Assembly: GCA_016124195.1 (NCBI GenBank)
Contig: WGOE01000011.1
Span: 1-64,000, forward strand
Length of the DNA: 64,000 nucleotides
Direction of reading: 5' to 3'
From: a bacterium
Lineage (GTDB): Bacteria > Pseudomonadota > Alphaproteobacteria > Rhodobacterales > Rhodobacteraceae
Position numbers and translations under genes: made by a program. The notes beneath the pieces are model-generated. The model was not told where the DNA came from. It did not search any database and was given only the letters and a program-made list of their open reading frames with translations. Below are positions 1 to 64,000 of the stretch, one piece after another. Position 1 is the first letter of the stretch. Each line of letters begins with the position of its first letter.

Positions 1-126
1 CCAGCTCGCGGATTTACCATCGAGGCCGGCGATGCGGGGCGCATCGTCATAACAGGCCGAATAGATGACCGCAGCCGCGGCGAGCGCATGAGTGAAGAAA
101 ATCCTTGCAAGAGCGGGGGCATCCAT
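1..126 (-). CDS. possible N-terminal fragment of an unknown exported protein
   Basis: An open frame of 42 codons runs off the left edge of the window. It begins MDAPALARIFFTHA and continues with an alanine-rich hydrophobic stretch (about residues 8 to 24), which could be a signal peptide or membrane segment, followed by CYDDAPRIAGLDG. It would be divergent from the M20 amidohydrolase, with its start 91 bases away. No clear ribosome binding site is seen and other start codons are possible (ATG near 89 in another frame). I do not recognise the family; the rest of the gene lies outside the window. Confidence 0.3.
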   Translation of the reverse strand, partial: MDAPALARIFFTHALAAAAVIYSACYDDAPRIAGLDGKSASW

Positions 127-217
127 AGATGCGCCCAGCAAGGGTCGGCTTGCGCCGGCCCTTGCCAATCCCCGCGACCTCGTCTCATCATCGCGCTGCA
201 ATCAGCGCGAGGCGATC

Positions 218-1642
218 ATGCAGAACACCGCAGCCATCTGGGACAAGGTCGACCATCACCGCGAGGACCTGACCGGTCTGGCCGACCGCGTCTGGGCCAT
301 GCCGGAAACGCTTTACGCCGAATACCGGTCTTGCGCGGAACATACGGCGATGCTGCGGGCCAAGGGCTTTGCCGTGACCGAGGCTCTGGCCGGCATCCCC
401 ACCGCCGTGATGGGCGAGGCGGGATCGGGCGGGCCCCTCATCGCGATCCTCGGCGAATATGACGCGCTGCCGGGCCTGAGCCAGGTGGCCGGCATCGCCG
501 AGCCGCAGCCGGTCGAGCCGGGCGGCAACGGGCATGGCTGCGGGCACAACCTTCTGGGGTCGGCCGCGCTGCTTGCGGCCTGCGCGCTGAAGGACTGGCT
601 TGAGGAAACCGGCACGCCGGGCCGGGTGCGCTATTACGGCTGTCCGGCGGAAGAGGGCGGTGCGGCGAAGACCTTCATGGTGCGCGACGGCGCCTTTGCC
701 GACGTCGATGCCGCCGTGACCTGGCACCCCGATTGCATGACAAGGGTCGATGACCCCGAAAGCCTGGCCAACACGCGGATGGATTTCACCTTTCACGGGC
801 GGGCGAGCCATGCCGCGGCCTCGCCCCATCTGGGCCGTTCGGCGCTGGATGCGGTGGAGCTGATGTCGGTCGGCGTGAACTATCTGCGCGAACACATGGT
901 CCAGGACGCCCGCATCCACTATGCCTATCTGGATGCCGGCGGCTCTGCCCCCAATGTCGTGCAGGCCCGCGCCAAGGTGCGCTATTCGATCCGCGCCCTG
1001 CAACTGGCCGAGATGCTGGCGCTGGTCGAACGGGTCAAGGATGTGGCCCGCGGCGCCGCCCTGATGACAGGCACCACGGTCGAAATGCAGGTCTTTTCGG
1101 CGGTCTCCAACAATCTGGTCAACGAGGTGATGGACCGCACCATGCACCGCGCGCTGGAAGAACTGGGCGGCGTGCCCTTCGACGAGGCCGACCGCACCTA
1201 TGCCCGCGCCATCCAGGCCACCCTGTCGGCGGCTGACATCGCGGCCCCCTACCTGGGCGTGGCCATGATCCCGCGCCGGGACGAGCCCCTGTGCGACTAC
1301 ATCGTGCCGCTGCGTCCGGGCGGGCAGAAGATGATCGGATCAACCGATGTGGCCGATGTCACCTGGGCCGTGCCCACGACCGAGGTTCTGGTGGCGACCC
1401 ATGCGATAGGCTCTCCGGGGCACAGTTGGCAGATCACGGCGCAAGGCAAATCGCCGGCAGCGCACAAGGGGATGACCCATGCCGCCAAAGCCATGGCGCG
1501 CTGCGCGCAGATGCTGATTTCCGATCCTGCCCTTTTGGCCAAGGCCAAGGCCGAACATCAGGCGCGTCTTGCGGCCACGCCCTATGTCTGCCCGTTGCCC
1601 GCCGACCTTGCGCCGCCCTTGCAGCCTCGCCCCCCGGTCTGA
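218..1642 (+). CDS. M20 family amidohydrolase (AbgB-like)
   Basis: A 474-residue M20 metallopeptidase-type amidohydrolase, most like the aminobenzoyl-glutamate utilisation protein B branch that cleaves amide bonds of amino-acid conjugates in the cytoplasm. Seen: GEYDALPG (residues 79-86), GHGCGHN (105-111), AEEGG (144-148) and a TWHPD stretch near 168, which correspond to the metal-binding positions of the family. The C-terminal part carries the HAIGSPGHSW block typical of AbgB-like proteins. The start at ATG 218 was chosen because GAGG lies about 7 bases upstream; an in-frame extension to 92 has no binding site and reads like non-coding sequence. The substrate cannot be read from sequence; no abgA or abgT partner is in the window. 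Confidence 0.85.
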   Translation: MQNTAAIWDKVDHHREDLTGLADRVWAMPETLYAEYRSCAEHTAMLRAKGFAVTEALAGIPTAVMGEAGSGGPLIAILGEYDALPGLSQVAGIAEPQPVEPGGNGHGCGHNLLGSAALLAACALKDWLEETGTPGRVRYYGCPAEEGGAAKTFMVRDGAFADVDAAVTWHPDCMTRVDDPESLANTRMDFTFHGRASHAAASPHLGRSALDAVELMSVGVNYLREHMVQDARIHYAYLDAGGSAPNVVQARAKVRYSIRALQLAEMLALVERVKDVARGAALMTGTTVEMQVFSAVSNNLVNEVMDRTMHRALEELGGVPFDEADRTYARAIQATLSAADIAAPYLGVAMIPRRDEPLCDYIVPLRPGGQKMIGSTDVADVTWAVPTTEVLVATHAIGSPGHSWQITAQGKSPAAHKGMTHAAKAMARCAQMLISDPALLAKAKAEHQARLAATPYVCPLPADLAPPLQPRPPV

Positions 1643-1648
1643 GCGGGC

Positions 1649-2095
1649 TCAACCCCGCGTGGCGCGGAGCCGGATCACCACATCGACCCGGGCGATTTCG
1701 GTCCCGGCCGGCGCCTCGGGCAAGGCCGCGATCTGGACCTGATCGGCCGGCGCATCGGTCAGCACGTGGCTGTCTTCCCAGTAGAAATGCGGGTGATCGT
1801 CCATCCGCGTGTCGAAATAGCTGCGCGCGCCATCGACCACGACCTCGTTCATCAGCCCTGCCGCACAAAAGGCGCGCAGGGTGTTGTAGACGGTGGCAAG
1901 GCTGACCTTCTCGCCGATCTCGCCGGTCAGGGCGAACAGGCTTTCGGCGGTCACATGGCGGTTCTGCCCGTCCCCGACCAACAGCCGCGCCAGTGCCAGC
2001 CGCTGACGGGTCGGCCGCAAGCCGCCCTGCGCCAACCAATCGGTGGCGCGGAAAGCCTCTGCCGTCATGCTGCCGTCATCCTGCGCTGCCATCAT
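1649..2095 (-). CDS. irr: Fur-family iron response regulator, Irr type
   Basis: A 148-residue Fur-superfamily transcription factor. The N-terminal winged helix is seen at RPTRQRLALARLL (about 27-39) and the recognition region SLATVYNTLRAF (65-76). The dimerisation/metal region has YFDTRMDDHPHFYWED (about 93-108). This HPHFY arrangement and the lack of the CxxC zinc pairs of canonical Fur point to Irr, the alphaproteobacterial regulator that responds to haem and iron status. No haem regulatory GCPWHD motif is present, as is known for Irr proteins of Rhodobacter type. It lies 26 bases downstream of nhaA on the same strand, and fabA starts just beyond nhaA. Assignment to Irr rather than another Fur paralogue is inferred from motifs and context. 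Confidence 0.8.
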   Translation of the reverse strand: MMAAQDDGSMTAEAFRATDWLAQGGLRPTRQRLALARLLVGDGQNRHVTAESLFALTGEIGEKVSLATVYNTLRAFCAAGLMNEVVVDGARSYFDTRMDDHPHFYWEDSHVLTDAPADQVQIAALPEAPAGTEIARVDVVIRLRATRG

Positions 2096-2121
2096 TCCCG
2101 GACTGATCTTGTATCAAACGA

Positions 2122-3309
2122 CTATAGCGAAGCGGCGCGCGCATGGCCAGACGGCTTGCGCCGCGCGAGGCGGCGCAGGCTGACCAGCCCCAGCCCCGCG
2201 GCCAGAACCGAGGCGGCCAGCACCCCCAGCCGCACCGCGTTCATCTCTGCCCCCTCGCCAAAGGCCAACCCGCCGATGAAAAGCGACATGGTAAAGCCGA
2301 TCCCGGCCAGCAGGCCCACCGCCATCATATGCGTCCAGCCCATGCCCAGGGGCAAGGTGCCGGCGCGCAGCTTGACCAGCAGCCAGGTCACGCCCAGCAC
2401 GCCCACGAACTTGCCCGCCAACAGCCCCAACCCGACGCCCAGCGCGATCTGCCCACCCTGCCCGGCCATCGACAGGTTACCCAAGGGCAGGCCGGCATTG
2501 GCAAAGGCGAAAAGCGGTACGATCAGGAAGGTGACCCAGGGCTGCAGGACCTCGGCCAGATGGTGCAGCGGCGCGCCGCCCTTCCTGTCCTTCAAAGGAA
2601 TGCAAAAGGCCATGACGACGCCGGCCAGCGTGGCATGGATGCCGGATTTGAGCACCAGAAGCCACAGCACGACCCCCAGAACCACCGCCGGCGCAAGGCT
2701 CGCCACCTTCATCCGCGCCAGCACCAGCATGGCCGCGACCGGAACCACTGCCGCCAGAAGGTAGGTCGCGTCCAGGTCATGGCCGTAAAAGATCGCGATG
2801 ATCAGGATCGCGCCGAGGTCATCCAGAATGGCCAAAGTAAGCAGAAAGCTGCGCAGCCCCACCGGCAGGCCCGGCCCGGCCAGCGCGAGGACCCCAAGCG
2901 CAAAGGCAATGTCGGTCGCGGTGGGAATGGCCCAGCCCGAGGTCACCCCGGCACCCGCGGTCAGTGCCAGATAGACCAGCGCCGGGCAGGCCATGCCGCC
3001 CAAGGCCGCCATGCCCGGCAAGATCACCGCGCGCGGGTCGCGCAGCTTGCCTTCCAGCATCTCATATTTCAGTTCCAGGCCGACGGTCAGGAAGAAGACG
3101 GCCATCAACCCGTCGTTCACCCAGAAGATCAACGGCTTGGCCAGTTCCTTGGCACCGACGCCGACAGAGATCGGCAGGTCGAGAAAGGTCTGGTAGAGGC
3201 CCGCCATCGGCGAATTGGCCGCCACCAGCGCAAGAACCGTCGCGCCGATCAGCACCAGCCCGCCCAGCGCCTCTCGCGATAGGGGCACGTCCCCGGCAGC
3301 GTCGGTCAT
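2122..3309 (-). CDS. nhaA: Na+/H+ antiporter NhaA
   Basis: A 395-residue inner-membrane Na+/H+ antiporter of the NhaA family, which exchanges external protons for cytoplasmic sodium and supports pH and salt tolerance. The hydrophobic segments of the family are present along the whole length. The ion-binding core is intact: ATDIAFALG carries the conserved first Asp and AILDDLGAI the paired Asp residues (E. coli D163/D164). Start at ATG 3309 is supported by GGACGAGGG directly upstream; an in-frame extension of 21 residues to 3372 lacks support. The C-terminal tail is short and basic. It is followed after 26 bases by irr, so the two may be cotranscribed. Confidence 0.95.
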   Translation of the reverse strand: MTDAAGDVPLSREALGGLVLIGATVLALVAANSPMAGLYQTFLDLPISVGVGAKELAKPLIFWVNDGLMAVFFLTVGLELKYEMLEGKLRDPRAVILPGMAALGGMACPALVYLALTAGAGVTSGWAIPTATDIAFALGVLALAGPGLPVGLRSFLLTLAILDDLGAILIIAIFYGHDLDATYLLAAVVPVAAMLVLARMKVASLAPAVVLGVVLWLLVLKSGIHATLAGVVMAFCIPLKDRKGGAPLHHLAEVLQPWVTFLIVPLFAFANAGLPLGNLSMAGQGGQIALGVGLGLLAGKFVGVLGVTWLLVKLRAGTLPLGMGWTHMMAVGLLAGIGFTMSLFIGGLAFGEGAEMNAVRLGVLAASVLAAGLGLVSLRRLARRKPSGHARAASL

Positions 3310-3491
3310 CCCTCGTCCTTTCCGTTTTCCTGGCAAGTCGGTCCAAGATAGGCCTAAATCCCCGGGCCGCAATGGCAGGTTGTCCCGATCCCGCCGGATG
3401 CCGCACTTGCGCGCCCTTCTCGCGAAATGTTACACGGGCTGAAACAGGCCTGGCGGTTGCTGGCCCGCAGACATTGGGAGACTGACGGCAG

Positions 3492-4001
3492 ATGAGCGCT
3501 TTTCCGACCACATTCGACAAGGAAGCGCTTCTGGCTTGCGCGCGCGGGGAACTTTTCGGCCCCGGCAATGCGCAATTGCCCGCGCCGCCGATGCTGATGA
3601 TGGACCGGATCACCGAAGTGTCGGAAGACGGCGGCGCCTTCGGAAAAGGCCATGTCGTGGCCGAGTTCGACATCACCCCCGACCTTTGGTTCTTTGCCTG
3701 CCACTTTCCCGGCAATCCGATCATGCCGGGCTGCCTCGGGCTCGATGGCCTGTGGCAGCTGACCGGCTTCAACCTGGGCTGGCGCGGCTGGCAGGGGCGC
3801 GGCTATGCGCTTGGCGTGGGCGAGGTTAAGCTGACCGGCATGGTGCGGCCCGACCGCAAGATGCTGCGCTATTTCGTGGATTTCACCAAGGCGCTGTCGA
3901 CCCGGCGTCTGACCATGGGCGTGGCCAATGGCCGCGTCGAAGCCGATGGAGAGGTGATTTATCAGGTCACCGACATGAAGGTCGCCCTCTCTGCCAACTA
4001 A
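3492..4001 (+). CDS. fabA: 3-hydroxyacyl-ACP dehydratase/isomerase FabA
   Basis: A 169-residue bifunctional 3-hydroxydecanoyl-ACP dehydratase/isomerase, which introduces the double bond that FabB then elongates in unsaturated fatty acid synthesis. The hot-dog active site is intact: [20 protein letters not shown] holds the catalytic His (71) and Asp (85), matching His70 and Asp84 of E. coli. Full family length. It is first in fabA-fabB-fabI, all on the plus strand with short gaps (31 and 51 bases), so an operon is likely. It is transcribed divergently from nhaA-irr; the 182-base divergent gap must hold both promoters, but I could not assign boxes there. Confidence 0.97.
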
Positions 4002-4032
4002 TTCGGGCCCATGACCCCGGAAAGGATTTCCC

Positions 4033-5262
4033 ATGCGTCGCGTCGTCATCACAGGCATCGGCATCATCTCGCCCATCGGCAATTCGGCCGATGAGGTCGA
4101 GGCCTCGCTGCGGGCCGGCAAGTCCGGCATCGTCGCAGCACCCGACTATGCCGAGCGCGGTTTTCGCAGCCAGGTCAAGGGCCAGCCGCAGATCGTGCTG
4201 GAAGACCATGTCGACAAGCGCGACCTGCGGTTCATGGGGCCGGGGGCGGCGTATAACTTCCTGGCCATGAAGCAGGCGATTGCCGATTCCGGGCTGGAGC
4301 CTTCGGACGTGTCCAACGAAAGGTCCGGCTTGATCATGGGGTCGGGCGGGCCGTCCACCTCGAACTTCTTTCAGGCCTTCGACGCAGTGATGAACAAGGG
4401 CGCGCCCAAGAAGATGGGCCCCTTCATGGTCACGCGCTGCATGTCCTCGACCAATTCGGCCTGCCTTGCCACGCCCTTCAAGATCAAGGGGGTGAACTAT
4501 TCGATCACCTCGGCCTGTTCGACCTCGGCCCATTGCATCGGCAACGGGGTGGAGCAGATCCAGATGGGCAAGCAGGACATCGTCTTCGCCGGCGGCGGCG
4601 AGGAGCTGGACTGGACGCTGTCCTGCCTGTTCGACGCGATGGGGGCGATGTCGTCGAAGTACAACGATGCGCCCGCGACCGCCTCGCGCCCCTACGATGC
4701 CACGCGCGACGGGTTCGTCATCGCCGGCGGCGGCGGGGTCGTGGTGCTGGAAGAGCTGTCGCATGCCCTCGCCCGCGGTGCGAAGATCTATGGCGAGGTC
4801 ACGGGCTACGGCGCCACCTCGGATGGCCACGACATGGTGGCGCCTTCGGGTGAAGGTGGGGAAAGGTCAATGAAGCTGGCCCTCTCGACCCTGCCGCAGG
4901 GCAGAAAGATCGATTATATCAACAGCCACGGCACCTCGACGTCGGTCGGCGATGTGACCGAGATGGAGGCGATCCGTCGCGTCTTCGGCCGGGGCAAGAC
5001 CCCGCCGGTCTCTTCGACCAAATCGCTGACCGGCCATTCGCTGGGGGCCACCGGCGTGCATGAGGCGATCTATTCGCTCATCATGATGAACAAGGGCTTC
5101 ATCGCCGCTTCGGCCAACATCACCACGCTGGACCCCGCCCTCGATCCGGGCGAGATCGTCACCACGCTGCGCGAGGGGGTGGAACTGGATTCGGTCTTGT
5201 CCAACAGCTTCGGCTTCGGCGGCACCAATGCCACGCTCGTGATGAGCAAATATCTCGGTTGA
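4033..5262 (+). CDS. fabB: beta-ketoacyl-ACP synthase I FabB
   Basis: A 409-residue thiolase-fold condensing enzyme that elongates cis-unsaturated acyl-ACP made by FabA. Seen: nucleophilic Cys162 in ACSTSAHC, the two catalytic histidines at 299 (NSHGTSTS) and 335 ([10 protein letters not shown]), and the conserved Lys330 (STKS). The C-terminal [10 protein letters not shown] block is present. Full length for KAS I. Pairing with fabA immediately upstream supports FabB rather than FabF. An AAGGA ribosome binding site lies just before the ATG. Confidence 0.97.
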
Positions 5263-5313
5263 TCTGAAGCATTTGGCCAAACCGGAACACCGGGGCCGAT
5301 TTTGGGGGACAGA

Positions 5314-6102
5314 ATGGCAGATCTGATGCAGGGCAAGCGCGGCCTGATCATGGGCGTGGCCAACGAACGCTCCATCGCCTGGGGCATCGCCCGGGCCCTT
5401 CATGCCGAGGGCGCGGAACTCGCCTTCTCGTACCAGGGCGAGGCCTTCGGCAAAAGGGTCGAGCCCCTGGCCGCCTCGGTCGGGTCGGATTTCCTCGTCG
5501 ATGTCGATGTGACCAATGACGAAAGCCTCGACGCCTGCTTCGCCACCTTGAAACAGCGGTGGGGCAGGATGGATTTCCTGGTCCATGCCATCGCCTTTTC
5601 CGACAAGACCGAACTGACCGGCCGCTTCATCAACACGTCGCGCGGCAATTTCAGCCATTCGCTGTCGATCTCCTGCTATTCCTTCATCGACGTGTCGCGC
5701 CGCGCCTCTGAACTGATGCCGGAAGGTGGCAGCCTGATCACCCTGACCTATGCCGGGTCGAACCGGGTGACGCCCAATTACAACGTGATGGGCGTGGCCA
5801 AGGCGGCGCTGGAATCGGCCACGCGCTATCTGGCCAATGACCTCGGCCCGCAAAAGATCCGCGTCAACGCCATCTCTCCCGGCCCGATGAAGACGCTGGC
5901 CGGGGCCGCGATCGGCGGCGCCCGCGCCACCTTCCGCCACACCGAGGCCAACGCGCCCCTGCGTCAGAATGCCACGCTGGAGGCGATCGGCGGCACCGCG
6001 GTCTGGCTCTGCTCGGACTATGGCAATTGCACCAGCGGCGAGGTCGTCCATGTCGATTGCGGCTATCACGTGCTGGGCATGCCGCAGCAGGAAAACCTCT
6101 GA
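5314..6102 (+). CDS. fabI: enoyl-ACP reductase FabI (NADH)
   Basis: A 262-residue short-chain dehydrogenase-type enoyl-ACP reductase that completes each fatty-acid elongation cycle. Seen: GVANERSIAWGIA nucleotide-binding segment (14-26), Tyr146, and the catalytic Tyr156-x6-Lys163 in NYNVMGVAK, at the same numbers as E. coli FabI. Start at ATG 5314 has GGGGGA five bases upstream; an in-frame TTG at 5302 overlaps that site and is rejected. Last gene of the fabA-fabB-fabI set. Confidence 0.96.
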   Translation: MADLMQGKRGLIMGVANERSIAWGIARALHAEGAELAFSYQGEAFGKRVEPLAASVGSDFLVDVDVTNDESLDACFATLKQRWGRMDFLVHAIAFSDKTELTGRFINTSRGNFSHSLSISCYSFIDVSRRASELMPEGGSLITLTYAGSNRVTPNYNVMGVAKAALESATRYLANDLGPQKIRVNAISPGPMKTLAGAAIGGARATFRHTEANAPLRQNATLEAIGGTAVWLCSDYGNCTSGEVVHVDCGYHVLGMPQQENL

Positions 6103-6201
6103 GCGCTGACAAAGGCGGCAGGCGGGGCGGTTTTTGCTTGCGTCATGCTGCGGTTCAGGGCAACACTTGCATGATCAGCTAACTATTTCCAGAGGTGCGT
6201 C

Positions 6202-6606
6202 ATGCCCCAGATGATTTTCGTCAACATCCCGGTCACCGATGTGGCCCGAAGCCGCAAGTTCTATGAAGCGCTTGGCTACACGATCAACGACCGGTTCTCT
6301 GACGCCAGTTCGGCCTGCGTCGTCGTGTCGGAGGCGATCTATTTCATGATCCTCGACCACGAGAAATTCGCCTCCTTCGCGACCAAGCCGCTGGCCGATC
6401 CGGCCAAGAACACGGCGGTGATGATCGCGCTCAGCCAGGACAGCCGCGCCGCCGTCGATGCCATCACCGAGGCCGCGCTGAAGGCCGGCGGGTCCGAGCC
6501 CAAGCCCGCGCTCGACATGGGGTTCATGTACGGCCGCACCTTCCACGACCCCGATGGCAACGTCTTCGAGCCGATGTGGATGGACCCCGCGGCCGTGAAC
6601 GGCTGA
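6202..6606 (+). CDS. VOC superfamily protein (glyoxalase/bleomycin-resistance fold)
   Basis: A 134-residue vicinal-oxygen-chelate protein. It begins MIFVNIPVTDVARSRKFYEA, the first beta-alpha unit, and ends HDPDGNVFEPMWMDP, the conserved C-terminal metal-ligand strand. This single-polypeptide, two-module form is common among uncharacterised VOC proteins whose substrates are unknown. It follows fabI by 99 bases on the same strand and may be read through from it, but a functional link to lipid synthesis is not shown. A weak AGAGG binding site precedes the ATG. Confidence 0.8.
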   Translation: MPQMIFVNIPVTDVARSRKFYEALGYTINDRFSDASSACVVVSEAIYFMILDHEKFASFATKPLADPAKNTAVMIALSQDSRAAVDAITEAALKAGGSEPKPALDMGFMYGRTFHDPDGNVFEPMWMDPAAVNG

Positions 6607-6637
6607 CCCGGGGTCAGCTGCAGACGCGACCTGCAGC
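6602..6637 (+). terminator. two overlapping inverted repeats after the VOC gene
   Basis: GCTGACCC and GGGTCAGC (6602-6609, 6611-6618) face each other across the stop codon, and GCTGCAG/CTGCAGC (6617-6623, 6631-6637) form a second hairpin with a 7-base loop. The two overlap by two bases and so would compete. No T-run follows, so this would be a weak or factor-dependent terminator. Confidence 0.35.
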
Positions 6638-6649
6638 GTCATCCGGCAA

Positions 6650-6667
6650 CAAATACTCCCGCCGAAG
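6650..6667. repeat. single arm of the AAATACTCCCGCC repeat
   Basis: The sequence CAAATACTCCCGCCGAAGG resembles one arm of the inverted repeat at 18167-18215, where the same AAATACTCCC core appears in both orientations. It stands alone between the VOC gene and the tRNA, so it may be a decayed or half copy. Confidence 0.35.
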
Positions 6668-6699
6668 GCATTGGAAATAGCAGGTGTCTCATGGAGATT

Positions 6700-6773
6700 T
6701 GGAGCGGGCGACGGGAATCGAACCCGTGTCTTTAGCTTGGAAGGCTAAGGTCTTACCATTACACAACGCCCGC
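6700..6773 (-). tRNA. tRNA-Gly (anticodon TCC)
   Basis: On the minus strand the acceptor arm GCGGGCG (6767-6773) pairs with CGCCCGC (6704-6710), followed by discriminator T and an encoded CCA (6700-6702). The anticodon loop CTTCCAA sits on a TTAGC/GCTAA stem and gives TCC, which reads GGA and related glycine codons. The T-arm GGTTCGATTCC is canonical. The short D-loop GTAATGGTAAGAC is typical of bacterial glycine tRNAs. Length is 74 bases including CCA. Confidence 0.96.
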
Positions 6774-6893
6774 GCCAGACCTACATAATCGCGGTTGCGC
6801 CGCCGTGCAAGCCGGTCCTGCGCCGCAGTCCTGCCTTTGCCGCGACATGCCGCCGCGTCCCGCGCCGGTTCGGCGCGCGCAGGGGATGGCCTG

Positions 6894-7547
6894 TCACGCC
6901 TCGACCTCTTCGATCAGTTGCGGGCCGCGGGCGCGGTTCGAATTGACCGCCCGGTCCACGCGGTGGCTGCGCAGAACGCCGGGCGCCGAAGGTTTCATCA
7001 GCAGGGCCGCGCCATGCCCCGCCTCGCCCAGCCACAGCGGCCAGTCCTGCGGCTCCAGGATCAGGGGTTCCCGATCGTGGATATGCGCCATGTTGGGGCC
7101 TGCCGCGAGGGTCACGACGGCTGTACTCAGCGTGTCCTGCCAATGCTGCCACAGGCCACCCAGCGCAAGTGGCGCGCCATCGGCCCGCGTCACATACCAG
7201 GGCAACCGCGCGCCGCCCTCGCCCGCGCTCCATTCATAAAAACCCGAGGCGAGGACCAGACAGCGCCGCTGCCGGATCGGCTCGCGGAAGGCGGGTTTTT
7301 CGGCCACCGTGTCAGAGCGGGCGTTGATGATCAGCGGGCCGTCGGTCGGCGTCTTGTACCAGGGCGGGATCAGGCCCCAGCGCATCGGGCGCAGCCGGCG
7401 GCGGCCTTCTTGCGCGGTGACGACCGGCACGGGCTCGGTCGGGCAGATGTTGTAGCGCGGGCTTTCGGGCAGGTCATTGGCCGCCACCGCGTCAAAGAGC
7501 GCGGCAAGGGCCTCGTTCGGATGGGTCAGGGTCAGGCGTCCACACAT
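6894..7547 (-). CDS. SOS response-associated peptidase (SRAP/YedK/HMCES family)
   Basis: A 217-residue SRAP protein. Proteins of this family crosslink through Cys2 to abasic sites in single-stranded DNA and shield them from cleavage. Seen: MCGR start giving Cys2 after Met removal, RYNICPTEPVPVV, RWGLIPPWYK, NARSDTV, the LASGFYEWS block with the conserved Glu, and HDREPLIL with the C-terminal catalytic-type His. All hallmark segments are present. The start at 7547 is fixed by the need for Cys2; a 102-residue in-frame extension is not credible. It is convergent with nothing and lies 120 bases from the tRNA. Confidence 0.93.
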   Translation of the reverse strand: MCGRLTLTHPNEALAALFDAVAANDLPESPRYNICPTEPVPVVTAQEGRRRLRPMRWGLIPPWYKTPTDGPLIINARSDTVAEKPAFREPIRQRRCLVLASGFYEWSAGEGGARLPWYVTRADGAPLALGGLWQHWQDTLSTAVVTLAAGPNMAHIHDREPLILEPQDWPLWLGEAGHGAALLMKPSAPGVLRSHRVDRAVNSNRARGPQLIEEVEA

Positions 7548-7737
7548 GATGGGTCCGAACCTAGCAAACCCCGCCTCCGAGGGGGAGGGGGAAGCGCACC
7601 GCACAGGCCGATCCGGCCGCCTTGCCGGGGCTTCTCCGCCCTCGGCCCTTGAACTTGTCGTCGCCAGATTGTAACTACCACTGTCCCGTCTAGAATGGCC
7701 CGCTTGGCGGTCATGGCGGCTATTGCGGAGTTTACCC

Positions 7738-8439
7738 ATGTCCTGGACCGATGAGCGCGTCGAGACGCTCAAGAAGATGTGGGCCGAAGGCCAGTCGGCC
7801 AGCCAGATCGCCAAGGAACTGGGCGGCGTCACCCGCAACGCGGTGATCGGCAAGGTTCATCGGCTTGGCCTGTCCAACCGTGTCGGCCCCGGCGGTGCTG
7901 CGGAAGAAGAAATTGAAGAGACGCCGGTTGCGGCAGCCCCGGTGGCCCCGACCGCGCCACGGCCCGCCGACCCCGTTCGCCCGGCCGACCCGATCCGCGC
8001 CGCCGACACGCCGCGCACGGCGACGCCGGCAAACAACCCCGAGCCTGTACCGGCCGCGCCCACCGCGGCAGCGGCGGCCAGCGCAGATCAACCGGTCGCG
8101 GCGCCATCCTCCGCAACACCCGCCGCGAGTGCGGCGGCACCGGCACCTATCCCATCGCGCAAGGCGATCATCCCGGCCGGCCAACCGCTGCCGCCGCAGC
8201 CCTCGGCCAATGAAATCAGCCCCGAGGCGCTGGCTTCGGTGCGCGAGGTGGAAAAGCGCGCCAGGAAGCTGACCCTGATGGAACTGACCGAGCGGACCTG
8301 CAAATGGCCGATCGGCGACCCGGCGACCGAAGATTTCTGGTTCTGCGGCCTGCCCTCGGTTGCGGGCAAGCCCTATTGCGAGGCGCATGTCGGCGTGGCC
8401 TTCCAGCCGATGAGCGCACGGCGCGACCGCAGGCGCTGA
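7738..8439 (+). CDS. gcrA: GcrA cell-cycle regulator
   Basis: A 233-residue GcrA protein, an alphaproteobacterial factor that binds sigma-70 and methylated GANTC promoters to activate cell-cycle genes. The N-terminus MSWTDERVETLKKMWAEG and the helix-turn-helix with RNAVIGKVHRLGLS (to about residue 46) are diagnostic. A long Ala/Pro linker (about 50-150) follows, then the sigma-interacting C-terminal domain with TCKWPIGDP, FCG and YCEAH, which holds conserved cysteines and a histidine. GGAG lies 8 bases before ATG 7738. The linker is longer and more Pro/Ala-rich than in Caulobacter, as is usual for Rhodobacter relatives. Confidence 0.93.
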   Translation: MSWTDERVETLKKMWAEGQSASQIAKELGGVTRNAVIGKVHRLGLSNRVGPGGAAEEEIEETPVAAAPVAPTAPRPADPVRPADPIRAADTPRTATPANNPEPVPAAPTAAAAASADQPVAAPSSATPAASAAAPAPIPSRKAIIPAGQPLPPQPSANEISPEALASVREVEKRARKLTLMELTERTCKWPIGDPATEDFWFCGLPSVAGKPYCEAHVGVAFQPMSARRDRRR

Positions 8440-8454
8440 CCGATCTTGCGGGAA

Positions 8455-8473
8455 GATGGGCAGATTGCCCATC
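8455..8473 (+). other. perfect hairpin downstream of gcrA
   Basis: GATGGGCA (8455-8462) and TGCCCATC (8466-8473) form an eight-base perfect stem with a three-base loop, 16 bases after the gcrA stop. It is followed 22 bases later by the stronger terminator at 8495-8528. It could be an mRNA 3'-end stabiliser or a short repeat element. Confidence 0.4.
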
Positions 8474-8494
8474 CTACCTGACCCAACCGCGCCC

Positions 8495-8528
8495 AAGCCC
8501 CATCCGGTGACCTCTCCGGTGGGGCTTT
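8495..8528 (+). terminator. intrinsic-type terminator after gcrA
   Basis: AAGCCCCATCCGG (8495-8507) pairs with CCGGTGGGGCTTT (8516-8528) around an eight-base loop, with one bulged T. The stem ends in TTT. It would separate gcrA from rimO. Confidence 0.6.
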
Positions 8529-8573
8529 GCCCTTCGTGAAACGGCCCCTGTCCTTCAACCAACGGCCTCGCCC

Positions 8574-9968
8574 ATGTCGCAGAACCCGCCCAACCTTCGC
8601 CCCGATCTGGCCCGCGCGCTGGTGCCCGAGTCCGCCGCGCTGCGCCCCGACGGCCTACGACAGCCGACCATCGGCATGGTGTCCCTGGGTTGCCCCAAGG
8701 CCTTGGTCGATTCCGAGCGCATCCTGACGCGCCTGCGCGCCGAGGGCTACGCCATATCGCCCGATTATCAGGGCGCCGATGCGGTCATCGTGAACACCTG
8801 CGGCTTTCTCGACTCGGCCAAGGCCGAGAGCCTGTCGGCCATCGGCGAGGCCCTGCAACAGAACGGCCGCGTCATCGTGACCGGCTGCCTCGGTGCCGAG
8901 CCCGACTACATCACCGGCGCGCATCCCAAGGTTCTGGCCGTGACCGGACCGCATCAATACGAGGCCGTGCTCGATGCCGTCCATGGCGCCGTCCCGCCCG
9001 CGCCCAACCCCTTTGTCGATCTTCTGCCCGCCACCGGAGTCAAGCTGACACCGCGGCATTACAGCTATCTGAAGATCTCGGAAGGCTGCAATCACAAGTG
9101 CAAGTTCTGCATCATCCCCGACATGCGCGGGCTGTTGCAATCGCGCCCGGCCCATGCCGTTCTGCGCGAGGCGGAAAAGCTGGTGGAGGCCGGGGTAAAG
9201 GAGCTTCTGGTGATCAGCCAGGACACTTCGGCCTATGGCGTGGACCGCAAGCACGACCTCTCGCCCTGGAAAGGCCACGAGGTCCGCGCCCATATCACCG
9301 ACCTCGCGCGGGAAATGGGCCGGCTTGGCGCCTGGGTCCGGCTGCATTACGTCTATCCCTACCCCCATGTGCGCGATCTGGTTCCCCTGATGGCCGAGGG
9401 GCTGGTGCTGCCCTATCTCGACATCCCGTTCCAGCATGCCGATCCGGGCGTGCTGCGCCGGATGGCCAGGCCGGCCGCTGCGGCCAGAACGTTGGACGAG
9501 ATCACCGCCTGGCGCGCCGTCTGCCCCGAGATCACCCTGCGTTCGACCTTCATCGTGGGCTATCCCGGCGAGACCGAGGCCGAATTCCAGACCCTGCTCG
9601 ACTGGCTGGACGAAGCACAACTCGACCGGGTCGGCTGTTTTCAATATGAAAACGTGGCGGGCGCCCGATCGAATGCGCTGCCCGACCATGTGGCCCCGGA
9701 GGTCAAGCAAGAGCGTTTCGAGCGTTTCATGCAAAAGGCCCAGGCGATATCAGAGGCCAAACTGGCCGCCAAGCTGGGCCGCAAGCTCGAGGTCATCGTG
9801 GACGAGGTCGATGACGAGGGCGCGACCTGCCGCACAAAGGCCGACGCGCCGGAAATCGACGGGAACCTTTTTATCGACGAGGATTTCACAGGCCTTGCCC
9901 CCGGCGACATCGTGACGGTCGAGGTTGAAGAGGCCGGCGATTACGACCTCTGGGGCCGACTGGTCTGA
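8574..9968 (+). CDS. rimO: ribosomal protein S12 methylthiotransferase RimO
   Basis: A 464-residue radical-SAM methylthiotransferase that modifies an aspartate of ribosomal protein S12. The N-terminal UPF0004 domain has its three cluster cysteines (40 in SLGCPK, 76 in NTCGF, 105 in TGCLG), the radical SAM CxxxCxxC is at 172, 176 and 179 (GCNHKCKFC), and a C-terminal TRAM domain follows (about 395-464). [12 protein letters not shown] is the RimO rather than MiaB form. The N-terminus is about 30 residues longer than E. coli RimO; a later start cannot be excluded because no strong binding site precedes 8574. Confidence 0.95.
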
Positions 9969-10081
9969 AACGAGCCCCAAGCTGCGCGCGACGCGACGCA
10001 AACAGGATTTCTCCGGTCGGTCGGCATGCTAGGATCGCTTCCGCAAAGGGCGCGACCAAGCCGCCCGAAATGGAGGGACAC

Positions 10082-10456
10082 ATGAATATCTCGCGTCTGT
10101 ATCTGGTCATCGGCTCGCTTTATCTGATCGTCGGCATCGTTCTGGGCATGTATATGGGGGGCAAGCAGGACTTCACCCTCGCCCCGGTTCACGCCCATAT
10201 CAATCTCTTGGGCTTTACCCTGATGACGCTCTTTGGCATCGCCTACCGCGTGATGCCGCACATGGCGGACAACATGCTGGCCAAGGTTCAATTCTGGGCA
10301 CACCAGATCGGCGGGCTGGTGCTGTTGATCGGGCTTTTCCTGTTGATGTCGGGCCGGATGCCGGAAAGCACCGCCGCTATGGTGATGCCGCTTTCCGAGA
10401 TGCTGGTCTTTGTCGGCATGGCAGCATGGGCGGTCAACCTGTTCCGCAACGCGTGA
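10082..10456 (+). CDS. small four-helix membrane protein with HAHINLLG motif
   Basis: A 124-residue integral membrane protein with four predicted helices (about 5-25, 34-58, 66-85, 95-120). Helix 2 carries PVHAHINLLGFTLMTLFG and is followed by YRVMPHM. HAHxNxxG resembles haem-ligand helices of heme-copper oxidase subunit I and NnrS-like proteins, and small relatives are often annotated as cytochrome oxidase-like. The start at ATG 10082 has GGAGGG 6 bases upstream. It stands alone between rimO and a minus-strand gene. Haem or metal binding is inference from the histidine pattern only. Confidence 0.75.
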   Translation: MNISRLYLVIGSLYLIVGIVLGMYMGGKQDFTLAPVHAHINLLGFTLMTLFGIAYRVMPHMADNMLAKVQFWAHQIGGLVLLIGLFLLMSGRMPESTAAMVMPLSEMLVFVGMAAWAVNLFRNA

Positions 10457-10468
10457 TCGCGGCGTGTG

Positions 10469-10831
10469 TCAAGCCTCGGGCTGGGCCAGATAGGCGCGCA
10501 CCGAGGTCACCACATGGGCAAAACGGTCGCCGCCCAACTTGACCCCACCATACCAGCGCGTCACGACGACGATATGGCCCAGAAGGCCGGCGCGCTCCAT
10601 CATCTTGAGGATGACGGCTGCCGCCCCGGCTTCGCCGTCGTCGTCTTTCAGCACTTGGCCATCGGCGAGGACGGCAGCCCAGGAATTATGCGTAGCCTTG
10701 GCGAATTTCTTGACGGCCTTGAGGTCGGCAAGGAAGGCCCCGACCGCCGCCGCATCGGTCACCGGGGCTCCCGAAACCGCATAGCGCGAACCGCGGTCGC
10801 GCACCGTATCCATGATCTGCACCATCGCCAT
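10469..10831 (-). CDS. YigZ/IMPACT family protein
   Basis: A 120-residue protein of the UPF0029 (YigZ, IMPACT N-terminal) family. Seen: DTVRDRGSRYAV at the N-terminus, FAKATHNSWAAV, KDDDGEAGAAAV and VVTRWYGGVKLGG, which are the conserved strands of the domain. It lacks the C-terminal DUF1949 half of E. coli YigZ (about 205 residues), so this is the short single-domain form. ATG 10831 and ATG 10825 are both possible; AGGCGGG lies upstream of the first. The biochemical role of the family is not settled; eukaryotic IMPACT modulates translation stress signalling. Confidence 0.8.
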   Translation of the reverse strand: MAMVQIMDTVRDRGSRYAVSGAPVTDAAAVGAFLADLKAVKKFAKATHNSWAAVLADGQVLKDDDGEAGAAAVILKMMERAGLLGHIVVVTRWYGGVKLGGDRFAHVVTSVRAYLAQPEA

Positions 10832-10883
10832 GGGGGGTTTTAACCCGCCTCTGCGAGGCTGACCAGCACCCTGGGCGCCTGCC

Positions 10884-11135
10884 TCAGGGCACAAGCGCCG
10901 CGATCTGGTCCCGGTTCGGGCAGAAGGCCGGCAATGTCGTCGCCCGCGTTGTCACGGCAAGAAAGGCGGTACAGGGGCCCGACTGGTCGCAGACCGCGCA
11001 AGCATCCACCAGCGCGGCCAGATCGCGGCGCGAGACCCAGCCCTCGGTGACCGCCTGCACGAGATTGAGCCCCAAGACCCGCGCCATGCCGCGCGTCAGC
11101 CCCCAGGCTCTTGGCGTCTCGATATGACTGACCAT
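10884..11135 (-). CDS. DUF6455 family small cysteine protein
   Basis: An 83-residue protein with four cysteines in CAVCDQSGPC (46, 49, 55) and FCPN (72), plus a helical N-terminus. This is the DUF6455 pattern found widely in Rhodobacterales; function unknown, with the cysteines suggesting a metal or Fe-S site (inference). GAGAGGG precedes ATG 11135 by about 8 bases. The gene is divergent from the 75-residue protein at 11256, and an FNR-like box lies midway between their starts, so oxygen-dependent control is plausible. Confidence 0.75.
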   Translation of the reverse strand: MVSHIETPRAWGLTRGMARVLGLNLVQAVTEGWVSRRDLAALVDACAVCDQSGPCTAFLAVTTRATTLPAFCPNRDQIAALVP

Positions 11136-11189
11136 GGCTTTGCCCTCTCTGCAATGGCCACAGCCTCTGGCATCGCGGGTCCGGCCTCC

Positions 11190-11203
11190 ATGATCCAGAT
11201 CAA
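11190..11203. promoter_or_regulatory. FNR/FnrL-like box between two divergent genes
   Basis: The 14 bases ATGATCCAGATCAA match the FNR/Anr consensus TTGAT-N4-ATCAA at 9 of 10 defined positions. The centre is about 61 bases from the start of the DUF6455 gene and about 59 from ATG 11256. A class II site (-41.5) would therefore give leaders of roughly 20 bases on both sides. Binding is inferred, not shown. Confidence 0.6.
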
Positions 11204-11255
11204 ACGGGCCAAGGCTGGTGTTGAAGCCAGCCTCGATGCGTCCTATCTTGATGCC

Positions 11256-11483
11256 ATGTTCACAATCGAGCACGACTTCGACGCCACCGTGATAACCCTC
11301 ATCGACGAGGGCGAAAGCCCATTGGCCGAAGATGTCATCGTCGAGGCTTTCGATGATTGTGTCGTCATCGAACAGCTTGACGCCGAAACCGACACGGCGC
11401 TGCGGATCACCCTGTCGCTGCGTCAGGTCAAGGACCTCGCCGCGGCACTGGATCTGCCAGAGGGGATCTATAGGCGCAAATAG
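11256..11483 (+). CDS. conserved hypothetical protein, 75 residues
   Basis: A small acidic protein beginning MFTIEHDFDATVITLIDEG and ending DLAAALDLPEGIY. The beta-rich N-terminus and acidic C-terminal helix show no domain I can name; I believe similar short proteins occur across Rhodobacteraceae but have no function for them. The frame is open 5' to 11124, which would overlap the divergent gene and run through the FNR-like box, so the shorter start is preferred although no Shine-Dalgarno sequence precedes it. Confidence 0.6.
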   Translation: MFTIEHDFDATVITLIDEGESPLAEDVIVEAFDDCVVIEQLDAETDTALRITLSLRQVKDLAAALDLPEGIYRRK

Positions 11484-11523
11484 CGCCCCGTTGCACCGAA
11501 GGCCCGCGATTGCCTGAACTATT

Positions 11524-12237
11524 TCAGGCGCGATCCTCGCGTTGGCCGTCAAAGGCATGATCGGGGCCATCCAGCCGCGCCTGCAACAGTGAGCGGATTT
11601 CTTCCAGACGGGCGCATCCGGCGGCATCGGCCAGTGCTGCATCGCGGGCATGCCTCGCCACGCCATTGACGAAGCCCGCCACATAGGCCTGACCCTCGCG
11701 CCCCGGGCGCGCATCCAGAAGCGCCGCCGCATGGGCCAGATCGTCGCGAAGTGCCAAGGCATCGGGCACCATCTCCGCCTCGGAGGCGAGGGCCAGATCC
11801 TCGGCCCGGTCCGGCAGGTGCCGCATCAACAGCGCGCGAAAGGCCGCAAGGCTTTCCAGCGGCTTTTCGACAAAGCCATGCGCCCCGGCAGCCAGGGACC
11901 GGGGCCGGCCGCCCGCATCGCCCGACATGCCAAGCACCACCAGACGCGGGGCGCGCACCGCAAGTTCGGCGATCAGCGCCTCGCCCCGCCCATCAGGCAG
12001 GCCAAGGTCCACGATCACCAGATCGGGCCGGTAAAGTTTCAGATGCGAATAGGCCGCCTGCAGCGATTCGGCCCGACGCAACCGCGCGCCCAGCCTGCGG
12101 CACATCAGCCGCAAGGCTTCCGAGGCGAAGCGGCTATCCTCGACCGCAAGAACGGTAACCCCTTGCAAAGGCAAGCCATTCGGTTGCACACCCGCCACGG
12201 GCATATTGGGCAATTCCACGGTCAGATTGTTGGGCAT
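11524..12237 (-). CDS. stand-alone response regulator (REC domain)
   Basis: A 237-residue protein with a receiver domain from about residue 26 to 140: VLAVEDSRFASEALRL holds the acidic pocket, VIVDLGLPDGRG the phospho-acceptor Asp, and FVEKPL the conserved Lys. The last 90 residues are alanine-rich helices without a DNA-binding or enzymatic output domain that I recognise; a helical phosphotransfer-like fold is possible but no HxxKG motif is seen. GGAGAG lies 7 bases before ATG 12237. No histidine kinase is adjacent, so the partner is unknown. Confidence 0.8.
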   Translation of the reverse strand: MPNNLTVELPNMPVAGVQPNGLPLQGVTVLAVEDSRFASEALRLMCRRLGARLRRAESLQAAYSHLKLYRPDLVIVDLGLPDGRGEALIAELAVRAPRLVVLGMSGDAGGRPRSLAAGAHGFVEKPLESLAAFRALLMRHLPDRAEDLALASEAEMVPDALALRDDLAHAAALLDARPGREGQAYVAGFVNGVARHARDAALADAAGCARLEEIRSLLQARLDGPDHAFDGQREDRA

Positions 12238-12357
12238 GCTGCACTCTCCGTTGGCTGAGGCCTCAATTGAGCACATCATCCCTAAACAGAGGTTAATTCC
12301 TCACTTGCCCCCCGCCGTCCCTGCGCCCATAAAACCGCCAAAACCGGAGCCTTGCCC

Positions 12358-12756
12358 ATGATCGGACGTCTCAACCACGTTGCCATCGCCGTTCCCGACC
12401 TTGATGCCGCCGTCCGGATGTACCGCGACACCTTGGGCGCCAGCGTCGGCGCCGCGCAGGACGAACCGGCCCACGGCGTCACCGTGGTCTTCATCACCCT
12501 GCCCAACACCAAGGTGGAACTTCTGCATCCCTTGGGCGAAAACTCTCCGATTGCGGGCTTTCTGGAAAAGAATCCCTCAGGCGGCATCCACCACATCTGC
12601 TATGAGGTCGATGACATCCTGGCCGCGCGCGACCGGCTGAAGTCGCAGGGCGCCCGCGTTCTGGGCGAGCCGAAGATCGGCGCGCATGGCAAACCGGTCC
12701 TGTTCCTGCACCCCAAGGACTTCACCGGAACCCTGATCGAGCTGGAGCAAGCATGA
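12358..12756 (+). CDS. mce: methylmalonyl-CoA epimerase
   Basis: A 132-residue VOC-fold epimerase interconverting (R)- and (S)-methylmalonyl-CoA in propionyl-CoA assimilation. Seen: GRLNHVAIAVPDLDAA with the first metal His, HPLGENSPIAGFL, GGIHHICYEVDD with the second, and LIELEQ with the Glu ligand. This is the standard single-domain length. GGAG lies 8 bases upstream of ATG 12358. The stop overlaps the start of the DUF1467 gene (ATGA), so the two are translationally coupled. Confidence 0.93.
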   Translation: MIGRLNHVAIAVPDLDAAVRMYRDTLGASVGAAQDEPAHGVTVVFITLPNTKVELLHPLGENSPIAGFLEKNPSGGIHHICYEVDDILAARDRLKSQGARVLGEPKIGAHGKPVLFLHPKDFTGTLIELEQA

Positions 12757-13031
12757 CCCTCACCGGCGCCATCGTCTTTTTCGCCATGACCTGGTTCATG
12801 GTGTTCCTTTGCGTGCTGCCCACCCGTCAGGTCTCGCAGTTCGCGGCCGGCGAGATCGTGCCGGGCAGCGCCAAATCCGCGCCCACGGACCCGCAACTGG
12901 GCCGCAAGGTGAAACTGACAACCGTGATCACGCTGGTCCTGTGGGCGCTGATGTGCGGCGTCATCCTGTCGGGCAAGATCAGCGTGTTCGACACCGATAT
13001 CTTCCATCTGGTGCCGCGCGTCAAAGTCTGA
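12753..13031 (+). CDS. DUF1467 family membrane protein
   Basis: A 92-residue protein with two predicted membrane helices (about 4-24 and 54-75) separated by a soluble loop. The segment FFAMTWFMVFLCVLPTR followed by KVKLTTVITLVLWALMCG is the DUF1467 signature, a family almost confined to Alphaproteobacteria and usually next to methylmalonyl-CoA epimerase. Function unknown. ATGA overlap with mce. It is convergent with the CysZ-like gene, whose stop abuts its own with no gap. Confidence 0.85.
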   Translation: MTLTGAIVFFAMTWFMVFLCVLPTRQVSQFAAGEIVPGSAKSAPTDPQLGRKVKLTTVITLVLWALMCGVILSGKISVFDTDIFHLVPRVKV

Positions 13032-13727
13032 TCAGCGCAACCGCTGGAACAAATGGGTGAAGGTGGCAGCCCCCAGCACCGGCACGAAAAGGCTGATCAA
13101 GGGCAGGGTCAGGGGCGCGGCCATCAGCGTACCGGCCAGCCAGATCTGGCCCATGTTGGCCCGCATCAGGGCGCGCGCCTCTGATCGTCCCATGTGGCGC
13201 AGGGCCGCCATCAGGAAATACTCGCGCCCCAGGAGCCAGCCGTTCACCACCCAGAAGAGCACTGGTCCGAACGGCCCCAACACAAAGCTGAAGGCCAGCG
13301 CCACCAGATTGACGACCAGCATCAGCGCCAAGAGCCCCGCCCCTTCGGCCAGCGAGGCGACAAATCCCAAGGGATGGGCCTGCTGACCGGGGTAATGCAC
13401 AGCCTCGACCGCCTCGGCGACCTGTTCCAGAAACAGGGCGGAAAAGGCCGAGGCGACCGGCACCATCAGAAAGACGGACACCGCCAGCATCAACAGCGCC
13501 GACCCGATGCCCGCGGCCCAGCCAAGCCCGCCGATCGGGCCGAAGAACGGCAGCGTGATCTGGCCGGGCACCCACCATTCGATCAGCCCCAGGAAGGCCA
13601 GGTAGATCGCCACCAGCAGGCCAAGCGCCAGCGCCACGCCCTGCAACACCACCCGCAGAAAGCGCGGGTCCGGCACCTGGCCCAAGGCCGCGAAGAAGGC
13701 GGCGAAGACGATCACACCCCGGCCCAT
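13032..13727 (-). CDS. EI24/CysZ-like membrane protein
   Basis: A 231-residue inner-membrane protein of the EI24 superfamily that includes the sulfate permease CysZ. Four or more hydrophobic segments are visible (about 12-45, 60-90, 125-160, 195-225) and the NGWLLGREYFLMAALRHM segment is characteristic of the family. The start at ATG 13727 overlaps the upstream nitroreductase gene by 16 bases, which implies cotranscription. Whether it moves sulfate is unknown; no cys genes are adjacent. Confidence 0.8.
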   Translation of the reverse strand: MGRGVIVFAAFFAALGQVPDPRFLRVVLQGVALALGLLVAIYLAFLGLIEWWVPGQITLPFFGPIGGLGWAAGIGSALLMLAVSVFLMVPVASAFSALFLEQVAEAVEAVHYPGQQAHPLGFVASLAEGAGLLALMLVVNLVALAFSFVLGPFGPVLFWVVNGWLLGREYFLMAALRHMGRSEARALMRANMGQIWLAGTLMAAPLTLPLISLFVPVLGAATFTHLFQRLR

Positions 13728-14296
13728 TGCACGATGCGGACCAGATCGGGCCGCGGCCGGTCCGGCGCCTCGGGCCCGGGCGTGCCGATATGCACAAGGC
13801 CCGCCACCAATTCCGCCCCGTGACAACCGAACGCCTCTGCCGCCCAGACCGGATCATGCGCGGGCCATCCGGTCAGCCAGCAGGCGCCCCAGCCCGCAGC
13901 CTCTGCCGCGTTGACAAGGTTCATGCACAGCGCATGAGCCGAGGCGCGCTGTTCGACCTCTGGCACCTTGGGCGAGGGTTTGGGCGCCGAGATCACCGCC
14001 ACGGCAAGGCGCGAGGTGTCATAGATGGCGCGGCCCTTGGCGGCCATCTCGTCATCGCCGCTCAGCGCCTTGGCCCGCGCGGCCGCCAGATCGCCCAGAC
14101 GGCGCATGGCGGGGACCCCAAGCACCACCAGCCGCCAGGGCTCCAGCTTGCCATGATCGGGCACCCGCAGCGCGGCCGTCAGGATCGGCAGCAGCGCCGC
14201 ACGGTCGGGCACCGGGCCGCCCGGCGCAAAGAACTTGGCCGGATGCGACCGGCGGGCGGACAGAAAGGCAAAGGCCTGGGGATTGGCGTCGGGCAT
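13712..14296 (-). CDS. nitroreductase family protein (YdjA-like)
   Basis: A 194-residue FMN-dependent nitroreductase-fold protein. Seen: RRSHPAKFF near the N-terminus (FMN phosphate-binding arginines), HGKLEPWRLVVL (about 48-59), and the AAEAAGWGACWLTGWP helix that packs on the flavin. Length and the RRS-HGK-EPWR pattern fit the compact YdjA branch. CGGAG lies upstream of ATG 14296. Physiological substrate unknown. It overlaps the following CysZ-like gene. Confidence 0.87.
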   Translation of the reverse strand: MPDANPQAFAFLSARRSHPAKFFAPGGPVPDRAALLPILTAALRVPDHGKLEPWRLVVLGVPAMRRLGDLAAARAKALSGDDEMAAKGRAIYDTSRLAVAVISAPKPSPKVPEVEQRASAHALCMNLVNAAEAAGWGACWLTGWPAHDPVWAAEAFGCHGAELVAGLVHIGTPGPEAPDRPRPDLVRIVQWAGV

Positions 14297-14431
14297 CGAA
14301 ATCTCCGTTTGCGGCAGGCTTCCTCTTTCCGCGCCGCGGCGTCAAGGCGGCAGGCCTGAAACGGCGGCCTTCCCCCTTTCCGTCGCTCGCGTCCAGGGCT
14401 AGCCTGAAGCCAAACCCCGCAAAGGCCCGCC

Positions 14432-14701
14432 ATGTCCCGCCCCGCCAAAGCCGCCTGGTCCGACCGCGCCCGCCCCGGTGCCAGCTTTGCCCTGCATGTG
14501 ACGCCGCGGGCACGCCAGACCTCTCTGGTCGAAAGCGCCGAAGGCACGCTCAAAGCCTCGGTCACAGCACCGCCCGAAGACGGCAAGGCCAATGCCGCGG
14601 TGGCCGAGCTTCTGGCCCATGCGCTTGGCGTGGCCAAGACGCGGTTGACCCTGATCCAGGGCGCCACCTCGCGGCACAAGGTCTTTGTGCTGACCGACTA
14701 G
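14432..14701 (+). CDS. DUF167/YggU family protein
   Basis: An 89-residue protein of the YggU family. Seen: LHVTPRARQTSLVE and the highly conserved APPEDGKANAAVAELLA followed by LTLIQGATSRHKVF. Structures of relatives show a small alpha/beta fold, but the function is unknown. It is flanked by minus-strand genes on both sides and so is a single-gene unit. Confidence 0.88.
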   Translation: MSRPAKAAWSDRARPGASFALHVTPRARQTSLVESAEGTLKASVTAPPEDGKANAAVAELLAHALGVAKTRLTLIQGATSRHKVFVLTD

Positions 14702-14710
14702 GCCCGCGCC

Positions 14711-15418
14711 TTAAAGCACCGGATCCGACGCCGCGCGCACAAGGCCAGTCAGATCGGCCAGCCGCTCTTTCTGCCGGCCCGCCGGATCGAAGTTCCCGGG
14801 CGCGAGCCAGGCGCCATAGGCCTCGCGCAGCGCCGGCCATTCGCCGTCGATGATGGAAAACCACGCCGTATCGCGGTTCCTCTGCCGATAGACCGTCGCC
14901 TGCCGGAAGACGCCCTCATACGAAAACCCCAGCCTTTGCGCCGCCCGCCGCGAGGGCAGGTTCAGGGCATCGCATTTCCATTCATAGCGCCGATAGCCCG
15001 CCGCAAAGGCCCAGTCCATCATCAGGAACATCGCCTCGGTCGAGGCGCGCGACCCGGCGATCTCGGGCGCGAGGTTGATATGACCGACCTCGATCGAGCC
15101 CGCTTCGGGCGTGATGCGCAGATAAGACGCCACCCCACCGCAATGCCCGGTGCCAAGGTTGCGCAGGACGTAAAACAGGGGATCGCTGCCCGTCGCACTG
15201 TCCTTGGCCCAGCGGTGATAGGCCGAGGCGGAGGAGAACGGCCCATAGGGCAGGTAATCCCAGACCCCGTCGTGCCCCGAATAGGCGCGGAACAGATCCG
15301 CGGCATGGGTATCGGGGTCCATCCGCTCCAATTGGACATAGCGGCCGGTCAGGGTCTCGCCCTGTGGGCGGGCCGGCGGCTTCCAATCGGGCAGCGGAGT
15401 TCCAAATTGTTTCTGCAT
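14711..15418 (-). CDS. GNAT family N-acetyltransferase (RimJ/RimL-like)
   Basis: A 235-residue GCN5-related acetyltransferase of the ribosomal-protein-acetylase-like group. Seen: LTGRYVQLERMDP at the N-terminus, the SIEVGHINLAPEIAGS strand and turn, and NLPSRRAAQRLGFSYEGVFRQ, the acetyl-CoA-binding helix ending in the LGF motif. AGAGGTG lies upstream of ATG 15418; an in-frame 16-residue extension is not supported. Substrate not predictable from sequence. Confidence 0.88.
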   Translation of the reverse strand: MQKQFGTPLPDWKPPARPQGETLTGRYVQLERMDPDTHAADLFRAYSGHDGVWDYLPYGPFSSASAYHRWAKDSATGSDPLFYVLRNLGTGHCGGVASYLRITPEAGSIEVGHINLAPEIAGSRASTEAMFLMMDWAFAAGYRRYEWKCDALNLPSRRAAQRLGFSYEGVFRQATVYRQRNRDTAWFSIIDGEWPALREAYGAWLAPGNFDPAGRQKERLADLTGLVRAASDPVL

Positions 15419-15462
15419 GGGGCACCTCTTTGGCGCGACTATGCCCGCGGCGCACCCGGCCC

Positions 15463-15948
15463 TCAAGGCTCAAAGCGGAAGCCTTCGGGATAGCTGTGCT
15501 GGCCGTCGAAATCGGCCTTGCCCAGTTCGACCCCGGCCGCGCGCAAGGCGGCATAGCCCATGGTGACGTGAAAGAAGAAATTGGGCAGGCCGAAGAGGAA
15601 CAGGAATTCGTCGGCGCTTTGATCAAGTACGGCAGTGCCTGCGACATGGGCATAGCGCCGGTTCTCGGCCCCGATGAATTCCTCGGGCCGCATGGCGCCG
15701 AGCGTGGCGCGCACCACGGCCAACCGCGGCGCCAGCGCCTGCGGCAGATCGGGCACCTCGCGCCCGGCCAAGGGGCAGGCGACCCGCATAGCAAAGCCCG
15801 CCGCGGTGGAAAACTGCTGGCCGGCCGGAAAGGCATCCGCCACCCTTGCGGTCAGGGCCTGGGGACCGGCGAATTCGATGATATCCTGCACACGGCCCAG
15901 AAAATGCCGAAAGACCGGCACCGAAGCCGTGTAAAGGGCCGGGTTCAT
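15463..15948 (-). CDS. DUF1993 family protein
   Basis: A 161-residue helical protein. ALYTASVPVFRHFLGRV at the N-terminus and FFFHVTMGYAALRAAGVELGKADFDG at the C-terminus are hallmarks of DUF1993, a family with a DinB-like four-helix bundle and possible metal-binding histidines. Function unknown. It lies 44 bases upstream of the acetyltransferase gene on the same strand and may share its transcript. Confidence 0.85.
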   Translation of the reverse strand: MNPALYTASVPVFRHFLGRVQDIIEFAGPQALTARVADAFPAGQQFSTAAGFAMRVACPLAGREVPDLPQALAPRLAVVRATLGAMRPEEFIGAENRRYAHVAGTAVLDQSADEFLFLFGLPNFFFHVTMGYAALRAAGVELGKADFDGQHSYPEGFRFEP

Positions 15949-16080
15949 CCCCGCCCCCCTGTCATGATGACCGCAGGCCGCATCGTCACCTCCGCACCGC
16001 AGAGTGACCGCGCCCTGCCCGCTTGTCCAGCCTCTCGCCCAGGGGCGTGGCGGCAGCCCGCTTCCGGTGCGCGCGGCGGG

Positions 16081-18078
16081 TCAGTCCTTCGGCACGACCC
16101 GCAGCCGCAACTCGCGGAGCTGTTCGTTCAGCGGCTCGGACGGGGCGCCCATCAACAGATCCTCGGCGCGCTGGTTCATCGGGAACATGATGACCTCGCG
16201 GATGTTCATCTCGTCGGCCAAGAGCATCACCGCCCGGTCGATCCCCATGGCACAGCCGCCGTGCGGCGGGGCGCCATATTTGAACGCCTTGACCATGCCG
16301 CCGAAGCGCTTGTCGACCTCGGAGTTCGGATAGCCGGCGAGTTCAAACGCCTTGTACATGATCTCGGGCTTGTGGTTGCGGATGCCGCCCGAGATGAGTT
16401 CATAGCCGTTGCAGGCAAGGTCATACTGATAGGCATAGACGCTGAGCGGATCGCCCTGCAACGCCTCCAATCCCCCCTGCGGCATCGAGAAAGGGTTGTG
16501 GCTGAAGTCGATCTTGCCGTCGTCGGTCTTTTCATACATCGGGAAATCGACGATCCAGGCAAAGCGGAAGGTGTCCGTCTCTGCCAGCCCCAACTCCCGC
16601 CCGATCTCGTTGCGCGCCTTGCCGGCAAAGGCCTGAAACGCCTCGGGCTTGCCGCCAAGGAAGAAGGCCGCATCGCCAAGGCCAAGGCCCAGCTGCTGGC
16701 GGATCGCCTCGGTCCGCTCGGGCCCGATGTTCTTGGCCAGGGGGCCGGCGGCTTCCATGGGGCTGAAGTACGCCCTTGTTAGGAAATCAGCAGTTACGTA
16801 GTCACGACGCAGTAGCGCCGAATGAATTCTGTCCGCGGCCTCCTTTTCCTGCGCACCCACGATTGCTGATGCCCATGCCTCAAAATCCTTTTTGATGTCT
16901 TCTTCATCAGAGATGTGGATCAAACGGTGCGCTTTTGAAGCTCCAGCGATAGTTTCAAGCGTCTCCCCAAAAGTTGGAGGTTCTGCGCCCTCCTTTTCGC
17001 GCCAGAAGATATAGCCCATGCCCGGCAGGCCTTCCTTCTGGGCGAAGGCGTTCATGCGGTCGCAGAACTTGCGGCTGCCGCCCTTGGGCGCGGGGATGGC
17101 GCGGACCTCGGTGCCCTCCTGCTCCAGGAGTTTGGCAAAGACGGCAAAGCCCGAGCCGCGGAAGTGGTCGGAGACGACCTGCATCTTGATCGGGTTCCTG
17201 AGGTCCGGCTTGTCGGACCCGTACCACAGAAGGCTGTCACGATAGGCGATGCGCGGCCATTCGCCGGGCACCTTGCAATCGGGGCGGAACTTTTCGAACA
17301 GGCCCTGGATCACCGGCTGGACGGCGGCAAAGACATCCTCCTGCTCGACGAAGCTCATTTCCACGTCAAGCTGGTAGAAGTCGGTCGGGCTGCGGTCGGC
17401 GCGCGGGTCCTCGTCGCGGAAACAGGGGGCGATCTGGAAATAGCGGTCAAAGCCCGCGACCATGATCAGTTGCTTGAACTGCTGCGGCGCCTGCGGAAGG
17501 GCGTAGAACTTGCCCGGATGCAGCCGCGACGGCACGAGGAAGTCGCGCGCCCCTTCCGGGCTGCTGGCCGTGATGATCGGCGTCTGGAATTCATTGAAAC
17601 CCTGATCCCACATCCGGTTGCGCAGGTCGCGCACGACGTTCGACCGCAGCATCATGTTGCGGTGCAGCTTGTCGCGCCGCAGGTCGAGAAAACGGTAGGT
17701 CAGGCGCGTCTCTTCGGGGTAATCCACCTCACCAAAGACCGGCAGGGGCAGATCGGCCGCCTCGCCCAGCACGGTCAGGCCGGTGGCATAGACCTCGATC
17801 TCGCCGGTCGGCAGCTTGGGGTTCACAAGGCTTGCATCGCGCTGCTTCACCCGCCCGTCGATCCGCACCACCCATTCCGAGCGCACCTTCTCGATCTCGG
17901 CAAAAGCCGGGCTGTCGCTGTCGGCCAGCACCTGCGTGATGCCATAGTGATCGCGCAGGTCAATGAAGAGGACCCCGCCATGATCGCGCACCCGGTGAAC
18001 CCAGCCCGCGAGGCGGACGGTCTCTCCCACGTTCGAAGTGTTGAGCGCGGCACAAGTGTGGCTGCGATAGGCGTGCAT
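16081..18078 (-). CDS. aspS: aspartyl-tRNA synthetase with in-frame insertion
   Basis: A class II aminoacyl-tRNA synthetase that charges tRNA-Asp. The order is normal: N-terminal OB anticodon-binding domain (about 1-105), motif 1 and motif 2 region ([18 protein letters not shown], then [14 protein letters not shown]), GAD insertion domain, and motif 3 ([14 protein letters not shown]). At 665 residues it is about 75-80 longer than usual for the bacterial form (about 590). The excess lies between GYIFWRE and [10 protein letters not shown] in the GAD domain, at residues about 362-440, and its base composition differs sharply from the rest of the gene (see the separate entry). The frame is intact across it. 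Start at ATG 18078 follows from the conserved MHAYRSHTC; an in-frame extension to 18144 is not supported. Confidence 0.96.
16759..16995 (-). other. in-frame low-GC insertion within aspS
   Basis: Codons for residues 362-440 of AspRS have no counterpart in the usual bacterial enzyme. The core, 71 codons at 16768-16980, has 108 G or C among 213 bases (about 51%, my hand count), against well over 60% on either side, and uses codons otherwise rare here (ACT, CTA, ACA, GTA, AGA, TCA). The encoded peptide is charged and probably helical (for example [13 protein letters not shown] and [17 protein letters not shown]). A ten-base direct repeat CCTCCTTTTC occurs at 16839-16848 and 16989-16998. No stop codon or frameshift. 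Origin by insertion is inferred. Confidence 0.75.
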
Positions 18079-18166
18079 CGGCGTCCCCTTTGCGAGGCTG
18101 AAACAAGGTCGCGCCGATAGAACCCCGCCCGAAAGCGAAGTCAACCCCGCGCCCCTTCATCCCGGT

Positions 18167-18215
18167 GCAAATACTCCCTTCGCCCGTCAGGCGCGCCTCC
18201 GGCGGGAGTATTTGC
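18167..18215. repeat. inverted repeat GCAAATACTCCC / GGGAGTATTTGC
   Basis: Two perfect 12-base arms (18167-18178 and 18204-18215) enclose 25 bases that are themselves GC-rich and partly self-complementary (GGCGCGCC). It lies between aspS and the UbiH-family gene, both on the minus strand. An isolated arm-like copy is at about 6650. It looks like a REP-type intergenic element and could also act as a bidirectional terminator or mRNA stabiliser. Confidence 0.7.
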
Positions 18216-18227
18216 GCCTGGATGACC

Positions 18228-19448
18228 TTACAAAGGTTGTCCGGTCAGCAGTCTGGGCTGGGTGCCGTTCAGGCCGGCCGCCTGCCGGATGAAGCCGCGG
18301 CGCAGGCCCGGCATGGCGTTGACGAGACCAAGGCCCAGATCGCGCACCCCACGCAGCACCGGGTTATCGTTGGAAAAGAGCCGGTTGATCGCATCCATGC
18401 CCAGGGCCATCGCAGTGACTTCGAACCGGCGCCACTGTTCATAGCGCTCCAGCACATCGGGCGCGCCGATATCCTCGCCGCGCCGATCGGCTGTCACCAG
18501 CACCTCGGCCAGCGCGGCCACATCGCGCAGGCCAAGGTTCAGGCCCTGCCCGGCCAAGGGATGCACGCCATGCGCGGCATCGCCCACCAGGGCCAGGCGC
18601 GGCGCCACGAAACTCTCGGCCAAAGACAGCGACAGGGGATAGGTGAAGCGCACGCCGGCCAGCGAAATCTCGCCCAGAAAGGTGCCGAAGCGGGGTCGCA
18701 GCGCCGCCAGAAATGCCGCGTCGTCCAGCGCCGCGATGCGGGCGGACAAAGGATCGCGCTCGCTCCAGACGATCGAGGAATGATGGCCGCCCGCAAGGGG
18801 CAGAATGGCCAGCGGCCCGCCCGACATGAAGAACTGATGCGCCGCCCCGTTGTGGGGCGCCTCATGCGCCACGGCGGCGACGAGGGCGGTCTGGCCATAG
18901 CTCCAGCCCTGACGCCGAATTCCGGCGCGCGTGGCTGTACCCGAGGCGCGACCGTCGCAGCCGATCAGGACCCGCCCTGTCAGAACCCGCCCCGAGGCCA
19001 ATGTCACCATGGCGCGCGGACCAGGGCCAACCCCTTGGGCAACCACGCTTTCGCCCGACAGCAGCGTGATCTTCGGCTCTGCCGCCAAAGCCGCCAGAAA
19101 GGCCGCGTAAAGATGCCGGTCCTCGACCATGAAGCCCATCGGGCCTTCCTCGATCTCGGCGGCATCGAAGTGCAGCGCGAAGGGCGAGGCGCCTTCCCCG
19201 GGCCGTCCGTCACTGGCCACGACCTGAAGGATCGGTTGCGCCACCAGCCTCTGCCAGACCCCCAGTGCCGACAGGAGCCGCTGCGAGGCCAGCGCCAGCG
19301 CATAGGCCCGCCCGTCAAAGCCCGCCTCGGCCCGCAGAGTGGCCGGGCGCGCGTCGATCAGCGCCACGGTCAGCCCGGCCTGCGCCAAGGCCAGCGCCAG
19401 GGCCGGCCCGTTCAGCCCGCCACCCGTGATCAGAACATCTGCATCCAT
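18228..19448 (-). CDS. UbiH/UbiF/COQ6 family FAD-dependent hydroxylase
   Basis: A 406-residue flavoprotein monooxygenase of the ubiquinone hydroxylase family, which hydroxylates the ring during ubiquinone synthesis using O2. Seen: DVLITGGGLNGPALALALA Rossmann GxGxxG-type site (5-23), the central DG motif (LIGCDGRASGTA), and GDAAHGVHPLAGQGLNLG near residue 285, which contacts the FAD. Start at ATG 19448; the in-frame extension to 19484 is unsupported. Which ring position it modifies cannot be told, since UbiH, UbiI, UbiF and UbiL share these motifs. Confidence 0.88.
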   Translation of the reverse strand: MDADVLITGGGLNGPALALALAQAGLTVALIDARPATLRAEAGFDGRAYALALASQRLLSALGVWQRLVAQPILQVVASDGRPGEGASPFALHFDAAEIEEGPMGFMVEDRHLYAAFLAALAAEPKITLLSGESVVAQGVGPGPRAMVTLASGRVLTGRVLIGCDGRASGTATRAGIRRQGWSYGQTALVAAVAHEAPHNGAAHQFFMSGGPLAILPLAGGHHSSIVWSERDPLSARIAALDDAAFLAALRPRFGTFLGEISLAGVRFTYPLSLSLAESFVAPRLALVGDAAHGVHPLAGQGLNLGLRDVAALAEVLVTADRRGEDIGAPDVLERYEQWRRFEVTAMALGMDAINRLFSNDNPVLRGVRDLGLGLVNAMPGLRRGFIRQAAGLNGTQPRLLTGQPL

Positions 19449-19563
19449 GGCCCCACCATCGCCCGTCTTGCACCCATTGTCCATGTGGCGCCCAGTCCCG
19501 TGCTTTCAACACTTCCCCTTTGACGCGGCGCCGCCTAACCTCGCGCCAAAACGGGAGACGAAG

Positions 19564-20895
19564 ATGAGCGGAACCTGGGCCCACATGACCGCAGCCGACC
19601 TCGGCCGCCAGATCGAAAGCGGCAAGATCAACGCGGTCGAGCTGACCGAGTATTTCCTGAACTCCATCGCCTCGCACCCGCAGGGCGCGCGCATTTACGC
19701 CCGCAGCACGCCCGACCGCGCAAGGGGCGAGGCCGCCGCCGCCGCCGCGCGGGCCAAGTCCGGCCTGCGCCGCCATCCGCTCGACGGGGTGCCGCTGTCC
19801 TGGAAGGACCTGTTCGACACGGCCGGAACCGCGACCGAGGCCGGATCGGCGCTTTTGAAGAACCGCGTGCCGCACAGCGATGCCAAGGTGTTGCAAGTCG
19901 CGACGCTGCAAGGCTCGGTCTGCCTCGGCAAGACCCATATGTCGGAATTGGCCTTTTCGGGCCTGGGCCTGAACCCCGTCACCGGCACGCCGCCCTGCAT
20001 CAATGACGAGGCGGCGGTCCCGGGCGGGTCGTCGTCGGGCTGTGCGGCGTCGATCGCGATGGGGCTGGCGCCGGCCGGGATCGGGTCGGATACCGGCGGT
20101 TCGGTGCGGATTCCCGCGGCGTGGAACGACCTTGTCGGGCTCAAGACCAGCCTCGGGCGGCTGTCGGTCGAAGGCGTCGTGCCGCTTTGCGCCAGTTTCG
20201 ATACGGTCGGTCCCCTGGCCCGCAAGGTCGAGGATTGCGCCCTTCTTCTGGGCCTGCTGGAGGGGCGACCGGCGCCGGACCTGAGCGGCGCGAGCCTCGT
20301 CGGCCTGAAGATTGCCGTGCTGGACAGCGTGGCGCTCGACACGCTGCGCCCCGCGCCAGCCAAGGGCTTCGAGGATGCGCTGGCGCGTCTCGCCCGTCAC
20401 GGCGCCGAAATCACCCACCTGACCGCGCCCGAGGTGGCCGAGGCGCTGGGGCTGGCCGGCGTTCTGTTCTCGGCCGAGGCCTATGCGACCTGGCGCGAGG
20501 TGATCGAGGCCGCCCCCGAAAAGATGTTCCCCCGCATCCTCGACCGCTTTCGCGGTGGTGCCACGATCCTCGCGGCCGACAACATCGCCGCGCGGCAACG
20601 CCTGATCGCCCTTCGCGCGGCCTGGGCCGAGCGCACGAAGGGCCTTGATGCCGTAGTCCTGCCGACCTCGCCCATCCTGCCGCCCAATATCGACCGGTTG
20701 ATGACCGATGCCGAATATTACGTGACCGAAAACCTGCTGGCGCTGCGCAACACCCGGATCGGCAACCTGTTTGACCAGTCGGTGCTGACGCTGCCGACCA
20801 GCCAGCCCTCGTGCGGGATCTCTTTCATGGCCCCGCCCGGCGCCGAGGCCCGCCTCTTGCGGCTGGGTCAGGCCGCTGAACGGGCGCTGGCCTGA
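19564..20895 (+). CDS. amidase signature family protein
   Basis: A 443-residue amidase with the Ser-cisSer-Lys triad: Lys81 (LSWKDLFDTAG), Ser157 in GGSSSGCAAS, and nucleophile Ser180 in GIGSDTGGSVR. These enzymes hydrolyse carboxamides; the family includes GatA, but this copy is outside any gatCAB cluster and is shorter and more divergent than GatA. GGAGA lies 5 bases before ATG 19564. It precedes the aminotransferase and ftsK on the same strand, an order I recall from Rhodobacter relatives. Confidence 0.9.
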   Translation: MSGTWAHMTAADLGRQIESGKINAVELTEYFLNSIASHPQGARIYARSTPDRARGEAAAAAARAKSGLRRHPLDGVPLSWKDLFDTAGTATEAGSALLKNRVPHSDAKVLQVATLQGSVCLGKTHMSELAFSGLGLNPVTGTPPCINDEAAVPGGSSSGCAASIAMGLAPAGIGSDTGGSVRIPAAWNDLVGLKTSLGRLSVEGVVPLCASFDTVGPLARKVEDCALLLGLLEGRPAPDLSGASLVGLKIAVLDSVALDTLRPAPAKGFEDALARLARHGAEITHLTAPEVAEALGLAGVLFSAEAYATWREVIEAAPEKMFPRILDRFRGGATILAADNIAARQRLIALRAAWAERTKGLDAVVLPTSPILPPNIDRLMTDAEYYVTENLLALRNTRIGNLFDQSVLTLPTSQPSCGISFMAPPGAEARLLRLGQAAERALA

Positions 20896-21119
20896 GCCCA
20901 GGGGCGGGCCCTCGGGATCGGCCCCGCACAACCAAGACGTGTGAAAAATCGGCGGCGCCGGGGCCGCAAGCCTTGCGCCGACCGCCGCCCCACCGCAACC
21001 ATTTTGCCACAATTCCGCCGCCCAACCCCAACCAATGCCTGAGTTTTTCTGGACCTGAGCCCGGCTTGCCGCTAACCTGAGACGAAACGGGGCGCTACGA
21101 CCCCGAGGGCAGAGCATCA

Positions 21120-22298
21120 ATGGCGTTTCCTGAGCGGTTTTCCAACCTGCCAGACTATGCGTTTCCGCGCCTGCGGAAGCTTCTGGACGTACACGCGCCG
21201 GGCGGCGATCCCATCGCCATGACCATCGGCGAGCCGCGCCATCCGATGCCCGATTTCGTGGCACCGATCCTTGCAGCCAATATCTCTGGCTTCGGCGTCT
21301 ATCCCCCGAACGACGGCACGCCGGAACTTCTGGCGGCCATATCGGGCTGGATCGGCCGGCGCTATGGCGTCAGCGTCACGCCAGACCGCCTCATGGCGCT
21401 GAACGGCACGCGCGAGGGACTATTCAATGCGGCCATCTCGGTCGCACCCGAAATGAAGAACGGCAAGACACCGGCTTTCCTGATCCCAAACCCCTTCTAT
21501 CAGGTCTATACCGTTGCCGCCGTCACGTCTGGCGCCGAGCCGATCTATGTGCCGGCCACCGCCGCCACCGGCCATCTGCCCGACTATGCCGCCCTGCCGC
21601 CCGAAATGCTGGACCGGGTGACGGTGGCTTACCTCTGTTCTCCGGCCAATCCGCAGGGTGCTGTGGCAAATGCCAACTATTGGGCCGACCTGCTGCATCT
21701 GGCCGAAAAGCACGACTTCCGCATCTTCGCCGACGAATGCTATTCCGAGATCTGGCGCACGGCGCCGCCGCCCGGCATCCTGCAGGTGGCGCACAAGATC
21801 GGCGCCGATCCCGAGCGCGTCTTCACCTTTCATTCCCTGTCCAAGCGGTCGAACCTGCCCGGCCTGCGGTCGGGCTTTGTGGCCGGCGGGCGCGAGGGCA
21901 TCGCCCAGATCCGCAAGATCCGCTCTTTTGCTGGCGCGCCCCTGCCCCTGCCGATCCAGCGCGTCTCGGAGGCTGCCTGGGCCGACGAGGCCCATGTCAC
22001 CGCCAACCAGGCGCTCTACCACGAGAAATTCAAACTGGCCGAACAGATCTTTTCCGGCCTGCAAGGTTTTCAACCGCCGGAGGGCGGCTTCTTCCTCTGG
22101 CTTCCGGTCGAGGATGGCGAGGCCGCTGCCCTCAGGCTGTGGCAGGAGACCGGCGTGCGGGTTCTGCCCGGCGCCTATCTGTCGCGCGATTACAAGGGGT
22201 TCAACCCCGGCAAGACCTATATCCGGGTCGCTTTGGTGGCTCCAAAAGAAGAAATGCAGCGCGGGCTGACCAAGCTTGCCGCCTGCCTCTACGGTTGA
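21120..22298 (+). CDS. class I/II aminotransferase, DapC-like
   Basis: A 392-residue PLP-dependent fold-type I aminotransferase. Seen: YPPNDGTPELLAAISGW, NGTREGLFNA, LCSPANPQGAVAN (substrate and cofactor pocket), FADECYSEIW with the PLP-pyridine Asp, and HSLSKRSNLPGLRSG with the Schiff-base Lys near 240. The SKRSNLPG form is typical of succinyl-diaminopimelate transaminases (DapC), which would place it in lysine and peptidoglycan synthesis; dapB is also in this window but distant. Substrate assignment is inference. It starts 10 bases after AGAGC with a weak binding site and ends 9 bases before ftsK. Confidence 0.88.
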   Translation: MAFPERFSNLPDYAFPRLRKLLDVHAPGGDPIAMTIGEPRHPMPDFVAPILAANISGFGVYPPNDGTPELLAAISGWIGRRYGVSVTPDRLMALNGTREGLFNAAISVAPEMKNGKTPAFLIPNPFYQVYTVAAVTSGAEPIYVPATAATGHLPDYAALPPEMLDRVTVAYLCSPANPQGAVANANYWADLLHLAEKHDFRIFADECYSEIWRTAPPPGILQVAHKIGADPERVFTFHSLSKRSNLPGLRSGFVAGGREGIAQIRKIRSFAGAPLPLPIQRVSEAAWADEAHVTANQALYHEKFKLAEQIFSGLQGFQPPEGGFFLWLPVEDGEAAALRLWQETGVRVLPGAYLSRDYKGFNPGKTYIRVALVAPKEEMQRGLTKLAACLYG

Positions 22299-22307
22299 GG
22301 GTAAAGA

Positions 22308-25300
22308 ATGGCATCCTATCAGTCACGGCAACGCGACCCCCTGTTGGATCAACGGGTTCAGGCCATGCTGGAGCGTCGCGGCCGCGAGCTTTTCGGTCTG
22401 GTCCTGATTGCGCTCGCCTGCGGCTTTGCCCTGATGCTGATGTCTTATTCGGCCAATGATCCGGGCTGGATGGTGGCAACCGACCAGCCGGCCCATAATG
22501 TGCTGGGCCGGGTCGGGGCGGCCATGTCCTCGACCCTGATGACGGTGGGCGGGCTGGGCTCCTGGGGGATTCCGGTCGTGCTGGGCGTCTGGGGCGTGCG
22601 ATTTGCCACGCATCAGGGTGCCGACCGTGCCGTGAGCCGCGTTGTATTTGCCGTGATCGCCGTGGCGCTTGGGTCGGTCTATTGCGCGACCCTCGTGCCC
22701 TCGGCGCATTGGCCGCATTCCTTCGGGCTGGGTGGCCTTTTCGGCGATACGATCCTCGCCTCACTGATGGGGATCATTCCGGGCAGCGCGGCTTTCGCGC
22801 TGAAACTGCTGTCGCTGATTGTGGCCTTGGCCACGCTGGCCATGTTCCTGTTCGTCACCGGCTTTTCCTTGCGCGAACTGGCGCTGATCGCGCGGTTTCT
22901 GGCGGTGGGGCTGGTCTTTGCCTATTCCGCGCTGCTGACCGCCCTGGGCAAGGGCGCGCAGGGTTCGGTCAGCGCCGCGCAATCCATTGGCAGCCGCTGG
23001 CAGGAACGCCGCGCCACCAATGCCGAACGCGCCGCCGAGGATTACGCCGCCCGCCAGGCCGCCAAGCAGGCCGCCCGCGCCGCAGCCATCGGGACCGCCC
23101 GCATGGTGCAGGCCGAGGATGAACCGGACGAGGCCCCCCGCCGTGCCCCCGCCGCGCAGACCGGCTTTGGCCGTCCCGCCGCCCTGCGCGCCGATCCCCA
23201 TCCGGACTCCGCGCTTTACGCCGCACCGAAGGAACGCACCGGCCTTCTGGCGCGCCTGCCCGCCCTGATGCGGCGCGATGTCGAACCCGAACCCGAACTG
23301 ATCGAGCCGGCGCTGTCCGCCGATGCTCAGGCCCCGACTGCCGACCGGATCCGTGCCCGCATCTCTTCGGCGATCCGCTCGCGTACGGGCGAGCCGGACC
23401 TCGCCGACCAGGCGCTGTCGCCGATCACCGCCGCGATCCGGCGCCGCGAGCCGCCCGTCGTGGCCGAACGCCCCCTGCCCCGCACCCGTCAGCCGCTGAT
23501 CGCCGATACCAGCCGCCCCGTCCCGCTTGCCGCCGCTGCCGTGGCCGCACCCCTGATCGCGCAGCGTGCCGCATCGATCGTGCAGCAGCCCGGACTGCGC
23601 CTGTCCGAACCGCCCGTGACCTCGCCCCGCCCCAGCCTGACCTGGCAGGACGAGGACATGCCCATCGCCGCCCAATGGGACGAAGACGCCGAGGACGACG
23701 CCGATATCGACGAGACCCCGGTCCTGCCCAGCCCGGTCCTGCCCAGCGCGGCCGCAGCGCCGCGCGTGCCTTTGGTGGCCGACCGCCGCCCCGCGGCCCC
23801 GCTCGTGCAGCCGGCCATCAAGAAGGCCGCCCCCTCGCGTCAGGCCGTGGCAGAGGAACAGCCCCGCCTCAAGTTCGAGGAAAAGACCTCGACCTATGAA
23901 CTGCCTCCGCTTGGCCTCTTGACCTCGCCCTCGACCATCGTGCGCAACCCGCTGTCGACTGAGGCGCTGGAGGAAAACGCCCGCATGCTGGAATCGGTGC
24001 TGGACGATTACGGCGTGCGGGGCGAGATCGTCGCCGTGCGCCCCGGCCCGGTCGTAACCATGTATGAACTGGAGCCGGCGCCGGGCCTCAAGGCCAGCCG
24101 GGTGATCGGCCTGTCCGACGACATCGCGCGCAGCATGTCGGCGTTGTCGGCCCGCGTCTCGACCGTGCCGGGCCGCACAGTGATCGGGATCGAACTCCCG
24201 AACGCCACGCGCGAAAAGGTCGTGCTGCGCGAGATCCTTTCGGCCCGCGAATTCGGCGATTCCGGCCTGCGCCTGCCCCTCGCCCTGGGCAAGGACATCG
24301 GCGGCGAGCCCATCATCGCCAACCTTGCCAAGATGCCCCACCTTCTGATCGCGGGCACCACCGGGTCGGGTAAATCCGTCGCCATCAACACCATGATCCT
24401 GTCGCTGCTTTACAAGCTGACGCCAGAGGAATGCCGCCTGATCATGATCGACCCCAAGATGCTGGAACTTTCCGTCTATGACGGCATCCCGCATCTTCTG
24501 TCGCCCGTGGTGACCGACCCGAAAAAGGCCGTCGTCGCGCTGAAATGGGTCGTCTCGGAGATGGAGGACCGCTACCGCAAGATGTCCAAGATGGGCGTTC
24601 GGAATATCGAGGGCTATAACGGCCGCGTTCGCGAGGCCTTGGCCAAGAACGAGATGTTCAAGCGCACCATCCAGACCGGGTTCGACGAGGACACCGGCGA
24701 GCCGGTGTTCGAGACCGACGAATTCGCCCCGGTCACCCTGCCCTATATCGTGGTGGTGGTGGACGAGATGGCCGACCTGATGATGGTCGCCGGCAAGGAG
24801 ATCGAGGCCTGCATCCAGCGCCTCGCCCAGATGGCCCGCGCCAGCGGAATCCATCTGATCATGGCGACGCAGCGCCCGTCCGTGGACGTGATCACCGGCA
24901 CGATCAAGGCCAACTTCCCCACCCGGATTTCCTTCCAGGTCACCTCGCGCATCGACAGCCGCACCATTCTGGGCGAACAGGGGGCCGAGCAGCTTCTGGG
25001 CATGGGTGACATGCTCTACATGGCCGGCGGGGCCAAGATCACCCGCATCCACGGCCCCTTCGTCAGCGACGAAGAGGTCGAGGAGATCGTCGCCCACCTG
25101 AAATCTTTCGGCCCGCCCGAATACATGGCTGGCGTGGTCGAGGGCCCCGAGGACGAAAACGCGGCCGAGATCGACAGTCTTCTGGGCCTTGGCGGCGATG
25201 GCGCCGACGACAGCCTTTACGATCAGGCTGTGGCCATCGTGGCACGCGACCGCAAATGCTCGACCTCCTACATCCAGCGCAAACTCGGCATCGGCTACAA

Positions 25301-25397
25301 CAAGGCCGCCAAACTGGTCGAGCAGATGGAGGAACACAGCGTGATCACCGCCGCCAACCACGTCGGCAAGCGAGAGATACTGATCGAGGAGAGGTGA
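22308..25397 (+). CDS. ftsK: DNA translocase FtsK
   Basis: A 1029-residue septal DNA translocase that pumps chromosome dimers apart at division. Four hydrophobic helices anchor the N-terminus (about 25-190). A long Ala/Pro/Arg-rich linker follows (about 220-530). The motor has an alpha/beta region, Walker [13 protein letters not shown] (about 683-694) and Walker [14 protein letters not shown] (about 810-822). The C-terminal gamma winged-helix domain, [20 protein letters not shown] (about 985-1004), would read KOPS sites and contact XerD. All parts are intact. Begins 9 bases after the aminotransferase, with GAGGG before the ATG, so an operon is likely. Confidence 0.97.
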
Positions 25398-25437
25398 GGG
25401 GGCATCCGCGCCAATTCCCTTCGCCCCTCTGTCGCCC

Positions 25438-26652
25438 CTACTTCCGCAACCCCGCCAGCAGGTCCGCCGTGGCCACTCCGGTCACGGGCAGGCCGTGCCG
25501 CTTCTGCCAGCCGGCGATGGCGGCGACGGTCCTGGGGCCGAAGACACCATCCTGGCTGCCGGTGTCGAAGCCTTGGGCCGTCAGCCGCTGTTGCACCTCG
25601 ATGCGGTCGGCCTGGGTCAGTCCATTGGCATCGGGCGGAAATCCCTGGGCCAGGCCGCCCCCGCCCGCGATCCGGTCCGACAGGACGCCCACCCCGATGA
25701 TGTACAGCGACGAAGCGTTGTAGCGACCCAGCACCGTCCCGTTGTGAAACAGCAGGAAGCCCGGCCCCGACGAGGTGACAAGCCGCGCGCTGCCGTGGTC
25801 GGGCAGCTTGCCGCCATCGCCCCGAACCAGCCCCAGCTTGCGCCAATCGGCCACTGTCTTGGCTTTGCCGCCCAGGCCGCGCGCCGCCTTGGGCACCTGC
25901 ACTTCGATCCCCCAGGGCGCGCCCTTCTGCCAGCCCGCGGCCGCAAGATAATGCGCCGCCGAGGCCAGCGCATCGGTCGGATCGTCGCTCCACACATCGC
26001 GGCGGCCGTCGCCGTTGAAATCGACGGCATAGGACAGATAGGTCGTCGGAATGAACTGCGTGTGGCCCATCGCCCCGGCCCAACCGCCCGTCATCCGATC
26101 CGGCGCCACATCGCCATGCGCGAGGATTTTCAGCGCGGCCATCAACTGACCCTCGAAAAAGGCGGCGCGGCGCCCCTCGTAGGCCAGGGTGGACAGCGCC
26201 GATATCACCGGGATGGCGCCGCGCTTGGTGCCGTAAAAGCTTTCCACACCCCAGACCGCCGCGACGACCTGCGCCGTGACGCCATAGCGCGCCTCCAGTT
26301 GGGCAAAAAGGCGGTGACGGGCGGCAAAGACCTTGCGCCCCATCGCGACCCGGTCGTCCGAGGCGGTGATCGCGAGGTAATCCTCCAGCCCATAGATGGA
26401 TTCCGCCTGGGCGCGGTCCTTGTCGATCACGTCGGGCAGGAAACCGGCGTGCCGGAAGGCAGCGTCAAAGACCCTTGGCTGGACGCCGCGCTTGAGGGCA
26501 CGGGCGCGAAAGCGCGCGACCCAGGCATCATAGCCCGCGTTGGGCCGGGGCTGATAGTCTTGTGCGAGGGCGGGAGCGGCCAGAAGGGCGGCCAGTCCGA
26601 TCATCGTGGCGCGGCGGGTGATTGCGGGCAAATCCGTCCTCCGGGATGTCAT
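25438..26652 (-). CDS. lytic murein transglycosylase, MltB type
   Basis: A 404-residue exported peptidoglycan lytic transglycosylase. The N-terminus has a signal with twin arginines (ITRRATMIGLAALLAAPALA, cleavage near 31), so Tat export is possible. The SLT_2 domain has VWGVESFYGTKRG with the catalytic Glu (about 137), GAMGHTQFIPTTYL and FNGDGRRDVW. A C-terminal peptidoglycan-binding domain follows (about 340-404; FGPRTVAAIAGWQKRHGLP). No lipobox, so it is the soluble/periplasmic form. It is convergent with ftsK. Confidence 0.93.
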   Translation of the reverse strand: MTSRRTDLPAITRRATMIGLAALLAAPALAQDYQPRPNAGYDAWVARFRARALKRGVQPRVFDAAFRHAGFLPDVIDKDRAQAESIYGLEDYLAITASDDRVAMGRKVFAARHRLFAQLEARYGVTAQVVAAVWGVESFYGTKRGAIPVISALSTLAYEGRRAAFFEGQLMAALKILAHGDVAPDRMTGGWAGAMGHTQFIPTTYLSYAVDFNGDGRRDVWSDDPTDALASAAHYLAAAGWQKGAPWGIEVQVPKAARGLGGKAKTVADWRKLGLVRGDGGKLPDHGSARLVTSSGPGFLLFHNGTVLGRYNASSLYIIGVGVLSDRIAGGGGLAQGFPPDANGLTQADRIEVQQRLTAQGFDTGSQDGVFGPRTVAAIAGWQKRHGLPVTGVATADLLAGLRK

Positions 26653-26757
26653 TGCGGCCACCCTATCCCTGGCCCCCGCCGCACCCAAGCGCAAACGGCA
26701 GGCCTTGCCAATCTCCGCCTGACCCGGCATAGCCGACGCCCGAACCGCAGGGCGCCC

Positions 26758-27765
26758 ATGACCATCACCAACTTGAACGATCTCGTCTCTGCCGGGTTGA
26801 CGCGCGACAGTGCCACGGCACTGGCTCCGGTCACCGACCAGTTCCGCCTGCGTATCACCCCAGAGATGGCGCAGACCACGCCCGGCGTTGCCCGCCAGTT
26901 CGTCCCGAGCCTCGCCGAACTGCTGATCCGGGCCGAAGAGCTGGCCGACCCGATCGGCGACCATGTCCATGAACCGGCCCCGGGCGTCACCCATCGCTAC
27001 CCCGACCGCGTGATCCTGCATGCCACACAAACCTGCGAGGTCTACTGCCGTTTCTGCTTTCGCCGCGAGACGGTCGGCGCCGCCGGCCCGCTTTCGGACG
27101 AGGCGCTGGACCAGGCGATCGACTATATCGCCGCCACCCCGGCGATCTGGGAGGTGATCCTGACGGGCGGCGACCCGATGACGCTGTCGCCGCGCCGGCT
27201 CAAGGCGCTGATCGACCGTCTGGCCGCCGTGCCGCATGTCGAGGTGATCCGCTTTCACACCCGCGTGCCGGTCGTGGCGCCCGACCGCGTCGACGAAGCC
27301 TTGCTCGCGGCCCTCAGGACCCGGCCGGCGGTCTATGTGGTGATCCACACCAACCACCCGGCCGAGCTGACGGCCAAGGCCTGCGCCGCCCTTGCCCGGC
27401 TTGTCGGGGCCGGCGTGCCGCTTTTGTCGCAATCGGTGCTGCTCAAGGGCGTGAACGACGACGTGGCCACCTTGGAAAGCCTGTTCCGCGCCCTGATCCG
27501 CAACCGGGTCAAGCCCTATTACCTGCATCACGCCGACCTTGCGAAGGGCACCAGCCATTTTCGCACGACCGTGGCCGAGGGTCAGGCCCTGATGCAGGCG
27601 CTGCGCGGCCGGCTCTCCGGCATCGCCCTTCCGACCTATGTGCTTGATATTCCGGGCGGTCATGGCAAGGTGCCGATCGGCCCGGCCTATATCCAGACCG
27701 GCGATGGCCATCACATGGTGTCCGATCCAAAGGGCGAGCGGCACCTCTATCACGACCCAACCTGA
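26758..27765 (+). CDS. lysine 2,3-aminomutase-like radical SAM protein (KamA/EpmB family)
   Basis: A 335-residue radical-SAM PLP enzyme. Seen: TQTCEVYCRFCFRRE with cluster cysteines 93, 97 and 100, LTGGDPMTLSP, and the PLP-lysine block DIPGGHGKVPIGP near the C-terminus. Length fits EpmB, which beta-lysylates elongation factor P, better than clostridial KamA (over 400 residues), but neither efp nor epmA is in the window. Lysine mutase acting in degradation is the alternative. Divergent from the MltB gene with a 105-base gap. Confidence 0.88.
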   Translation: MTITNLNDLVSAGLTRDSATALAPVTDQFRLRITPEMAQTTPGVARQFVPSLAELLIRAEELADPIGDHVHEPAPGVTHRYPDRVILHATQTCEVYCRFCFRRETVGAAGPLSDEALDQAIDYIAATPAIWEVILTGGDPMTLSPRRLKALIDRLAAVPHVEVIRFHTRVPVVAPDRVDEALLAALRTRPAVYVVIHTNHPAELTAKACAALARLVGAGVPLLSQSVLLKGVNDDVATLESLFRALIRNRVKPYYLHHADLAKGTSHFRTTVAEGQALMQALRGRLSGIALPTYVLDIPGGHGKVPIGPAYIQTGDGHHMVSDPKGERHLYHDPT

Positions 27766-27787
27766 TCCAATTCATCTGTTCCCAAAT

Positions 27788-27819
27788 ACCCCGGGGGTCC
27801 GGGGGCAGAGCCCCGGGGT
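27788..27819. repeat. GC-rich inverted repeat between kamA-like gene and lolA
   Basis: ACCCCGGGG (27788-27796) and CCCCGGGGT (27811-27819) form a nine-base stem around GTCCGGGGGCAGAG. The arms are each nearly palindromic, so several structures are possible. Similar CCCCGGGGCTCTGCCCC sequences are, from memory, common between genes in Rhodobacteraceae. It could end transcription of the upstream gene. Confidence 0.5.
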
Positions 27820-27929
27820 TGCCGCATGCCCGGTGTCTTCAGCCTTGGCAACCCGCCGGCCCGGCGCCTCGCATCCTGTTGAACCCGCCGGGGGATGCGA
27901 AGCGGCCCGTCCTCGCCTATATTGACCGC

Positions 27930-28538
27930 ATGATCCAGTTACGCGCCGCACTCCTCGCCCCGCTTGCCCTGAGCTTTGGCCTCTCTGCCCAGGCAGCAGA
28001 AGTTCCGCTTGACCAGTTGTCCGCCTATATCAACGGCTTGACCACGGCCGAGGCACGCTTCGTGCAGACCAACGCCGATGGCAGTGTGGCGCAGGGCCGC
28101 ATCATCCTGCAGCGCCCGGGCCGCGCACGCTTTGAATATGATCCGCCAGATCGCAACCTTGTCCTCGCTTCCAGCAATACGGTCGCGATCTTCGATGCGA
28201 AATCCAACCAGCCGCCCGAGCAATACCCGTTGGCGCGCACGCCGCTGAACCTGATCCTCGCCGCCAATGTCGATCTGACCACGGCCAAGATGGTGGTCGA
28301 CCACGCCGAGGTGGACGGCGCCACCCATGTTCTGGCACAGGACCCCAAGCATCCTGACTATGGCATGATCGAACTGGTCTTCAGCGAAGATCCGGTGGCC
28401 TTGACCAAATGGATCATCACCGACGACGTGGGCAACCAGACTTCGGTCGAACTTTCATCGTTCAAGCTTGGCGAGACCTATCCGATCAGCACCTTCTCGA
28501 TCGACGCCGAGACCGAGCGCCGCCATCCAGCCCGCTAG
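27930..28538 (+). CDS. lolA: outer membrane lipoprotein carrier protein LolA
   Basis: A 202-residue periplasmic chaperone that carries lipoproteins from LolCDE to the outer membrane. A signal peptide ends near residue 22 (LSFGLSAQA before AEVP). The LolA fold is shown by FVQTNADGSVAQGRIILQRPGRARFEYDPP split over its strands and by VSFxD-like LVFSEDPVALTKWIITD. The start at ATG 27930 places the signal peptide at the N-terminus; an upstream in-frame extension to 27819 crosses the repeat and is rejected. Its nearness to ftsK is a usual arrangement in the group. Confidence 0.9.
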   Translation: MIQLRAALLAPLALSFGLSAQAAEVPLDQLSAYINGLTTAEARFVQTNADGSVAQGRIILQRPGRARFEYDPPDRNLVLASSNTVAIFDAKSNQPPEQYPLARTPLNLILAANVDLTTAKMVVDHAEVDGATHVLAQDPKHPDYGMIELVFSEDPVALTKWIITDDVGNQTSVELSSFKLGETYPISTFSIDAETERRHPAR

Positions 28539-28563
28539 GTCCGGGCACTAATCCGCGGCGGTC

Positions 28564-29145
28564 CTAGCGCAGGCAGGTCAGCAGTTGCGTGTGGTACATG
28601 TCTGCCCGGTTTCCAACCCGGGTTGCCACGTCGACCAGCCAGCGCTTGCTCTTGTAACTCTGCCGCGCAAAGCCGTTGCGACCCTCGTGATAGGCCAGAT
28701 ACTGGTTGGCCGCATCCGACTTGGGGATGCCCAGGCGCTGCGTCGTACCGTCGATGTACCAGCCCATGAAATCGGTCGCATCGCGGATATTGTCGCGCCG
28801 CGCGCCCGAACGGTGCTGTTCGGCCCGGTAGTCGTCCCAGGTGCTGTCCAGCGCTTGCGCATAGCCATAGGCAGAGCTTTGCCGCCCCAGCGGGATCACC
28901 CCAAGCGCAAACTGGTGCGGTGTGCGCGCATTGCCGATAAACTTGGATTCCTGATACAGAACAGCCATTTGGACCGAAATCGGCACGCCCCATCTGCTTT
29001 GGACGCTGCGCATGGCGGCCAGGTAGTGCGGACGTTGCTGGATGACCGCGCAGGCATCATCCATGTGGCGCGGCGCCGAAAAGTTGCCGCCCCCGCAAGA
29101 GGCCAGAAACAGCAACAGCATCGACGCACGGAGAGTTCTGCTCAT
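28564..29145 (-). CDS. lipoprotein with transglycosylase SLT domain
   Basis: A 193-residue predicted lipoprotein: a short signal peptide with lipobox LASC (Cys17) followed by GGG. The SLT fold is suggested by VQMAVLYQESKFIGNAR with the likely catalytic Glu (about 66), GYAQALDSTWDDYR and NQYLAYHEGRNGFAR. It is much shorter than MltC or Slt, so it is a minimal single-domain member. Peptidoglycan cleavage at the outer membrane is inferred. It is convergent with lolA and divergent from hspQ; the shared 233-base upstream region is AT-richer than its surroundings. Confidence 0.85.
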   Translation of the reverse strand: MSRTLRASMLLLFLASCGGGNFSAPRHMDDACAVIQQRPHYLAAMRSVQSRWGVPISVQMAVLYQESKFIGNARTPHQFALGVIPLGRQSSAYGYAQALDSTWDDYRAEQHRSGARRDNIRDATDFMGWYIDGTTQRLGIPKSDAANQYLAYHEGRNGFARQSYKSKRWLVDVATRVGNRADMYHTQLLTCLR

Positions 29146-29378
29146 CTGCCCCTCATGCGTTCATATTATTTTGTGTGAACATAGGCGAAAAGTGAAAGAC
29201 TTCCAATGACTTTGCTGGGTCTTGCGGCGGGAAATCCGGCAGTGTGTCCGGCTCCGGGCCGGCAGGAAGCCGCTCAGTTACGGAACAAAGCGCCCAGATT
29301 GTTTCCCCTCAAACCCGGGTGATCGGTGGACAGCGGCGCGCTGCGGGATTAGTAAATCGCAATGGGGAGTCTGTGACG

Positions 29379-29705
29379 ATGCTGAGAACGGCCGCAAAAT
29401 ACCACATCGGTCAAGTGCTGCGGCATCGCAAGCATCCGTTCCGTGGGGTCGTGTTCGACGTGGACGCGATGTTTTCCAACACAGATGAGTGGTACGAAAA
29501 CATCCCCGAAGAGGCGCGCCCCTCGAAAAATCAGCCCTTCTACCACCTTCTGGCCGAGAACGACCAAAGCTATTACGTGGCTTATGTGTCCGAACAGAAC
29601 CTTGTGCCGGACGAAACCGGCGAGCCGGTCAGCCATCCGGACCTGCCCGACCTCTTCGGTGACTTCGCCGATGGCCGCTATCCGCTGCAATTTCAATTGA
29701 ACTGA
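29379..29705 (+). CDS. hspQ: heat shock protein HspQ
   Basis: A 108-residue YccV/HspQ protein, a small beta-barrel that in Enterobacteria is an acid- and heat-induced specificity factor of Lon and binds hemimethylated DNA in vitro. Seen: AKYHIGQVLRHRKHPFRGVV, DEWYENIP and PFYHLLAEN, then YVAYVSEQNLV, all conserved in the family. GGGGAG lies 10 bases before ATG 29379; a 45-residue in-frame extension is not supported. The upstream region to 29146 holds no gene that I can support. Confidence 0.92.
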   Translation: MLRTAAKYHIGQVLRHRKHPFRGVVFDVDAMFSNTDEWYENIPEEARPSKNQPFYHLLAENDQSYYVAYVSEQNLVPDETGEPVSHPDLPDLFGDFADGRYPLQFQLN

Positions 29706-29783
29706 ACCAGTTTTTCGGCCGGCGCTTACCAAAAGGTAACGACTGTCTCCTACCCTCGCCCGAACAGCAGGATGGAGCTTGCC

Positions 29784-30119
29784 ATGAACCTCGACACCAC
29801 ACATGAAGGCGAAATCATCCTGATCCGGGTGATGGATGACCGTATCGATGCGGCCAGCGCCATTCAATTCAAGGAACGGATGCGCGAAATCGTGGCGGTG
29901 CCCAGCCTTCGGGTCGTGCTCGACATGTCAAACGTGGGCTTCCTGGACAGTTCAGGGCTTGGCGCCGTCGTGGCCGTGATGAAAGCCCTGGGGCCGTTGC
30001 GCCGGCTGGAACTTTCCGGCCTGACGCCCACTGTCGAAAAGGTGTTCCGCCTGACCCGGATGGATTCGGTTTTCACGATCCACAAGACGCTGCCCGCCGA
30101 CCTGCGGCGTGCGGGCTGA
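29784..30119 (+). CDS. STAS-domain anti-sigma factor antagonist
   Basis: A 111-residue STAS protein of the SpoIIAA/RsbV type. The segment NVGFLDSSGLGAVVAVMKA has the DSSGLG motif whose Ser is the phosphorylation site in partner switching. The N-terminal EGEIILIRVMDDRIDAAS strands are standard. GGAG lies 6 bases before ATG 29784. Followed after 7 bases by the HATPase gene, its expected kinase partner. Confidence 0.9.
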   Translation: MNLDTTHEGEIILIRVMDDRIDAASAIQFKERMREIVAVPSLRVVLDMSNVGFLDSSGLGAVVAVMKALGPLRRLELSGLTPTVEKVFRLTRMDSVFTIHKTLPADLRRAG

Positions 30120-30126
30120 GGCTGCG

Positions 30127-30579
30127 ATGGCAGAACGCTTGTCTTTCACGCCTCCCGATCAGGCACGCATCGTGATCGGTTCAACGATGCTCGATGTGCG
30201 CGCCGGCCTTGCCGACCTGATGGCCTGCCCCATCGTGCAGGGCCTGAGCGCGGATTGCCTCAGCACGACGGAAATCGTGCTGGCCGAGGCGCTGAACAAC
30301 GTGGTCGAACACGCCTATGCCAGATTCGCCGGCGAGATCGAGGTGGAGTTGCGGCGCGATTCGGATCAGCTGCGCTTTCACATCAAGGACAAGGGTCTGC
30401 CGATGCCGGACGCCGAACCGCCGGCCGGCTATCCGCCTGCGGTCGGCAGTTTCGATGACCTGCCAGAGGGGGGATTCGGCTGGTTCCTGATTCGCACCCT
30501 GTCCTGCGATCTGGCCTACCGCCGCGAGGGCGACCTGAACCTCTTGAGCTTTGGTGTCGTCCTGGACAATGCGGCCTGA
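30127..30579 (+). CDS. anti-sigma kinase-type HATPase (RsbW/SpoIIAB family)
   Basis: A 150-residue HATPase_c_2 protein. Seen: the N-box helix ALNNVVEHAYAR (about 62-73), the G1 box FHIKDKGLPMP with the ATP-binding Asp, and GGFGWFLIRTLSCDL (G2). It would bind and phosphorylate the STAS protein encoded just upstream. No target sigma factor or PP2C phosphatase is adjacent, and the RpoE at 59 kb is of a different class, so the regulated output is unknown. Confidence 0.87.
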   Translation: MAERLSFTPPDQARIVIGSTMLDVRAGLADLMACPIVQGLSADCLSTTEIVLAEALNNVVEHAYARFAGEIEVELRRDSDQLRFHIKDKGLPMPDAEPPAGYPPAVGSFDDLPEGGFGWFLIRTLSCDLAYRREGDLNLLSFGVVLDNAA

Positions 30580-30831
30580 CCTGCCACATTGGTTAAAATT
30601 GCGAAAGAGTGACACGCAAAGGTCTGAATCCACCCGCATTTCCGCCCGGACGCCACATCATCCTCGGTCTTGTAGCTGCATAAAGCTTCCCTCGGCGCTG
30701 CGGATGTTAGCCCCCACCCAATACGTGGCGCCGAGGTTCCACTTCTGGCCGGTCCCGACCGCAATTCCTTTGGACGGCCCTCTTCACCTTTCGCGGTGCG
30801 CACCCTAGGCTTGCCGCAAAAGAGGTGAGAC

Positions 30832-32403
30832 ATGCGCGACTTTCAACGTCCTGGCCGTTCTGCCGTCTATGCCGCCAGCGGAATGTGCGCGACGTCGCAC
30901 CCGCTTGCGGCTCAGGTGGCGGTTGAAACCCTGAAAGCCGGCGGCAATGCCGTCGATGCCGCGATTGCGGGCGCCGTGGTGCTGGGGATTTGCGAGCCGC
31001 AGATGACCGGTCTGGGCGGCGATTGCTTCGTCCTGCTCAAGCCCGCCGGGGAAGAGCGGGTTCTTGCCTTGAACGGTTCGGGGCGCGCCCCGGCCGCGGC
31101 CTCGGCCGCTGATCTGCGCGCCAAGGGACACAAGGCCGTCCCGGTGCGCGGGATCGAGGCCGTCACCCTGCCCGGCGCCGTCGATGCCTTTTGCCGTCTG
31201 TCAGCCGATTGGGGCCGCCTTGGCATCGCGAACAGCCTGGCACCGGCCATCCATTATGCCGACCATGGCGTGCCCGTGGCGCCGCGCGTGGCCTTCGACT
31301 GGGTCGAAGACGGCGCCTTCCTGCACGGCAAGGCCCGCGACTTCTACCTGCCCGACGGCACTGCCCCGAGGATCGGCCAGATCTTCAAGGCGCCAGGCCA
31401 GGCCGAGGTTCTGCGCCGCATCGCAGCCGAAGGCCGCGCCGGGTTTTACGAGGGCGAGGTCGCCGAAGACCTGATCACCTCGCTGCGCGCCCTGGGCGGC
31501 TTGCACACGATGGACGATCTTGCCGCCACCAGCGCCACCTGGGGCGAGCCGGTCTCTGGCACCTATGGCGACGTCACTCTCCTGGAGCATCCGCCGAACG
31601 GCCAGGGCGCCACGGCGATCCTCTTGCTCAACATTCTCAAGCACTTCGACCTCAAGTCGATGGACCCGTTCGGCACGATGCGCGCCCATGTGGAGGCCGA
31701 GGCGACCAAGCTCGCCTATGACGCCCGCAACCGTTTCATCGCCGAACACAGCCCGCGGCTCGACCACATGCTGTCAGACGAAACGGCGGCAAAACTCGCC
31801 GCCCTGATCGACCCCAAACGTGCCTCCCCCACCCCGCATCCCCTGGCGGAGGCCGTCCACAAGGATACGATCTACATCACCGTGGTCGACAAGGACCGCA
31901 TGGCCGTCTCGCTGATCTATTCGATCTACTTCGGCTTCGGCAGCGGCATGGCCTCCGAGAAGTTCGGCATCCTCTACCAGAATCGTGGGGCGGGATTTAC
32001 CCTGACCGAAGGCCACCCGAACGAGCTGGCCGGCGCCAAGCGCCCGATGCACACGATCATTCCCGCCATGCTCAAGCGTGACGGCAAGGTGATCATGCCC
32101 TTCGGCGTGATGGGCGGCGCCTATCAGCCGGCCGGACACGCGCGCTTTGTCTCGAACCTCATCGACTATGGGATGGACCAGCAAGAGGCGCTCGACGGGC
32201 CACGCAGTTTTTCGTGGGTCGATGGCATGCAGGTCGAACGCGGCTATTCCGACACGGTGCGCGCGGAACTTGCCCAGATGGGGCATGAGGTGGTCGTCCC
32301 GCATGACCCCCTGGGCGGCGCGCAGAACATCCTGATCGACGAAAGCGGCATCCTGATCGGTGCTTCGGATCCGCGCAAGGATGGCTGCGCGCTTGGCTAT
32401 TGA
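30832..32403 (+). CDS. ggt: gamma-glutamyltransferase family protein
   Basis: A 523-residue N-terminal-nucleophile hydrolase of the gamma-glutamyltransferase family. Seen: GGNAVDAAIAGAVVLGICEPQMTGLGGD near the N-terminus (in two conserved blocks), NGSGRAPA, HPPNGQG, the autoprocessing/nucleophile Thr346 in KDTIYITVVDKD, and GGAYQPAGH and GGAQNILID at the C-terminus. The usual TTH after the nucleophile is TIY here, so activity is less certain. No signal peptide is seen, suggesting a cytoplasmic enzyme of the RSP-type GGT group. AGAGGTGA precedes the ATG. Confidence 0.87.
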   Translation: MRDFQRPGRSAVYAASGMCATSHPLAAQVAVETLKAGGNAVDAAIAGAVVLGICEPQMTGLGGDCFVLLKPAGEERVLALNGSGRAPAAASAADLRAKGHKAVPVRGIEAVTLPGAVDAFCRLSADWGRLGIANSLAPAIHYADHGVPVAPRVAFDWVEDGAFLHGKARDFYLPDGTAPRIGQIFKAPGQAEVLRRIAAEGRAGFYEGEVAEDLITSLRALGGLHTMDDLAATSATWGEPVSGTYGDVTLLEHPPNGQGATAILLLNILKHFDLKSMDPFGTMRAHVEAEATKLAYDARNRFIAEHSPRLDHMLSDETAAKLAALIDPKRASPTPHPLAEAVHKDTIYITVVDKDRMAVSLIYSIYFGFGSGMASEKFGILYQNRGAGFTLTEGHPNELAGAKRPMHTIIPAMLKRDGKVIMPFGVMGGAYQPAGHARFVSNLIDYGMDQQEALDGPRSFSWVDGMQVERGYSDTVRAELAQMGHEVVVPHDPLGGAQNILIDESGILIGASDPRKDGCALGY

Positions 32404-32413
32404 GGGGGAAGCG

Positions 32414-32866
32414 ATGGACCGCGCCGCGATTTCAGCCAGCATCCTGGCCCTCACCGAAGGCGAAACCGATACCGTGGCGCTGATGGCCACCGTCGCCTGC
32501 GAGGTGCACCATCATCATCCTCTGGCAGACTGGACCGGGTTTTACCGGGTCGTGGCGCCCGAGCTTTTGAAGATCGGACCCTATCAGGGCGGGCATGGCT
32601 GCCTGGTCATCCCCTTTTCGCGCGGGGTCTGCGGCGCTGCGGCGCGCAGCGGCAAGGTGCTGAACGTGCCCGATGTCGACGCCTTCCCCGACCACATAGC
32701 CTGCGCATCCTCCACCCGGTCGGAACTGGTCCTGCCCGTGTGGAACGGCTTCGGACGGCTTCTGGGTGTGCTGGACATCGACAGTGACACGCCGGCTGCC
32801 TTTACGGCCGAGGACGAGGCCTGGCTGGTGCCGCTGCTGGCCCAAGTCTTTGCAAAGGCTGAGTGA
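32414..32866 (+). CDS. free methionine-(R)-sulfoxide reductase (GAF domain)
   Basis: A 150-residue GAF-domain protein. The pattern GPYQGGHGCLVIPFSRGVCG, followed by NVPDVDAFPDHIAC, keeps three cysteines in the positions used by fRMsr, which reduces free methionine-R-sulfoxide with thioredoxin. The VLDIDSDTPAAFT block is also conserved. AGGGGGAAG precedes ATG 32414; the in-frame extension to 32360 lies inside ggt. Stop overlaps the next start (TGATG). Confidence 0.88.
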   Translation: MDRAAISASILALTEGETDTVALMATVACEVHHHHPLADWTGFYRVVAPELLKIGPYQGGHGCLVIPFSRGVCGAAARSGKVLNVPDVDAFPDHIACASSTRSELVLPVWNGFGRLLGVLDIDSDTPAAFTAEDEAWLVPLLAQVFAKAE

Positions 32867-33603
32867 TGCAGGGATCATGCCTTTGCGGCGGCGTGACCTT
32901 CACGGCGGAGCCGCCACTGCGGCCCGTGATCGTCTGCCATTGCACGCAATGCCGCAGAACCTCGGGCCATGTCTGGGCCGCGACCGCCGTGCCGATGGAC
33001 CGGTTCCATCTGACCGGGACCGCCGGCCTGCGCTGGTATCGGTCTTCCTCGCAGGCAGAGCGCGGCTTTTGCGCGCTCTGCGGCGCCAGCCTGTTCTGGA
33101 AACCCGAGGGCGCGGACCGCATCAGCATTGCCGCCGGTGCGCTGGAGGGGCCGACGGGCCTCGAGATCGAGGCTCACTGGCATCTTGAGGATGCGGGCGA
33201 CTACTACACGACCCCGGCCACGGCCGATCATCTGCGGGGACAGTGCCTGTGCGGCGCGAACTGCTTCACCCTGCCCGGCCCGATGGGTGCGGTGACGGCC
33301 TGCCATTGCACGCAATGCCGCAAGCTCTCCGGCCATTTTGCCGCGTCCTTCGACGTGGACGAAGCGCTGCTGCACTGGCTTGACCGGTCGGTCGCCGAAT
33401 TTGTCACGCCCGGCGGCGGTGAGCGCGGGTTTTGCCCGACCTGCGGCTCCAGCCTTTATTTCCGCAAGGACGGCGTCTTTTCGGTCGAGGCGGGCTGCAT
33501 CGACAATCCGACTGGCGGCCAATTGTCCCGCCATATCTTCGCCGCCGACAAGGGCGACTACTACGCGCTGACCGACGGTCTTCCGCAATCGGCCGAGGCC
33601 TGA
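32866..33603 (+). CDS. tandem GFA-domain protein (CENP-V/GFA family)
   Basis: A 245-residue protein made of two GFA domains in one chain. Domain 1 (about 2-115): GSCLCGG, CHCTQCRRTSG, GFCALCGASLFW. Domain 2 (about 125-235): GQCLCGA, CHCTQCRKLSGH, GFCPTCGSSLYF. Each has the full set of zinc-ligand cysteines. Single-domain GFA proteins include the S-(hydroxymethyl)glutathione synthase fold, but most members are uncharacterised. The start overlaps the fRMsr stop (TGATG), so the two are translationally coupled. Confidence 0.88.
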   Translation: MQGSCLCGGVTFTAEPPLRPVIVCHCTQCRRTSGHVWAATAVPMDRFHLTGTAGLRWYRSSSQAERGFCALCGASLFWKPEGADRISIAAGALEGPTGLEIEAHWHLEDAGDYYTTPATADHLRGQCLCGANCFTLPGPMGAVTACHCTQCRKLSGHFAASFDVDEALLHWLDRSVAEFVTPGGGERGFCPTCGSSLYFRKDGVFSVEAGCIDNPTGGQLSRHIFAADKGDYYALTDGLPQSAEA

Positions 33604-33637
33604 TAGGACCCTGCCAAAGGCCAGAACGGAGGCAAAC

Positions 33638-34534
33638 TTGGCAGAGATCATCCTACTCGACGGCGGCATGGGGCAGGAACTTGTGGCGCGCTCGGGCGAT
33701 GCGCCGACGCCGCTCTGGGCGACGCGGGTGATGATCGACCATCCCGGTCTGGTGCAGGCGATCCACGACGATTATTTTGCCGCAGGGGCCTCGGTGGCCA
33801 CGACCAACACCTACAACATCCTGCACGACCGGCTTGAGGGCGTGGGCCTTGACGCCCTGTTCCACACGCTGCATCTGCGCGCGCTCGCCGAGGCGCATGA
33901 GGCCAAGGCCAAAGCCGGGCGCGGGATGATTGCGGGCTCGATGGGGCCCTTGGGCGAATCCTACCGCCCGGATCTTACGCCTCCGGTCGCGGTCTCCGCC
34001 CCGCAATACGCGGAAAAGGCACGGATTCTGGCGCCGCATGTGGATGTGATCCTGCTTGAGACCATGTCCTCTCTGGGACTGGCCGAGGGCGCCTTGCAGG
34101 GCGCTCAGGCGGCGGGCCTGCCGGTCTGGCTTTCGGTTTCGGTCGATGACCGGGATGGCAGCCGCCTGCGCTCGGGCGAGCCGATCGCAGGCCTCAGCGA
34201 CCTGATTGCCGCCTATCCCACCGCGGCGGTGCTGGCCAATTGCTCGATGCCAGAGGCGATGGCGGCAGCGCTGAGCGTCCTCTCGGGCATGGGCCTGCCC
34301 TTCGGCGCCTATGCCAACGGCTTTTCCGAAATCTCCAACCTGCCCTTGCCGGCGGGCGGCGGCGCGCCGGACTATACCCACCGGCATGACCTTACCCCCG
34401 AGAAATATGCCGATTTCGCCCTGACTTGGGTGAAGATGGGCGCCACCATCGTCGGCGGCTGCTGCGAGGTCGGTCCGGCCCATATCCGCCACCTTGCGCA
34501 GCGGTTAAAAGACGAGGGCCACAGCCTCCGATGA
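33638..34534 (+). CDS. homocysteine S-methyltransferase family protein
   Basis: A 298-residue TIM-barrel methyltransferase of the BHMT/MetH N-domain family. Seen: LLDGGMGQEL, TTNTYN, the first zinc Cys in VLANCSMPEA, and the paired zinc cysteines in VGGCCEVGPAHI. It probably transfers a methyl group to homocysteine; the donor (betaine, S-methylmethionine or other) is not readable. The start codon is TTG 33638, placed by CGGAGG 6 bases upstream, with no closer ATG. Overlaps the RluA-type gene by ATGA. Confidence 0.87.
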   Translation: MAEIILLDGGMGQELVARSGDAPTPLWATRVMIDHPGLVQAIHDDYFAAGASVATTNTYNILHDRLEGVGLDALFHTLHLRALAEAHEAKAKAGRGMIAGSMGPLGESYRPDLTPPVAVSAPQYAEKARILAPHVDVILLETMSSLGLAEGALQGAQAAGLPVWLSVSVDDRDGSRLRSGEPIAGLSDLIAAYPTAAVLANCSMPEAMAAALSVLSGMGLPFGAYANGFSEISNLPLPAGGGAPDYTHRHDLTPEKYADFALTWVKMGATIVGGCCEVGPAHIRHLAQRLKDEGHSLR

Positions 34535-35181
34535 AGGATTTCGACTACAATCCGCCCGACGTGCCCTTGAGCATCCTTTACCAGGACCGCGTGATCCTGG
34601 TTGTGGACAAGCCGGCCGGCCTTCTGTCGGTGCCGGGCAAGCTTGAAGGGCGGGCGGATTGCCTCGAAACCCGCCTGCGCCGCGCCTATCCCGGCACGCT
34701 TCTGGTGCATCGGCTGGATTGCGACACGTCGGGCGTGATGATCTTTGCCCGCAACAAGGCCGCGCAGGGCTTTCTCGGACAAGAGTTCGAACAGAGGCGG
34801 GCGCGAAAAACCTATGTGGCGCGGGTATTTGGCGCCTTGCAGCCCGATCAGGGTCAGGTCGATCTGCCGATCGGCGTCGATTGGCCGAACCGGCCGCGCC
34901 AGATGGTCGATCCGGTCAATGGCCGTGCCGCCGTGACCGAATGGCAGGTGCTGGACCGCAGCGACAGCGAAACGCGCGTGCTCTTGCATCCGCTGACCGG
35001 GCGCAGCCACCAGCTGCGCGTCCATATGCTCAGCCTCGGACATCCGATCCTGGGCGACCCGATCTATGCCGAGGGGGCTGCGGCCGCCTTCCCGCGACTG
35101 ATGCTGCATGCCCAGAGCCTGGCCCTGCACCACCCCGACACCAGGGCCTGGATCGAGTTCACCGCCCTCTGCCCGTTCTGA
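34531..35181 (+). CDS. RluA family pseudouridine synthase
   Basis: A 216-residue pseudouridine synthase. The catalytic Asp is in HRLDCDTSGVMIFA (about residue 56), with LTGRSHQLRVHM and GHPILGDPIYA in the C-terminal half as in RluA. No S4 domain is present. RluA itself modifies 23S rRNA position 746 and tRNA position 32, and this short form fits RluA, but the exact target is inferred. Start overlaps the upstream stop (ATGA). Confidence 0.9.
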   Translation: MKDFDYNPPDVPLSILYQDRVILVVDKPAGLLSVPGKLEGRADCLETRLRRAYPGTLLVHRLDCDTSGVMIFARNKAAQGFLGQEFEQRRARKTYVARVFGALQPDQGQVDLPIGVDWPNRPRQMVDPVNGRAAVTEWQVLDRSDSETRVLLHPLTGRSHQLRVHMLSLGHPILGDPIYAEGAAAAFPRLMLHAQSLALHHPDTRAWIEFTALCPF

Positions 35182-35300
35182 GCCGCCCAAAAAAGTGTTA
35201 CCGGCCATAAGCTCTTATCCGGTCAGTCATTCTTTCATGCTAACACTTGCAGTCAGGATCGATCGCGCCCCGAATGGCGCCGGAAACGAGGATTGCGTGC

Positions 35301-36926
35301 ATGCCACCCAAGACCCTGTTGGAAATCAGATATCTGCCGGTCACCGGGGCCGTGGTGCTGGGCATCGTCTTTCTGATCCTCTCGCTCGCCCTGCCGGAAG
35401 ACCGCTATCTGAACCTGCCCTTACTGCTGGTCTGCCTGGGGGTCCTGGCTCTTGGCCTGCACGATTTGACCCAGACCCGCCACGCGGTCCTGCGCAACTA
35501 TCCGGTCGCGGCGCATCTGCGCTTTCTGCTGGAACACATCCGCCCCGAGATGCGGCAGTATTTCTTTGAAGGCGACAAGGACGGCATGCCCTTTCCCCGC
35601 GACCAGCGCGCCATCGTCTATCAGCGGGCCAAGCAGGCGCTCGACAAGCGGCCCTTCGGCACGCAATACGATGTTTATCAAGAACAATTCGAATGGCTGC
35701 ACCATTCGATCGCCCCGAAGGCCGCGGCCCCTCTGGACAATCTGCGCATTCTGGTCGGGCCGGATACCGCGGCGCCCTATGCGGCCTCGCTCCTCAACAT
35801 CTCGGCGATGAGCTACGGCGCCCTGTCGGGCAATGCGATCCTTGCGCTGAACAAGGGCGCGCAGATGGGCGGATTTTTCCACGACACGGGCGAAGGCGGC
35901 GTGTCGCCCTTCCATCGCCGGTTCGGCGGCGATCTGGTGTGGGAGCTTGGCTCGGGCTATTTCGGGGCGCGGGCAGCCGATGGCGGCTTTGACGCCGGCC
36001 GATTTTCCGAGGCTGCGCGCGATCCGCAGATCAAGATGGTGGAACTGAAGCTGAGCCAGGGCGCCAAGCCCGGCCATGGCGGCGTGCTGCCAGCTGCCAA
36101 GGTCACGGCGGAGATCGCGGCGATTCGTGGCGTGCCGATGGGTCAGGACTGCATCTCGCCCGCCAGCCATTCCGCCTTTTCAACCCCGGCCGGCCTTCTG
36201 GAATTCGTCGCCCGCATGCGGGAGATGTCGGGCGGAAAGCCGGCCGGGTTCAAGCTGTGCATCGGCCATCCGTGGGAGTTCCTCGCGATCTGCAAGGCGA
36301 TGGTCGCGACCGGAATCACGCCTGATTTCATAGTGATAGACGGGAAGGAGGGGGGAACGGGCGCCGCCCCTCTGGAGTTCATGGACCATGTCGGGATGCC
36401 CCTGCGCGATGGTCTGAGCTTTGCGCACAATGCGCTGGTCGGGGTGGGGTTGCGCGACCGGATCCGCATCGGCGCGTCGGGCAAGATCACCTCGGCCTTC
36501 GACATGGCGCGTGTGCTCGCGCTGGGGGCCGACTGGTGCAATGCGGCGCGCGGGTTCATGTTCGCCGTGGGCTGTATTCAGGCGCAGTCCTGCCATACCG
36601 GGATGTGTCCGACGGGTGTCACCTCGCAAGACCCGGCACGGCAAAGGGCGCTGGTCGTGCCCGACAAGGCCGAACGCGTCACGAATTTTCACCGCAACAC
36701 ATTGCACGCGCTGAGTGAACTGGTCGCGGCGGCGGGGCTGTCGCATCCGTCCGATCTGCGGCCGCATCATCTGATGCGGCGCGCCTCTTCCGACACGGTG
36801 ATCAGTTTTGCCCAGCAATATGAAATGCTTGGCGTGGGACAGCTTCTCGCCGATCCGGATTCCTCGCCCTTCTTCCGCGAGGCCTGGGCCATGTCGAGTG
36901 CCGACAGTTTCGCTCGCCTCGGCTAG
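35301..36926 (+). CDS. FMN-binding glutamate synthase family protein
   Basis: A 541-residue protein with two N-terminal hydrophobic helices (about 10-30 and 36-55) and a glutamate-synthase alpha-like FMN barrel. Seen: ISAMSYGALSGNAI, GEGGVSPFH, LSQGAKPGHGG, DGKEGGTGAAPLEF, and the [3Fe-4S] cysteines in QSCHTGMCPTGV. The amidotransferase and NADPH domains of true GltB/GltD are absent, so it is a stand-alone GltS-like protein whose substrate is unknown, probably membrane-anchored. Start ATG 35301 gives the membrane helices. Its stop overlaps the convergent flavoprotein gene stop (CTAG shared). Confidence 0.87.
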   Translation: MPPKTLLEIRYLPVTGAVVLGIVFLILSLALPEDRYLNLPLLLVCLGVLALGLHDLTQTRHAVLRNYPVAAHLRFLLEHIRPEMRQYFFEGDKDGMPFPRDQRAIVYQRAKQALDKRPFGTQYDVYQEQFEWLHHSIAPKAAAPLDNLRILVGPDTAAPYAASLLNISAMSYGALSGNAILALNKGAQMGGFFHDTGEGGVSPFHRRFGGDLVWELGSGYFGARAADGGFDAGRFSEAARDPQIKMVELKLSQGAKPGHGGVLPAAKVTAEIAAIRGVPMGQDCISPASHSAFSTPAGLLEFVARMREMSGGKPAGFKLCIGHPWEFLAICKAMVATGITPDFIVIDGKEGGTGAAPLEFMDHVGMPLRDGLSFAHNALVGVGLRDRIRIGASGKITSAFDMARVLALGADWCNAARGFMFAVGCIQAQSCHTGMCPTGVTSQDPARQRALVVPDKAERVTNFHRNTLHALSELVAAAGLSHPSDLRPHHLMRRASSDTVISFAQQYEMLGVGQLLADPDSSPFFREAWAMSSADSFARLG

Positions 36927-38899
36927 AGGCTGAGTGCGAGCTTGCGGCCCTCGTGAAAGGCATAGGCGGCCAGACGCGGCGCCGTGCAATCGCCGATCCG
37001 GTAGACCTGTTTGCCGGCGATGGTCTGCGGGAAAGGATCGAAAGCGCGGTTGGTCGTGGCCATCACAAGGGCAGAGGCGGCGATGGTTTCCTCCTGCCCG
37101 GTCAAGAGGTTACGCACCGTCACCCCATTGCCGTGCCAGGCGCTGAGGCAATGTTCGGTCAAAAAGACCGCCCCCAGCTGCGCGAGGCGCTTGCGCGCGG
37201 CCATGTCGGCGGCGGTCCGGGCGATTTCTTTGCCGACAAAGGCTTCCGGTGTCACGACGATGACCTTCTTGCCCTGTTCGGCCATCGCCCAGGCCGTTCC
37301 CACCCCGCGCCAGTTCGAGCCTTCGTCATAGAGCACCACCGTATCGCCCAACCGCGCTTCGCGCCGCAGAACGGCTTCGGGCGACCAGACGCCGCCCAGG
37401 TCAATGCCGGGCAGACGCGCCAGATCGGGCCGCCAGCGCTGAAATCCGTCCTCATCTGGCAAGGAGCCCGTGGCGAGGATGACGACATCGGCGGGATGGG
37501 CTGCGATATCCTCCTCCTCCATATAGGTGTTCAGGCGCAGTCGGACACCAAGTCTGGTAAACTGGCCTTCGAACCAATGCATCAGGTCAAGGATCTGGGC
37601 ACGCCGCGGCTGCAGCCCGGCGAGGCGAAACTGACCCCCGACGACCGGCAAAGCCTCAACGATTTCAACATCATGGCCCATCTCGCCGGCGGCGCGCGCT
37701 GCTTCCAAACCAGCGGGTCCAGCGCCGACCACAAGCACGCTGCGTTTGACAGCGGCCGTGGCAAAACGGTCACCGCCCCATTCGAATTCGCGCCCCACCG
37801 AAGGGTTGATAAGGCAGGAAATCCAGTAATCCCGGCTCCGCCGCCCCCAGCACATCTGGTTGCAGGAAATGCAGCCGCGAATATCCTCGACCCGACCCTC
37901 GGTCGTCTTGCGCGCCAGATGCGGATCGGCGATCTGGCCCCGCACGATCGAGACAAGATCCGCCTCGCCGCTGGCAATGATGGTTTCGGCATTCTCCGGC
38001 GTTCTGATTCCCGCTTCCGAGGTTATGACGGCATGTTTAACAATGCCTTTCAGTTGCGTCGTCAGCGGTGTCGTCAGCTTTTCGGCCTGAGTGAAGGCGG
38101 GGATGATGCCCTCGAAGTCAAGATAGCTGCCATAGCCGCAGGTCACATAGTCGACATGGCCGGTCGCGTCGTGCAAGCCGATGATTTCGCACATGTCTTC
38201 GTCCTTCAGCAGGACCGGATAGGCCGGCGAATAGCTGATGGCGAGGCCGATGATGAAGTCTTCGCCGCAGGTCCTGCGGATGCGCTCGATCAGGGTGCGG
38301 GAAAATCGGGTGCGGTTTTCCAGGCTGCCGCCCCAGCGGTCGGTGCGGCGGTTCGACCAGGGCGTCCAGAACTGGTCGAGCAGGGAATGATAGGCAGCCC
38401 AGACCTCAACCCCTTGGAATCCCGACAGTTTGGCGCGGAGCGCCGCAGCGGCATGGGCGTCGAGCAGCTCTTCGATCTCGGCCTCGGTCATGGCGTGCGA
38501 GCCGTCGCTGTCGTGATAGCTGGGCAGACCCGAGGGCGACCAGTGCGGTGCGAAGCTGAGGTCGCTGTCGCCATGCGCGCCCACGTGGTAAAGCTGTTGC
38601 AGGATGACGGCGCCGGCGGCCTTGACATCCTCGGTGATCTTGCGGAAATGCGGGATCACCTCGTCCGAGGAATGCACGTAATTTCCACGGGTTAGCACGC
38701 CCGTCCGGTGCACGGGCACGGGTTCCGACACGATCATTCCGGCACCGCCCAGGGCGCGTTCCAACAGATAGCCATGCACCCGCGGCCCGGGCAGGCCCAT
38801 GTCGGACATGTTGGCGGTATGGGCGCCGAAGACGATGCGGTTGCGCAGGGTATGGCCGCGCAGTTGCAGTGGCGACAAGAGGTGGCGGTGCTGGGTCAT
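36923..38899 (-). CDS. NADH:flavin oxidoreductase with C-terminal NAD(FAD) domain
   Basis: A 658-residue flavoprotein of the 2,4-dienoyl-CoA reductase/trimethylamine dehydrogenase group. N-terminal OYE-type FMN barrel (to about 340; RNRIVFGAHTANMS, HVGAHGDSD, and a PWSNRRTDRWGGSLENR stretch). The 4Fe-4S cysteines are in CISCNQMCWGRRSRDYWISC. The C-terminal half has an FAD Rossmann site VLVVGAGPAGLEAARAAGEMG and a second nucleotide site. Substrates of the group include enoyl-CoAs, methylamines and N-methylated amino acids; none can be assigned here. The neighbouring aldehyde dehydrogenase is on the same strand but 168 bases away. Confidence 0.85.
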   Translation of the reverse strand: MTQHRHLLSPLQLRGHTLRNRIVFGAHTANMSDMGLPGPRVHGYLLERALGGAGMIVSEPVPVHRTGVLTRGNYVHSSDEVIPHFRKITEDVKAAGAVILQQLYHVGAHGDSDLSFAPHWSPSGLPSYHDSDGSHAMTEAEIEELLDAHAAAALRAKLSGFQGVEVWAAYHSLLDQFWTPWSNRRTDRWGGSLENRTRFSRTLIERIRRTCGEDFIIGLAISYSPAYPVLLKDEDMCEIIGLHDATGHVDYVTCGYGSYLDFEGIIPAFTQAEKLTTPLTTQLKGIVKHAVITSEAGIRTPENAETIIASGEADLVSIVRGQIADPHLARKTTEGRVEDIRGCISCNQMCWGRRSRDYWISCLINPSVGREFEWGGDRFATAAVKRSVLVVGAGPAGLEAARAAGEMGHDVEIVEALPVVGGQFRLAGLQPRRAQILDLMHWFEGQFTRLGVRLRLNTYMEEEDIAAHPADVVILATGSLPDEDGFQRWRPDLARLPGIDLGGVWSPEAVLRREARLGDTVVLYDEGSNWRGVGTAWAMAEQGKKVIVVTPEAFVGKEIARTAADMAARKRLAQLGAVFLTEHCLSAWHGNGVTVRNLLTGQEETIAASALVMATTNRAFDPFPQTIAGKQVYRIGDCTAPRLAAYAFHEGRKLALSL

Positions 38900-39067
38900 G
38901 GGGGCCTCCGTTTTGCCGGAAGCCTAGCCGAGCCGGGGAGGTTCAATGGTCCAGAAGCGTCAATTTGGCGTCTTCTTTGCGTCTTCCTTCCGTCTTCACC
39001 GAATTCCGCACCATCTGGCACAAGGGGCGGCGCTTGGTGCCATATCGCACCGCGCCGCCCGTAACGA

Positions 39068-40525
39068 TCATTCGGCCGCGAGCGGTTGCGAGATGTCCCA
39101 GCCCGAGATCGCCTTGGATTCGAGGAACTCTTCGATGCCCCAGATCCCGCCTTCGCGCGCCCGGCCCGAGGATTTGACGCCGCCGAAGAAGGCCCCTGCC
39201 CCGCGCGCGCGTCCGTTGGTCTGCACCATGCCGGCCTTGAGCGCGAGCGCCATCCGGTTGCGCTTGGCGCCGTCCTGCGTCTGGACATAGTCGGTCAGGC
39301 CGTAGGGCGTGTCATTGGCGATGCGGACGGCGTCGGCCTCGGTCTCGAAGGGGATCATGCAGAGGACGGGTCCGAAGATTTCCTCTTTCTCGATCGTCAT
39401 GCCGGGGACGACATCGGCGAAGACGGTCGGCTTGACGTAATAGCCCCGGTTGAATCCGTCGGGCAGGCCGGGGCCGCCGGCGACCAGGCGGGCGCCTTCG
39501 TCGATGCCCTTCTGGATGTAGCCCTGGATCTGATCCCACTGGCGCTTGTTGACCACCGGGCCGATGTGCTTGCCGTGGTCATGGGCCGAGCCGACCTGGA
39601 TCGAATTGGCGACCTCGGCCGCGATGAGGACGGCGCGGTCATAGACCGGGCGTTCGACCAGCATGCGCGAGGGCGCGTTGCAGGACTGGCCCGAGTTGTC
39701 CATCATGTGACGCACGCCGCGTTCGACGGCCTTGTCGTCGGCATCGGCGAAGATCACGTTGGCACCCTTGCCACCAAGTTCGAGCGTGACGCGCTTGAGC
39801 GTTTCGGCGGCGGCCCTGGAAATGGCACGCCCGGCCCGGGTCGAGCCGGTGAACGAGATCATCTCGACATCGGGATGGGTGGAAAGCTGAGTGCCCACCC
39901 CCGCGCCGTCGCCGTTGACGAGGTTGAAGACGCCGGGCGGCAGGCCCGCGTCATGGCAGAACTCGGCAAAGATCATCGCGTTGAGCGGGGATTCCTCGGA
40001 CGGTTTCAGCACGCAGGTGCAGCCGGCCAGGATCGCCGGAATGGCCTTGAGCGCGATCTGGTTCATCGGCCAGTTCCACGGCGTGATCAGGCCCACGACG
40101 CCGATCGGTTCCAGAGCGATCATCGTATCGGGGGCATGGGGGCCAAGCGGGCGGATCCATTCCAGCGCGTCGAAGGCCGCAAGGAAGTTGTTGAGGTGCC
40201 ACGGCAGGCAGGGCGCCTGGCTGCCGGTGGCGTGGTCGATGGGCGAGCCCATCTCCATCGAGATGGCAGCGGCCAGATCGCCGACCCGGCGTTCGTATTG
40301 TTCCAGGATGCGCACCACGGCGGCGCGGCGTTCGGCCGGCGGGGTGGCGGCCCAGCCCGGAAACGCGGCCTTGGCGGCGGCGACGGCGGCGTCGGTATCG
40401 GCCTGAGAGCCCAGCGAGATGATCGCGCAGGGCTCCTCGGTCGAAGGGTCGATGACAGGGCAATCGCGCGGGGTGACGGGGGCGACCCAGGCGCCATTGA
40501 TGTAGAACTCGCGGCGGGTGATCAT
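39068..40525 (-). CDS. aldehyde dehydrogenase family protein
   Basis: A 485-residue NAD(P)+-dependent aldehyde dehydrogenase. Seen: PWNWPMNQIALKAIPAI, FTGSTRAGRAI, the general-base Glu in LELGGKGANVIFA, catalytic Cys in NSGQSCNAPSRML, and EEIFGPVLCMIPF. GGAGAGG lies 7 bases before ATG 40525. Divergent from the peroxiredoxin gene across a 234-base gap that holds no gene I can support. Aldehyde substrate unknown. Confidence 0.93.
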   Translation of the reverse strand: MITRREFYINGAWVAPVTPRDCPVIDPSTEEPCAIISLGSQADTDAAVAAAKAAFPGWAATPPAERRAAVVRILEQYERRVGDLAAAISMEMGSPIDHATGSQAPCLPWHLNNFLAAFDALEWIRPLGPHAPDTMIALEPIGVVGLITPWNWPMNQIALKAIPAILAGCTCVLKPSEESPLNAMIFAEFCHDAGLPPGVFNLVNGDGAGVGTQLSTHPDVEMISFTGSTRAGRAISRAAAETLKRVTLELGGKGANVIFADADDKAVERGVRHMMDNSGQSCNAPSRMLVERPVYDRAVLIAAEVANSIQVGSAHDHGKHIGPVVNKRQWDQIQGYIQKGIDEGARLVAGGPGLPDGFNRGYYVKPTVFADVVPGMTIEKEEIFGPVLCMIPFETEADAVRIANDTPYGLTDYVQTQDGAKRNRMALALKAGMVQTNGRARGAGAFFGGVKSSGRAREGGIWGIEEFLESKAISGWDISQPLAAE

Positions 40526-40759
40526 GCGAACCTCTCCTTCATTCCGGCCAGAAGGTGGCACTGCCAGGCCCGGGCGGCAACCCCCGCCGCATGAATGTTT
40601 GATCAAACCGCAATTTTTTGCGCGGCCGGGAAGATGGCCCGCGCCTCGCGGCAGAGCCGGAGCGAGGCGCTTTCTTTGGGGGGTGTTGCCGAGAGGGGAT
40701 GAAACTTCCTGCCGAATTGCCTATGTCTGCGGCATCAGATTCTGTGCACGAGGACGGCT

Positions 40760-41416
40760 ATGGCTTTACGCATCAATGACGTTGCCCCCGATTTCACCGC
40801 TGAGTCGACGGCGGGCGAGATCAAGTTTCACGACTGGCTGGATGGGCATTATGCGATCATCTTCAGCCATCCGCGCGATTTCACGCCGGTCTGCACGACG
40901 GAATTCGGCGCGGTGGCGCAGCTGGTGCCCGAGTTCGCCAAGCGCAACACCAAGGTGATCGGCGTGTCGGTCGATTCGGTGCAGGACCATCTGAAATGGA
41001 AGCGCGACATCGAGGCGTTCGGCGGCGCGCCGGCCGATTTCCCGATCATCGACGACACCAGCCTGACGGTGGCCAAGACCTATGACATGCTGCCGGCCGA
41101 ATTCTATCTGCCGACCGATGGCCGCACGCCGGCCCATTCGGCGACGGTGCGGTCGGTCTTCATCATCGGGCCGGACAAGAAGATCAAGCTGACGATGACC
41201 TATCCGATGTCGGTCGGCCGCAACTTTGCCGAGATCCTGCGCGCGCTGGATGCGGTGCGCATGACCGATGGCGTGCCGCTGGCCACGCCGGCCAATTGGG
41301 TGCCGGGGCAGGATGTGATCGTGGCGAACTCGCTCAACAACGAACAGGCGACCGAGAAATTCGGGACGCTGGACATCAAGCTGCCCTATCTGCGCTTTGC
41401 CAAGGCGCCGAAGTAA
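40760..41416 (+). CDS. 1-Cys peroxiredoxin (Prx6 type)
   Basis: A 218-residue peroxiredoxin that reduces peroxides through Cys45 (HPRDFTPVCTTEFGA). The long C-terminal extension, PANWVPGQDVIVANSL, marks the Prx6 branch. No second conserved resolving Cys is seen, so an external thiol such as glutathione would recycle it. Complete length. A binding site AGGA precedes the ATG by about 6 bases. Confidence 0.95.
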   Translation: MALRINDVAPDFTAESTAGEIKFHDWLDGHYAIIFSHPRDFTPVCTTEFGAVAQLVPEFAKRNTKVIGVSVDSVQDHLKWKRDIEAFGGAPADFPIIDDTSLTVAKTYDMLPAEFYLPTDGRTPAHSATVRSVFIIGPDKKIKLTMTYPMSVGRNFAEILRALDAVRMTDGVPLATPANWVPGQDVIVANSLNNEQATEKFGTLDIKLPYLRFAKAPK

Positions 41417-41458
41417 CGATTTTTCTACGAAAAATCCGGGCTATCCCTGCGGGTGGCC

Positions 41459-42295
41459 CTAATTCCTCTTGATGTCTGTTACGATGAATTCGCCGTAGGT
41501 GAAGTCGGCGCCGGCCTCGTGCCAGATTGCGGCACCCTGGCGGAAGCAGCGCTGGCCGCCGAAGGTCGTGTAATCACCGATCGGGGTGGACCAGGGCATG
41601 GCGCGGATGCGGCCGCAGCCCTGCACGGCGCCGCGGTCGTTCGAGGTGAAGTCCACAAGCTCGTCCCTTTCGTTGAAGGTCAGGAGGGCCGAGACCTGAT
41701 GCGGGCCGTTGCGGAAGGTGACGCCGGCGCTGCGGTCATCGCGCGCGGTCCAGCTCAGGCGCGGATCACAAAGCCAGCCGGGGGCAAAAAGGCAGAGGTC
41801 GTTGAGCAGGGTCACCGTCTCGATCCGGCTGAACTCCGGTCCGCTGGCATCGACGAGGCGGAACAGCCGGGCGAGGCGGACCCGCATGCTGGCCGCGGTG
41901 CCGTCGTAATCGTGCAGCACGGCAATGGGCAGGCCGAAGATCCGGCTGGGCATGTAGAACAGGCGTCTGGGCGGATCGAAGCGGTCGTATTGCACGGCTT
42001 GGCCGGTCATCGGCGCGGCGCCGGGCCTGATGTAGAGCCGCGCCTCGTAGGTGACGGTCAGGCTGGCGGGGCGCGGTTGGCCCAAAGCGCCGCTGCGCCG
42101 GATGTAGCGTTGCACCGGGGCAGGCAGGGCGGCGATCGCAGCCTCGCTCACCACGGGATGCGGGCGGGCGACGTCGGAGGCGGTCGCGGCTGCCAGACTT
42201 CGGTGAAATTCGGTCGCAAGGTCGGGTGCGCGCAGGACGAGAACCGCCAGCGCCGCACCTGCAACAACAAGAACCGCCAGAAGCCAGAGCATCAT
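41459..42295 (-). CDS. DUF6544 family membrane-anchored protein
   Basis: A 278-residue protein with one N-terminal hydrophobic helix (about 3-22) and a soluble domain beginning PVQRYIRRSGALGQPRP, which is the hallmark of DUF6544. Other segments: YDRFDPPRRLFYM, ETVTLLNDLCLFAPGWL and FTSNDRGAVQ. Function unknown. ATG 42295 has GAGGGTGG about 8 bases upstream; GTG 42304 is an alternative. An FNR-like box sits 36 bases upstream. Convergent with the peroxiredoxin gene. Confidence 0.78.
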   Translation of the reverse strand: MMLWLLAVLVVAGAALAVLVLRAPDLATEFHRSLAAATASDVARPHPVVSEAAIAALPAPVQRYIRRSGALGQPRPASLTVTYEARLYIRPGAAPMTGQAVQYDRFDPPRRLFYMPSRIFGLPIAVLHDYDGTAASMRVRLARLFRLVDASGPEFSRIETVTLLNDLCLFAPGWLCDPRLSWTARDDRSAGVTFRNGPHQVSALLTFNERDELVDFTSNDRGAVQGCGRIRAMPWSTPIGDYTTFGGQRCFRQGAAIWHEAGADFTYGEFIVTDIKRN

Positions 42296-42330
42296 GCCCG
42301 CCACCCTCGCACGAGGGAAGGACCGCGGCG

Positions 42331-42344
42331 CTGATCCAGATCAA
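42331..42344. promoter_or_regulatory. FNR-like box upstream of DUF6544 gene
   Basis: CTGATCCAGATCAA matches TTGAT-N4-ATCAA at 9 of 10 positions and is almost identical to the box at 11190-11203. Its centre is only about 42 bases from the DUF6544 start, so class II activation would leave almost no leader; repression, a different start, or chance are alternatives. Confidence 0.4.
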
Positions 42345-42349
42345 GCGGG

Positions 42350-43654
42350 CTATTTCCCCTCGGCGCGCCGCGCCTTCCTGAGGCCGCCGCGGTTCACGTA
42401 GCGATAGGTCAGCCAGCCCAGCAGGCCCGAGCCAAAGGCGAAGGCGGCGTAAGAGATCGGCCAGGGGATACCCTCGGTGAAGCGGGAATATTCCGACATG
42501 CCGCCCATGCCGGCCAGGATGTTCATCGGCAGGAACACGAGGCCGAGCATGGTGAGCTGGGTCACGCGGCGGTTCTGGTTGATGTTGATGAAGCCGATCG
42601 TGGCATCCATCAGGAAGTTGATCTTGTCGAACAGGAACGCCGTGTGGCTGTTCAGCGATTCGATGTTGCGCAGCACCTGCTTGGCGTCCTGGACATTGTC
42701 CTTGGCCAGCACGCGCGACTGCATCAGGAAGACGATGGCGCGCTGGGTGTCGAGGATATTGGCGCGGATGCGACCGTTGAGGTCTTCTTCCTCGGCGATG
42801 TCGGCCAGGACCGAGGCCGCCTCTTCGTCGGTCATCGTCTCGGACAGGACATGTTTGCCGACGCGGCTGAGGGTCTTGTAGATGTCCTCCAGGCTGTCGG
42901 CGGAATATTCCACGTCCGACCCGTACAGGTTCATCAAAAGGTCAAAGCAATCGCTGGCATAGCCGGGAACGGTTTCGGCCCGGCGGCGTTGCAGGCGGAA
43001 GACCGGCAGATCCTCGTTGCGGAGCGAGAACAGGATCTCGCGGTGCAGGATGAAGGCCACCGGGATCGAGCGGCTCTTGCCGCCGCGGTCCAGGAGGAAG
43101 TTGGAATGCAGGTTGAGCGCGCCGTTTTCCTCGATGTGGAACCGGTTCGACACCTCGAGGTCGGTCTCGTCGCCGGGGTCGGGCAGGTCGAGCTTGTAAT
43201 ATTCGCCGATATAGGCGCGTTGGGTCGGCGAGGCGTTCAGGAGGTCGACCCAGATCGGCTTCTTGCCCTCCAGATCCTTGCGGCCCTTGATCGGGTTCTG
43301 CCTGATGCGGCCGGCCACCAGTTCAAAGACGGTGACGCGGGTTTCCGACAGGCGCGGGCCGGTCGCCTCTTCCAGCCGGTCGCGGAGGTCGTCCGAGACT
43401 TCCCAGAGCACATCGGTGGACCGGCCCGGGGGCACGCGCTGCCAGAGCATCGCAGCCTCGTCGGGCGGCAGCGCCTCGAGAATTTCGACGACGTCGGCCA
43501 CGGCGAGCTTGGAGAGGAAATTCTCCAGTTCGGCGAACTGCTGCTTTTCGACGACGGCGTCGATCAGGGGCGGATGCGGACCCGCCTCGCGCTTGACCAG
43601 CCCTTCGACCAGTTTCTGCTTGCGGAGGAGTTCGCGCACGGCGTCGATATACAT
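42350..43654 (-). CDS. CorA-like transporter with MgtE N-terminal domain
   Basis: A 434-residue protein joining an MgtE_N-like helical domain (about 40-110; VADVVEILEALPPDEAAMLW) to a CorA domain with two C-terminal membrane helices (about 368-390 and 402-422). The family signature Gly-Met-Asn loop reads GMGGMSEYS here, with Gly in place of Asn, at about 382-384. Divalent cation transport, Mg2+ most likely, is inferred. The next gene on this strand, DUF6544, begins after 54 bases. Confidence 0.85.
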   Translation of the reverse strand: MYIDAVRELLRKQKLVEGLVKREAGPHPPLIDAVVEKQQFAELENFLSKLAVADVVEILEALPPDEAAMLWQRVPPGRSTDVLWEVSDDLRDRLEEATGPRLSETRVTVFELVAGRIRQNPIKGRKDLEGKKPIWVDLLNASPTQRAYIGEYYKLDLPDPGDETDLEVSNRFHIEENGALNLHSNFLLDRGGKSRSIPVAFILHREILFSLRNEDLPVFRLQRRRAETVPGYASDCFDLLMNLYGSDVEYSADSLEDIYKTLSRVGKHVLSETMTDEEAASVLADIAEEEDLNGRIRANILDTQRAIVFLMQSRVLAKDNVQDAKQVLRNIESLNSHTAFLFDKINFLMDATIGFININQNRRVTQLTMLGLVFLPMNILAGMGGMSEYSRFTEGIPWPISYAAFAFGSGLLGWLTYRYVNRGGLRKARRAEGK

Positions 43655-43716
43655 GGCCCCTCCCTTTCGGTTCAGGGAGGGTTCAACAGGGCCGCGAGGG
43701 CCCTGTCAAGCCCGTA

Positions 43717-45015
43717 TCAGGCGGCTTGCGGGGTCAGGATCCGGGCTGGACGCGCGGCCTTGCGGGCATAGCGGGCGATGCCGAGGTCAGAGGTGTCGAT
43801 CTCGGCCGCGCGGCCCGAGACGAGGTCGGCCAGCACCCGGGCCGAGCCGGTCGACATGGTCCAGCCCAGCGTGCCGTGCCCGGTGTTGAGCCAGAGATTG
43901 GCCAGGGGCGTCGCACCCACGACCGGCGTGCCATCGGGGGTCATCGGGCGCAGGCCGCTCCAGAACGTGGCTTGCGACTGGTCGGCGGCGCCGCCGAACA
44001 GATCCTCGACCGAATGGGTCAGCGTGGCCTTGCGGCGCGGCGACAGGCTGTGGTCGAAGCCTGCGATCTCGGCCATGCCGCCGACGCGGATACGGTCGCC
44101 CAGACGGGTGATGGCGATCTTGTAGGTCTCGTCCATCACGGTGGAGACCGGGGCGCGCGCCTCGTCCACGATCGGCACGGTGATCGAATAACCCTTGACC
44201 GGATAGACCGGCAGTTTCATCCCCAGGGGCTTGACCAGCGCGGGCGAATAGGACCCCAGCGCCAGCACATAGGCATCGGCTGTCACCCGGCCCTCGGTGG
44301 TGTCCACCCCGGTGATGCGGTCGCCCTGACGGTCGAGCCGGTTGATCCCCACGCCGTAGCGGAAGGTCACGCCGGCGGCCTCGGCCATCGCGGCCAGGCG
44401 GTTGGTGAATTTGAAGCAATCGCCGGTTTCGTCGCCCGGCAGGCGCAGGCCGCCGGCGATCTTGTTGAACGACGAGGCGAGGCCGGGTTCGGCCGCCACG
44501 CATTCTTCGGGGCTGAGCACTTCGAAGGGCACGCCATCGGCCTTCAGCACCGCGATGTCCTTGCAGGCCGCATCGACCTGCTTTTGCGTGCGGAAGAGCT
44601 GCAGCGTGCCCTGCGTGCGCTCGTCATAGCTGATGCCGGTCGTGCCACGCAGATCGCGCAGGCAATCGCGCGAATATTCGGCCAGGCGCACCATGCGGCT
44701 TTTGTTGATCGCATAGGCGTCCGATGTGCAGTTGGCCAGCATCCGCACGATCCAGTCGACCCGGGCCATGTCCAGCCTGGGTTGCAGGATCAGCGGCGCG
44801 TGCTGCATGAAAAGCCACTTCAAGGCCTTCATCGGGATGCCGGGCGCGGCCCAGGGCGAGGCATAGCCGGGCGAAATCTCGCCCGCGTTGGCGAAAGAGG
44901 TTTCCAGCGCCGGGCCGGACTGGCGATCGATCACCGTCACCTCATGCCCGGCCTTGGCCAGATACCAGGCCGAAGTCACACCGATCACACCCGCGCCCAG
45001 AACCACAACCCGCAT
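43717..45015 (-). CDS. dadA: D-amino acid dehydrogenase small subunit DadA
   Basis: A 432-residue FAD-dependent dehydrogenase that oxidatively deaminates D-amino acids. N-terminal Rossmann [20 protein letters not shown] (1-20) and C-terminal [20 protein letters not shown], characteristic of DadA, are seen, with [14 protein letters not shown] between. AGGAG lies about 7 bases before ATG 45015; an in-frame extension is rejected because the Rossmann strand must begin at the Met. Upstream region 45016-45248 contains CTTTGCAAAG and TTGCCTGCGGCAA palindromes that might be operator elements. Confidence 0.93.
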
Positions 45016-45248
45016 CGCACGCTCCTGTCGAATTTGCTGCAAGCAAGATAGGGCAAAGGGCCTGACGTTTCTTTGCAAAGTTGCCTGCGGCAAGGGTGGG
45101 AAACCGACATTTATTCGGCCAAATCGGATAATAGTGGAAGGATTCTTGGGCCTATGCCGAATGCGCCGGATTTTTGTGCGCAAAAGAAAGCTCTCACGCG
45201 GCGGGGCGAGTCGCGATATGGTCGGCCGGTAGGATGGCGGAGGTTGGA

Positions 45249-45602
45249 ATGAGGCTTGTTGCGGCGAGTGCGGTTTTGATCCTGGCGGCGGCGATGGCCC
45301 CGGCGCAGGACGTGGGCGGGAATTATCAGGTCAAGGGCACCAATCTGGACGGCTCGCCCTATGAAGGCGAGGCGACGGTCACCCTGACCAGCAAATACAC
45401 CTGCAACATCGTCTGGAAGACCGGCGGTTCGACCTCGACCGGCATCTGCATGCGCGATGGCAATGCCTTCACCGCGGGTTACGAATTGAACGGCAAGGTC
45501 GGACTGGTGATCTACATGATCCAGGCCGATGGCACGCTGGACGGCACCTGGACGGTCGATGGCGTCAATGCGGTCGGCAGCGAGACGCTGACGCCGGAAT
45601 AA
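45249..45602 (+). CDS. exported hypothetical protein
   Basis: A 117-residue protein with a signal peptide (cleavage near 20, APAQ before DVGG). The mature part is a small beta-rich domain: [40 protein letters not shown] and [13 protein letters not shown], with two cysteines (about 59 and 73) that could form a disulfide. I recall similar short exported proteins in Rhodobacterales but no function. GGAGG lies 5 bases before ATG 45249. Confidence 0.75.
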
Positions 45603-45604
45603 GC

Positions 45605-46420
45605 CTAGTACTGGTCCAGATCGCGGAAATCGGGCTCGACGGGGGGGATGCGGGCAACGGCGTCATGTTCCCACCGTTTCGCCTCGGTCAGGAAGGCATA
45701 GACGCCGCCCGTCGCGGCATTGACAAAGCCGGCCCAGCCGCAGCGCCACAGCCCGTTGTGAAAATAGAGCCGCAGGAAATAGAGCCAGGGGCTGAACAGC
45801 ATCTTGAAGGGTTGCGCGGGTTTGCCCTGTTCCGCCTTCATCTCGGCCTTGAGGGTGGAGTATTTGTTTTCCTTGAGGATCTGCTCTTTCATCCCGATCG
45901 GGCGAAAGTGCAAAAGCCCGCCGTTCGGCGCCTTTTCGACGCGGCCTTCGGTGACGATGCCTTCGTGGACCTTGGCGGTCAGGTCGAAATGCGCCTTGCC
46001 GTTGCGAAAGAGGCGGGCGTTGAAGCGCTCTTTCGCCTGGGGCACGGCATAGCCGAAGCCGCCCAGATAGGGATAGCGGGTGACGCGCCAGGCCGTGACA
46101 TCGGGCGTGGCGATCAGCTTGGGCAGATCGGCGGCCAGTCGCAGGCTGATGCGTTCGTCGCTGTCGACCGACAGGCACCATTCTTGCCGGCACTGGTCCA
46201 GCGCGAACTGCTTTTGCCCGGCATAGCCGCGCCAGGGTTCATGAAGGACGCGAAGGGGAAAGCCCTCGGCCTTGAGCCGGTCGAGGATGTCCAGCGTGCG
46301 GTCAGTCGAACCGCTGTCGACCACCACAATCTCGGCACACATGTGCAGCGACCGGATGCAGGGCTCGATATAGGGCTCTTCGTTGAGGCAGATCACGAAG
46401 CCCGAGATGGGAAGGCTCAT
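45605..46420 (-). CDS. glycosyltransferase family 2 protein
   Basis: A 271-residue GT-A glycosyltransferase of the WaaE/KdtX-like group. Seen: ISGFVICLNEEPYIEPCIRS, VVDSGSTDRTLDI, and the metal-binding DSDER. HFDLTAKVHEGI and FFLRLY-type C-terminal helices fit lipopolysaccharide core enzymes. Its ATG overlaps the stop of the upstream family 4 glycosyltransferase (ATGA), so the two work together, probably in cell-surface polysaccharide synthesis. Sugar unknown. Confidence 0.87.
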   Translation of the reverse strand: MSLPISGFVICLNEEPYIEPCIRSLHMCAEIVVVDSGSTDRTLDILDRLKAEGFPLRVLHEPWRGYAGQKQFALDQCRQEWCLSVDSDERISLRLAADLPKLIATPDVTAWRVTRYPYLGGFGYAVPQAKERFNARLFRNGKAHFDLTAKVHEGIVTEGRVEKAPNGGLLHFRPIGMKEQILKENKYSTLKAEMKAEQGKPAQPFKMLFSPWLYFLRLYFHNGLWRCGWAGFVNAATGGVYAFLTEAKRWEHDAVARIPPVEPDFRDLDQY

Positions 46421-47475
46421 GCCGCACCCCCTGCCCCGGGCAGAGCGCCGCGGAACACCTGCATATAGGCGCGGCAGACCGACTCCTCGGACAGGAAATC
46501 GGCCAGGCGTTCGCGGGCATGGGCGGCGCAGGCGCGCGCCAGGTCCGGATTGTCGCGCAGGCGCACCAGCGCCTCGGCGATCTGCTGGTCGTTGTCGATA
46601 TCGGCCATCAGCCCGTCGATCCCGTCGCGCATGTACCAGCTTGGCCCTTCGGACCGGGTCGAGACCGAGGGCACGCCGGCCGCCCAGGCCTCGAGCAGCA
46701 GGTTGCCAAGGGGCTCGTGGCGCGAAGGCATCAGGAAGACATCGGCCGTCGCGATATGGTTGACCGGGTCATCGACCCAGCCGATGAAGCGGACCCGGTC
46801 GCTGACGCCAAGCCCGCGGGCCAGGGCCTCCAGATCGGCGCGCTGCCCGCCGTCGCCGATCAGCCAGAGCCAGGCGCCGGGGATGCGGGCAATCGCGCGC
46901 ACCGCCATGTCAAGCGCCTTGCGCGGCTGAAAGCGGCCACCGGCCGCGACCAGAAAGACGCCCTCGGGCGTGTCGTGCGCGGCGCGGGCCACGGGTCGGG
47001 GCGTCACGTCGGGGGTGAAATTGGCGATGGTCAACGCCGGTTTGGTCCAGCCGAGGTCACGGCAGCGCTGCGCGATGCCGGGCACATTGCCGACCAAGAG
47101 GTCACAGGCCCCGAAATGCTTGAGATTTTCGGGAAAATCGCCCATGCGCGCCAGTTTGACCACGCCGGGCCAGCGGTGCATCAGGCGGGCGGCGCGCGGC
47201 ATCCAGGCCATTACCGCCTGCGGCTTCCAGTCGGCCACCCAGCGATCGGCCTGCCAGTGCAACAGCGGGGTCAGCGGCGACAAGAGGCTGAAATTGTTGT
47301 AGATCACCGGACCGAGTTCGGCGACGTGATGCGCCCAGCTGCGCCCCGGCCGGATGATGAAGCGTTGCTCAACCCCGCGCCGATCCAGCGCCTGCGCCAA
47401 TTTCACGAAAAACCGCTCCGCCCCACCTTCCTTGCCAAAGTGGAAATGGATGACTCTGAGGTTCTGTTCGGTCAA
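46417..47475 (-). CDS. glycosyltransferase family 4 protein
   Basis: A 352-residue GT-B glycosyltransferase. N-terminal domain FHFGKEGGAERFFVKLAQAL; C-terminal domain AAGGRFQPRKALDMAVRA, WLWLIGDGGQR, RVRFIGWVDD and MPSRHEPLGNLLLEAWAAG, the E-x7-E nucleotide-sugar site. Start TTG 47475 is chosen because GAGGA lies 7 bases upstream and the homologous N-terminus begins there; TTG 47541 is the longer alternative. Overlaps the family 2 gene by ATGA. Confidence 0.85.
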   Translation of the reverse strand: MTEQNLRVIHFHFGKEGGAERFFVKLAQALDRRGVEQRFIIRPGRSWAHHVAELGPVIYNNFSLLSPLTPLLHWQADRWVADWKPQAVMAWMPRAARLMHRWPGVVKLARMGDFPENLKHFGACDLLVGNVPGIAQRCRDLGWTKPALTIANFTPDVTPRPVARAAHDTPEGVFLVAAGGRFQPRKALDMAVRAIARIPGAWLWLIGDGGQRADLEALARGLGVSDRVRFIGWVDDPVNHIATADVFLMPSRHEPLGNLLLEAWAAGVPSVSTRSEGPSWYMRDGIDGLMADIDNDQQIAEALVRLRDNPDLARACAAHARERLADFLSEESVCRAYMQVFRGALPGAGGAA

Positions 47476-47589
47476 GCGACGATCCTCTGAAGCGGCGTTC
47501 CGGGTCAAGACTTCGATACTGACCGGGCCGGGCGAGCGCAAGTCACTTGGGCGGGCCGGTCAGTCGGGACACCCTCGGCGCAAGACAAA

Positions 47590-47612
47590 GCCCCCGGAAC
47601 GGATCCGGGGGC
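47590..47612 (-). terminator. intrinsic terminator after pnp
   Basis: On the minus strand GCCCCCGG (47605-47612 complement) pairs with CCGGGGGC (47590-47597 complement) around a seven-base loop, followed by CTTTGT. It lies about 22 bases beyond the pnp stop. Confidence 0.75.
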
Positions 47613-47634
47613 CTTGGTGGTTTTGGCGAAAGCC

Positions 47635-49776
47635 TCAGCCCTCGGCGGGCTCTTCCTTCTTCTCGCTGATCTCCAGCCCGGTTTCCTGATCGACCATCTT
47701 CATGCCAAGGCGGACCTTGCCACGGTCGTCGAAGCCCAGAAGCTTGACCTTGACCTCCTGGCCTTCCTTCAGGATCTCGTTCGGGTGGTTCAGGCGCTTG
47801 GAGGCGATCTGGGACACGTGGACCAGACCGTCGCGCTTGCCGAAGAAGTTCACGAAGGCGCCGAAGTCGACCAGTTTCACCACCTTGCCGGTGTAGATCT
47901 CGCCCTCTTTCGGTTCGGCCACGATCGAATAGATCATGTCATAGGCGCGCTTGATGGCGGCGGCGTCGTTCGAGGCGATCTTGATCACGCCGTCGTCGTT
48001 GATGTCGACCTTGGCGCCCGAGACTTCAACGATCTCGCGGATGACCTTGCCGCCCGAGCCGATCACTTCGCGGATCTTGTCGGTCGGAATCGACATGGTC
48101 TCGATCTTGGGCGCATAGGCCGAGAAGGCCTGCGGACCCGAGAGCGACTTGGCCATCTCGCCCAGAATGTGCATCCGGCCGTCCTTGGCTTGCGCCAGGG
48201 CTTGCTCCATGATCTCCGGCGTGATGCCGGCGACCTTGATGTCCATCTGCAGAGAGGTGATGCCGTTGGCGGTGCCAGCGACCTTGAAGTCCATGTCGCC
48301 GAGGTGATCCTCGTCGCCGAGGATGTCGGTCAGCACAGCCCAGCGGCCATCGTCTTCGAGGATCAGGCCCATCGCCACGCCGGCAACCGGCGCCTTCAAC
48401 GGCACGCCCGCGTCCAGCATCGAGAGCGAGCCACCACAGACCGAAGCCATCGAGGAGGAGCCGTTCGATTCCGTGATCTCGGACACGACGCGGATCGTAT
48501 AGGGGAAGTCGGTCGGGGCCGGCAGCACGGCCTGCAGCGCGCGCCAGGCGAGCTTGCCATGGCCGATCTCACGACGGCCCGGCGAACCCACGCGGCCAAC
48601 TTCGCCGACCGAATAGGGCGGGAAGTTGTAGTGCAGCAGGAAGTTCGAGCGGGTATTGCCGTTCAGCGCGTCGATGATCTGCTCATCCTCGCCGGTGCCC
48701 AGCGTGGTGACGACGAGGCCCTGGGTTTCGCCACGGGTGAACAGCGCCGAGCCATGGGTGCGCGGCAGAAGGCCGGTTTCGCAGACGATCGGACGCACGG
48801 TCTTGTTGTCGCGGCCGTCGATGCGGGCGCCACCGTTGATGATGTCGCCACGCAGGATCGAGGATTCCAGCTTCTTGATCGCGGCGCCAAGGTTGATGTC
48901 GGCGAGGTCTTCGGGCGAGAGCGCCGCCTTGATCGCGGCCGAGGCGGCGTCGATGGCGTTGGAACGCTCTTGCTTGTCGCGGATCGCGAAAGCGGCGCGC
49001 ATCTGCGCCTCACCGGCGGCCTGAACCTTGGCATAAAGCGCCGAGATGTCGGGGGGCGAGAAGTCGAAGGGTTCCTTGGCGGCCACTTCGGCGAAGTCGA
49101 TGATCAGGTCGATCACCGGCTGCATCTGGGCATGGCCGAACTTGACGGCGCCAAGCATTTCCTCTTCCGACAGCTCGTAAGCCTCGGATTCGACCATCAT
49201 CACGGCGTCCTTGGTGCCGGCGACGACCAGATCGAGCCGCTGCTCGGGGTTCTGGCGCAGCTGGGTCATGTCGTCCATCGCCGGGTTCAGGACATAGGCC
49301 CCCTTGGAGAAGCCGACGCGGGCCGCGGCGATCGGCCCCATGAATGGCACGCCCGAAATGGTCAGCGCGGCCGAGGCCGCGATCATTGCGACGATGTCGG
49401 GATCGTTCACGAGGTCGCAGGACAGCACGGTGGCCATCACGAGGACTTCGTTCTTGAAGCCTTCGACGAAAAGCGGGCGGCAGGGACGGTCGATCAGGCG
49501 GGAAACCAGGGTTTCCTTTTCGGAGGGGCGGGCTTCACGCTTGAAGAAGCCGCCGGGGATCTTGCCGGCTGCGTAGTATTTTTCCTGATAATGCACGGTC
49601 AGCGGAAAGAAGTCCTGACCGGGCTTCGCCTGCTTGGCGAAGGTCACGTTGGCCATGACAGAGGTCTCGCCCAGGGTGGCAATGACAGAGCCATCCGCCT
49701 GACGCGCAACCTTGCCGGTTTCCAGAGTGAGCGTCTCATCGCCCCACTGGATTGATTTCGTTGTGATATTGAACAT
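47635..49776 (-). CDS. pnp: polynucleotide phosphorylase
   Basis: A 713-residue 3'-5' phosphorolytic exoribonuclease of the RNA degradosome. Seen: two RNase PH domains (about 1-140 and 310-540; the second with [20 protein letters not shown]), the alpha linker, KH domain ([19 protein letters not shown]) and S1 domain ([20 protein letters not shown]), then a charged tail. Full length. Co-oriented with rpsO 240 bases upstream, with a hairpin between; autoregulation through RNase III processing of the leader is known for E. coli pnp but not shown here. Confidence 0.98.
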
Positions 49777-49964
49777 GTATCGTTTCCTCTCGGATCAGCC
49801 CGGCGCTCCGGGTGTCCGTGTCTGGCGGCCCCATTGCCGCCGCCCCCCCAATCCTTCGCATGTGGCCGGGGGCATGACCTCACGTCGCAGATGGCGGGCG
49901 CATACAGGAAAATGCAGGGTTTGGGAAGGGGTCCGGTTTGGCAGCCCCGGGGGCACGACATGAA

Positions 49965-49992
49965 AACGCCCGCACCTTGCGGCACGGGCGTT
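49965..49992 (-). terminator. hairpin between rpsO and pnp
   Basis: On the minus strand AACGCCCG and CGGGCGTT (49985-49992 and 49965-49972) enclose a 12-base loop TGCCGCAAGGTG and are followed by TTTTC. It sits 24 bases after the rpsO stop, as an intrinsic terminator or attenuator separating rpsO from pnp. Confidence 0.75.
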
Positions 49993-50016
49993 GCGGGTAT
50001 CCCGGTTGGGGAAAGC

Positions 50017-50286
50017 TTAGCGGCGCAGGCCCAGGCGGGTGATCAGCGCGGTGTAGCGGGCTTCGTCCTTGGACTTGAGGTAGTCCAGAAGCTTGCGGCG
50101 CTGCGCCACCTGCATCAGGAGGCCACGGCGCGAGTGGTTGTCTTTCTTGTGCGACTTGAAATGTTCGGTCAGTGCCGCAATGCGCGAGGACAGGATCGCC
50201 ACCTGCACTTCGGGCGAACCGGTGTCGCCTTCCTTGGTCGCGTATTCCTTGATGAGGCGGGTTTTTTCTTCGACGGTGATCGACAT
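50017..50286 (-). CDS. rpsO: 30S ribosomal protein S15
   Basis: An 89-residue ribosomal protein that binds 16S rRNA early in assembly. [24 protein letters not shown] and [16 protein letters not shown] (in two blocks) are unmistakable. CAGGAGAT precedes ATG 50286. Upstream of it at 50352-50367 a CCCTCC/GGAGGG tetraloop hairpin lies in the leader. Expected operon with pnp. Confidence 0.98.
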
Positions 50287-50351
50287 CGGGATCTCCTGAC
50301 GGTTGGCGGTGACGGCGCAGGCCGGGATGTCGTCCAGCAAGGCCCTTGAAA

Positions 50352-50367
50352 CCCTCCGAAAGGAGGG
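50352..50367 (-). promoter_or_regulatory. leader hairpin upstream of rpsO
   Basis: A six-base CCCTCC/GGAGGG stem with a four-base loop, TTTC when read on the minus strand, about 66 bases upstream of the rpsO start, followed by a pyrimidine/purine-rich stretch. S15 represses its own mRNA in several bacteria through varied leader structures, so this is a candidate, not a demonstrated, regulatory element. Confidence 0.35.
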
Positions 50368-50453
50368 ATGGCGGCGTATAGGGGGGAATGGCGCAAAAGA
50401 AAAGAGGGAATCCGTGGCTCGCACCTTTGCACTGGGCCGGGATAAGGGCAGGA

Positions 50454-51263
50454 TCAAAGGCCGAGCACATCCATCATGTCGTAGCGCCCCGGCTTCTGGT
50501 CGAGACCCCAGAACGCCGCCTTCAACGCGCCACGGGCAAAAATGGCGCGGTCGGTGGCGATGTGGCGCAGCACGATCCGCTCGCCCTCGGTCGCGAAGAT
50601 CACGTCATGTTCGCCCACGATGTCGCCGCCGCGGATCGAGGAGAAGCCGATGCTGCCGCGGGCACGCGCGCCGGTGATGCCGTCGCGGCCGGCGACCTTG
50701 GCGGCGTCGAGGCTGACGCGGCGCCCTTCGGCGGCGGCCTGCCCCAGCATCAGTGCGGTGCCCGACGGCGCATCGACCTTCATGCGGTGATGCGCCTCGA
50801 CGATTTCGATGTCCCAATCCATGTCGAGCGCCTGGGCGACCTTTTGCGTCAGCCGGGTCAGGAGGTTGACGCCAAGGCTCATGTTGCCGGCCTGGATGAC
50901 GACGGCGTGATGGGCGGCAAGATCAAGCCGGCGGTGGTGTTCGGCTTCAAGCCCGGTCGTGCCCACGACATGCACAAGGCGGGCCTGGGCCGCCAGCGCC
51001 GCGAAATCGACCGTGGCGGCGGGGGCGGTGAAATCCACCAGCGCGCGGGCGCGGGCGAAGGCGGGCAGCGGGTCGTCCGATACGGGCACGCCCAGCGCGC
51101 CAAGGCCCAGACAGTCGCCGATGTCGCGGCCAAGCCAGGCATTGCCGGGCCGCTCGATCGCGCCAACAAGCTGCCAGCGGTCGGAGGCGAGGATCAGCTT
51201 GACCAGCGTCTGACCCATCCGGCCGGACGCGCCCGTGACCACGATGCCAGGCTTGTCGCTCAT
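50454..51263 (-). CDS. dapB: 4-hydroxy-tetrahydrodipicolinate reductase DapB
   Basis: A 269-residue NAD(P)H-dependent reductase of the lysine/diaminopimelate pathway. Seen: [19 protein letters not shown] nucleotide-binding site, [12 protein letters not shown], and the catalytic [15 protein letters not shown] with His-His and Lys. Full length. Stands alone between rpsO and the divergent rbfA. Confidence 0.97.
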
Positions 51264-51414
51264 CTGTCTGTCTCCTGCTTTGGCGGCTCTTTACGCGGTG
51301 CGGGGGGCATCGCGCAAGGGAAACGGGCAGTGCGACCGGCGAAGACAGGCCAGAGCGGTGCAGGGCCGCGCCCTTGTGGTTGCGGTGCGGCGCGTTTCGG
51401 CCTAAAGCGGCGCC

Positions 51415-51840
51415 ATGGTCAAAAACACATCCAGAGGGCCCGGCCAGCGGCAGCTGCGCGTGGGCGAAATGATCCGGCGCCGCCTGTCGGAGATCCTGTC
51501 GCGCGGCGAGATCCACGATCCGGCCTTCGACGCCATGTCGATCACGATCGGCGAGGTTTCGGTGTCTTCCGACCTCAAGATCGCCACGGTCTATGTGATG
51601 CCGCTTCTGGGCAGCGGCAATGTCGAGGCGGCGGTCGAGGCCCTGGCGCGCCACCGCGGCATCCTGCGCAAGAAGGTGTCCGAAGAGGTCATCCTGCGCC
51701 ATGCGCCCGACCTGCGCTTTCGCCGGGACGAGACCTTTGACCGGCTGGACGAGACGCGGCGGATGTTTTCGCATCCGACGGTGCTGCGCGATGTGGCGGC
51801 GCCCGAAGACGGCGAAGACGATCCGGCGAGCGACGCCTGA
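51415..51840 (+). CDS. rbfA: ribosome-binding factor A
   Basis: A 141-residue KH-fold ribosome maturation factor for 16S rRNA. Seen: RQLRVGEMIRRRLSEILSRG, ITIGEVSVSSDLKIATVYVM, and LRFRRDETFDRLDET, with an acidic tail. It is followed after four bases by a phosphodiester glycosidase gene and then truB. rbfA-truB proximity is usual. Confidence 0.93.
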   Translation: MVKNTSRGPGQRQLRVGEMIRRRLSEILSRGEIHDPAFDAMSITIGEVSVSSDLKIATVYVMPLLGSGNVEAAVEALARHRGILRKKVSEEVILRHAPDLRFRRDETFDRLDETRRMFSHPTVLRDVAAPEDGEDDPASDA

Positions 51841-51844
51841 CCCG

Positions 51845-52579
51845 ATGCGAAGACTGCTCTGCGCCCTGATCCTGATCGCCGCGCCGCTCATGGCGCGGGC
51901 TGCCACGGCTGGCTGCGTTCAGACCAGCTTCGAGGACACGCCCTTTACCTATTGCACCGCCACCGCGGGCTCCGATCTGCGGCTGTTCCTGAACGGGGCC
52001 GACGGGCGGCCCTATGGCGGCTTTGACGAGATCAACGCCGCCCTGGCCCAGACCGGCCGGCATCTGGCCTTTGCGATGAATGCCGGGATGTTCCAGCCCG
52101 ACCAGACTCCGGTCGGGCTATACATCGAGGACGGACGGCTGGCGCACCGCATCGTGACGCGCAACGGGCCGGGCAATTTCGGCATGCTGCCGAACGGGGT
52201 CTTTTGCATCGGCGCGCGGTTTTCGGTGGTGGAAAGCCGCAGCTTTGCCGCCAACCCGCCCGATTGCCGCTATGCCAGCCAGTCGGGTCCGATGCTGGTG
52301 ATCAAGGGGCAGTTGCACCCGCAGTTCCGCGCCAATTCCACCTCGTACAAGATCCGCAACGGGGTGGGCGTCAGCGCGGATGGCAAGACCGCATGGTTCG
52401 CCATTTCGGATGCGGCGGTGACTTTCGACCGCTTTGCCCGCTTCTTCCGCGATTCGCTCGGCGCGCGCGATGCCTTGTTTTTCGACGGCTCGATCTCGCG
52501 GCTTTATGCGGCGGATCTGGGGCGCAGCGGGTCGGGCTTTGCCGTCGGGCCCATCGTGGGTCTGGTGGAAGGAAACTGA
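51845..52579 (+). CDS. phosphodiester glycosidase family (NAGPA-like) exported protein
   Basis: A 244-residue exported protein: signal peptide to about residue 20 (ALILIAAPLMARA). The NAGPA domain is shown by FAMNAGMFQPDQTPVGLYIEDG in two blocks, NGVFCIGARF, ASQSGPMLVIKGQLH and ALFFDGSISRLYA. Mammalian uncovering enzyme and bacterial relatives cleave N-acetylglucosamine-type phosphodiester or glycosidic linkages; the substrate here is unknown. It sits with a four-base gap after rbfA and no gap before truB. Confidence 0.87.
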   Translation: MRRLLCALILIAAPLMARAATAGCVQTSFEDTPFTYCTATAGSDLRLFLNGADGRPYGGFDEINAALAQTGRHLAFAMNAGMFQPDQTPVGLYIEDGRLAHRIVTRNGPGNFGMLPNGVFCIGARFSVVESRSFAANPPDCRYASQSGPMLVIKGQLHPQFRANSTSYKIRNGVGVSADGKTAWFAISDAAVTFDRFARFFRDSLGARDALFFDGSISRLYAADLGRSGSGFAVGPIVGLVEGN

Positions 52580-53485
52580 ATGGGGCGCACGAAAAAGGGG
52601 CGCAAGCTGTCGGGCTGGCTTGTGGTGGACAAGCCGGCGGGTCTGGGCTCGACCGATGTGGTCAACAAGGTGAAATGGCTGTTGAAAGCGCAGAAGGCGG
52701 GCCATGCCGGCACGCTGGACCCGGCGGCGACCGGCGTTCTGGCCGTGGCGCTGGGCGAGGCCACCAAGACCGTGCCGGTCCTGACCGATGCGCTGAAATG
52801 CTACCGTTTCGAGGTGACCTTCGGGGCCGAGACAGCGACCGACGATGCCGAGGGCGCGGTACTGCGGACCTCGGACGTGCGGCCCTCGACCGAGGCGATC
52901 GCGGCGGCGCTTGCGGCGTTCCGGGGCGATATAATGCAGGTGCCGCCGCAGGTCTCTGCCGTCAAGGTCGAGGGCGCACGCGCCTATGATCTGGCGCGCG
53001 AGGGAGAGACCTTTGAACTCGCCCCACGGCCGTTGTGGGTGGAGTCTCTGGAACTGATCGAACGGCCCGATGCCGATCATGCCGTGCTGGAGATGGTCTG
53101 CGGCAAGGGCGGCTATGTGCGCGCGATTGCCCGCGATCTGGGCCGGGCGCTTGGCACGCTGGCCCATGTGCATTGGCTGCGCCGGACCTGGTCGGGGCCG
53201 TTCGAGGCCGAAGACGGGCTGAGCTGGGACGAGGTTCTGCGTCTGGGCGAGGCCGGCACGCTGGAAGAACGGCTCCTGCCGATCGAGGCGGCGCTGGCCG
53301 ATCTGCCGCAGGTCGAGGCGACGGCGGAGGGTGCGCGCAAGATCATGGTGGGCAATCCCGGTGCCGTCTTCACCTCGGCCGAGGGCGAGGTCTGGGCCGC
53401 GCACAACGGGCGGGCGCTGGGGCTTGGCGAGGTGCGGCTGGGGATGTTTCACCCCTCGCGCGTGTTCGTGCTGGAGGACGAATGA
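52580..53485 (+). CDS. truB: tRNA pseudouridine-55 synthase TruB
   Basis: A 301-residue pseudouridine synthase for U55 of the T-loop. Catalytic Asp47 in [29 protein letters not shown] at the N-terminus, [19 protein letters not shown], and [17 protein letters not shown] are all present. It begins directly after the phosphodiester glycosidase stop and overlaps DUF1643 by ATGA. Confidence 0.96.
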
Positions 53486-54000
53486 GTGCCGGCCTGATCA
53501 TCCGGCAGCATCAGAAGGGCGATGCGGCAAGCCATGCGGTCTATTCGCCGGATGAGGCCTATCGCTACCGGTTGGAGCGGGTCTGGCAGGCCGGCGCCTG
53601 GCGGGCGCTGTTCGTGATGCTGAACCCTTCGACCGCGACCGAGACGCAGAACGACCCGACGGTGGAACGCTGCGAGCGGCGGGCGCGCGCGCTGGGCTTT
53701 GGCGGCTTTGCGGTTGGCAACATCTTTGCCTTCCGTGCGACGGACCCCAGGGTGATGCGGGCCGTGGCCGACCCGGTGGGGCCGGGCAATGACGCGGCGC
53801 TCTGCGAGATGGCGGCAGAGGCCGATCAGATCATCTGCGCCTGGGGCACGCATGGCGCGCATCTGGGACGGGGGGAGGCAGTGCTGCGCCTGTTGCGCGC
53901 GACAGGGCGGCCGCTGTTTCACCTTGGGCTGTCGCAGGCCGGTCACCCGAAACATCCCTTGTACATCGGATACCAGACCCAGCCCGTGGCCTGGATCTGA
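53482..54000 (+). CDS. DUF1643 family protein
   Basis: A 172-residue protein with the DUF1643 pattern: [51 protein letters not shown] and [11 protein letters not shown]. Function unknown; the family is often in mobile or housekeeping contexts. Begins with ATGA overlap of truB, with GGAGGA as its binding site. Confidence 0.85.
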
Positions 54001-54054
54001 GGTGGCTTGGGTCTGAGGTGGCCTGTGGCCTTGCGGCTGGGGTTTGCCGCGCAA

Positions 54055-54111
54055 TGCGGGGGTTTCACACCCCCGCACCCGTGGCAAGAAGCGGGGGTTT
54101 CACACCCCCGC
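54055..54111. repeat. two tandem GCGGGGGTTTCACACCCCCGC palindromes
   Basis: TGCGGGGG-TTTCACA-CCCCCGCA at 54055-54077 and GCGGGGG-TTTCACA-CCCCCGC at 54091-54111 are near-identical hairpins, separated by 13 bases. They are followed by GGATATTTGGGCC at 54121. A third, slightly shorter copy is at 60568-60586. All lie between genes. Confidence 0.75.
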
Positions 54112-54163
54112 ACCCCTGTGGGATATTTGGGCCAAAATGAAAGCGGGGCCGGTCAGCGCGGGG

Positions 54164-54343
54164 TCAGAAATCGACGGCGAGGCCCTTGCGTTCCCAATCG
54201 CCGTAACGGACGGGTTCAAGCCCTTTCGGGCCGCCGAGTTCGGGGGGCAAGGCGGGGGCGGGGTTGGCCTTGCGGCGGGCCTCGGCCTCGGCCAGGGCGC
54301 GTTGGGCGGCGGGCGGCAGGTCGGGATGCGGCGTGTCGGGCAT
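54164..54343 (-). CDS. DUF1674 protein (SDHAF4-like)
   Basis: A 59-residue protein missed by length-limited gene calling. It reads MPDTPHPDLPPAAQRALAEA and ends GPKGLEPVRYGDWERKG followed by LAVDF, the DUF1674 signature shared with the mitochondrial assembly factor SDHAF4, which protects the flavinated SdhA during assembly of succinate dehydrogenase. GGAGAGG lies 4 bases before ATG 54343. Divergent from rsmB, an arrangement I recall from Rhodobacterales. Confidence 0.9.
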   Translation of the reverse strand: MPDTPHPDLPPAAQRALAEAEARRKANPAPALPPELGGPKGLEPVRYGDWERKGLAVDF

Positions 54344-54421
54344 GGGCCTCTCCTTGGCAAGGGCTGGGCTATTCTATAAGGCGCAGGGAACCAAGGGCAA
54401 GGGCGGGGGCTGGGACGGGCG

Positions 54422-55663
54422 ATGGCAGAGGGTTTGGCGGCGCGGCGGGCGGCACTGGCATTGCTGGCGGGGGTGATGGTCAAGGGGCTGTCGCTTGCCG
54501 AACAGGGCGATGCGCCGCTGGCGGGGCTGGCGCCCGGGGATCGGGCGCGGGCGCAGCGGCTCGCCCTGGCCGTGATGCGGCGGGCCGAGCCGATCGACCG
54601 GCTGCTGGGCACCTTTCTGCACAAGAAGCCACCCTTGCCCGCGCTGAACATCCTGCGGCTGGCCGTGGTGGAATTGGCCGAGGGCAGCGCCGCGCATGGC
54701 GTGGTGAACTCTGCCGTGGAGCTGGCGCGGCGCGACCGCGAGACCAGCGGCCTGGCCGGCATGATCAACGCGGTGCTGCGCAAGCTGGTGCCGCCGATCG
54801 AGATTGGCGGCCCCGCGCAGCGCCTGCCGGGCTGGCTGCGGCAGGCCTTGGTGGCGCGCTATGGCAAGGTGGCCGTGGCGCGGATGGAAGAGGTGCAGGC
54901 GGGCACCCCGCCGGTCGATATCACGCTGAAGGCAGGGGCCACGGCGCCGGAAGGGGCGGACGTGCTGCCAACCGGCAGCCTGCGGCTGGGCGGGGGGCAG
55001 GTCTCTGCCCTGCCCGGCTTTGCCGAGGGTGACTTCTGGGTTCAGGATGCGGCAGCGGCGCTGGCGGTGAGGCTTCTGGGCGATGTGCGGGGGCTGCGGG
55101 TCCTGGACCTGTGCGCGGCGCCGGGCGGCAAGACCTTGCAACTGGCCGATGGCGGGGCGGAGGTGACGGCGCTGGACATCTCGGGGCCGCGGCTGGGCCG
55201 GCTGCGCGAGAACCTGGCGCGGACCGGATTGCAGGCCCGGATCGTCACGGCGGATGCCCTGCAATGGCAGCCCGACGCCCCCTTCGATGCGGTCCTGCTG
55301 GATGCGCCCTGTTCGGCGACGGGGACGATCCGGCGCCATCCCGACCTGCCCTTCCTGCGCCAGCCGGGCGAGATTGCCGGGCTGGTTGATCTGCAGGCCC
55401 GGCTGCTTGACCGCGCCCTTGGCTTTGTGAAACCCGGCGGGCGGCTGGTCTATTGCACCTGTTCCCTCTTGCAGGACGAGGGCGAGGCGCAGGTGGCCGC
55501 GGCTTTGGCGCGGCATCCGGAACTGATGCTGCTCAAGCCCGACCTGGCCGGGGTCGAGCCGGCCTGGATGACCGACCGCGGCCTGCGGCTGCGCCCGGAC
55601 TATTGGGCCGAGCGCGGCGGTATGGACGGCTTTTACATGGCCCTTCTGCAACTGCCCGGCTGA
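54422..55663 (+). CDS. rsmB: 16S rRNA (cytosine-967-C5)-methyltransferase RsmB
   Basis: A 413-residue SAM-dependent methyltransferase with an N-terminal NusB-like RNA-binding domain (about 1-130) and a Rossmann catalytic domain. Seen: LDLCAAPGGKTLQL SAM motif, the PC catalytic motif LLDAPCSATGT and the second Cys in VYCTCSL. Ends nine bases before a convergent SDR gene. The N-terminal domain lacks extra extensions. Confidence 0.93.
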   Translation: MAEGLAARRAALALLAGVMVKGLSLAEQGDAPLAGLAPGDRARAQRLALAVMRRAEPIDRLLGTFLHKKPPLPALNILRLAVVELAEGSAAHGVVNSAVELARRDRETSGLAGMINAVLRKLVPPIEIGGPAQRLPGWLRQALVARYGKVAVARMEEVQAGTPPVDITLKAGATAPEGADVLPTGSLRLGGGQVSALPGFAEGDFWVQDAAAALAVRLLGDVRGLRVLDLCAAPGGKTLQLADGGAEVTALDISGPRLGRLRENLARTGLQARIVTADALQWQPDAPFDAVLLDAPCSATGTIRRHPDLPFLRQPGEIAGLVDLQARLLDRALGFVKPGGRLVYCTCSLLQDEGEAQVAAALARHPELMLLKPDLAGVEPAWMTDRGLRLRPDYWAERGGMDGFYMALLQLPG

Positions 55664-55673
55664 GACTGTTCGA

Positions 55674-56414
55674 TCAGTGCTTTTTTCGGGGGGCGAACAG
55701 CGGGTAATAGGCCCAGTCCGGCAGGAATTGTGACAGCCGGAAGACCCAGGAAAACACGGCTGGAAAGCTTTTCTTGAAGGCGGTGCCCTGCATCAGGCGC
55801 ATCATGTGACCTGCGGCCTCGGCCGGTTCCATCAGGAAGGGCATGGAAAAGTTGTTGAGCGCGGTCAGACGCGTCTTGATGAACCCGGGGTTGGCGAGTT
55901 GCACGCGGATGCCGCTGCCGCGCAGATCGGCCTGCAGGCATTCGGCCAGCGCCATCACGCCCGCCTTGCTGGCCTGATAGCCCATGGCCCCCGGCAGACC
56001 GCGAAAGCCCGACAGCGAGCCGGTCAGCACGATATGCCCCTCCCCGCGCGCCACCATGCCGGGCAGGACGGCGCCCAGCACCCGGGCGCAGCCGGTGAAA
56101 TTGACGTCGCACATCTGGACGAACTGCGCAGGCTCGAGCCCGTCGGCCGGCATCGGCCAATAGACGCCCGCCAGCCAGACCAGGCCATCCACCGCGCCAA
56201 CCCGCGCGGCAGCCGCGGCAACCGAGGCGTCATCGGCCACGTCAACCGGAACGGCTTCGGCCCCGGGCAGGGTCTGGCAGACCTCGTCCAGGCGGGCGGC
56301 GTTGCGGGCCGACAGCACGAGGCGGGCGCCGGCGGCGTGCATCTGTTCCGCCAGCGCCAGCCCCAGCCCTTCGGAGGCGCCCACCAGCCAGTAGCGTTTG
56401 CCGGAAAGGTTCAT
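55674..56414 (-). CDS. SDR family oxidoreductase
   Basis: A 246-residue short-chain dehydrogenase. N-terminal YWLVGASEGLGLALAEQM (8-25), catalytic Ser and Tyr-x3-Lys in LTGSLSGFRGLPGAMGYQASK, and NPGFIKTRLT. The C-terminal tail is basic and hydrophobic (FSWVFRLSQFLPDWAYYPLF), suggesting membrane association. It is the last gene of the minus-strand operon FAD protein-DUF1365-DUF3833-SDR; its start overlaps the DUF3833 stop (56411-56414). Confidence 0.9.
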   Translation of the reverse strand: MNLSGKRYWLVGASEGLGLALAEQMHAAGARLVLSARNAARLDEVCQTLPGAEAVPVDVADDASVAAAAARVGAVDGLVWLAGVYWPMPADGLEPAQFVQMCDVNFTGCARVLGAVLPGMVARGEGHIVLTGSLSGFRGLPGAMGYQASKAGVMALAECLQADLRGSGIRVQLANPGFIKTRLTALNNFSMPFLMEPAEAAGHMMRLMQGTAFKKSFPAVFSWVFRLSQFLPDWAYYPLFAPRKKH

Positions 56415-56962
56415 GCCGCGGCCGGCATCGGGCGCATGGTGGCGATCAGTTCGGCGACCTTGATGCCGAACTTGCGGAACTGGCTGCGGTTCATGATGGT
56501 GCCATTGGGCATCAGATACATCCAGTCGACCACGTCCAGCACATGGCCGCCGGCCTCGGCGGGCAGGCGGATGCGGTAGCGCATCTCGCAGGCCGGGCCC
56601 TCGGTCCGGCCGGAACCGGCGCCGACCAGATCATCGGCCTCGGCGCGGATCGAGCCGTCGTTGGACAGGCTGAGCCGCCAGGCGCGGTCCTGGGTGGCGC
56701 CGCTGTCATAGCGGAACCTTTCGGTCAGAGTGCCGCGCGTGCCGTCCCACTTGCCCTCCATATCCGCGACAAAGCGCGAGGAGACCCGCCCGAAGGGGCC
56801 GTAGATCACGCCCTCGCACAGGATCGGGCCGCTCAGGTGGGTGCGCGGGTCGAACTGCGGCCCCTTGCCCTTGTACTCGGCCAGCGACTGGCTGGGGAAC
56901 CCGGTGAAGCGGGGGGCCAGGATCAGCAAAGCCACGAGCGCGATGACAGCGAAAAGGAACAT
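56411..56962 (-). CDS. DUF3833 family protein
   Basis: A 183-residue protein with one N-terminal hydrophobic helix (about 1-18) and a beta-rich soluble part: GPILCEGVIYGPFGRVSSRF, GTLTERFRYDSGATQDRAW and WMYLMPNGTIMNRSQFRKFG, the DUF3833 signature. Lipid-binding by analogy with lipocalin-like folds is inference only. The start ATG 56962 overlaps the DUF1365 stop (TGATG), and a GTG three bases earlier is an alternative. Confidence 0.85.
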   Translation of the reverse strand: MFLFAVIALVALLILAPRFTGFPSQSLAEYKGKGPQFDPRTHLSGPILCEGVIYGPFGRVSSRFVADMEGKWDGTRGTLTERFRYDSGATQDRAWRLSLSNDGSIRAEADDLVGAGSGRTEGPACEMRYRIRLPAEAGGHVLDVVDWMYLMPNGTIMNRSQFRKFGIKVAELIATMRPMPAAA

Positions 56963-57705
56963 CACGACACCTCAGAGGTCGGGGGTTGCGGACGCGGGCG
57001 GAAGACCGAGCCCTTGGCCCAGAGTTTCAGCGCCTGCCAATGGATCAGTGCCAGCACCCGGCGCGAGCCGAAGGGGCGACGGATCAGCGCCTTGACGAGG
57101 CCAAGGTTGGTCAGCGGCACCAGCGGGCCGGTCAGTGTGGCGATCAGGCCATCCTCGCCCGCGGCATAGTCGATGACGATGTTGAGACGGTCCGGCCGCA
57201 GGTCGATGCGGAATGTGTAGCTGCCAGCAACGGTCTGGAAGGGCGAGACGTGAAAGATCTTCTGCGCGGTCAGGCGGTCTTCGGCGGTGATCGGGCCAAG
57301 GTCGGGGCGATGGCACAGATAGGAATGGCGGTCGCCATAGGTGTTGGTCACCTCGGCGATCATGACGCGCAGGCCGCTGTCATCCTCGGCCAGCCAGAAC
57401 GAGACGGGGTTGAAGACATGGCCCAGAAGGCGCGGCTGGGCCAGAAGCCGCAGGCGTTTGGGCGCGGGCAGGTTGTGGCGGGCCAGAACCTCGCGCACCC
57501 AGGCCGCCCCCCTGCCCTGACCGGGCGCGCCGCCATGGTCGCTGTCATGGATCGCGGCAAGATTGGCGCGGTTGCGGGAAAAGAGGCTCGGGCCCGCATC
57601 GTCCTCGGGCTCCAGAAGCACATAGTCCACGCCGTAGCGAAAAGCATTCGCGATACGGCCCTTGCGGCCGTGGAAGGTTTGCCCGGCCAGATGCAGCGCG
57701 GTCAT
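56962..57705 (-). CDS. DUF1365 family protein
   Basis: A 247-residue protein with the DUF1365 pattern: RKGRIANAFRYGVDYVLLE, LLAQPRLLGHVFNPVSFWLA, AEVTNTYGDRHSYL and KIFHVSPFQTVAGSYTFRI. The family travels with FAD-dependent amine-oxidase-like proteins and cyclopropane fatty-acid synthases. In R. sphaeroides, homologues in this RpoE-controlled region have been tied to furan fatty-acid formation; I recall this from the literature and cannot verify the mapping here. A 121-base gap separates it from the upstream flavoprotein gene. Confidence 0.88.
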   Translation of the reverse strand: MTALHLAGQTFHGRKGRIANAFRYGVDYVLLEPEDDAGPSLFSRNRANLAAIHDSDHGGAPGQGRGAAWVREVLARHNLPAPKRLRLLAQPRLLGHVFNPVSFWLAEDDSGLRVMIAEVTNTYGDRHSYLCHRPDLGPITAEDRLTAQKIFHVSPFQTVAGSYTFRIDLRPDRLNIVIDYAAGEDGLIATLTGPLVPLTNLGLVKALIRRPFGSRRVLALIHWQALKLWAKGSVFRPRPQPPTSEVS

Positions 57706-57826
57706 GGCGCCACCCCGGTTCGCCCGGTACGGGCCCGCGCCGCCGGCAGGACCAAGCTTGCCGCCCGAGCGGCGCGTTTCGGCAATGGGGCTGAGCGGGG
57801 CGCAGTCTTGCCCGCGGTTCTGGCTG

Positions 57827-59119
57827 TCATGCGGCCTCGCGGATCAGCTGGCGGGCGCGGATTGCTTCGGCGACATCGGCGGCCGAGGCAAAACCGTCCT
57901 CGTGAAAGCCGTTCTTCATCCAGGCGCCGCAGAACCAGGTGCCGGACCGCCCGTTCATGGCGCGCAATGTGGCCTGGGCATCCAGCGCCGGCTGATCATA
58001 GACCGGATGGTGGAAGGTCTTGACCGCGTGGATCAGATCCTCGCGGATCGGGCGGTTCGGGTTGAGCGTGACGAAAAGCGGATCGTCCTTCGGGATCGGC
58101 TGCAGCGAGTTCATCCAGTAGGTCAGGTCGATCCGTTCCGGGCGCGGGCCGGCAGGTTCGGCATAGTTCCAGCTGGACCAGGCCCGGCGCGATCTGGGCA
58201 TCTGCGAGGGATCGGCGTGCAGGACCGCCTCGTTCGGCTGATAGCGCACGGCCGCAAGGGCCGCGCGCTCGGAAGGCGTGGCATCGGACAGAAGGCGCAG
58301 GGTGTCGTTGGAATGTGTGGCGAAAACCACCTCGTCGAACAACTCCCACTCGGCGCCATTGGTGCGGATCAATACGCCCTGCGGCACGCGCTGCACCCCG
58401 GCCACCGGCGCAGACAGGCGGATATCAACGCCGTGCCGCGCCATGTCGGCCTCGAGCCGGCGGACGTATTCGATCGAGCCGCCCTTGACCGTGTACCACT
58501 GGTGGTGCTTCCACACGCCCATCAGGCCATGGTTCTTGAAAAAGGTGATCAGCGCCTGCGCCGGAAAATCAAGGATGCCCGAGGCGGGAGTGGACCAGAT
58601 CGCGCCGGTGAAAGGCGCAATGTAATGGTCACGGAACCCGTCCGACATCCGCATCGCATCCATCAGATCGCCCAGCGTCATGCCGGGTGTCAGCACACGG
58701 TCTGCCTTGGCGTGAAAGCGCAGGATATCCGCCAGCATGCGCAGATAACGTGGACTGAGCAGGTTCTTGCGCTGCGCCAGCAGCGAGTTCAGGTTGCGCA
58801 GGGCATATTCCAGCTGCCCGCCCTGGATCGAGCAGCCAAAGCTCATGTCGCTTTCGACGACCGGCACCTCGAGCTTGTCGAACAACGCGGTCAGGCGCGG
58901 ATAGTTGGTGCGGTTGAAGACGATGAACCCCATGTCGACTGGCTGATCGCCACGCTTGCCCGCGATCACCGTATGAGCATGGCCGCCCAGCCTGCGCTCT
59001 GCCTCGAACAGGACCACGGCGTGATCGGTCGCCAAGAGATGCGCGGCCGCCATTCCTGAGATGCCAGCCCCGATCACGGCGATGCGGCGGGACGGTGCAG
59101 AGAAGGTCTCGAACGGCAT
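57827..59119 (-). CDS. FAD-dependent amine-oxidase-like oxidoreductase
   Basis: A 430-residue flavoprotein. RRIAVIGAGISGMAAAHLLA (11-30) is the FAD Rossmann site, GGHAHTV follows, and GTWFCGAWMKNGFHEDGFAS near the C-terminus contacts FAD. It is the first gene of the minus-strand operon, divergent from rpoE-chrR. A predicted RpoE promoter (TGATCC-N18-TAATTC) ends about 23 bases upstream of the start. Homologues in this position in R. sphaeroides act on membrane acyl chains in response to singlet oxygen (from memory). CAGGAG precedes ATG 59119. Confidence 0.9.
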   Translation of the reverse strand: MPFETFSAPSRRIAVIGAGISGMAAAHLLATDHAVVLFEAERRLGGHAHTVIAGKRGDQPVDMGFIVFNRTNYPRLTALFDKLEVPVVESDMSFGCSIQGGQLEYALRNLNSLLAQRKNLLSPRYLRMLADILRFHAKADRVLTPGMTLGDLMDAMRMSDGFRDHYIAPFTGAIWSTPASGILDFPAQALITFFKNHGLMGVWKHHQWYTVKGGSIEYVRRLEADMARHGVDIRLSAPVAGVQRVPQGVLIRTNGAEWELFDEVVFATHSNDTLRLLSDATPSERAALAAVRYQPNEAVLHADPSQMPRSRRAWSSWNYAEPAGPRPERIDLTYWMNSLQPIPKDDPLFVTLNPNRPIREDLIHAVKTFHHPVYDQPALDAQATLRAMNGRSGTWFCGAWMKNGFHEDGFASAADVAEAIRARQLIREAA

Positions 59120-59142
59120 GGCGGCTCCTGTGTCAGATGTAG

Positions 59143-59172
59143 GAATTACGCGGGTCTTGCGCATTTGGATCA
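59143..59172 (-). promoter_or_regulatory. RpoE (group IV sigma) promoter for the flavoprotein operon
   Basis: Read on the minus strand: TGATCC at 59167-59172, 18-base spacer, TAATTC at 59143-59148. TGATCC as -35 is the known RpoE-ChrR element of R. sphaeroides. The start codon of the flavoprotein is about 24 bases beyond the -10. Confidence 0.65.
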
Positions 59173-59195
59173 TGGAAAAGTCCTCGGTGTCTCAG

Positions 59196-59225
59196 TGATC
59201 CAGTACTGCGCGCCGGGCGTAGAAG
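59196..59225 (+). promoter_or_regulatory. RpoE autoregulatory promoter
   Basis: TGATCC at 59196-59201, 18-base spacer, TAGAAG at 59220-59225. Same -35 and spacing as the divergent element, so rpoE-chrR is probably self-activated. The transcript would start near 59232, after the upstream ATG at 59230. Confidence 0.65.
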
Positions 59226-59337
59226 TTTCATGTTGCTAGAACCCCACACCAGCCAATTTGCCGATGGACGTCGGCTGCTTCGGCCCTATGTTGCGCAAGC
59301 GAAAGGGATTGCGGTCGCTAGCAAGGGGATTGTCGCG

Positions 59338-59886
59338 TTGAGCCAGGAGCAGGAGACCGATTGGTCGGCACTGATGCTGGCGGTACGGGATGGCAGGGAT
59401 CGTGCGGCCTTCGCCCTGCTGTTCCGGCATTTCGCGCCTCGGGTGAAATCCTACCTGATGAAATCGGGCGCAAGTGCCGCGCAGGCCGAGGAATGTGCGC
59501 AGGACGTGATGACCACCTTGTGGCAGAAGGCGGGGATGTTCGACCCGGCCCGCGCCTCGGTCTCGACCTGGATCTTCACCATCGCGCGGAACCGGATGAT
59601 CGACATGGTGCGACGCGACAGGCGACCGGACCCCGAGCCGGCGCCCTGGGACCGCGACGCCGAACCTGATCAGGCCGAGGTCTATGCCGCGGCAGAAGAA
59701 AGCCGCGCGCTGACCGCCGCGCTCGCCGATCTGCCCGAAAAGCAGCGCAGCCTGATCCAGCGCGCCTTTTATGGCGATCTGTCGCATTCCGAAATCGCCC
59801 TGGAAACCGGGCTGCCGCTTGGAACCATAAAGTCGCGGATCAGGCTGGCGCTGGACCGCCTGCGTGCCCGCTTGAGTGAGAGTTGA
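59338..59886 (+). CDS. rpoE: RNA polymerase sigma factor RpoE (ECF, ChrR-controlled)
   Basis: A 182-residue ECF sigma factor. Region 2: DRAAFALLFRHFAPRVKSYLMKSGA to WIFTIARNRMIDMVRR; region 4: LPEKQRSLIQRAFYGDLSHSEIA and GLPLGTIKSRIRLALDRLR. The sequence closely follows R. sphaeroides RpoE, which answers singlet oxygen. TTG 59338 is preferred as start: AAGGGG lies 9 bases upstream, homology begins here, and the predicted transcript starts after the alternative ATG 59230. chrR overlaps-to-abuts downstream. Confidence 0.92.
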   Translation: MSQEQETDWSALMLAVRDGRDRAAFALLFRHFAPRVKSYLMKSGASAAQAEECAQDVMTTLWQKAGMFDPARASVSTWIFTIARNRMIDMVRRDRRPDPEPAPWDRDAEPDQAEVYAAAEESRALTAALADLPEKQRSLIQRAFYGDLSHSEIALETGLPLGTIKSRIRLALDRLRARLSES

Positions 59887-59891
59887 AGACG

Positions 59892-60542
59892 ATGAAGATG
59901 AACATTCGCCACCATTTGAACGATGCTTTGTTGATGAGCTATGCGGCGGGAAGCCTGCCGGAAGCCTTTGGTCTGGTCGTGGCCGCCCATGTGTCCCTGT
60001 GCGACGATTGCCGGGCCCGGCTCGAGTCCTTCGAGGCGCTTGGCGGCGCCCTCGTCGAGGCCGAGCCCGGCGCCGAGATGGGCGAGGCGGCCCTGGCGCA
60101 GGTGATGGCGCGGCTGGATGGCACGGGTGAGTCCCAGCCCGCGCGGGCACCTCGGAAGGCCGGGATCCTGCCGGCGCCGGTGGCGACCTATGTGGGCGGC
60201 GATCTGGACAGCGTGAAGTGGAAACCCATCGGCATGGGGGTGCGTCAGGCGATCCTGCCGACCTCGCGCCGGGCCACGGCACGTTTGTTGTATATTCCGG
60301 CCGGTCAGGCTGTGCCCGACCACGGGCACCGGGGCACCGAGCTGACGCTGGTACTGCACGGCGCCTTCCGCGATGCGACCGACCGGTTCGGGCCGGGCGA
60401 TCTGGAGATTGCGGACGAAGACCTGCAGCACACGCCGGTGGCCGAGGATGGCGCGGATTGCATCTGCCTCGCCGCCACCGATGCGCCACTGCGCTTTGCC
60501 GGTCTGGTGCCGCGCCTGTTGCAGCCCCTGTTCCGCATCTGA
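59892..60542 (+). CDS. chrR: ChrR family anti-sigma factor
   Basis: A 216-residue zinc-binding anti-sigma factor that holds RpoE until singlet oxygen or organic peroxide is sensed. N-terminal ZAS domain: His8, His33, Cys37 and Cys40 (AAHVSLCDDC) form the zinc site. The C-terminal cupin domain (about 105-216) has VPDHGHRGTELTLVL and related metal-ligand positions. Start ATG 59892 is preferred; ATG 59898 is close. It begins 5 bases after the rpoE stop. Confidence 0.93.
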   Translation: MKMNIRHHLNDALLMSYAAGSLPEAFGLVVAAHVSLCDDCRARLESFEALGGALVEAEPGAEMGEAALAQVMARLDGTGESQPARAPRKAGILPAPVATYVGGDLDSVKWKPIGMGVRQAILPTSRRATARLLYIPAGQAVPDHGHRGTELTLVLHGAFRDATDRFGPGDLEIADEDLQHTPVAEDGADCICLAATDAPLRFAGLVPRLLQPLFRI

Positions 60543-60567
60543 CAGGCTGCGCCGGCCGACGCCGCGG

Positions 60568-60586
60568 TGGGGGTTTCACACCCCCA
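60568..60586. repeat. third copy of the GGGGGTTTCACACCCCC palindrome
   Basis: TGGGGG-TTTCACA-CCCCCA at 60568-60586 is the same hairpin core as at 54055 and 54091 with the outer pair changed. It lies between chrR and the convergent cation efflux gene and could serve as a bidirectional terminator. Confidence 0.65.
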
Positions 60587-60627
60587 CACCCCCGTGGAGT
60601 AGTGTCACAAAGAGCAAGGGAAAGCGG

Positions 60628-61515
60628 TCACAGGACCACGATGCCGGTGTGTTTGGCCTTGAACTCCGGCTCGACATGGATCGTGACGATGCAGCCCTCG
60701 ACCAGCGCCTTGAGGCCAGCCTCGACCCGGTCGCAGAGATCATGCGCCTCTGACACGGTCAGGCTGCCCGGCACGACCAGGTGAAACTCGATGAAGGTGG
60801 CAGCACCGGCAGCGCGGGTGCGCAGGTCATGCGCCTCGACCGCGCCGATGGCTTCGACGGCGATCACGCGCCGCACCTCGGCCAGGACCTCGTCCGAGAG
60901 GGATTCGTCAAGCAATCCCGACAGGCTTTGCTGCATCACGCGCCAGCCTGACCACAGGATGTTGATCGCAACGAGCCCCGCCATCGCCGGGTCGAGCCAG
61001 ACCCAGCCGGTCTCGATCGCCATCAGCACGCCGAAGGTGACCACGACGGAAGAGACCACATCCAGAAAAAGATGGCGTCCGTCGGCGACCAGCGCGGGCG
61101 AGCGGAAGGCGCGGCCTTGATGGATCAGCACCCAGGCCCAAACCGCGTTCAGTACCGAGGCCGCACCATTCACCATCAGACCGCGCAGCGGCGCCTCGAG
61201 CGCATGGGGCGTCATGATCCCGTCCCAGGTCTGCTTGAGGATCACCAGCGCCGCCACGATGATCATGACCCCTTCCAGGATCGCCGAAAAAAGCTCTGCC
61301 TTGTGATGGCCATAGGGGTGGTTTGCATCAGCCGGCAGCGCCGCCACCCGGATCGCCGCGAGCGCCGCGATCGCTGTCACCACATTGACCGTGCTTTCCA
61401 GCGCATCCGACAACAGCGCCACCGATCCGGTCATCAGCCAGGCCAGCAGCTTGAGGCCAAGGACGACCAGTCCAAGCACGATGCTGCCAATTCCCAGTTT
61501 GACGACATTGCGCAT
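60628..61515 (-). CDS. cation diffusion facilitator family transporter
   Basis: A 295-residue CDF efflux protein with six predicted helices and a C-terminal metallochaperone-like domain. Seen: [23 protein letters not shown] and [12 protein letters not shown], whose Asp/His residues form the transport site; the C-terminal [12 protein letters not shown] and FHLVVPGSL segments follow. Metal (Zn, Fe or Mn) not predictable. GGAGG lies about 8 bases before ATG 61515. Confidence 0.92.
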
Positions 61516-61736
61516 CGACCCGCCTCCATGCTGCACTTGCGGCATGGCCGCCGTTGCCCGTAACAAAGGCTTGGCCTGCAATCAAGCGGTGCCTTGGCCC
61601 GGCTTGCAAGCCTTTCGCCGCGCACTGGCGCGGGCTGCGACCACTTTTCCCCTTGAAACAGGGCAAAAACAAGCGCATATCGCCCGGCACGCCTGCAGCC
61701 TTACCGGACGCGGGCCTAATCCTATTTGGAGAGACC

Positions 61737-61955
61737 ATGGCCAAGGAAGAACTTCTCGAATTCCCCGGTGTCGTGAAAGAACTCCTGCCCAATGCGACAT
61801 TCAAGGTTGAACTCGACAATGGCCATGAATTGATTGCGGTGATGGCAGGCAAGATGCGCAAGAATCGCATCCGCGTTCTGGCGGGCGACAAGGTGCAGGT
61901 GGAAATGACGCCGTACGACCTGTCGAAGGGTCGCATCAACTATCGGTTCAAGTGA
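61737..61955 (+). CDS. infA: translation initiation factor IF-1
   Basis: A 72-residue OB-fold protein. [20 protein letters not shown] and [20 protein letters not shown] with KGRINYRFK are canonical. GGAGAG lies 4 bases before the ATG. First gene of infA-maf-rng-yacG; GTGA overlap with maf. The upstream 221-base gap holds its promoter but no further gene. Confidence 0.98.
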
Positions 61956-62527
61956 GATTAATTCTCGGATCGGCAAGCCCGCGCCGGAAAGAGCTTCTGG
62001 CGCAGCTTGGGATCGTGCCTGACGCGATCATCCCCCCCGACATCGACGAAGACCCGCGTCCGCGCGAATTGCCCCTGCCCTATTGCGCCCGGATCGCGCG
62101 GGACAAGGCCCTGGCGGTGCCGGCCGGGCCGGACGATCTGGTGCTGTGCGCCGATACGACCGTGGCGATCGGTCGCCGCATCCTGGGCAAGCCCGCCGAT
62201 GCCGGGCAGGCGGCGGAGTTTCTGACCGCTCTGGGCGGGCGGCGCCACCAGGTCATCACGGCCCTGGCCCTGCGGCGGGGCGACCGGTTGTGGGAGCGTG
62301 CGAGCACCTCTGCCGTCAAGATGAAGCGGCTCTCCGATGTCGAGTTGAACGCCTATCTGGCCAGCGGCGAATGGCAGGGCAAGGCGGGCGCTTATGGAAT
62401 CCAGGGGGCGGCCGGTGCCTTCGTCCCGTGGATTTCAGGCAGTTTCACCGGCATCGTCGGGCTGCCCCTGGCCGAAACCGCAGCACTGCTGCAAGCCGCC
62501 GGTTATCCGGTGTGGAGAACATCATGA
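61952..62527 (+). CDS. maf: Maf-like nucleoside triphosphate pyrophosphatase
   Basis: A 191-residue house-cleaning pyrophosphatase, probably on modified pyrimidine or dTTP/UTP. Seen: [57 protein letters not shown] and [14 protein letters not shown] start at 61952 overlaps the infA stop. Overlaps rng by ATGA. Confidence 0.93.
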
Positions 62528-63558
62528 AGGGCCGCATCATCGTTCTGGACGAGATCGGAGGGCGCAAGGCCGCCGCCCTGATCGTGGATGGCGCGCTGCA
62601 GGACCTGCTGATCGACCCCGAGGATGACACGCCCCTGACCGGCGCCATTTATCGCGCCGTGGCCGACCGTCCGATGAAGGGCATGGGCGGCATGTTCGTC
62701 AAGCTGCCGGGCGGCACCTCTGGCTTTCTGCGGCAGACCGATGGGCTGGCGCCGGGTCAGCGCCTTCTGGTTCAGGTCACGGGGCCGGCCGAGCCGGGCA
62801 AGGCGCTGCCGGTCACCGCGCGGCTGTTGTTCAAGGGGCGGCTTGCGATCGTCACGCCGGGCGCGCCGGGGCTGAACATCTCGCGCCGGATCAAGGACGA
62901 AAACCTGCGCGACCACCTGCAGACCCTGGCCGATGCCGGCATGGCCGGGTCCGACCCTGAGATCGGGCTGATCCTGCGTTCGGCCGCCGAAGCGGCGGAG
63001 GACGAAGATATTTCCGCCGAAATCGCCGAACTGCGCGCCCTCAGCGCCGCCGTGATGGCCGATCTGGACGGCGGGCCGGAACTGTTGCTGGAAGGGGCCA
63101 GCGCCCAGGACACCGCCTGGCGCGACTGGAGCGAGCCTGCCCCGGACGAGGTGATCGAAGGCGGCTTTGCCGATCACGGCGTGCTGGACCTGATCGAGGC
63201 CTTGCGCGGGCCACGGGTTGATCTGGGCAACGGCCACATGATGATCGAGCCGACACGCGCCCTGGTGGCGGTGGACGTGAACACCGGGGCCGACACCTCG
63301 CCCGCGGCCAGCCTCAAGGTCAATATCGCGGCCGCCCGCGACCTGCCGCGCCAGTTGCGGCTGCGTGGGCTGGGCGGGCAAGTCGTGGTGGACTTCGCGC
63401 CGATGCCCAAGAAGGACCGCGCCGTTCTGGATCAGGTGCTCAAGGCCGCCTTCAAGGCCGAGGGCGGCGAGGCCAATCTGGCCGGCTGGACCGTGCTGGG
63501 CCTGTACGAGATGACCCGCAAGCGTGACCGCCTGCCGCTGTCCGGGCTTTTGCCATGA
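62524..63558 (+). CDS. rng: ribonuclease E/G family protein
   Basis: A 344-residue ribonuclease of the RNase G/E catalytic core. Seen: a domain starting [25 protein letters not shown], and the DNase I-like site [11 protein letters not shown] with a later [10 protein letters not shown], whose Asp residues bind magnesium. It is shorter than RNase G (about 490), lacking much of the S1/5' sensor and small domain, so activity may differ. Overlaps maf and yacG by ATGA. Confidence 0.88.
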
Positions 63559-63734
63559 CCTGTCCGACCTGCGGCAAACCGGCAGAGCAGCGTTACCGCC
63601 CCTTCTGTTCGCGGCGCTGTTCCGATGTCGATCTGACGCGCTGGCTGACCGGTGCCTATGTCCTGCCCGGGCCAGAGGTCGAGGATGACTCGGTGAACCT
63701 CGACCGGCCCGACACGGACGGTCGGCCCTCGTAA
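63555..63734 (+). CDS. yacG: DNA gyrase inhibitor YacG
   Basis: A 59-residue zinc protein reading [20 protein letters not shown] and RCSDVDLTRWLTGAYVLPG, the YacG signature. Cysteines 3, 6, 18 and 22 bind zinc. In E. coli YacG binds GyrB and inhibits DNA cleavage. Overlaps the rng stop (ATGA). Short genes of this size are easily missed. Confidence 0.93.
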   Translation: MTCPTCGKPAEQRYRPFCSRRCSDVDLTRWLTGAYVLPGPEVEDDSVNLDRPDTDGRPS

Positions 63735-63897
63735 GGCCATAAAGCGGCCGCTTGACGCGCGCGATCCCGCGGGCAAGGCCGGGTCCGGTTTCGCAAGGTC
63801 CCGACAGGGGCGCAAGACATGGACCCTGATCGCGCACTGGGTACAGGTGCGCAGGCCGGCGGGGTGGGCGGTCAGACACCAGATGGCCGGGCCGGCG

Positions 63898-64000
63898 TCA
63901 GGCTCTCTCGCCCCGGCCAAGCCATGTCACGATATTCGTCATCAGCCGGCCATAGTGCCGCCAGCCCAGAAACGCGGTCGAAAGCCAATGCGGGCCGATG
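63898..64000 (-). CDS. C-terminal end of an unknown protein
   Basis: The last 33 residues of a minus-strand gene run off the right edge, ending HYGRLMTNIVTWLGRGERA before TGA. The visible IGPHWLSTAFLGWRHYGRL segment is hydrophobic and basic. The family cannot be assigned from this fragment. The 163 bases between it and yacG hold no feature that I can support. Confidence 0.45.
   Translation of the reverse strand, partial: IGPHWLSTAFLGWRHYGRLMTNIVTWLGRGERA

Follow-up and report, generated by a model that had tools for sequence, protein, structure and literature searches.

Aspartyl-tRNA synthetase (AspRS) of the Rhodobacteraceae very probably possesses an exchangeable, hypervariable cassette site in a loop of its GAD domain. 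As read from the sequences, this loop has often gained, lost or replaced small in-frame cassettes that are AT-rich compared with every host gene examined, are read as part of the enzyme, and fall into many unrelated groups, some of which occur in different genera. Import of the cassettes by recombination is probable, and an arms race with an antagonist that binds AspRS is tentatively proposed as their function, this being the cause judged likeliest. The statement that joins the exchange site, import by recombination and antagonist-driven turnover is, as a whole, slightly favoured.

The aspS gene of the window and its insert

The aspS gene of the window (the whole stretch of 64,000 nucleotides that was analysed) has a reading frame that is unbroken from 18078 to 16084 (665 amino acids; Table 1). 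Its product has the class II D/K/N catalytic domain, the OB-fold anticodon domain and the GAD insertion domain of a bacterial-type AspRS. Pfam matches were obtained to tRNA-synt_2 (E-value 5e-108), the OB-fold (1e-16) and GAD (0.0017, up to residue 361), the latter scoring 19.0 bits, below its cut-off of 23.4, with only the part before the insert being matched. A preliminary description of this DNA had placed an in-frame insert of 79 codons after GYIFWRE (16759-16995), which was confirmed; in comparison with the congeners, the replaced stretch extends over 16756-16998, i.e., 81 codons in place of eight. Its estimate of about 51% G+C and its contrast in composition held as well, as the 243 bases contain 51.4% G+C, with a GC3 of 0.494 versus 0.867 in the remainder of aspS. 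When codon usage was checked, the insert peptide written with the codon choice of aspS itself had an expected GC3 of 0.861 versus the 0.494 observed, indicating that the low value is not due to the amino acid make-up. The EKEGAE/EKEAAD repeat that had been pointed out does correspond to a direct repeat of 17 nt, the copies of which are 88% identical and lie 150 nt apart, but it is probably a product of chance. No inverted repeat of at least 8 nt was reported in 16700-17060, the palindrome test covering the window insert only.

A mechanical scan of 51 open reading frames (ORFs) of the window yielded a 60-codon GC3 minimum of 0.45 for aspS, and in the same scan eight other ORFs dipped below 0.60, one of them deeper than aspS (0.43, ORF 55677-56630), most of these dips sitting at uncurated ORF ends. 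It is therefore the relatives, by comparison, that carry the argument for the insert. The minima of ORF 55677-56630 (minus strand; 0.43) and ORF 62023-63555 (plus strand; 0.50) lie near the 5' ends and probably reflect non-coding ORF extensions.

Table 1. Features of the aspS region of the window
Feature	Positions	Strand	Evidence
aspS, aspartyl-tRNA synthetase, 665 amino acids	16081..18078 (including the stop codon)	-	Pfam, known AspRS structures, fold match
Hypervariable cassette, residues 361-441, replacing the linker EAEDGSGM of the congeners	16756..16998	-	Comparison with congeners; GC3 0.494 versus 0.867
N-terminal portion of the cassette (residues 367-389), modelled at low confidence and perhaps disordered	16912..16980	-	pLDDT under 50
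C-terminal portion of the cassette with three helices (392-403, 409-423 and 427-438) and the group motif GDxxxAxFLxxAYFG	16765..16905	-	AlphaFold model; alignment of 34 inserts
Upstream shoulder GYIFWR, beta strand	16999..17016	-	Majority sequence in a second alignment; strand 355-361 in the model
Downstream shoulder EAAGPLAK, starting with a beta strand	16732..16755	-	Conserved across loci; strand 441-444 in the model
Imperfect 17-nt direct repeat, one copy (partner at 16982-16998), behind EKEAAD/EKEGAE	16832..16848		Probably chance

Within the genus, 12 of 15 congeners had a short linker at the site (11 loci were read, ten with EAEDGSGM and one with EAEDGSGR; the twelfth, G002, was assigned by match coordinates), one (G011) had a different insert of 45 amino acids that is dissimilar to that of the window, and two were unreadable, one being cut before the site and one having no aspS match. 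The cores of the congeneric AspRS proteins were at most 93.7% identical to the window core, and the window insert occurs as a single copy in its genome. Hence, an in-frame, composition-distinct insert unshared by the congeners, as described beforehand, was borne out. The opposite outcome, an old family feature carried by most relatives with the same insert and a matching composition, did not emerge: an insert is missing from most relatives, and those that have one carry others, with the same contrast in composition.

Position of the insert on the enzyme

In an AlphaFold model (34 sequences; mean pLDDT 79, pTM 0.75), the window AspRS adopts the bacterial AspRS fold (fold matches 1eqr, 1c0a and 4wj4). 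The modelled insert sits between the two shoulder strands (355-361 and 441-444), with its residues 367-389 at pLDDT below 50 and its three helices (392-403, 409-423 and 427-438) in blocks with a pLDDT of 73-87. Similarly, three helices at the same place were predicted for the AspRS of a Hyphomicrobium metagenome-assembled genome (MAG), the insert of which belongs to another group, at lower confidence (blocks mostly 43-77). Solved bacterial AspRS aligned with the window protein in two pieces flanking the insert (two alignments among the structures listed). The Pseudomonas aeruginosa enzyme (PDB 4wj3 and 4wj4) shares the core, aligned to residues 2-362 and 445-661 of the query, but has about eight residues at the cassette position. 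A solved structure containing the insert was sought and rejected; the PDB search with the largest insert group had a best E-value of 0.15, and the aligned structures skip the insert.

Occurrence across the Rhodobacteraceae and beyond

When a natural AspRS lacking the insert was used for the search, an aspS match was found in 385 of 394 Rhodobacteraceae genomes (384 of 393 genera), and in about 100 of those 385 the match was split at or near the insert site. At least 94 of the 385 matched genomes carry an insert in the same loop, of which at least 52 are hypervariable and at least 42 belong to a conserved family of 31-32 amino acids; these counts are lower bounds, because split matches miss short inserts. 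Most of the genomes with a split match were read at sequence level; G116 and G152 were located only, the insert of G037 is cut by a contig end, and G043 contains Ns. Seven others (G156, G222, G252, G261, G346, G373 and G435) had no insert on reading, the split being due to a contig end or another cause, while G264, with a single match, exceeded the query by about 25 codons. Hence, the idea of a strain-specific one-off did not hold, as the site is a hot spot throughout the family.

A second collection (80 loci) added Paracoccus subflavus, Rhodovulum steppense, Pseudorhodobacter antarcticus and a Cypionkella MAG as carriers, as well as two carriers outside the family, namely the Hyphomicrobium MAG (69 amino acids) and an Afipia MAG (43-46 amino acids, depending on the alignment). 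The record CP059262.1 (L170), titled as a MAG of Exiguobacterium profundum, has an aspS that is 82% identical to that of the window and 96% identical to that of G049, and looks mislabelled. In a sample of the phylum (249 genomes, at least 95% complete), split matches occurred in 7 of 17 Rhodobacteraceae, in none of 79 other Alphaproteobacteria, and in 2 of 153 other Pseudomonadota, the latter two assemblies having about 300 contigs and 5-9% contamination; two more had no match. In a sample of the class, 8 of 319 matched Alphaproteobacteria outside the family had a split match, known from match coordinates only. As a control, the gene pnp gave two matches in 4 of 197 genomes of the family, with a possible internal split only in G168 (320 contigs). 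The phenomenon is thus, in the main, centred on one bacterial family, the Rhodobacteraceae.

The conserved family of 31-32 amino acids (KTADAVAQELGI.VKEAQAKLKSGEVEGG / KQSADSIAQERGISVKEVNALIKSGEI) occupies the same loop, from GYIFWR to EAAGPLAK, in 56 fetched loci (for example L031, L035, L036, L038 and L057). Its GC3 is 0.685 versus 0.733 for its own genes, being lower in 42 of the 56 (p = 3e-5), and tracks the GC3 of the host gene (rho 0.61). The class is homologous within itself and showed 23 changes on a tree of 251 rows, a tree with at least 44 changes that is enriched for inserts, so that no rate follows from it. It looks like an old, nearly settled domain with a composition near that of the host, and may represent an old cassette that became fixed. 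The loci L140 and L146 have inserts of 31 amino acids (AESQQSMSERLNLSM... and EEPHKALAERLGLSM...) that resemble, by eye, far relatives of this family.

Composition, groups and constraint of the hypervariable inserts

All fetched loci together provided 70 distinct hypervariable inserts of 37-94 amino acids (71 in L086), every one of them in frame, the reading procedure detecting open ones only; two further candidates (L047 and L058) end at a contig border that makes the site unreadable. In 70 of 70 cases, GC3 was lower than in the remainder of the own gene (mean 0.498 versus 0.832; Wilcoxon p = 5e-13 for 69 inserts, L050 being left out) and also below the expectation from the codon choice of that gene (mean 0.823). 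In addition, 58 of the 65 inserts tested, those containing AQE by chance being left out, were below every core window of the same length examined. The GC3 of insert and core were weakly correlated (rho 0.31, p = 0.013), making some residence in the host likely. The mean net charge of the 70 inserts was -4.8.

Comparison with phmmer (E-value under 1e-3) divided 69 inserts into 27 sequence groups, the largest of which has 34 members, including that of the window, that have the C-terminal motif GDxxxAxFLxxAYFG in common and little else alike. Among 15 alignable pairs of inserts, picked for similarity, pS was 0.67-0.92 and pN 0.18-0.46, with pN below pS in 15 of 15; the pN/pS of the inserts (0.21-0.69), a rough ratio given that pS is saturated, exceeded that of the core in all 15 pairs. 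As residues vary less than codons, the inserts are apparently translated and constrained as peptides, albeit less than the core. Furthermore, the saturation of synonymous sites between related inserts indicates that their AT-richness has outlasted much substitution, and this persistence leaves room for readings other than a recent import from AT-rich donors. With their length of 37-94 amino acids, cysteine in 9 of the 70, and no intein among the Pfam matches at an E-value of 0.01, the inserts do not look like inteins.

Turnover between close relatives

Within Paracoccus, long inserts were found in 13 of 120 species with an aspS match (the site being uncovered in G567), and the other species fetched had a linker of 6-7 residues. 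These 13 inserts fall into seven groups: six are distant members of the largest group, two (L212 and L214) pair with each other, and the other five each belong elsewhere. A DNA tree built from 69 core sequences, including two outgroups, requires at least 10 changes in the presence of an insert (8 when only starred branches are counted). The carriers are slightly clustered on it (10 changes versus 12.1 in shuffles, 21 of 500 shuffles being as low). The sisters L005 and L215, on a starred branch, have inserts from different groups, and the inserts of the neighbours L218, L219 and L221, at an open fork, come from two groups, two of them being distant relatives within one group and the third belonging to another. 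Across all loci, cores that are 93.7-96.1% identical had inserts of different groups, or an insert in one of them only (L041/L149, L005/L215, L131/L214 and L216/L261). Conversely, related cassettes were found on diverged cores (L067/L211, insert 45% and core 82% identical; L073/L216, 38% and 76%; L054/L145, 37% and 65%), the first two pairs crossing genera and the third one involving the Hyphomicrobium MAG.

The genes neighbouring aspS in Paracoccus were of the same kinds with and without an insert, and a linkage of the insert to a neighbouring gene was rejected on 36 loci with mechanically called ORFs, aspS itself being missed by the script in some of them. In one Paracoccus species (L223; G497:C11:518000-532000), aspS is present twice, as complete and similar copies that are separated by about 6 kb and both lack an insert.

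Flanks and mode of entry

In Paracoccus, GC3 in the first 20 codons 3' of the insert was 0.585 and 0.646 in the 13 carriers versus 0.790 and 0.838 in 48 non-carriers (p = 2e-4 and 0.006), returning to normal from codon 30; the upstream flank did not differ significantly (0.838 versus 0.881, p = 0.16). These windows, 32 in all, were chosen after an earlier look at the data, and one further window was below 0.01, namely upstream codons 10-20 outside Paracoccus, where the carriers were higher (0.802 versus 0.735, p = 0.004). In the loci L210-L219, low GC3 extends beyond the 3' junction and hardly beyond the 5' junction. The other 57 carriers had no downstream effect (p = 0.27), while all 70 carriers together, corrected for their own core, had a deviation of -0.118 versus -0.04 in the first 10 downstream codons (p = 0.002). 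In the window insert, both junctions are sharp (0.9). The lowered flank divergence that is expected from broad recombination was not found at fourfold sites beside the insert, which were slightly less alike between genomes in carriers and non-carriers both. The low-GC3 tract downstream of the Paracoccus inserts looks like a recombination tract carrying donor flank, so that import by recombination is supported in this one genus and unproven in general.

Searches outside aspS

A profile of the largest group, searched against 121 genomes, gave six strong matches, all of them at aspS. No convincing homologue outside aspS was found in these 121 genomes, the remaining matches (E-values 0.003-0.05) lying in other, longer ORFs. 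Pfam searches with the inserts (34 and 36 sequences) gave best E-values of 0.0018 and 0.0024, for single members and under unrelated names. A named added domain such as CAAD was accordingly rejected, the curated domain models giving weak single-member matches only. Likewise, the PHROGs gave single-member matches only for all 70 inserts (best E-value 0.0012), and the PADLOC defence families none for 34 of the 70. Phages searched with the window insert gave no match, and plasmids one at an E-value of 0.3 only. A search of viral contigs with three inserts gave one match (L285), to a tape-measure-like protein; ten loci of viral contigs contained an AspRS, the site being readable in one, with no insert there. 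A phage or plasmid origin recognisable by sequence was rejected on the basis of the PHROGs, viral contig, phage and plasmid searches.

Possible function of the cassettes and alternative explanations

The cassettes would come from a common pool dedicated to this site, entering through recombination over the flanks of aspS. Less surely, they may fold as small helical domains, acidic on average, at the tip of a hairpin, and leave catalysis intact, while the altered surface may escape, or sometimes recruit, a protein that binds AspRS, for example a phage take-over protein or a toxin of a competitor. Repeated escape would drive the turnover of cassettes. A changing surface recognised by an antagonist fits the combination of one site, turnover between close relatives, cassettes known from that site only, mainly one family, constraint on the peptide and a position at the hairpin tip. 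An antagonist, a partner gene or a phage homologue was not found in the PHROGs, PADLOC, viral contig, phage and plasmid searches. The full picture of AspRS as a battleground, in which a putative antagonist (a phage or a competitor) binds the GAD hairpin and small shield domains are swapped in from a site-specific, family-wide pool, is somewhat unlikely in all its details.

The main rival to such an arms race is that the hairpin tip tolerates nearly anything and that inserts of low cost persist there without benefit, AT-rich because they are unshaped by host codon preference or GC-biased conversion. This explanation agrees with the variety of unrelated sequences and of lengths within a single tolerant loop, with the higher pN/pS of the inserts than of the core in all 15 pairs, and with the low model confidence of the N-terminal part of the window insert. 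However, neutral gain would be expected wherever the loop exists, yet split matches, which miss short inserts, were absent from the 79 other Alphaproteobacteria and rare in the other Pseudomonadota (2 of 153); moreover, the motif common to 34 inserts and a pN below pS, in pairs picked by similarity, suggest selection on the peptide. Mere tolerance of the loop is thereby weakened and is considered unlikely. Alternatively, the insert may be a docking domain that varies by lineage and serves a partner, for instance in tRNA-Asn transamidation. A bacterial AspRS forms a transamidosome (PDB 4wj3, by entry title), the predicted models have a helical domain, and the family of 31-32 amino acids resembles a settled domain. 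A docking partner should, however, stabilise its adaptor, and both presence and sequence of the insert vary among close relatives, making this function distinctly unlikely.

The preliminary description had likened the insert to the palindromic elements of Rickettsia. A selfish element of that type, spreading in frame through coding genes, would agree with an insert that is in frame, distinct in composition and tolerated in an essential gene. The comparison was not borne out, and such a dispersed element is very improbable, as the window insert is single-copy and free of inverted repeats, no convincing match occurs in other genes of the 121 genomes, and many unrelated groups share one site. Finally, a sharp-bordered low-GC stretch in one assembly could have been an artefact of assembly or contamination, which is hardly conceivable given that separate assemblies, of isolates and MAGs alike, contain 70 distinct inserts, all in frame, at this one position.

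Relation to known systems and significance

Rickettsia palindromic elements are known as in-frame inserts retained in the protein of a housekeeping gene, a property that the AspRS inserts share; the latter differ in having no inverted repeat, a single copy, one site and many unrelated sequences. Among aminoacyl-tRNA synthetases, conserved signature indels are loop inserts restricted to a lineage. The family of 31-32 amino acids is similar to these, but the hypervariable inserts differ between close relatives or are absent from some of them, and thus are not the homologous, clade-shared inserts by which such indels are defined. Aminoacyl-tRNA synthetases also carry added domains, such as CAAD of cyanobacteria, where, as here, an extra domain is inserted and catalysis presumably kept; the AspRS cassettes differ by their many groups and their patchy distribution within genera. 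The hsdS gene of type I restriction systems swaps cassettes, and the AspRS site likewise has conserved shoulders, a variable middle and related cassettes on diverged backbones. In contrast with hsdS-like loci, the gene concerned is an essential translation enzyme of which the empty allele is the commonest, aspS being compared at one genome per species. No published description of variable AspRS inserts was found in titles and the beginnings of abstracts, in a search outside which most subscription journals fall. Cassette exchange in an essential aminoacyl-tRNA synthetase thus appears to be a new phenomenon, insertion domains and cassette swapping each being already known.

Essential translation enzymes are regarded as part of the quiet genomic core. 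An AspRS site that varies among close relatives and is AT-rich in 70 of 70 cases suggests that a hitherto unrecognised selective agent acts on this enzyme, and the collection of inserts provides natural variants for seeking that agent. The inserts also allow the question of why acquired DNA remains AT-rich within a GC-rich gene to be addressed in a natural setting, and they identify an AspRS loop that naturally accommodates small domains. If the proposed antagonist exists, Rhodobacteraceae would possess a system resembling antigenic variation within an essential cytoplasmic enzyme.
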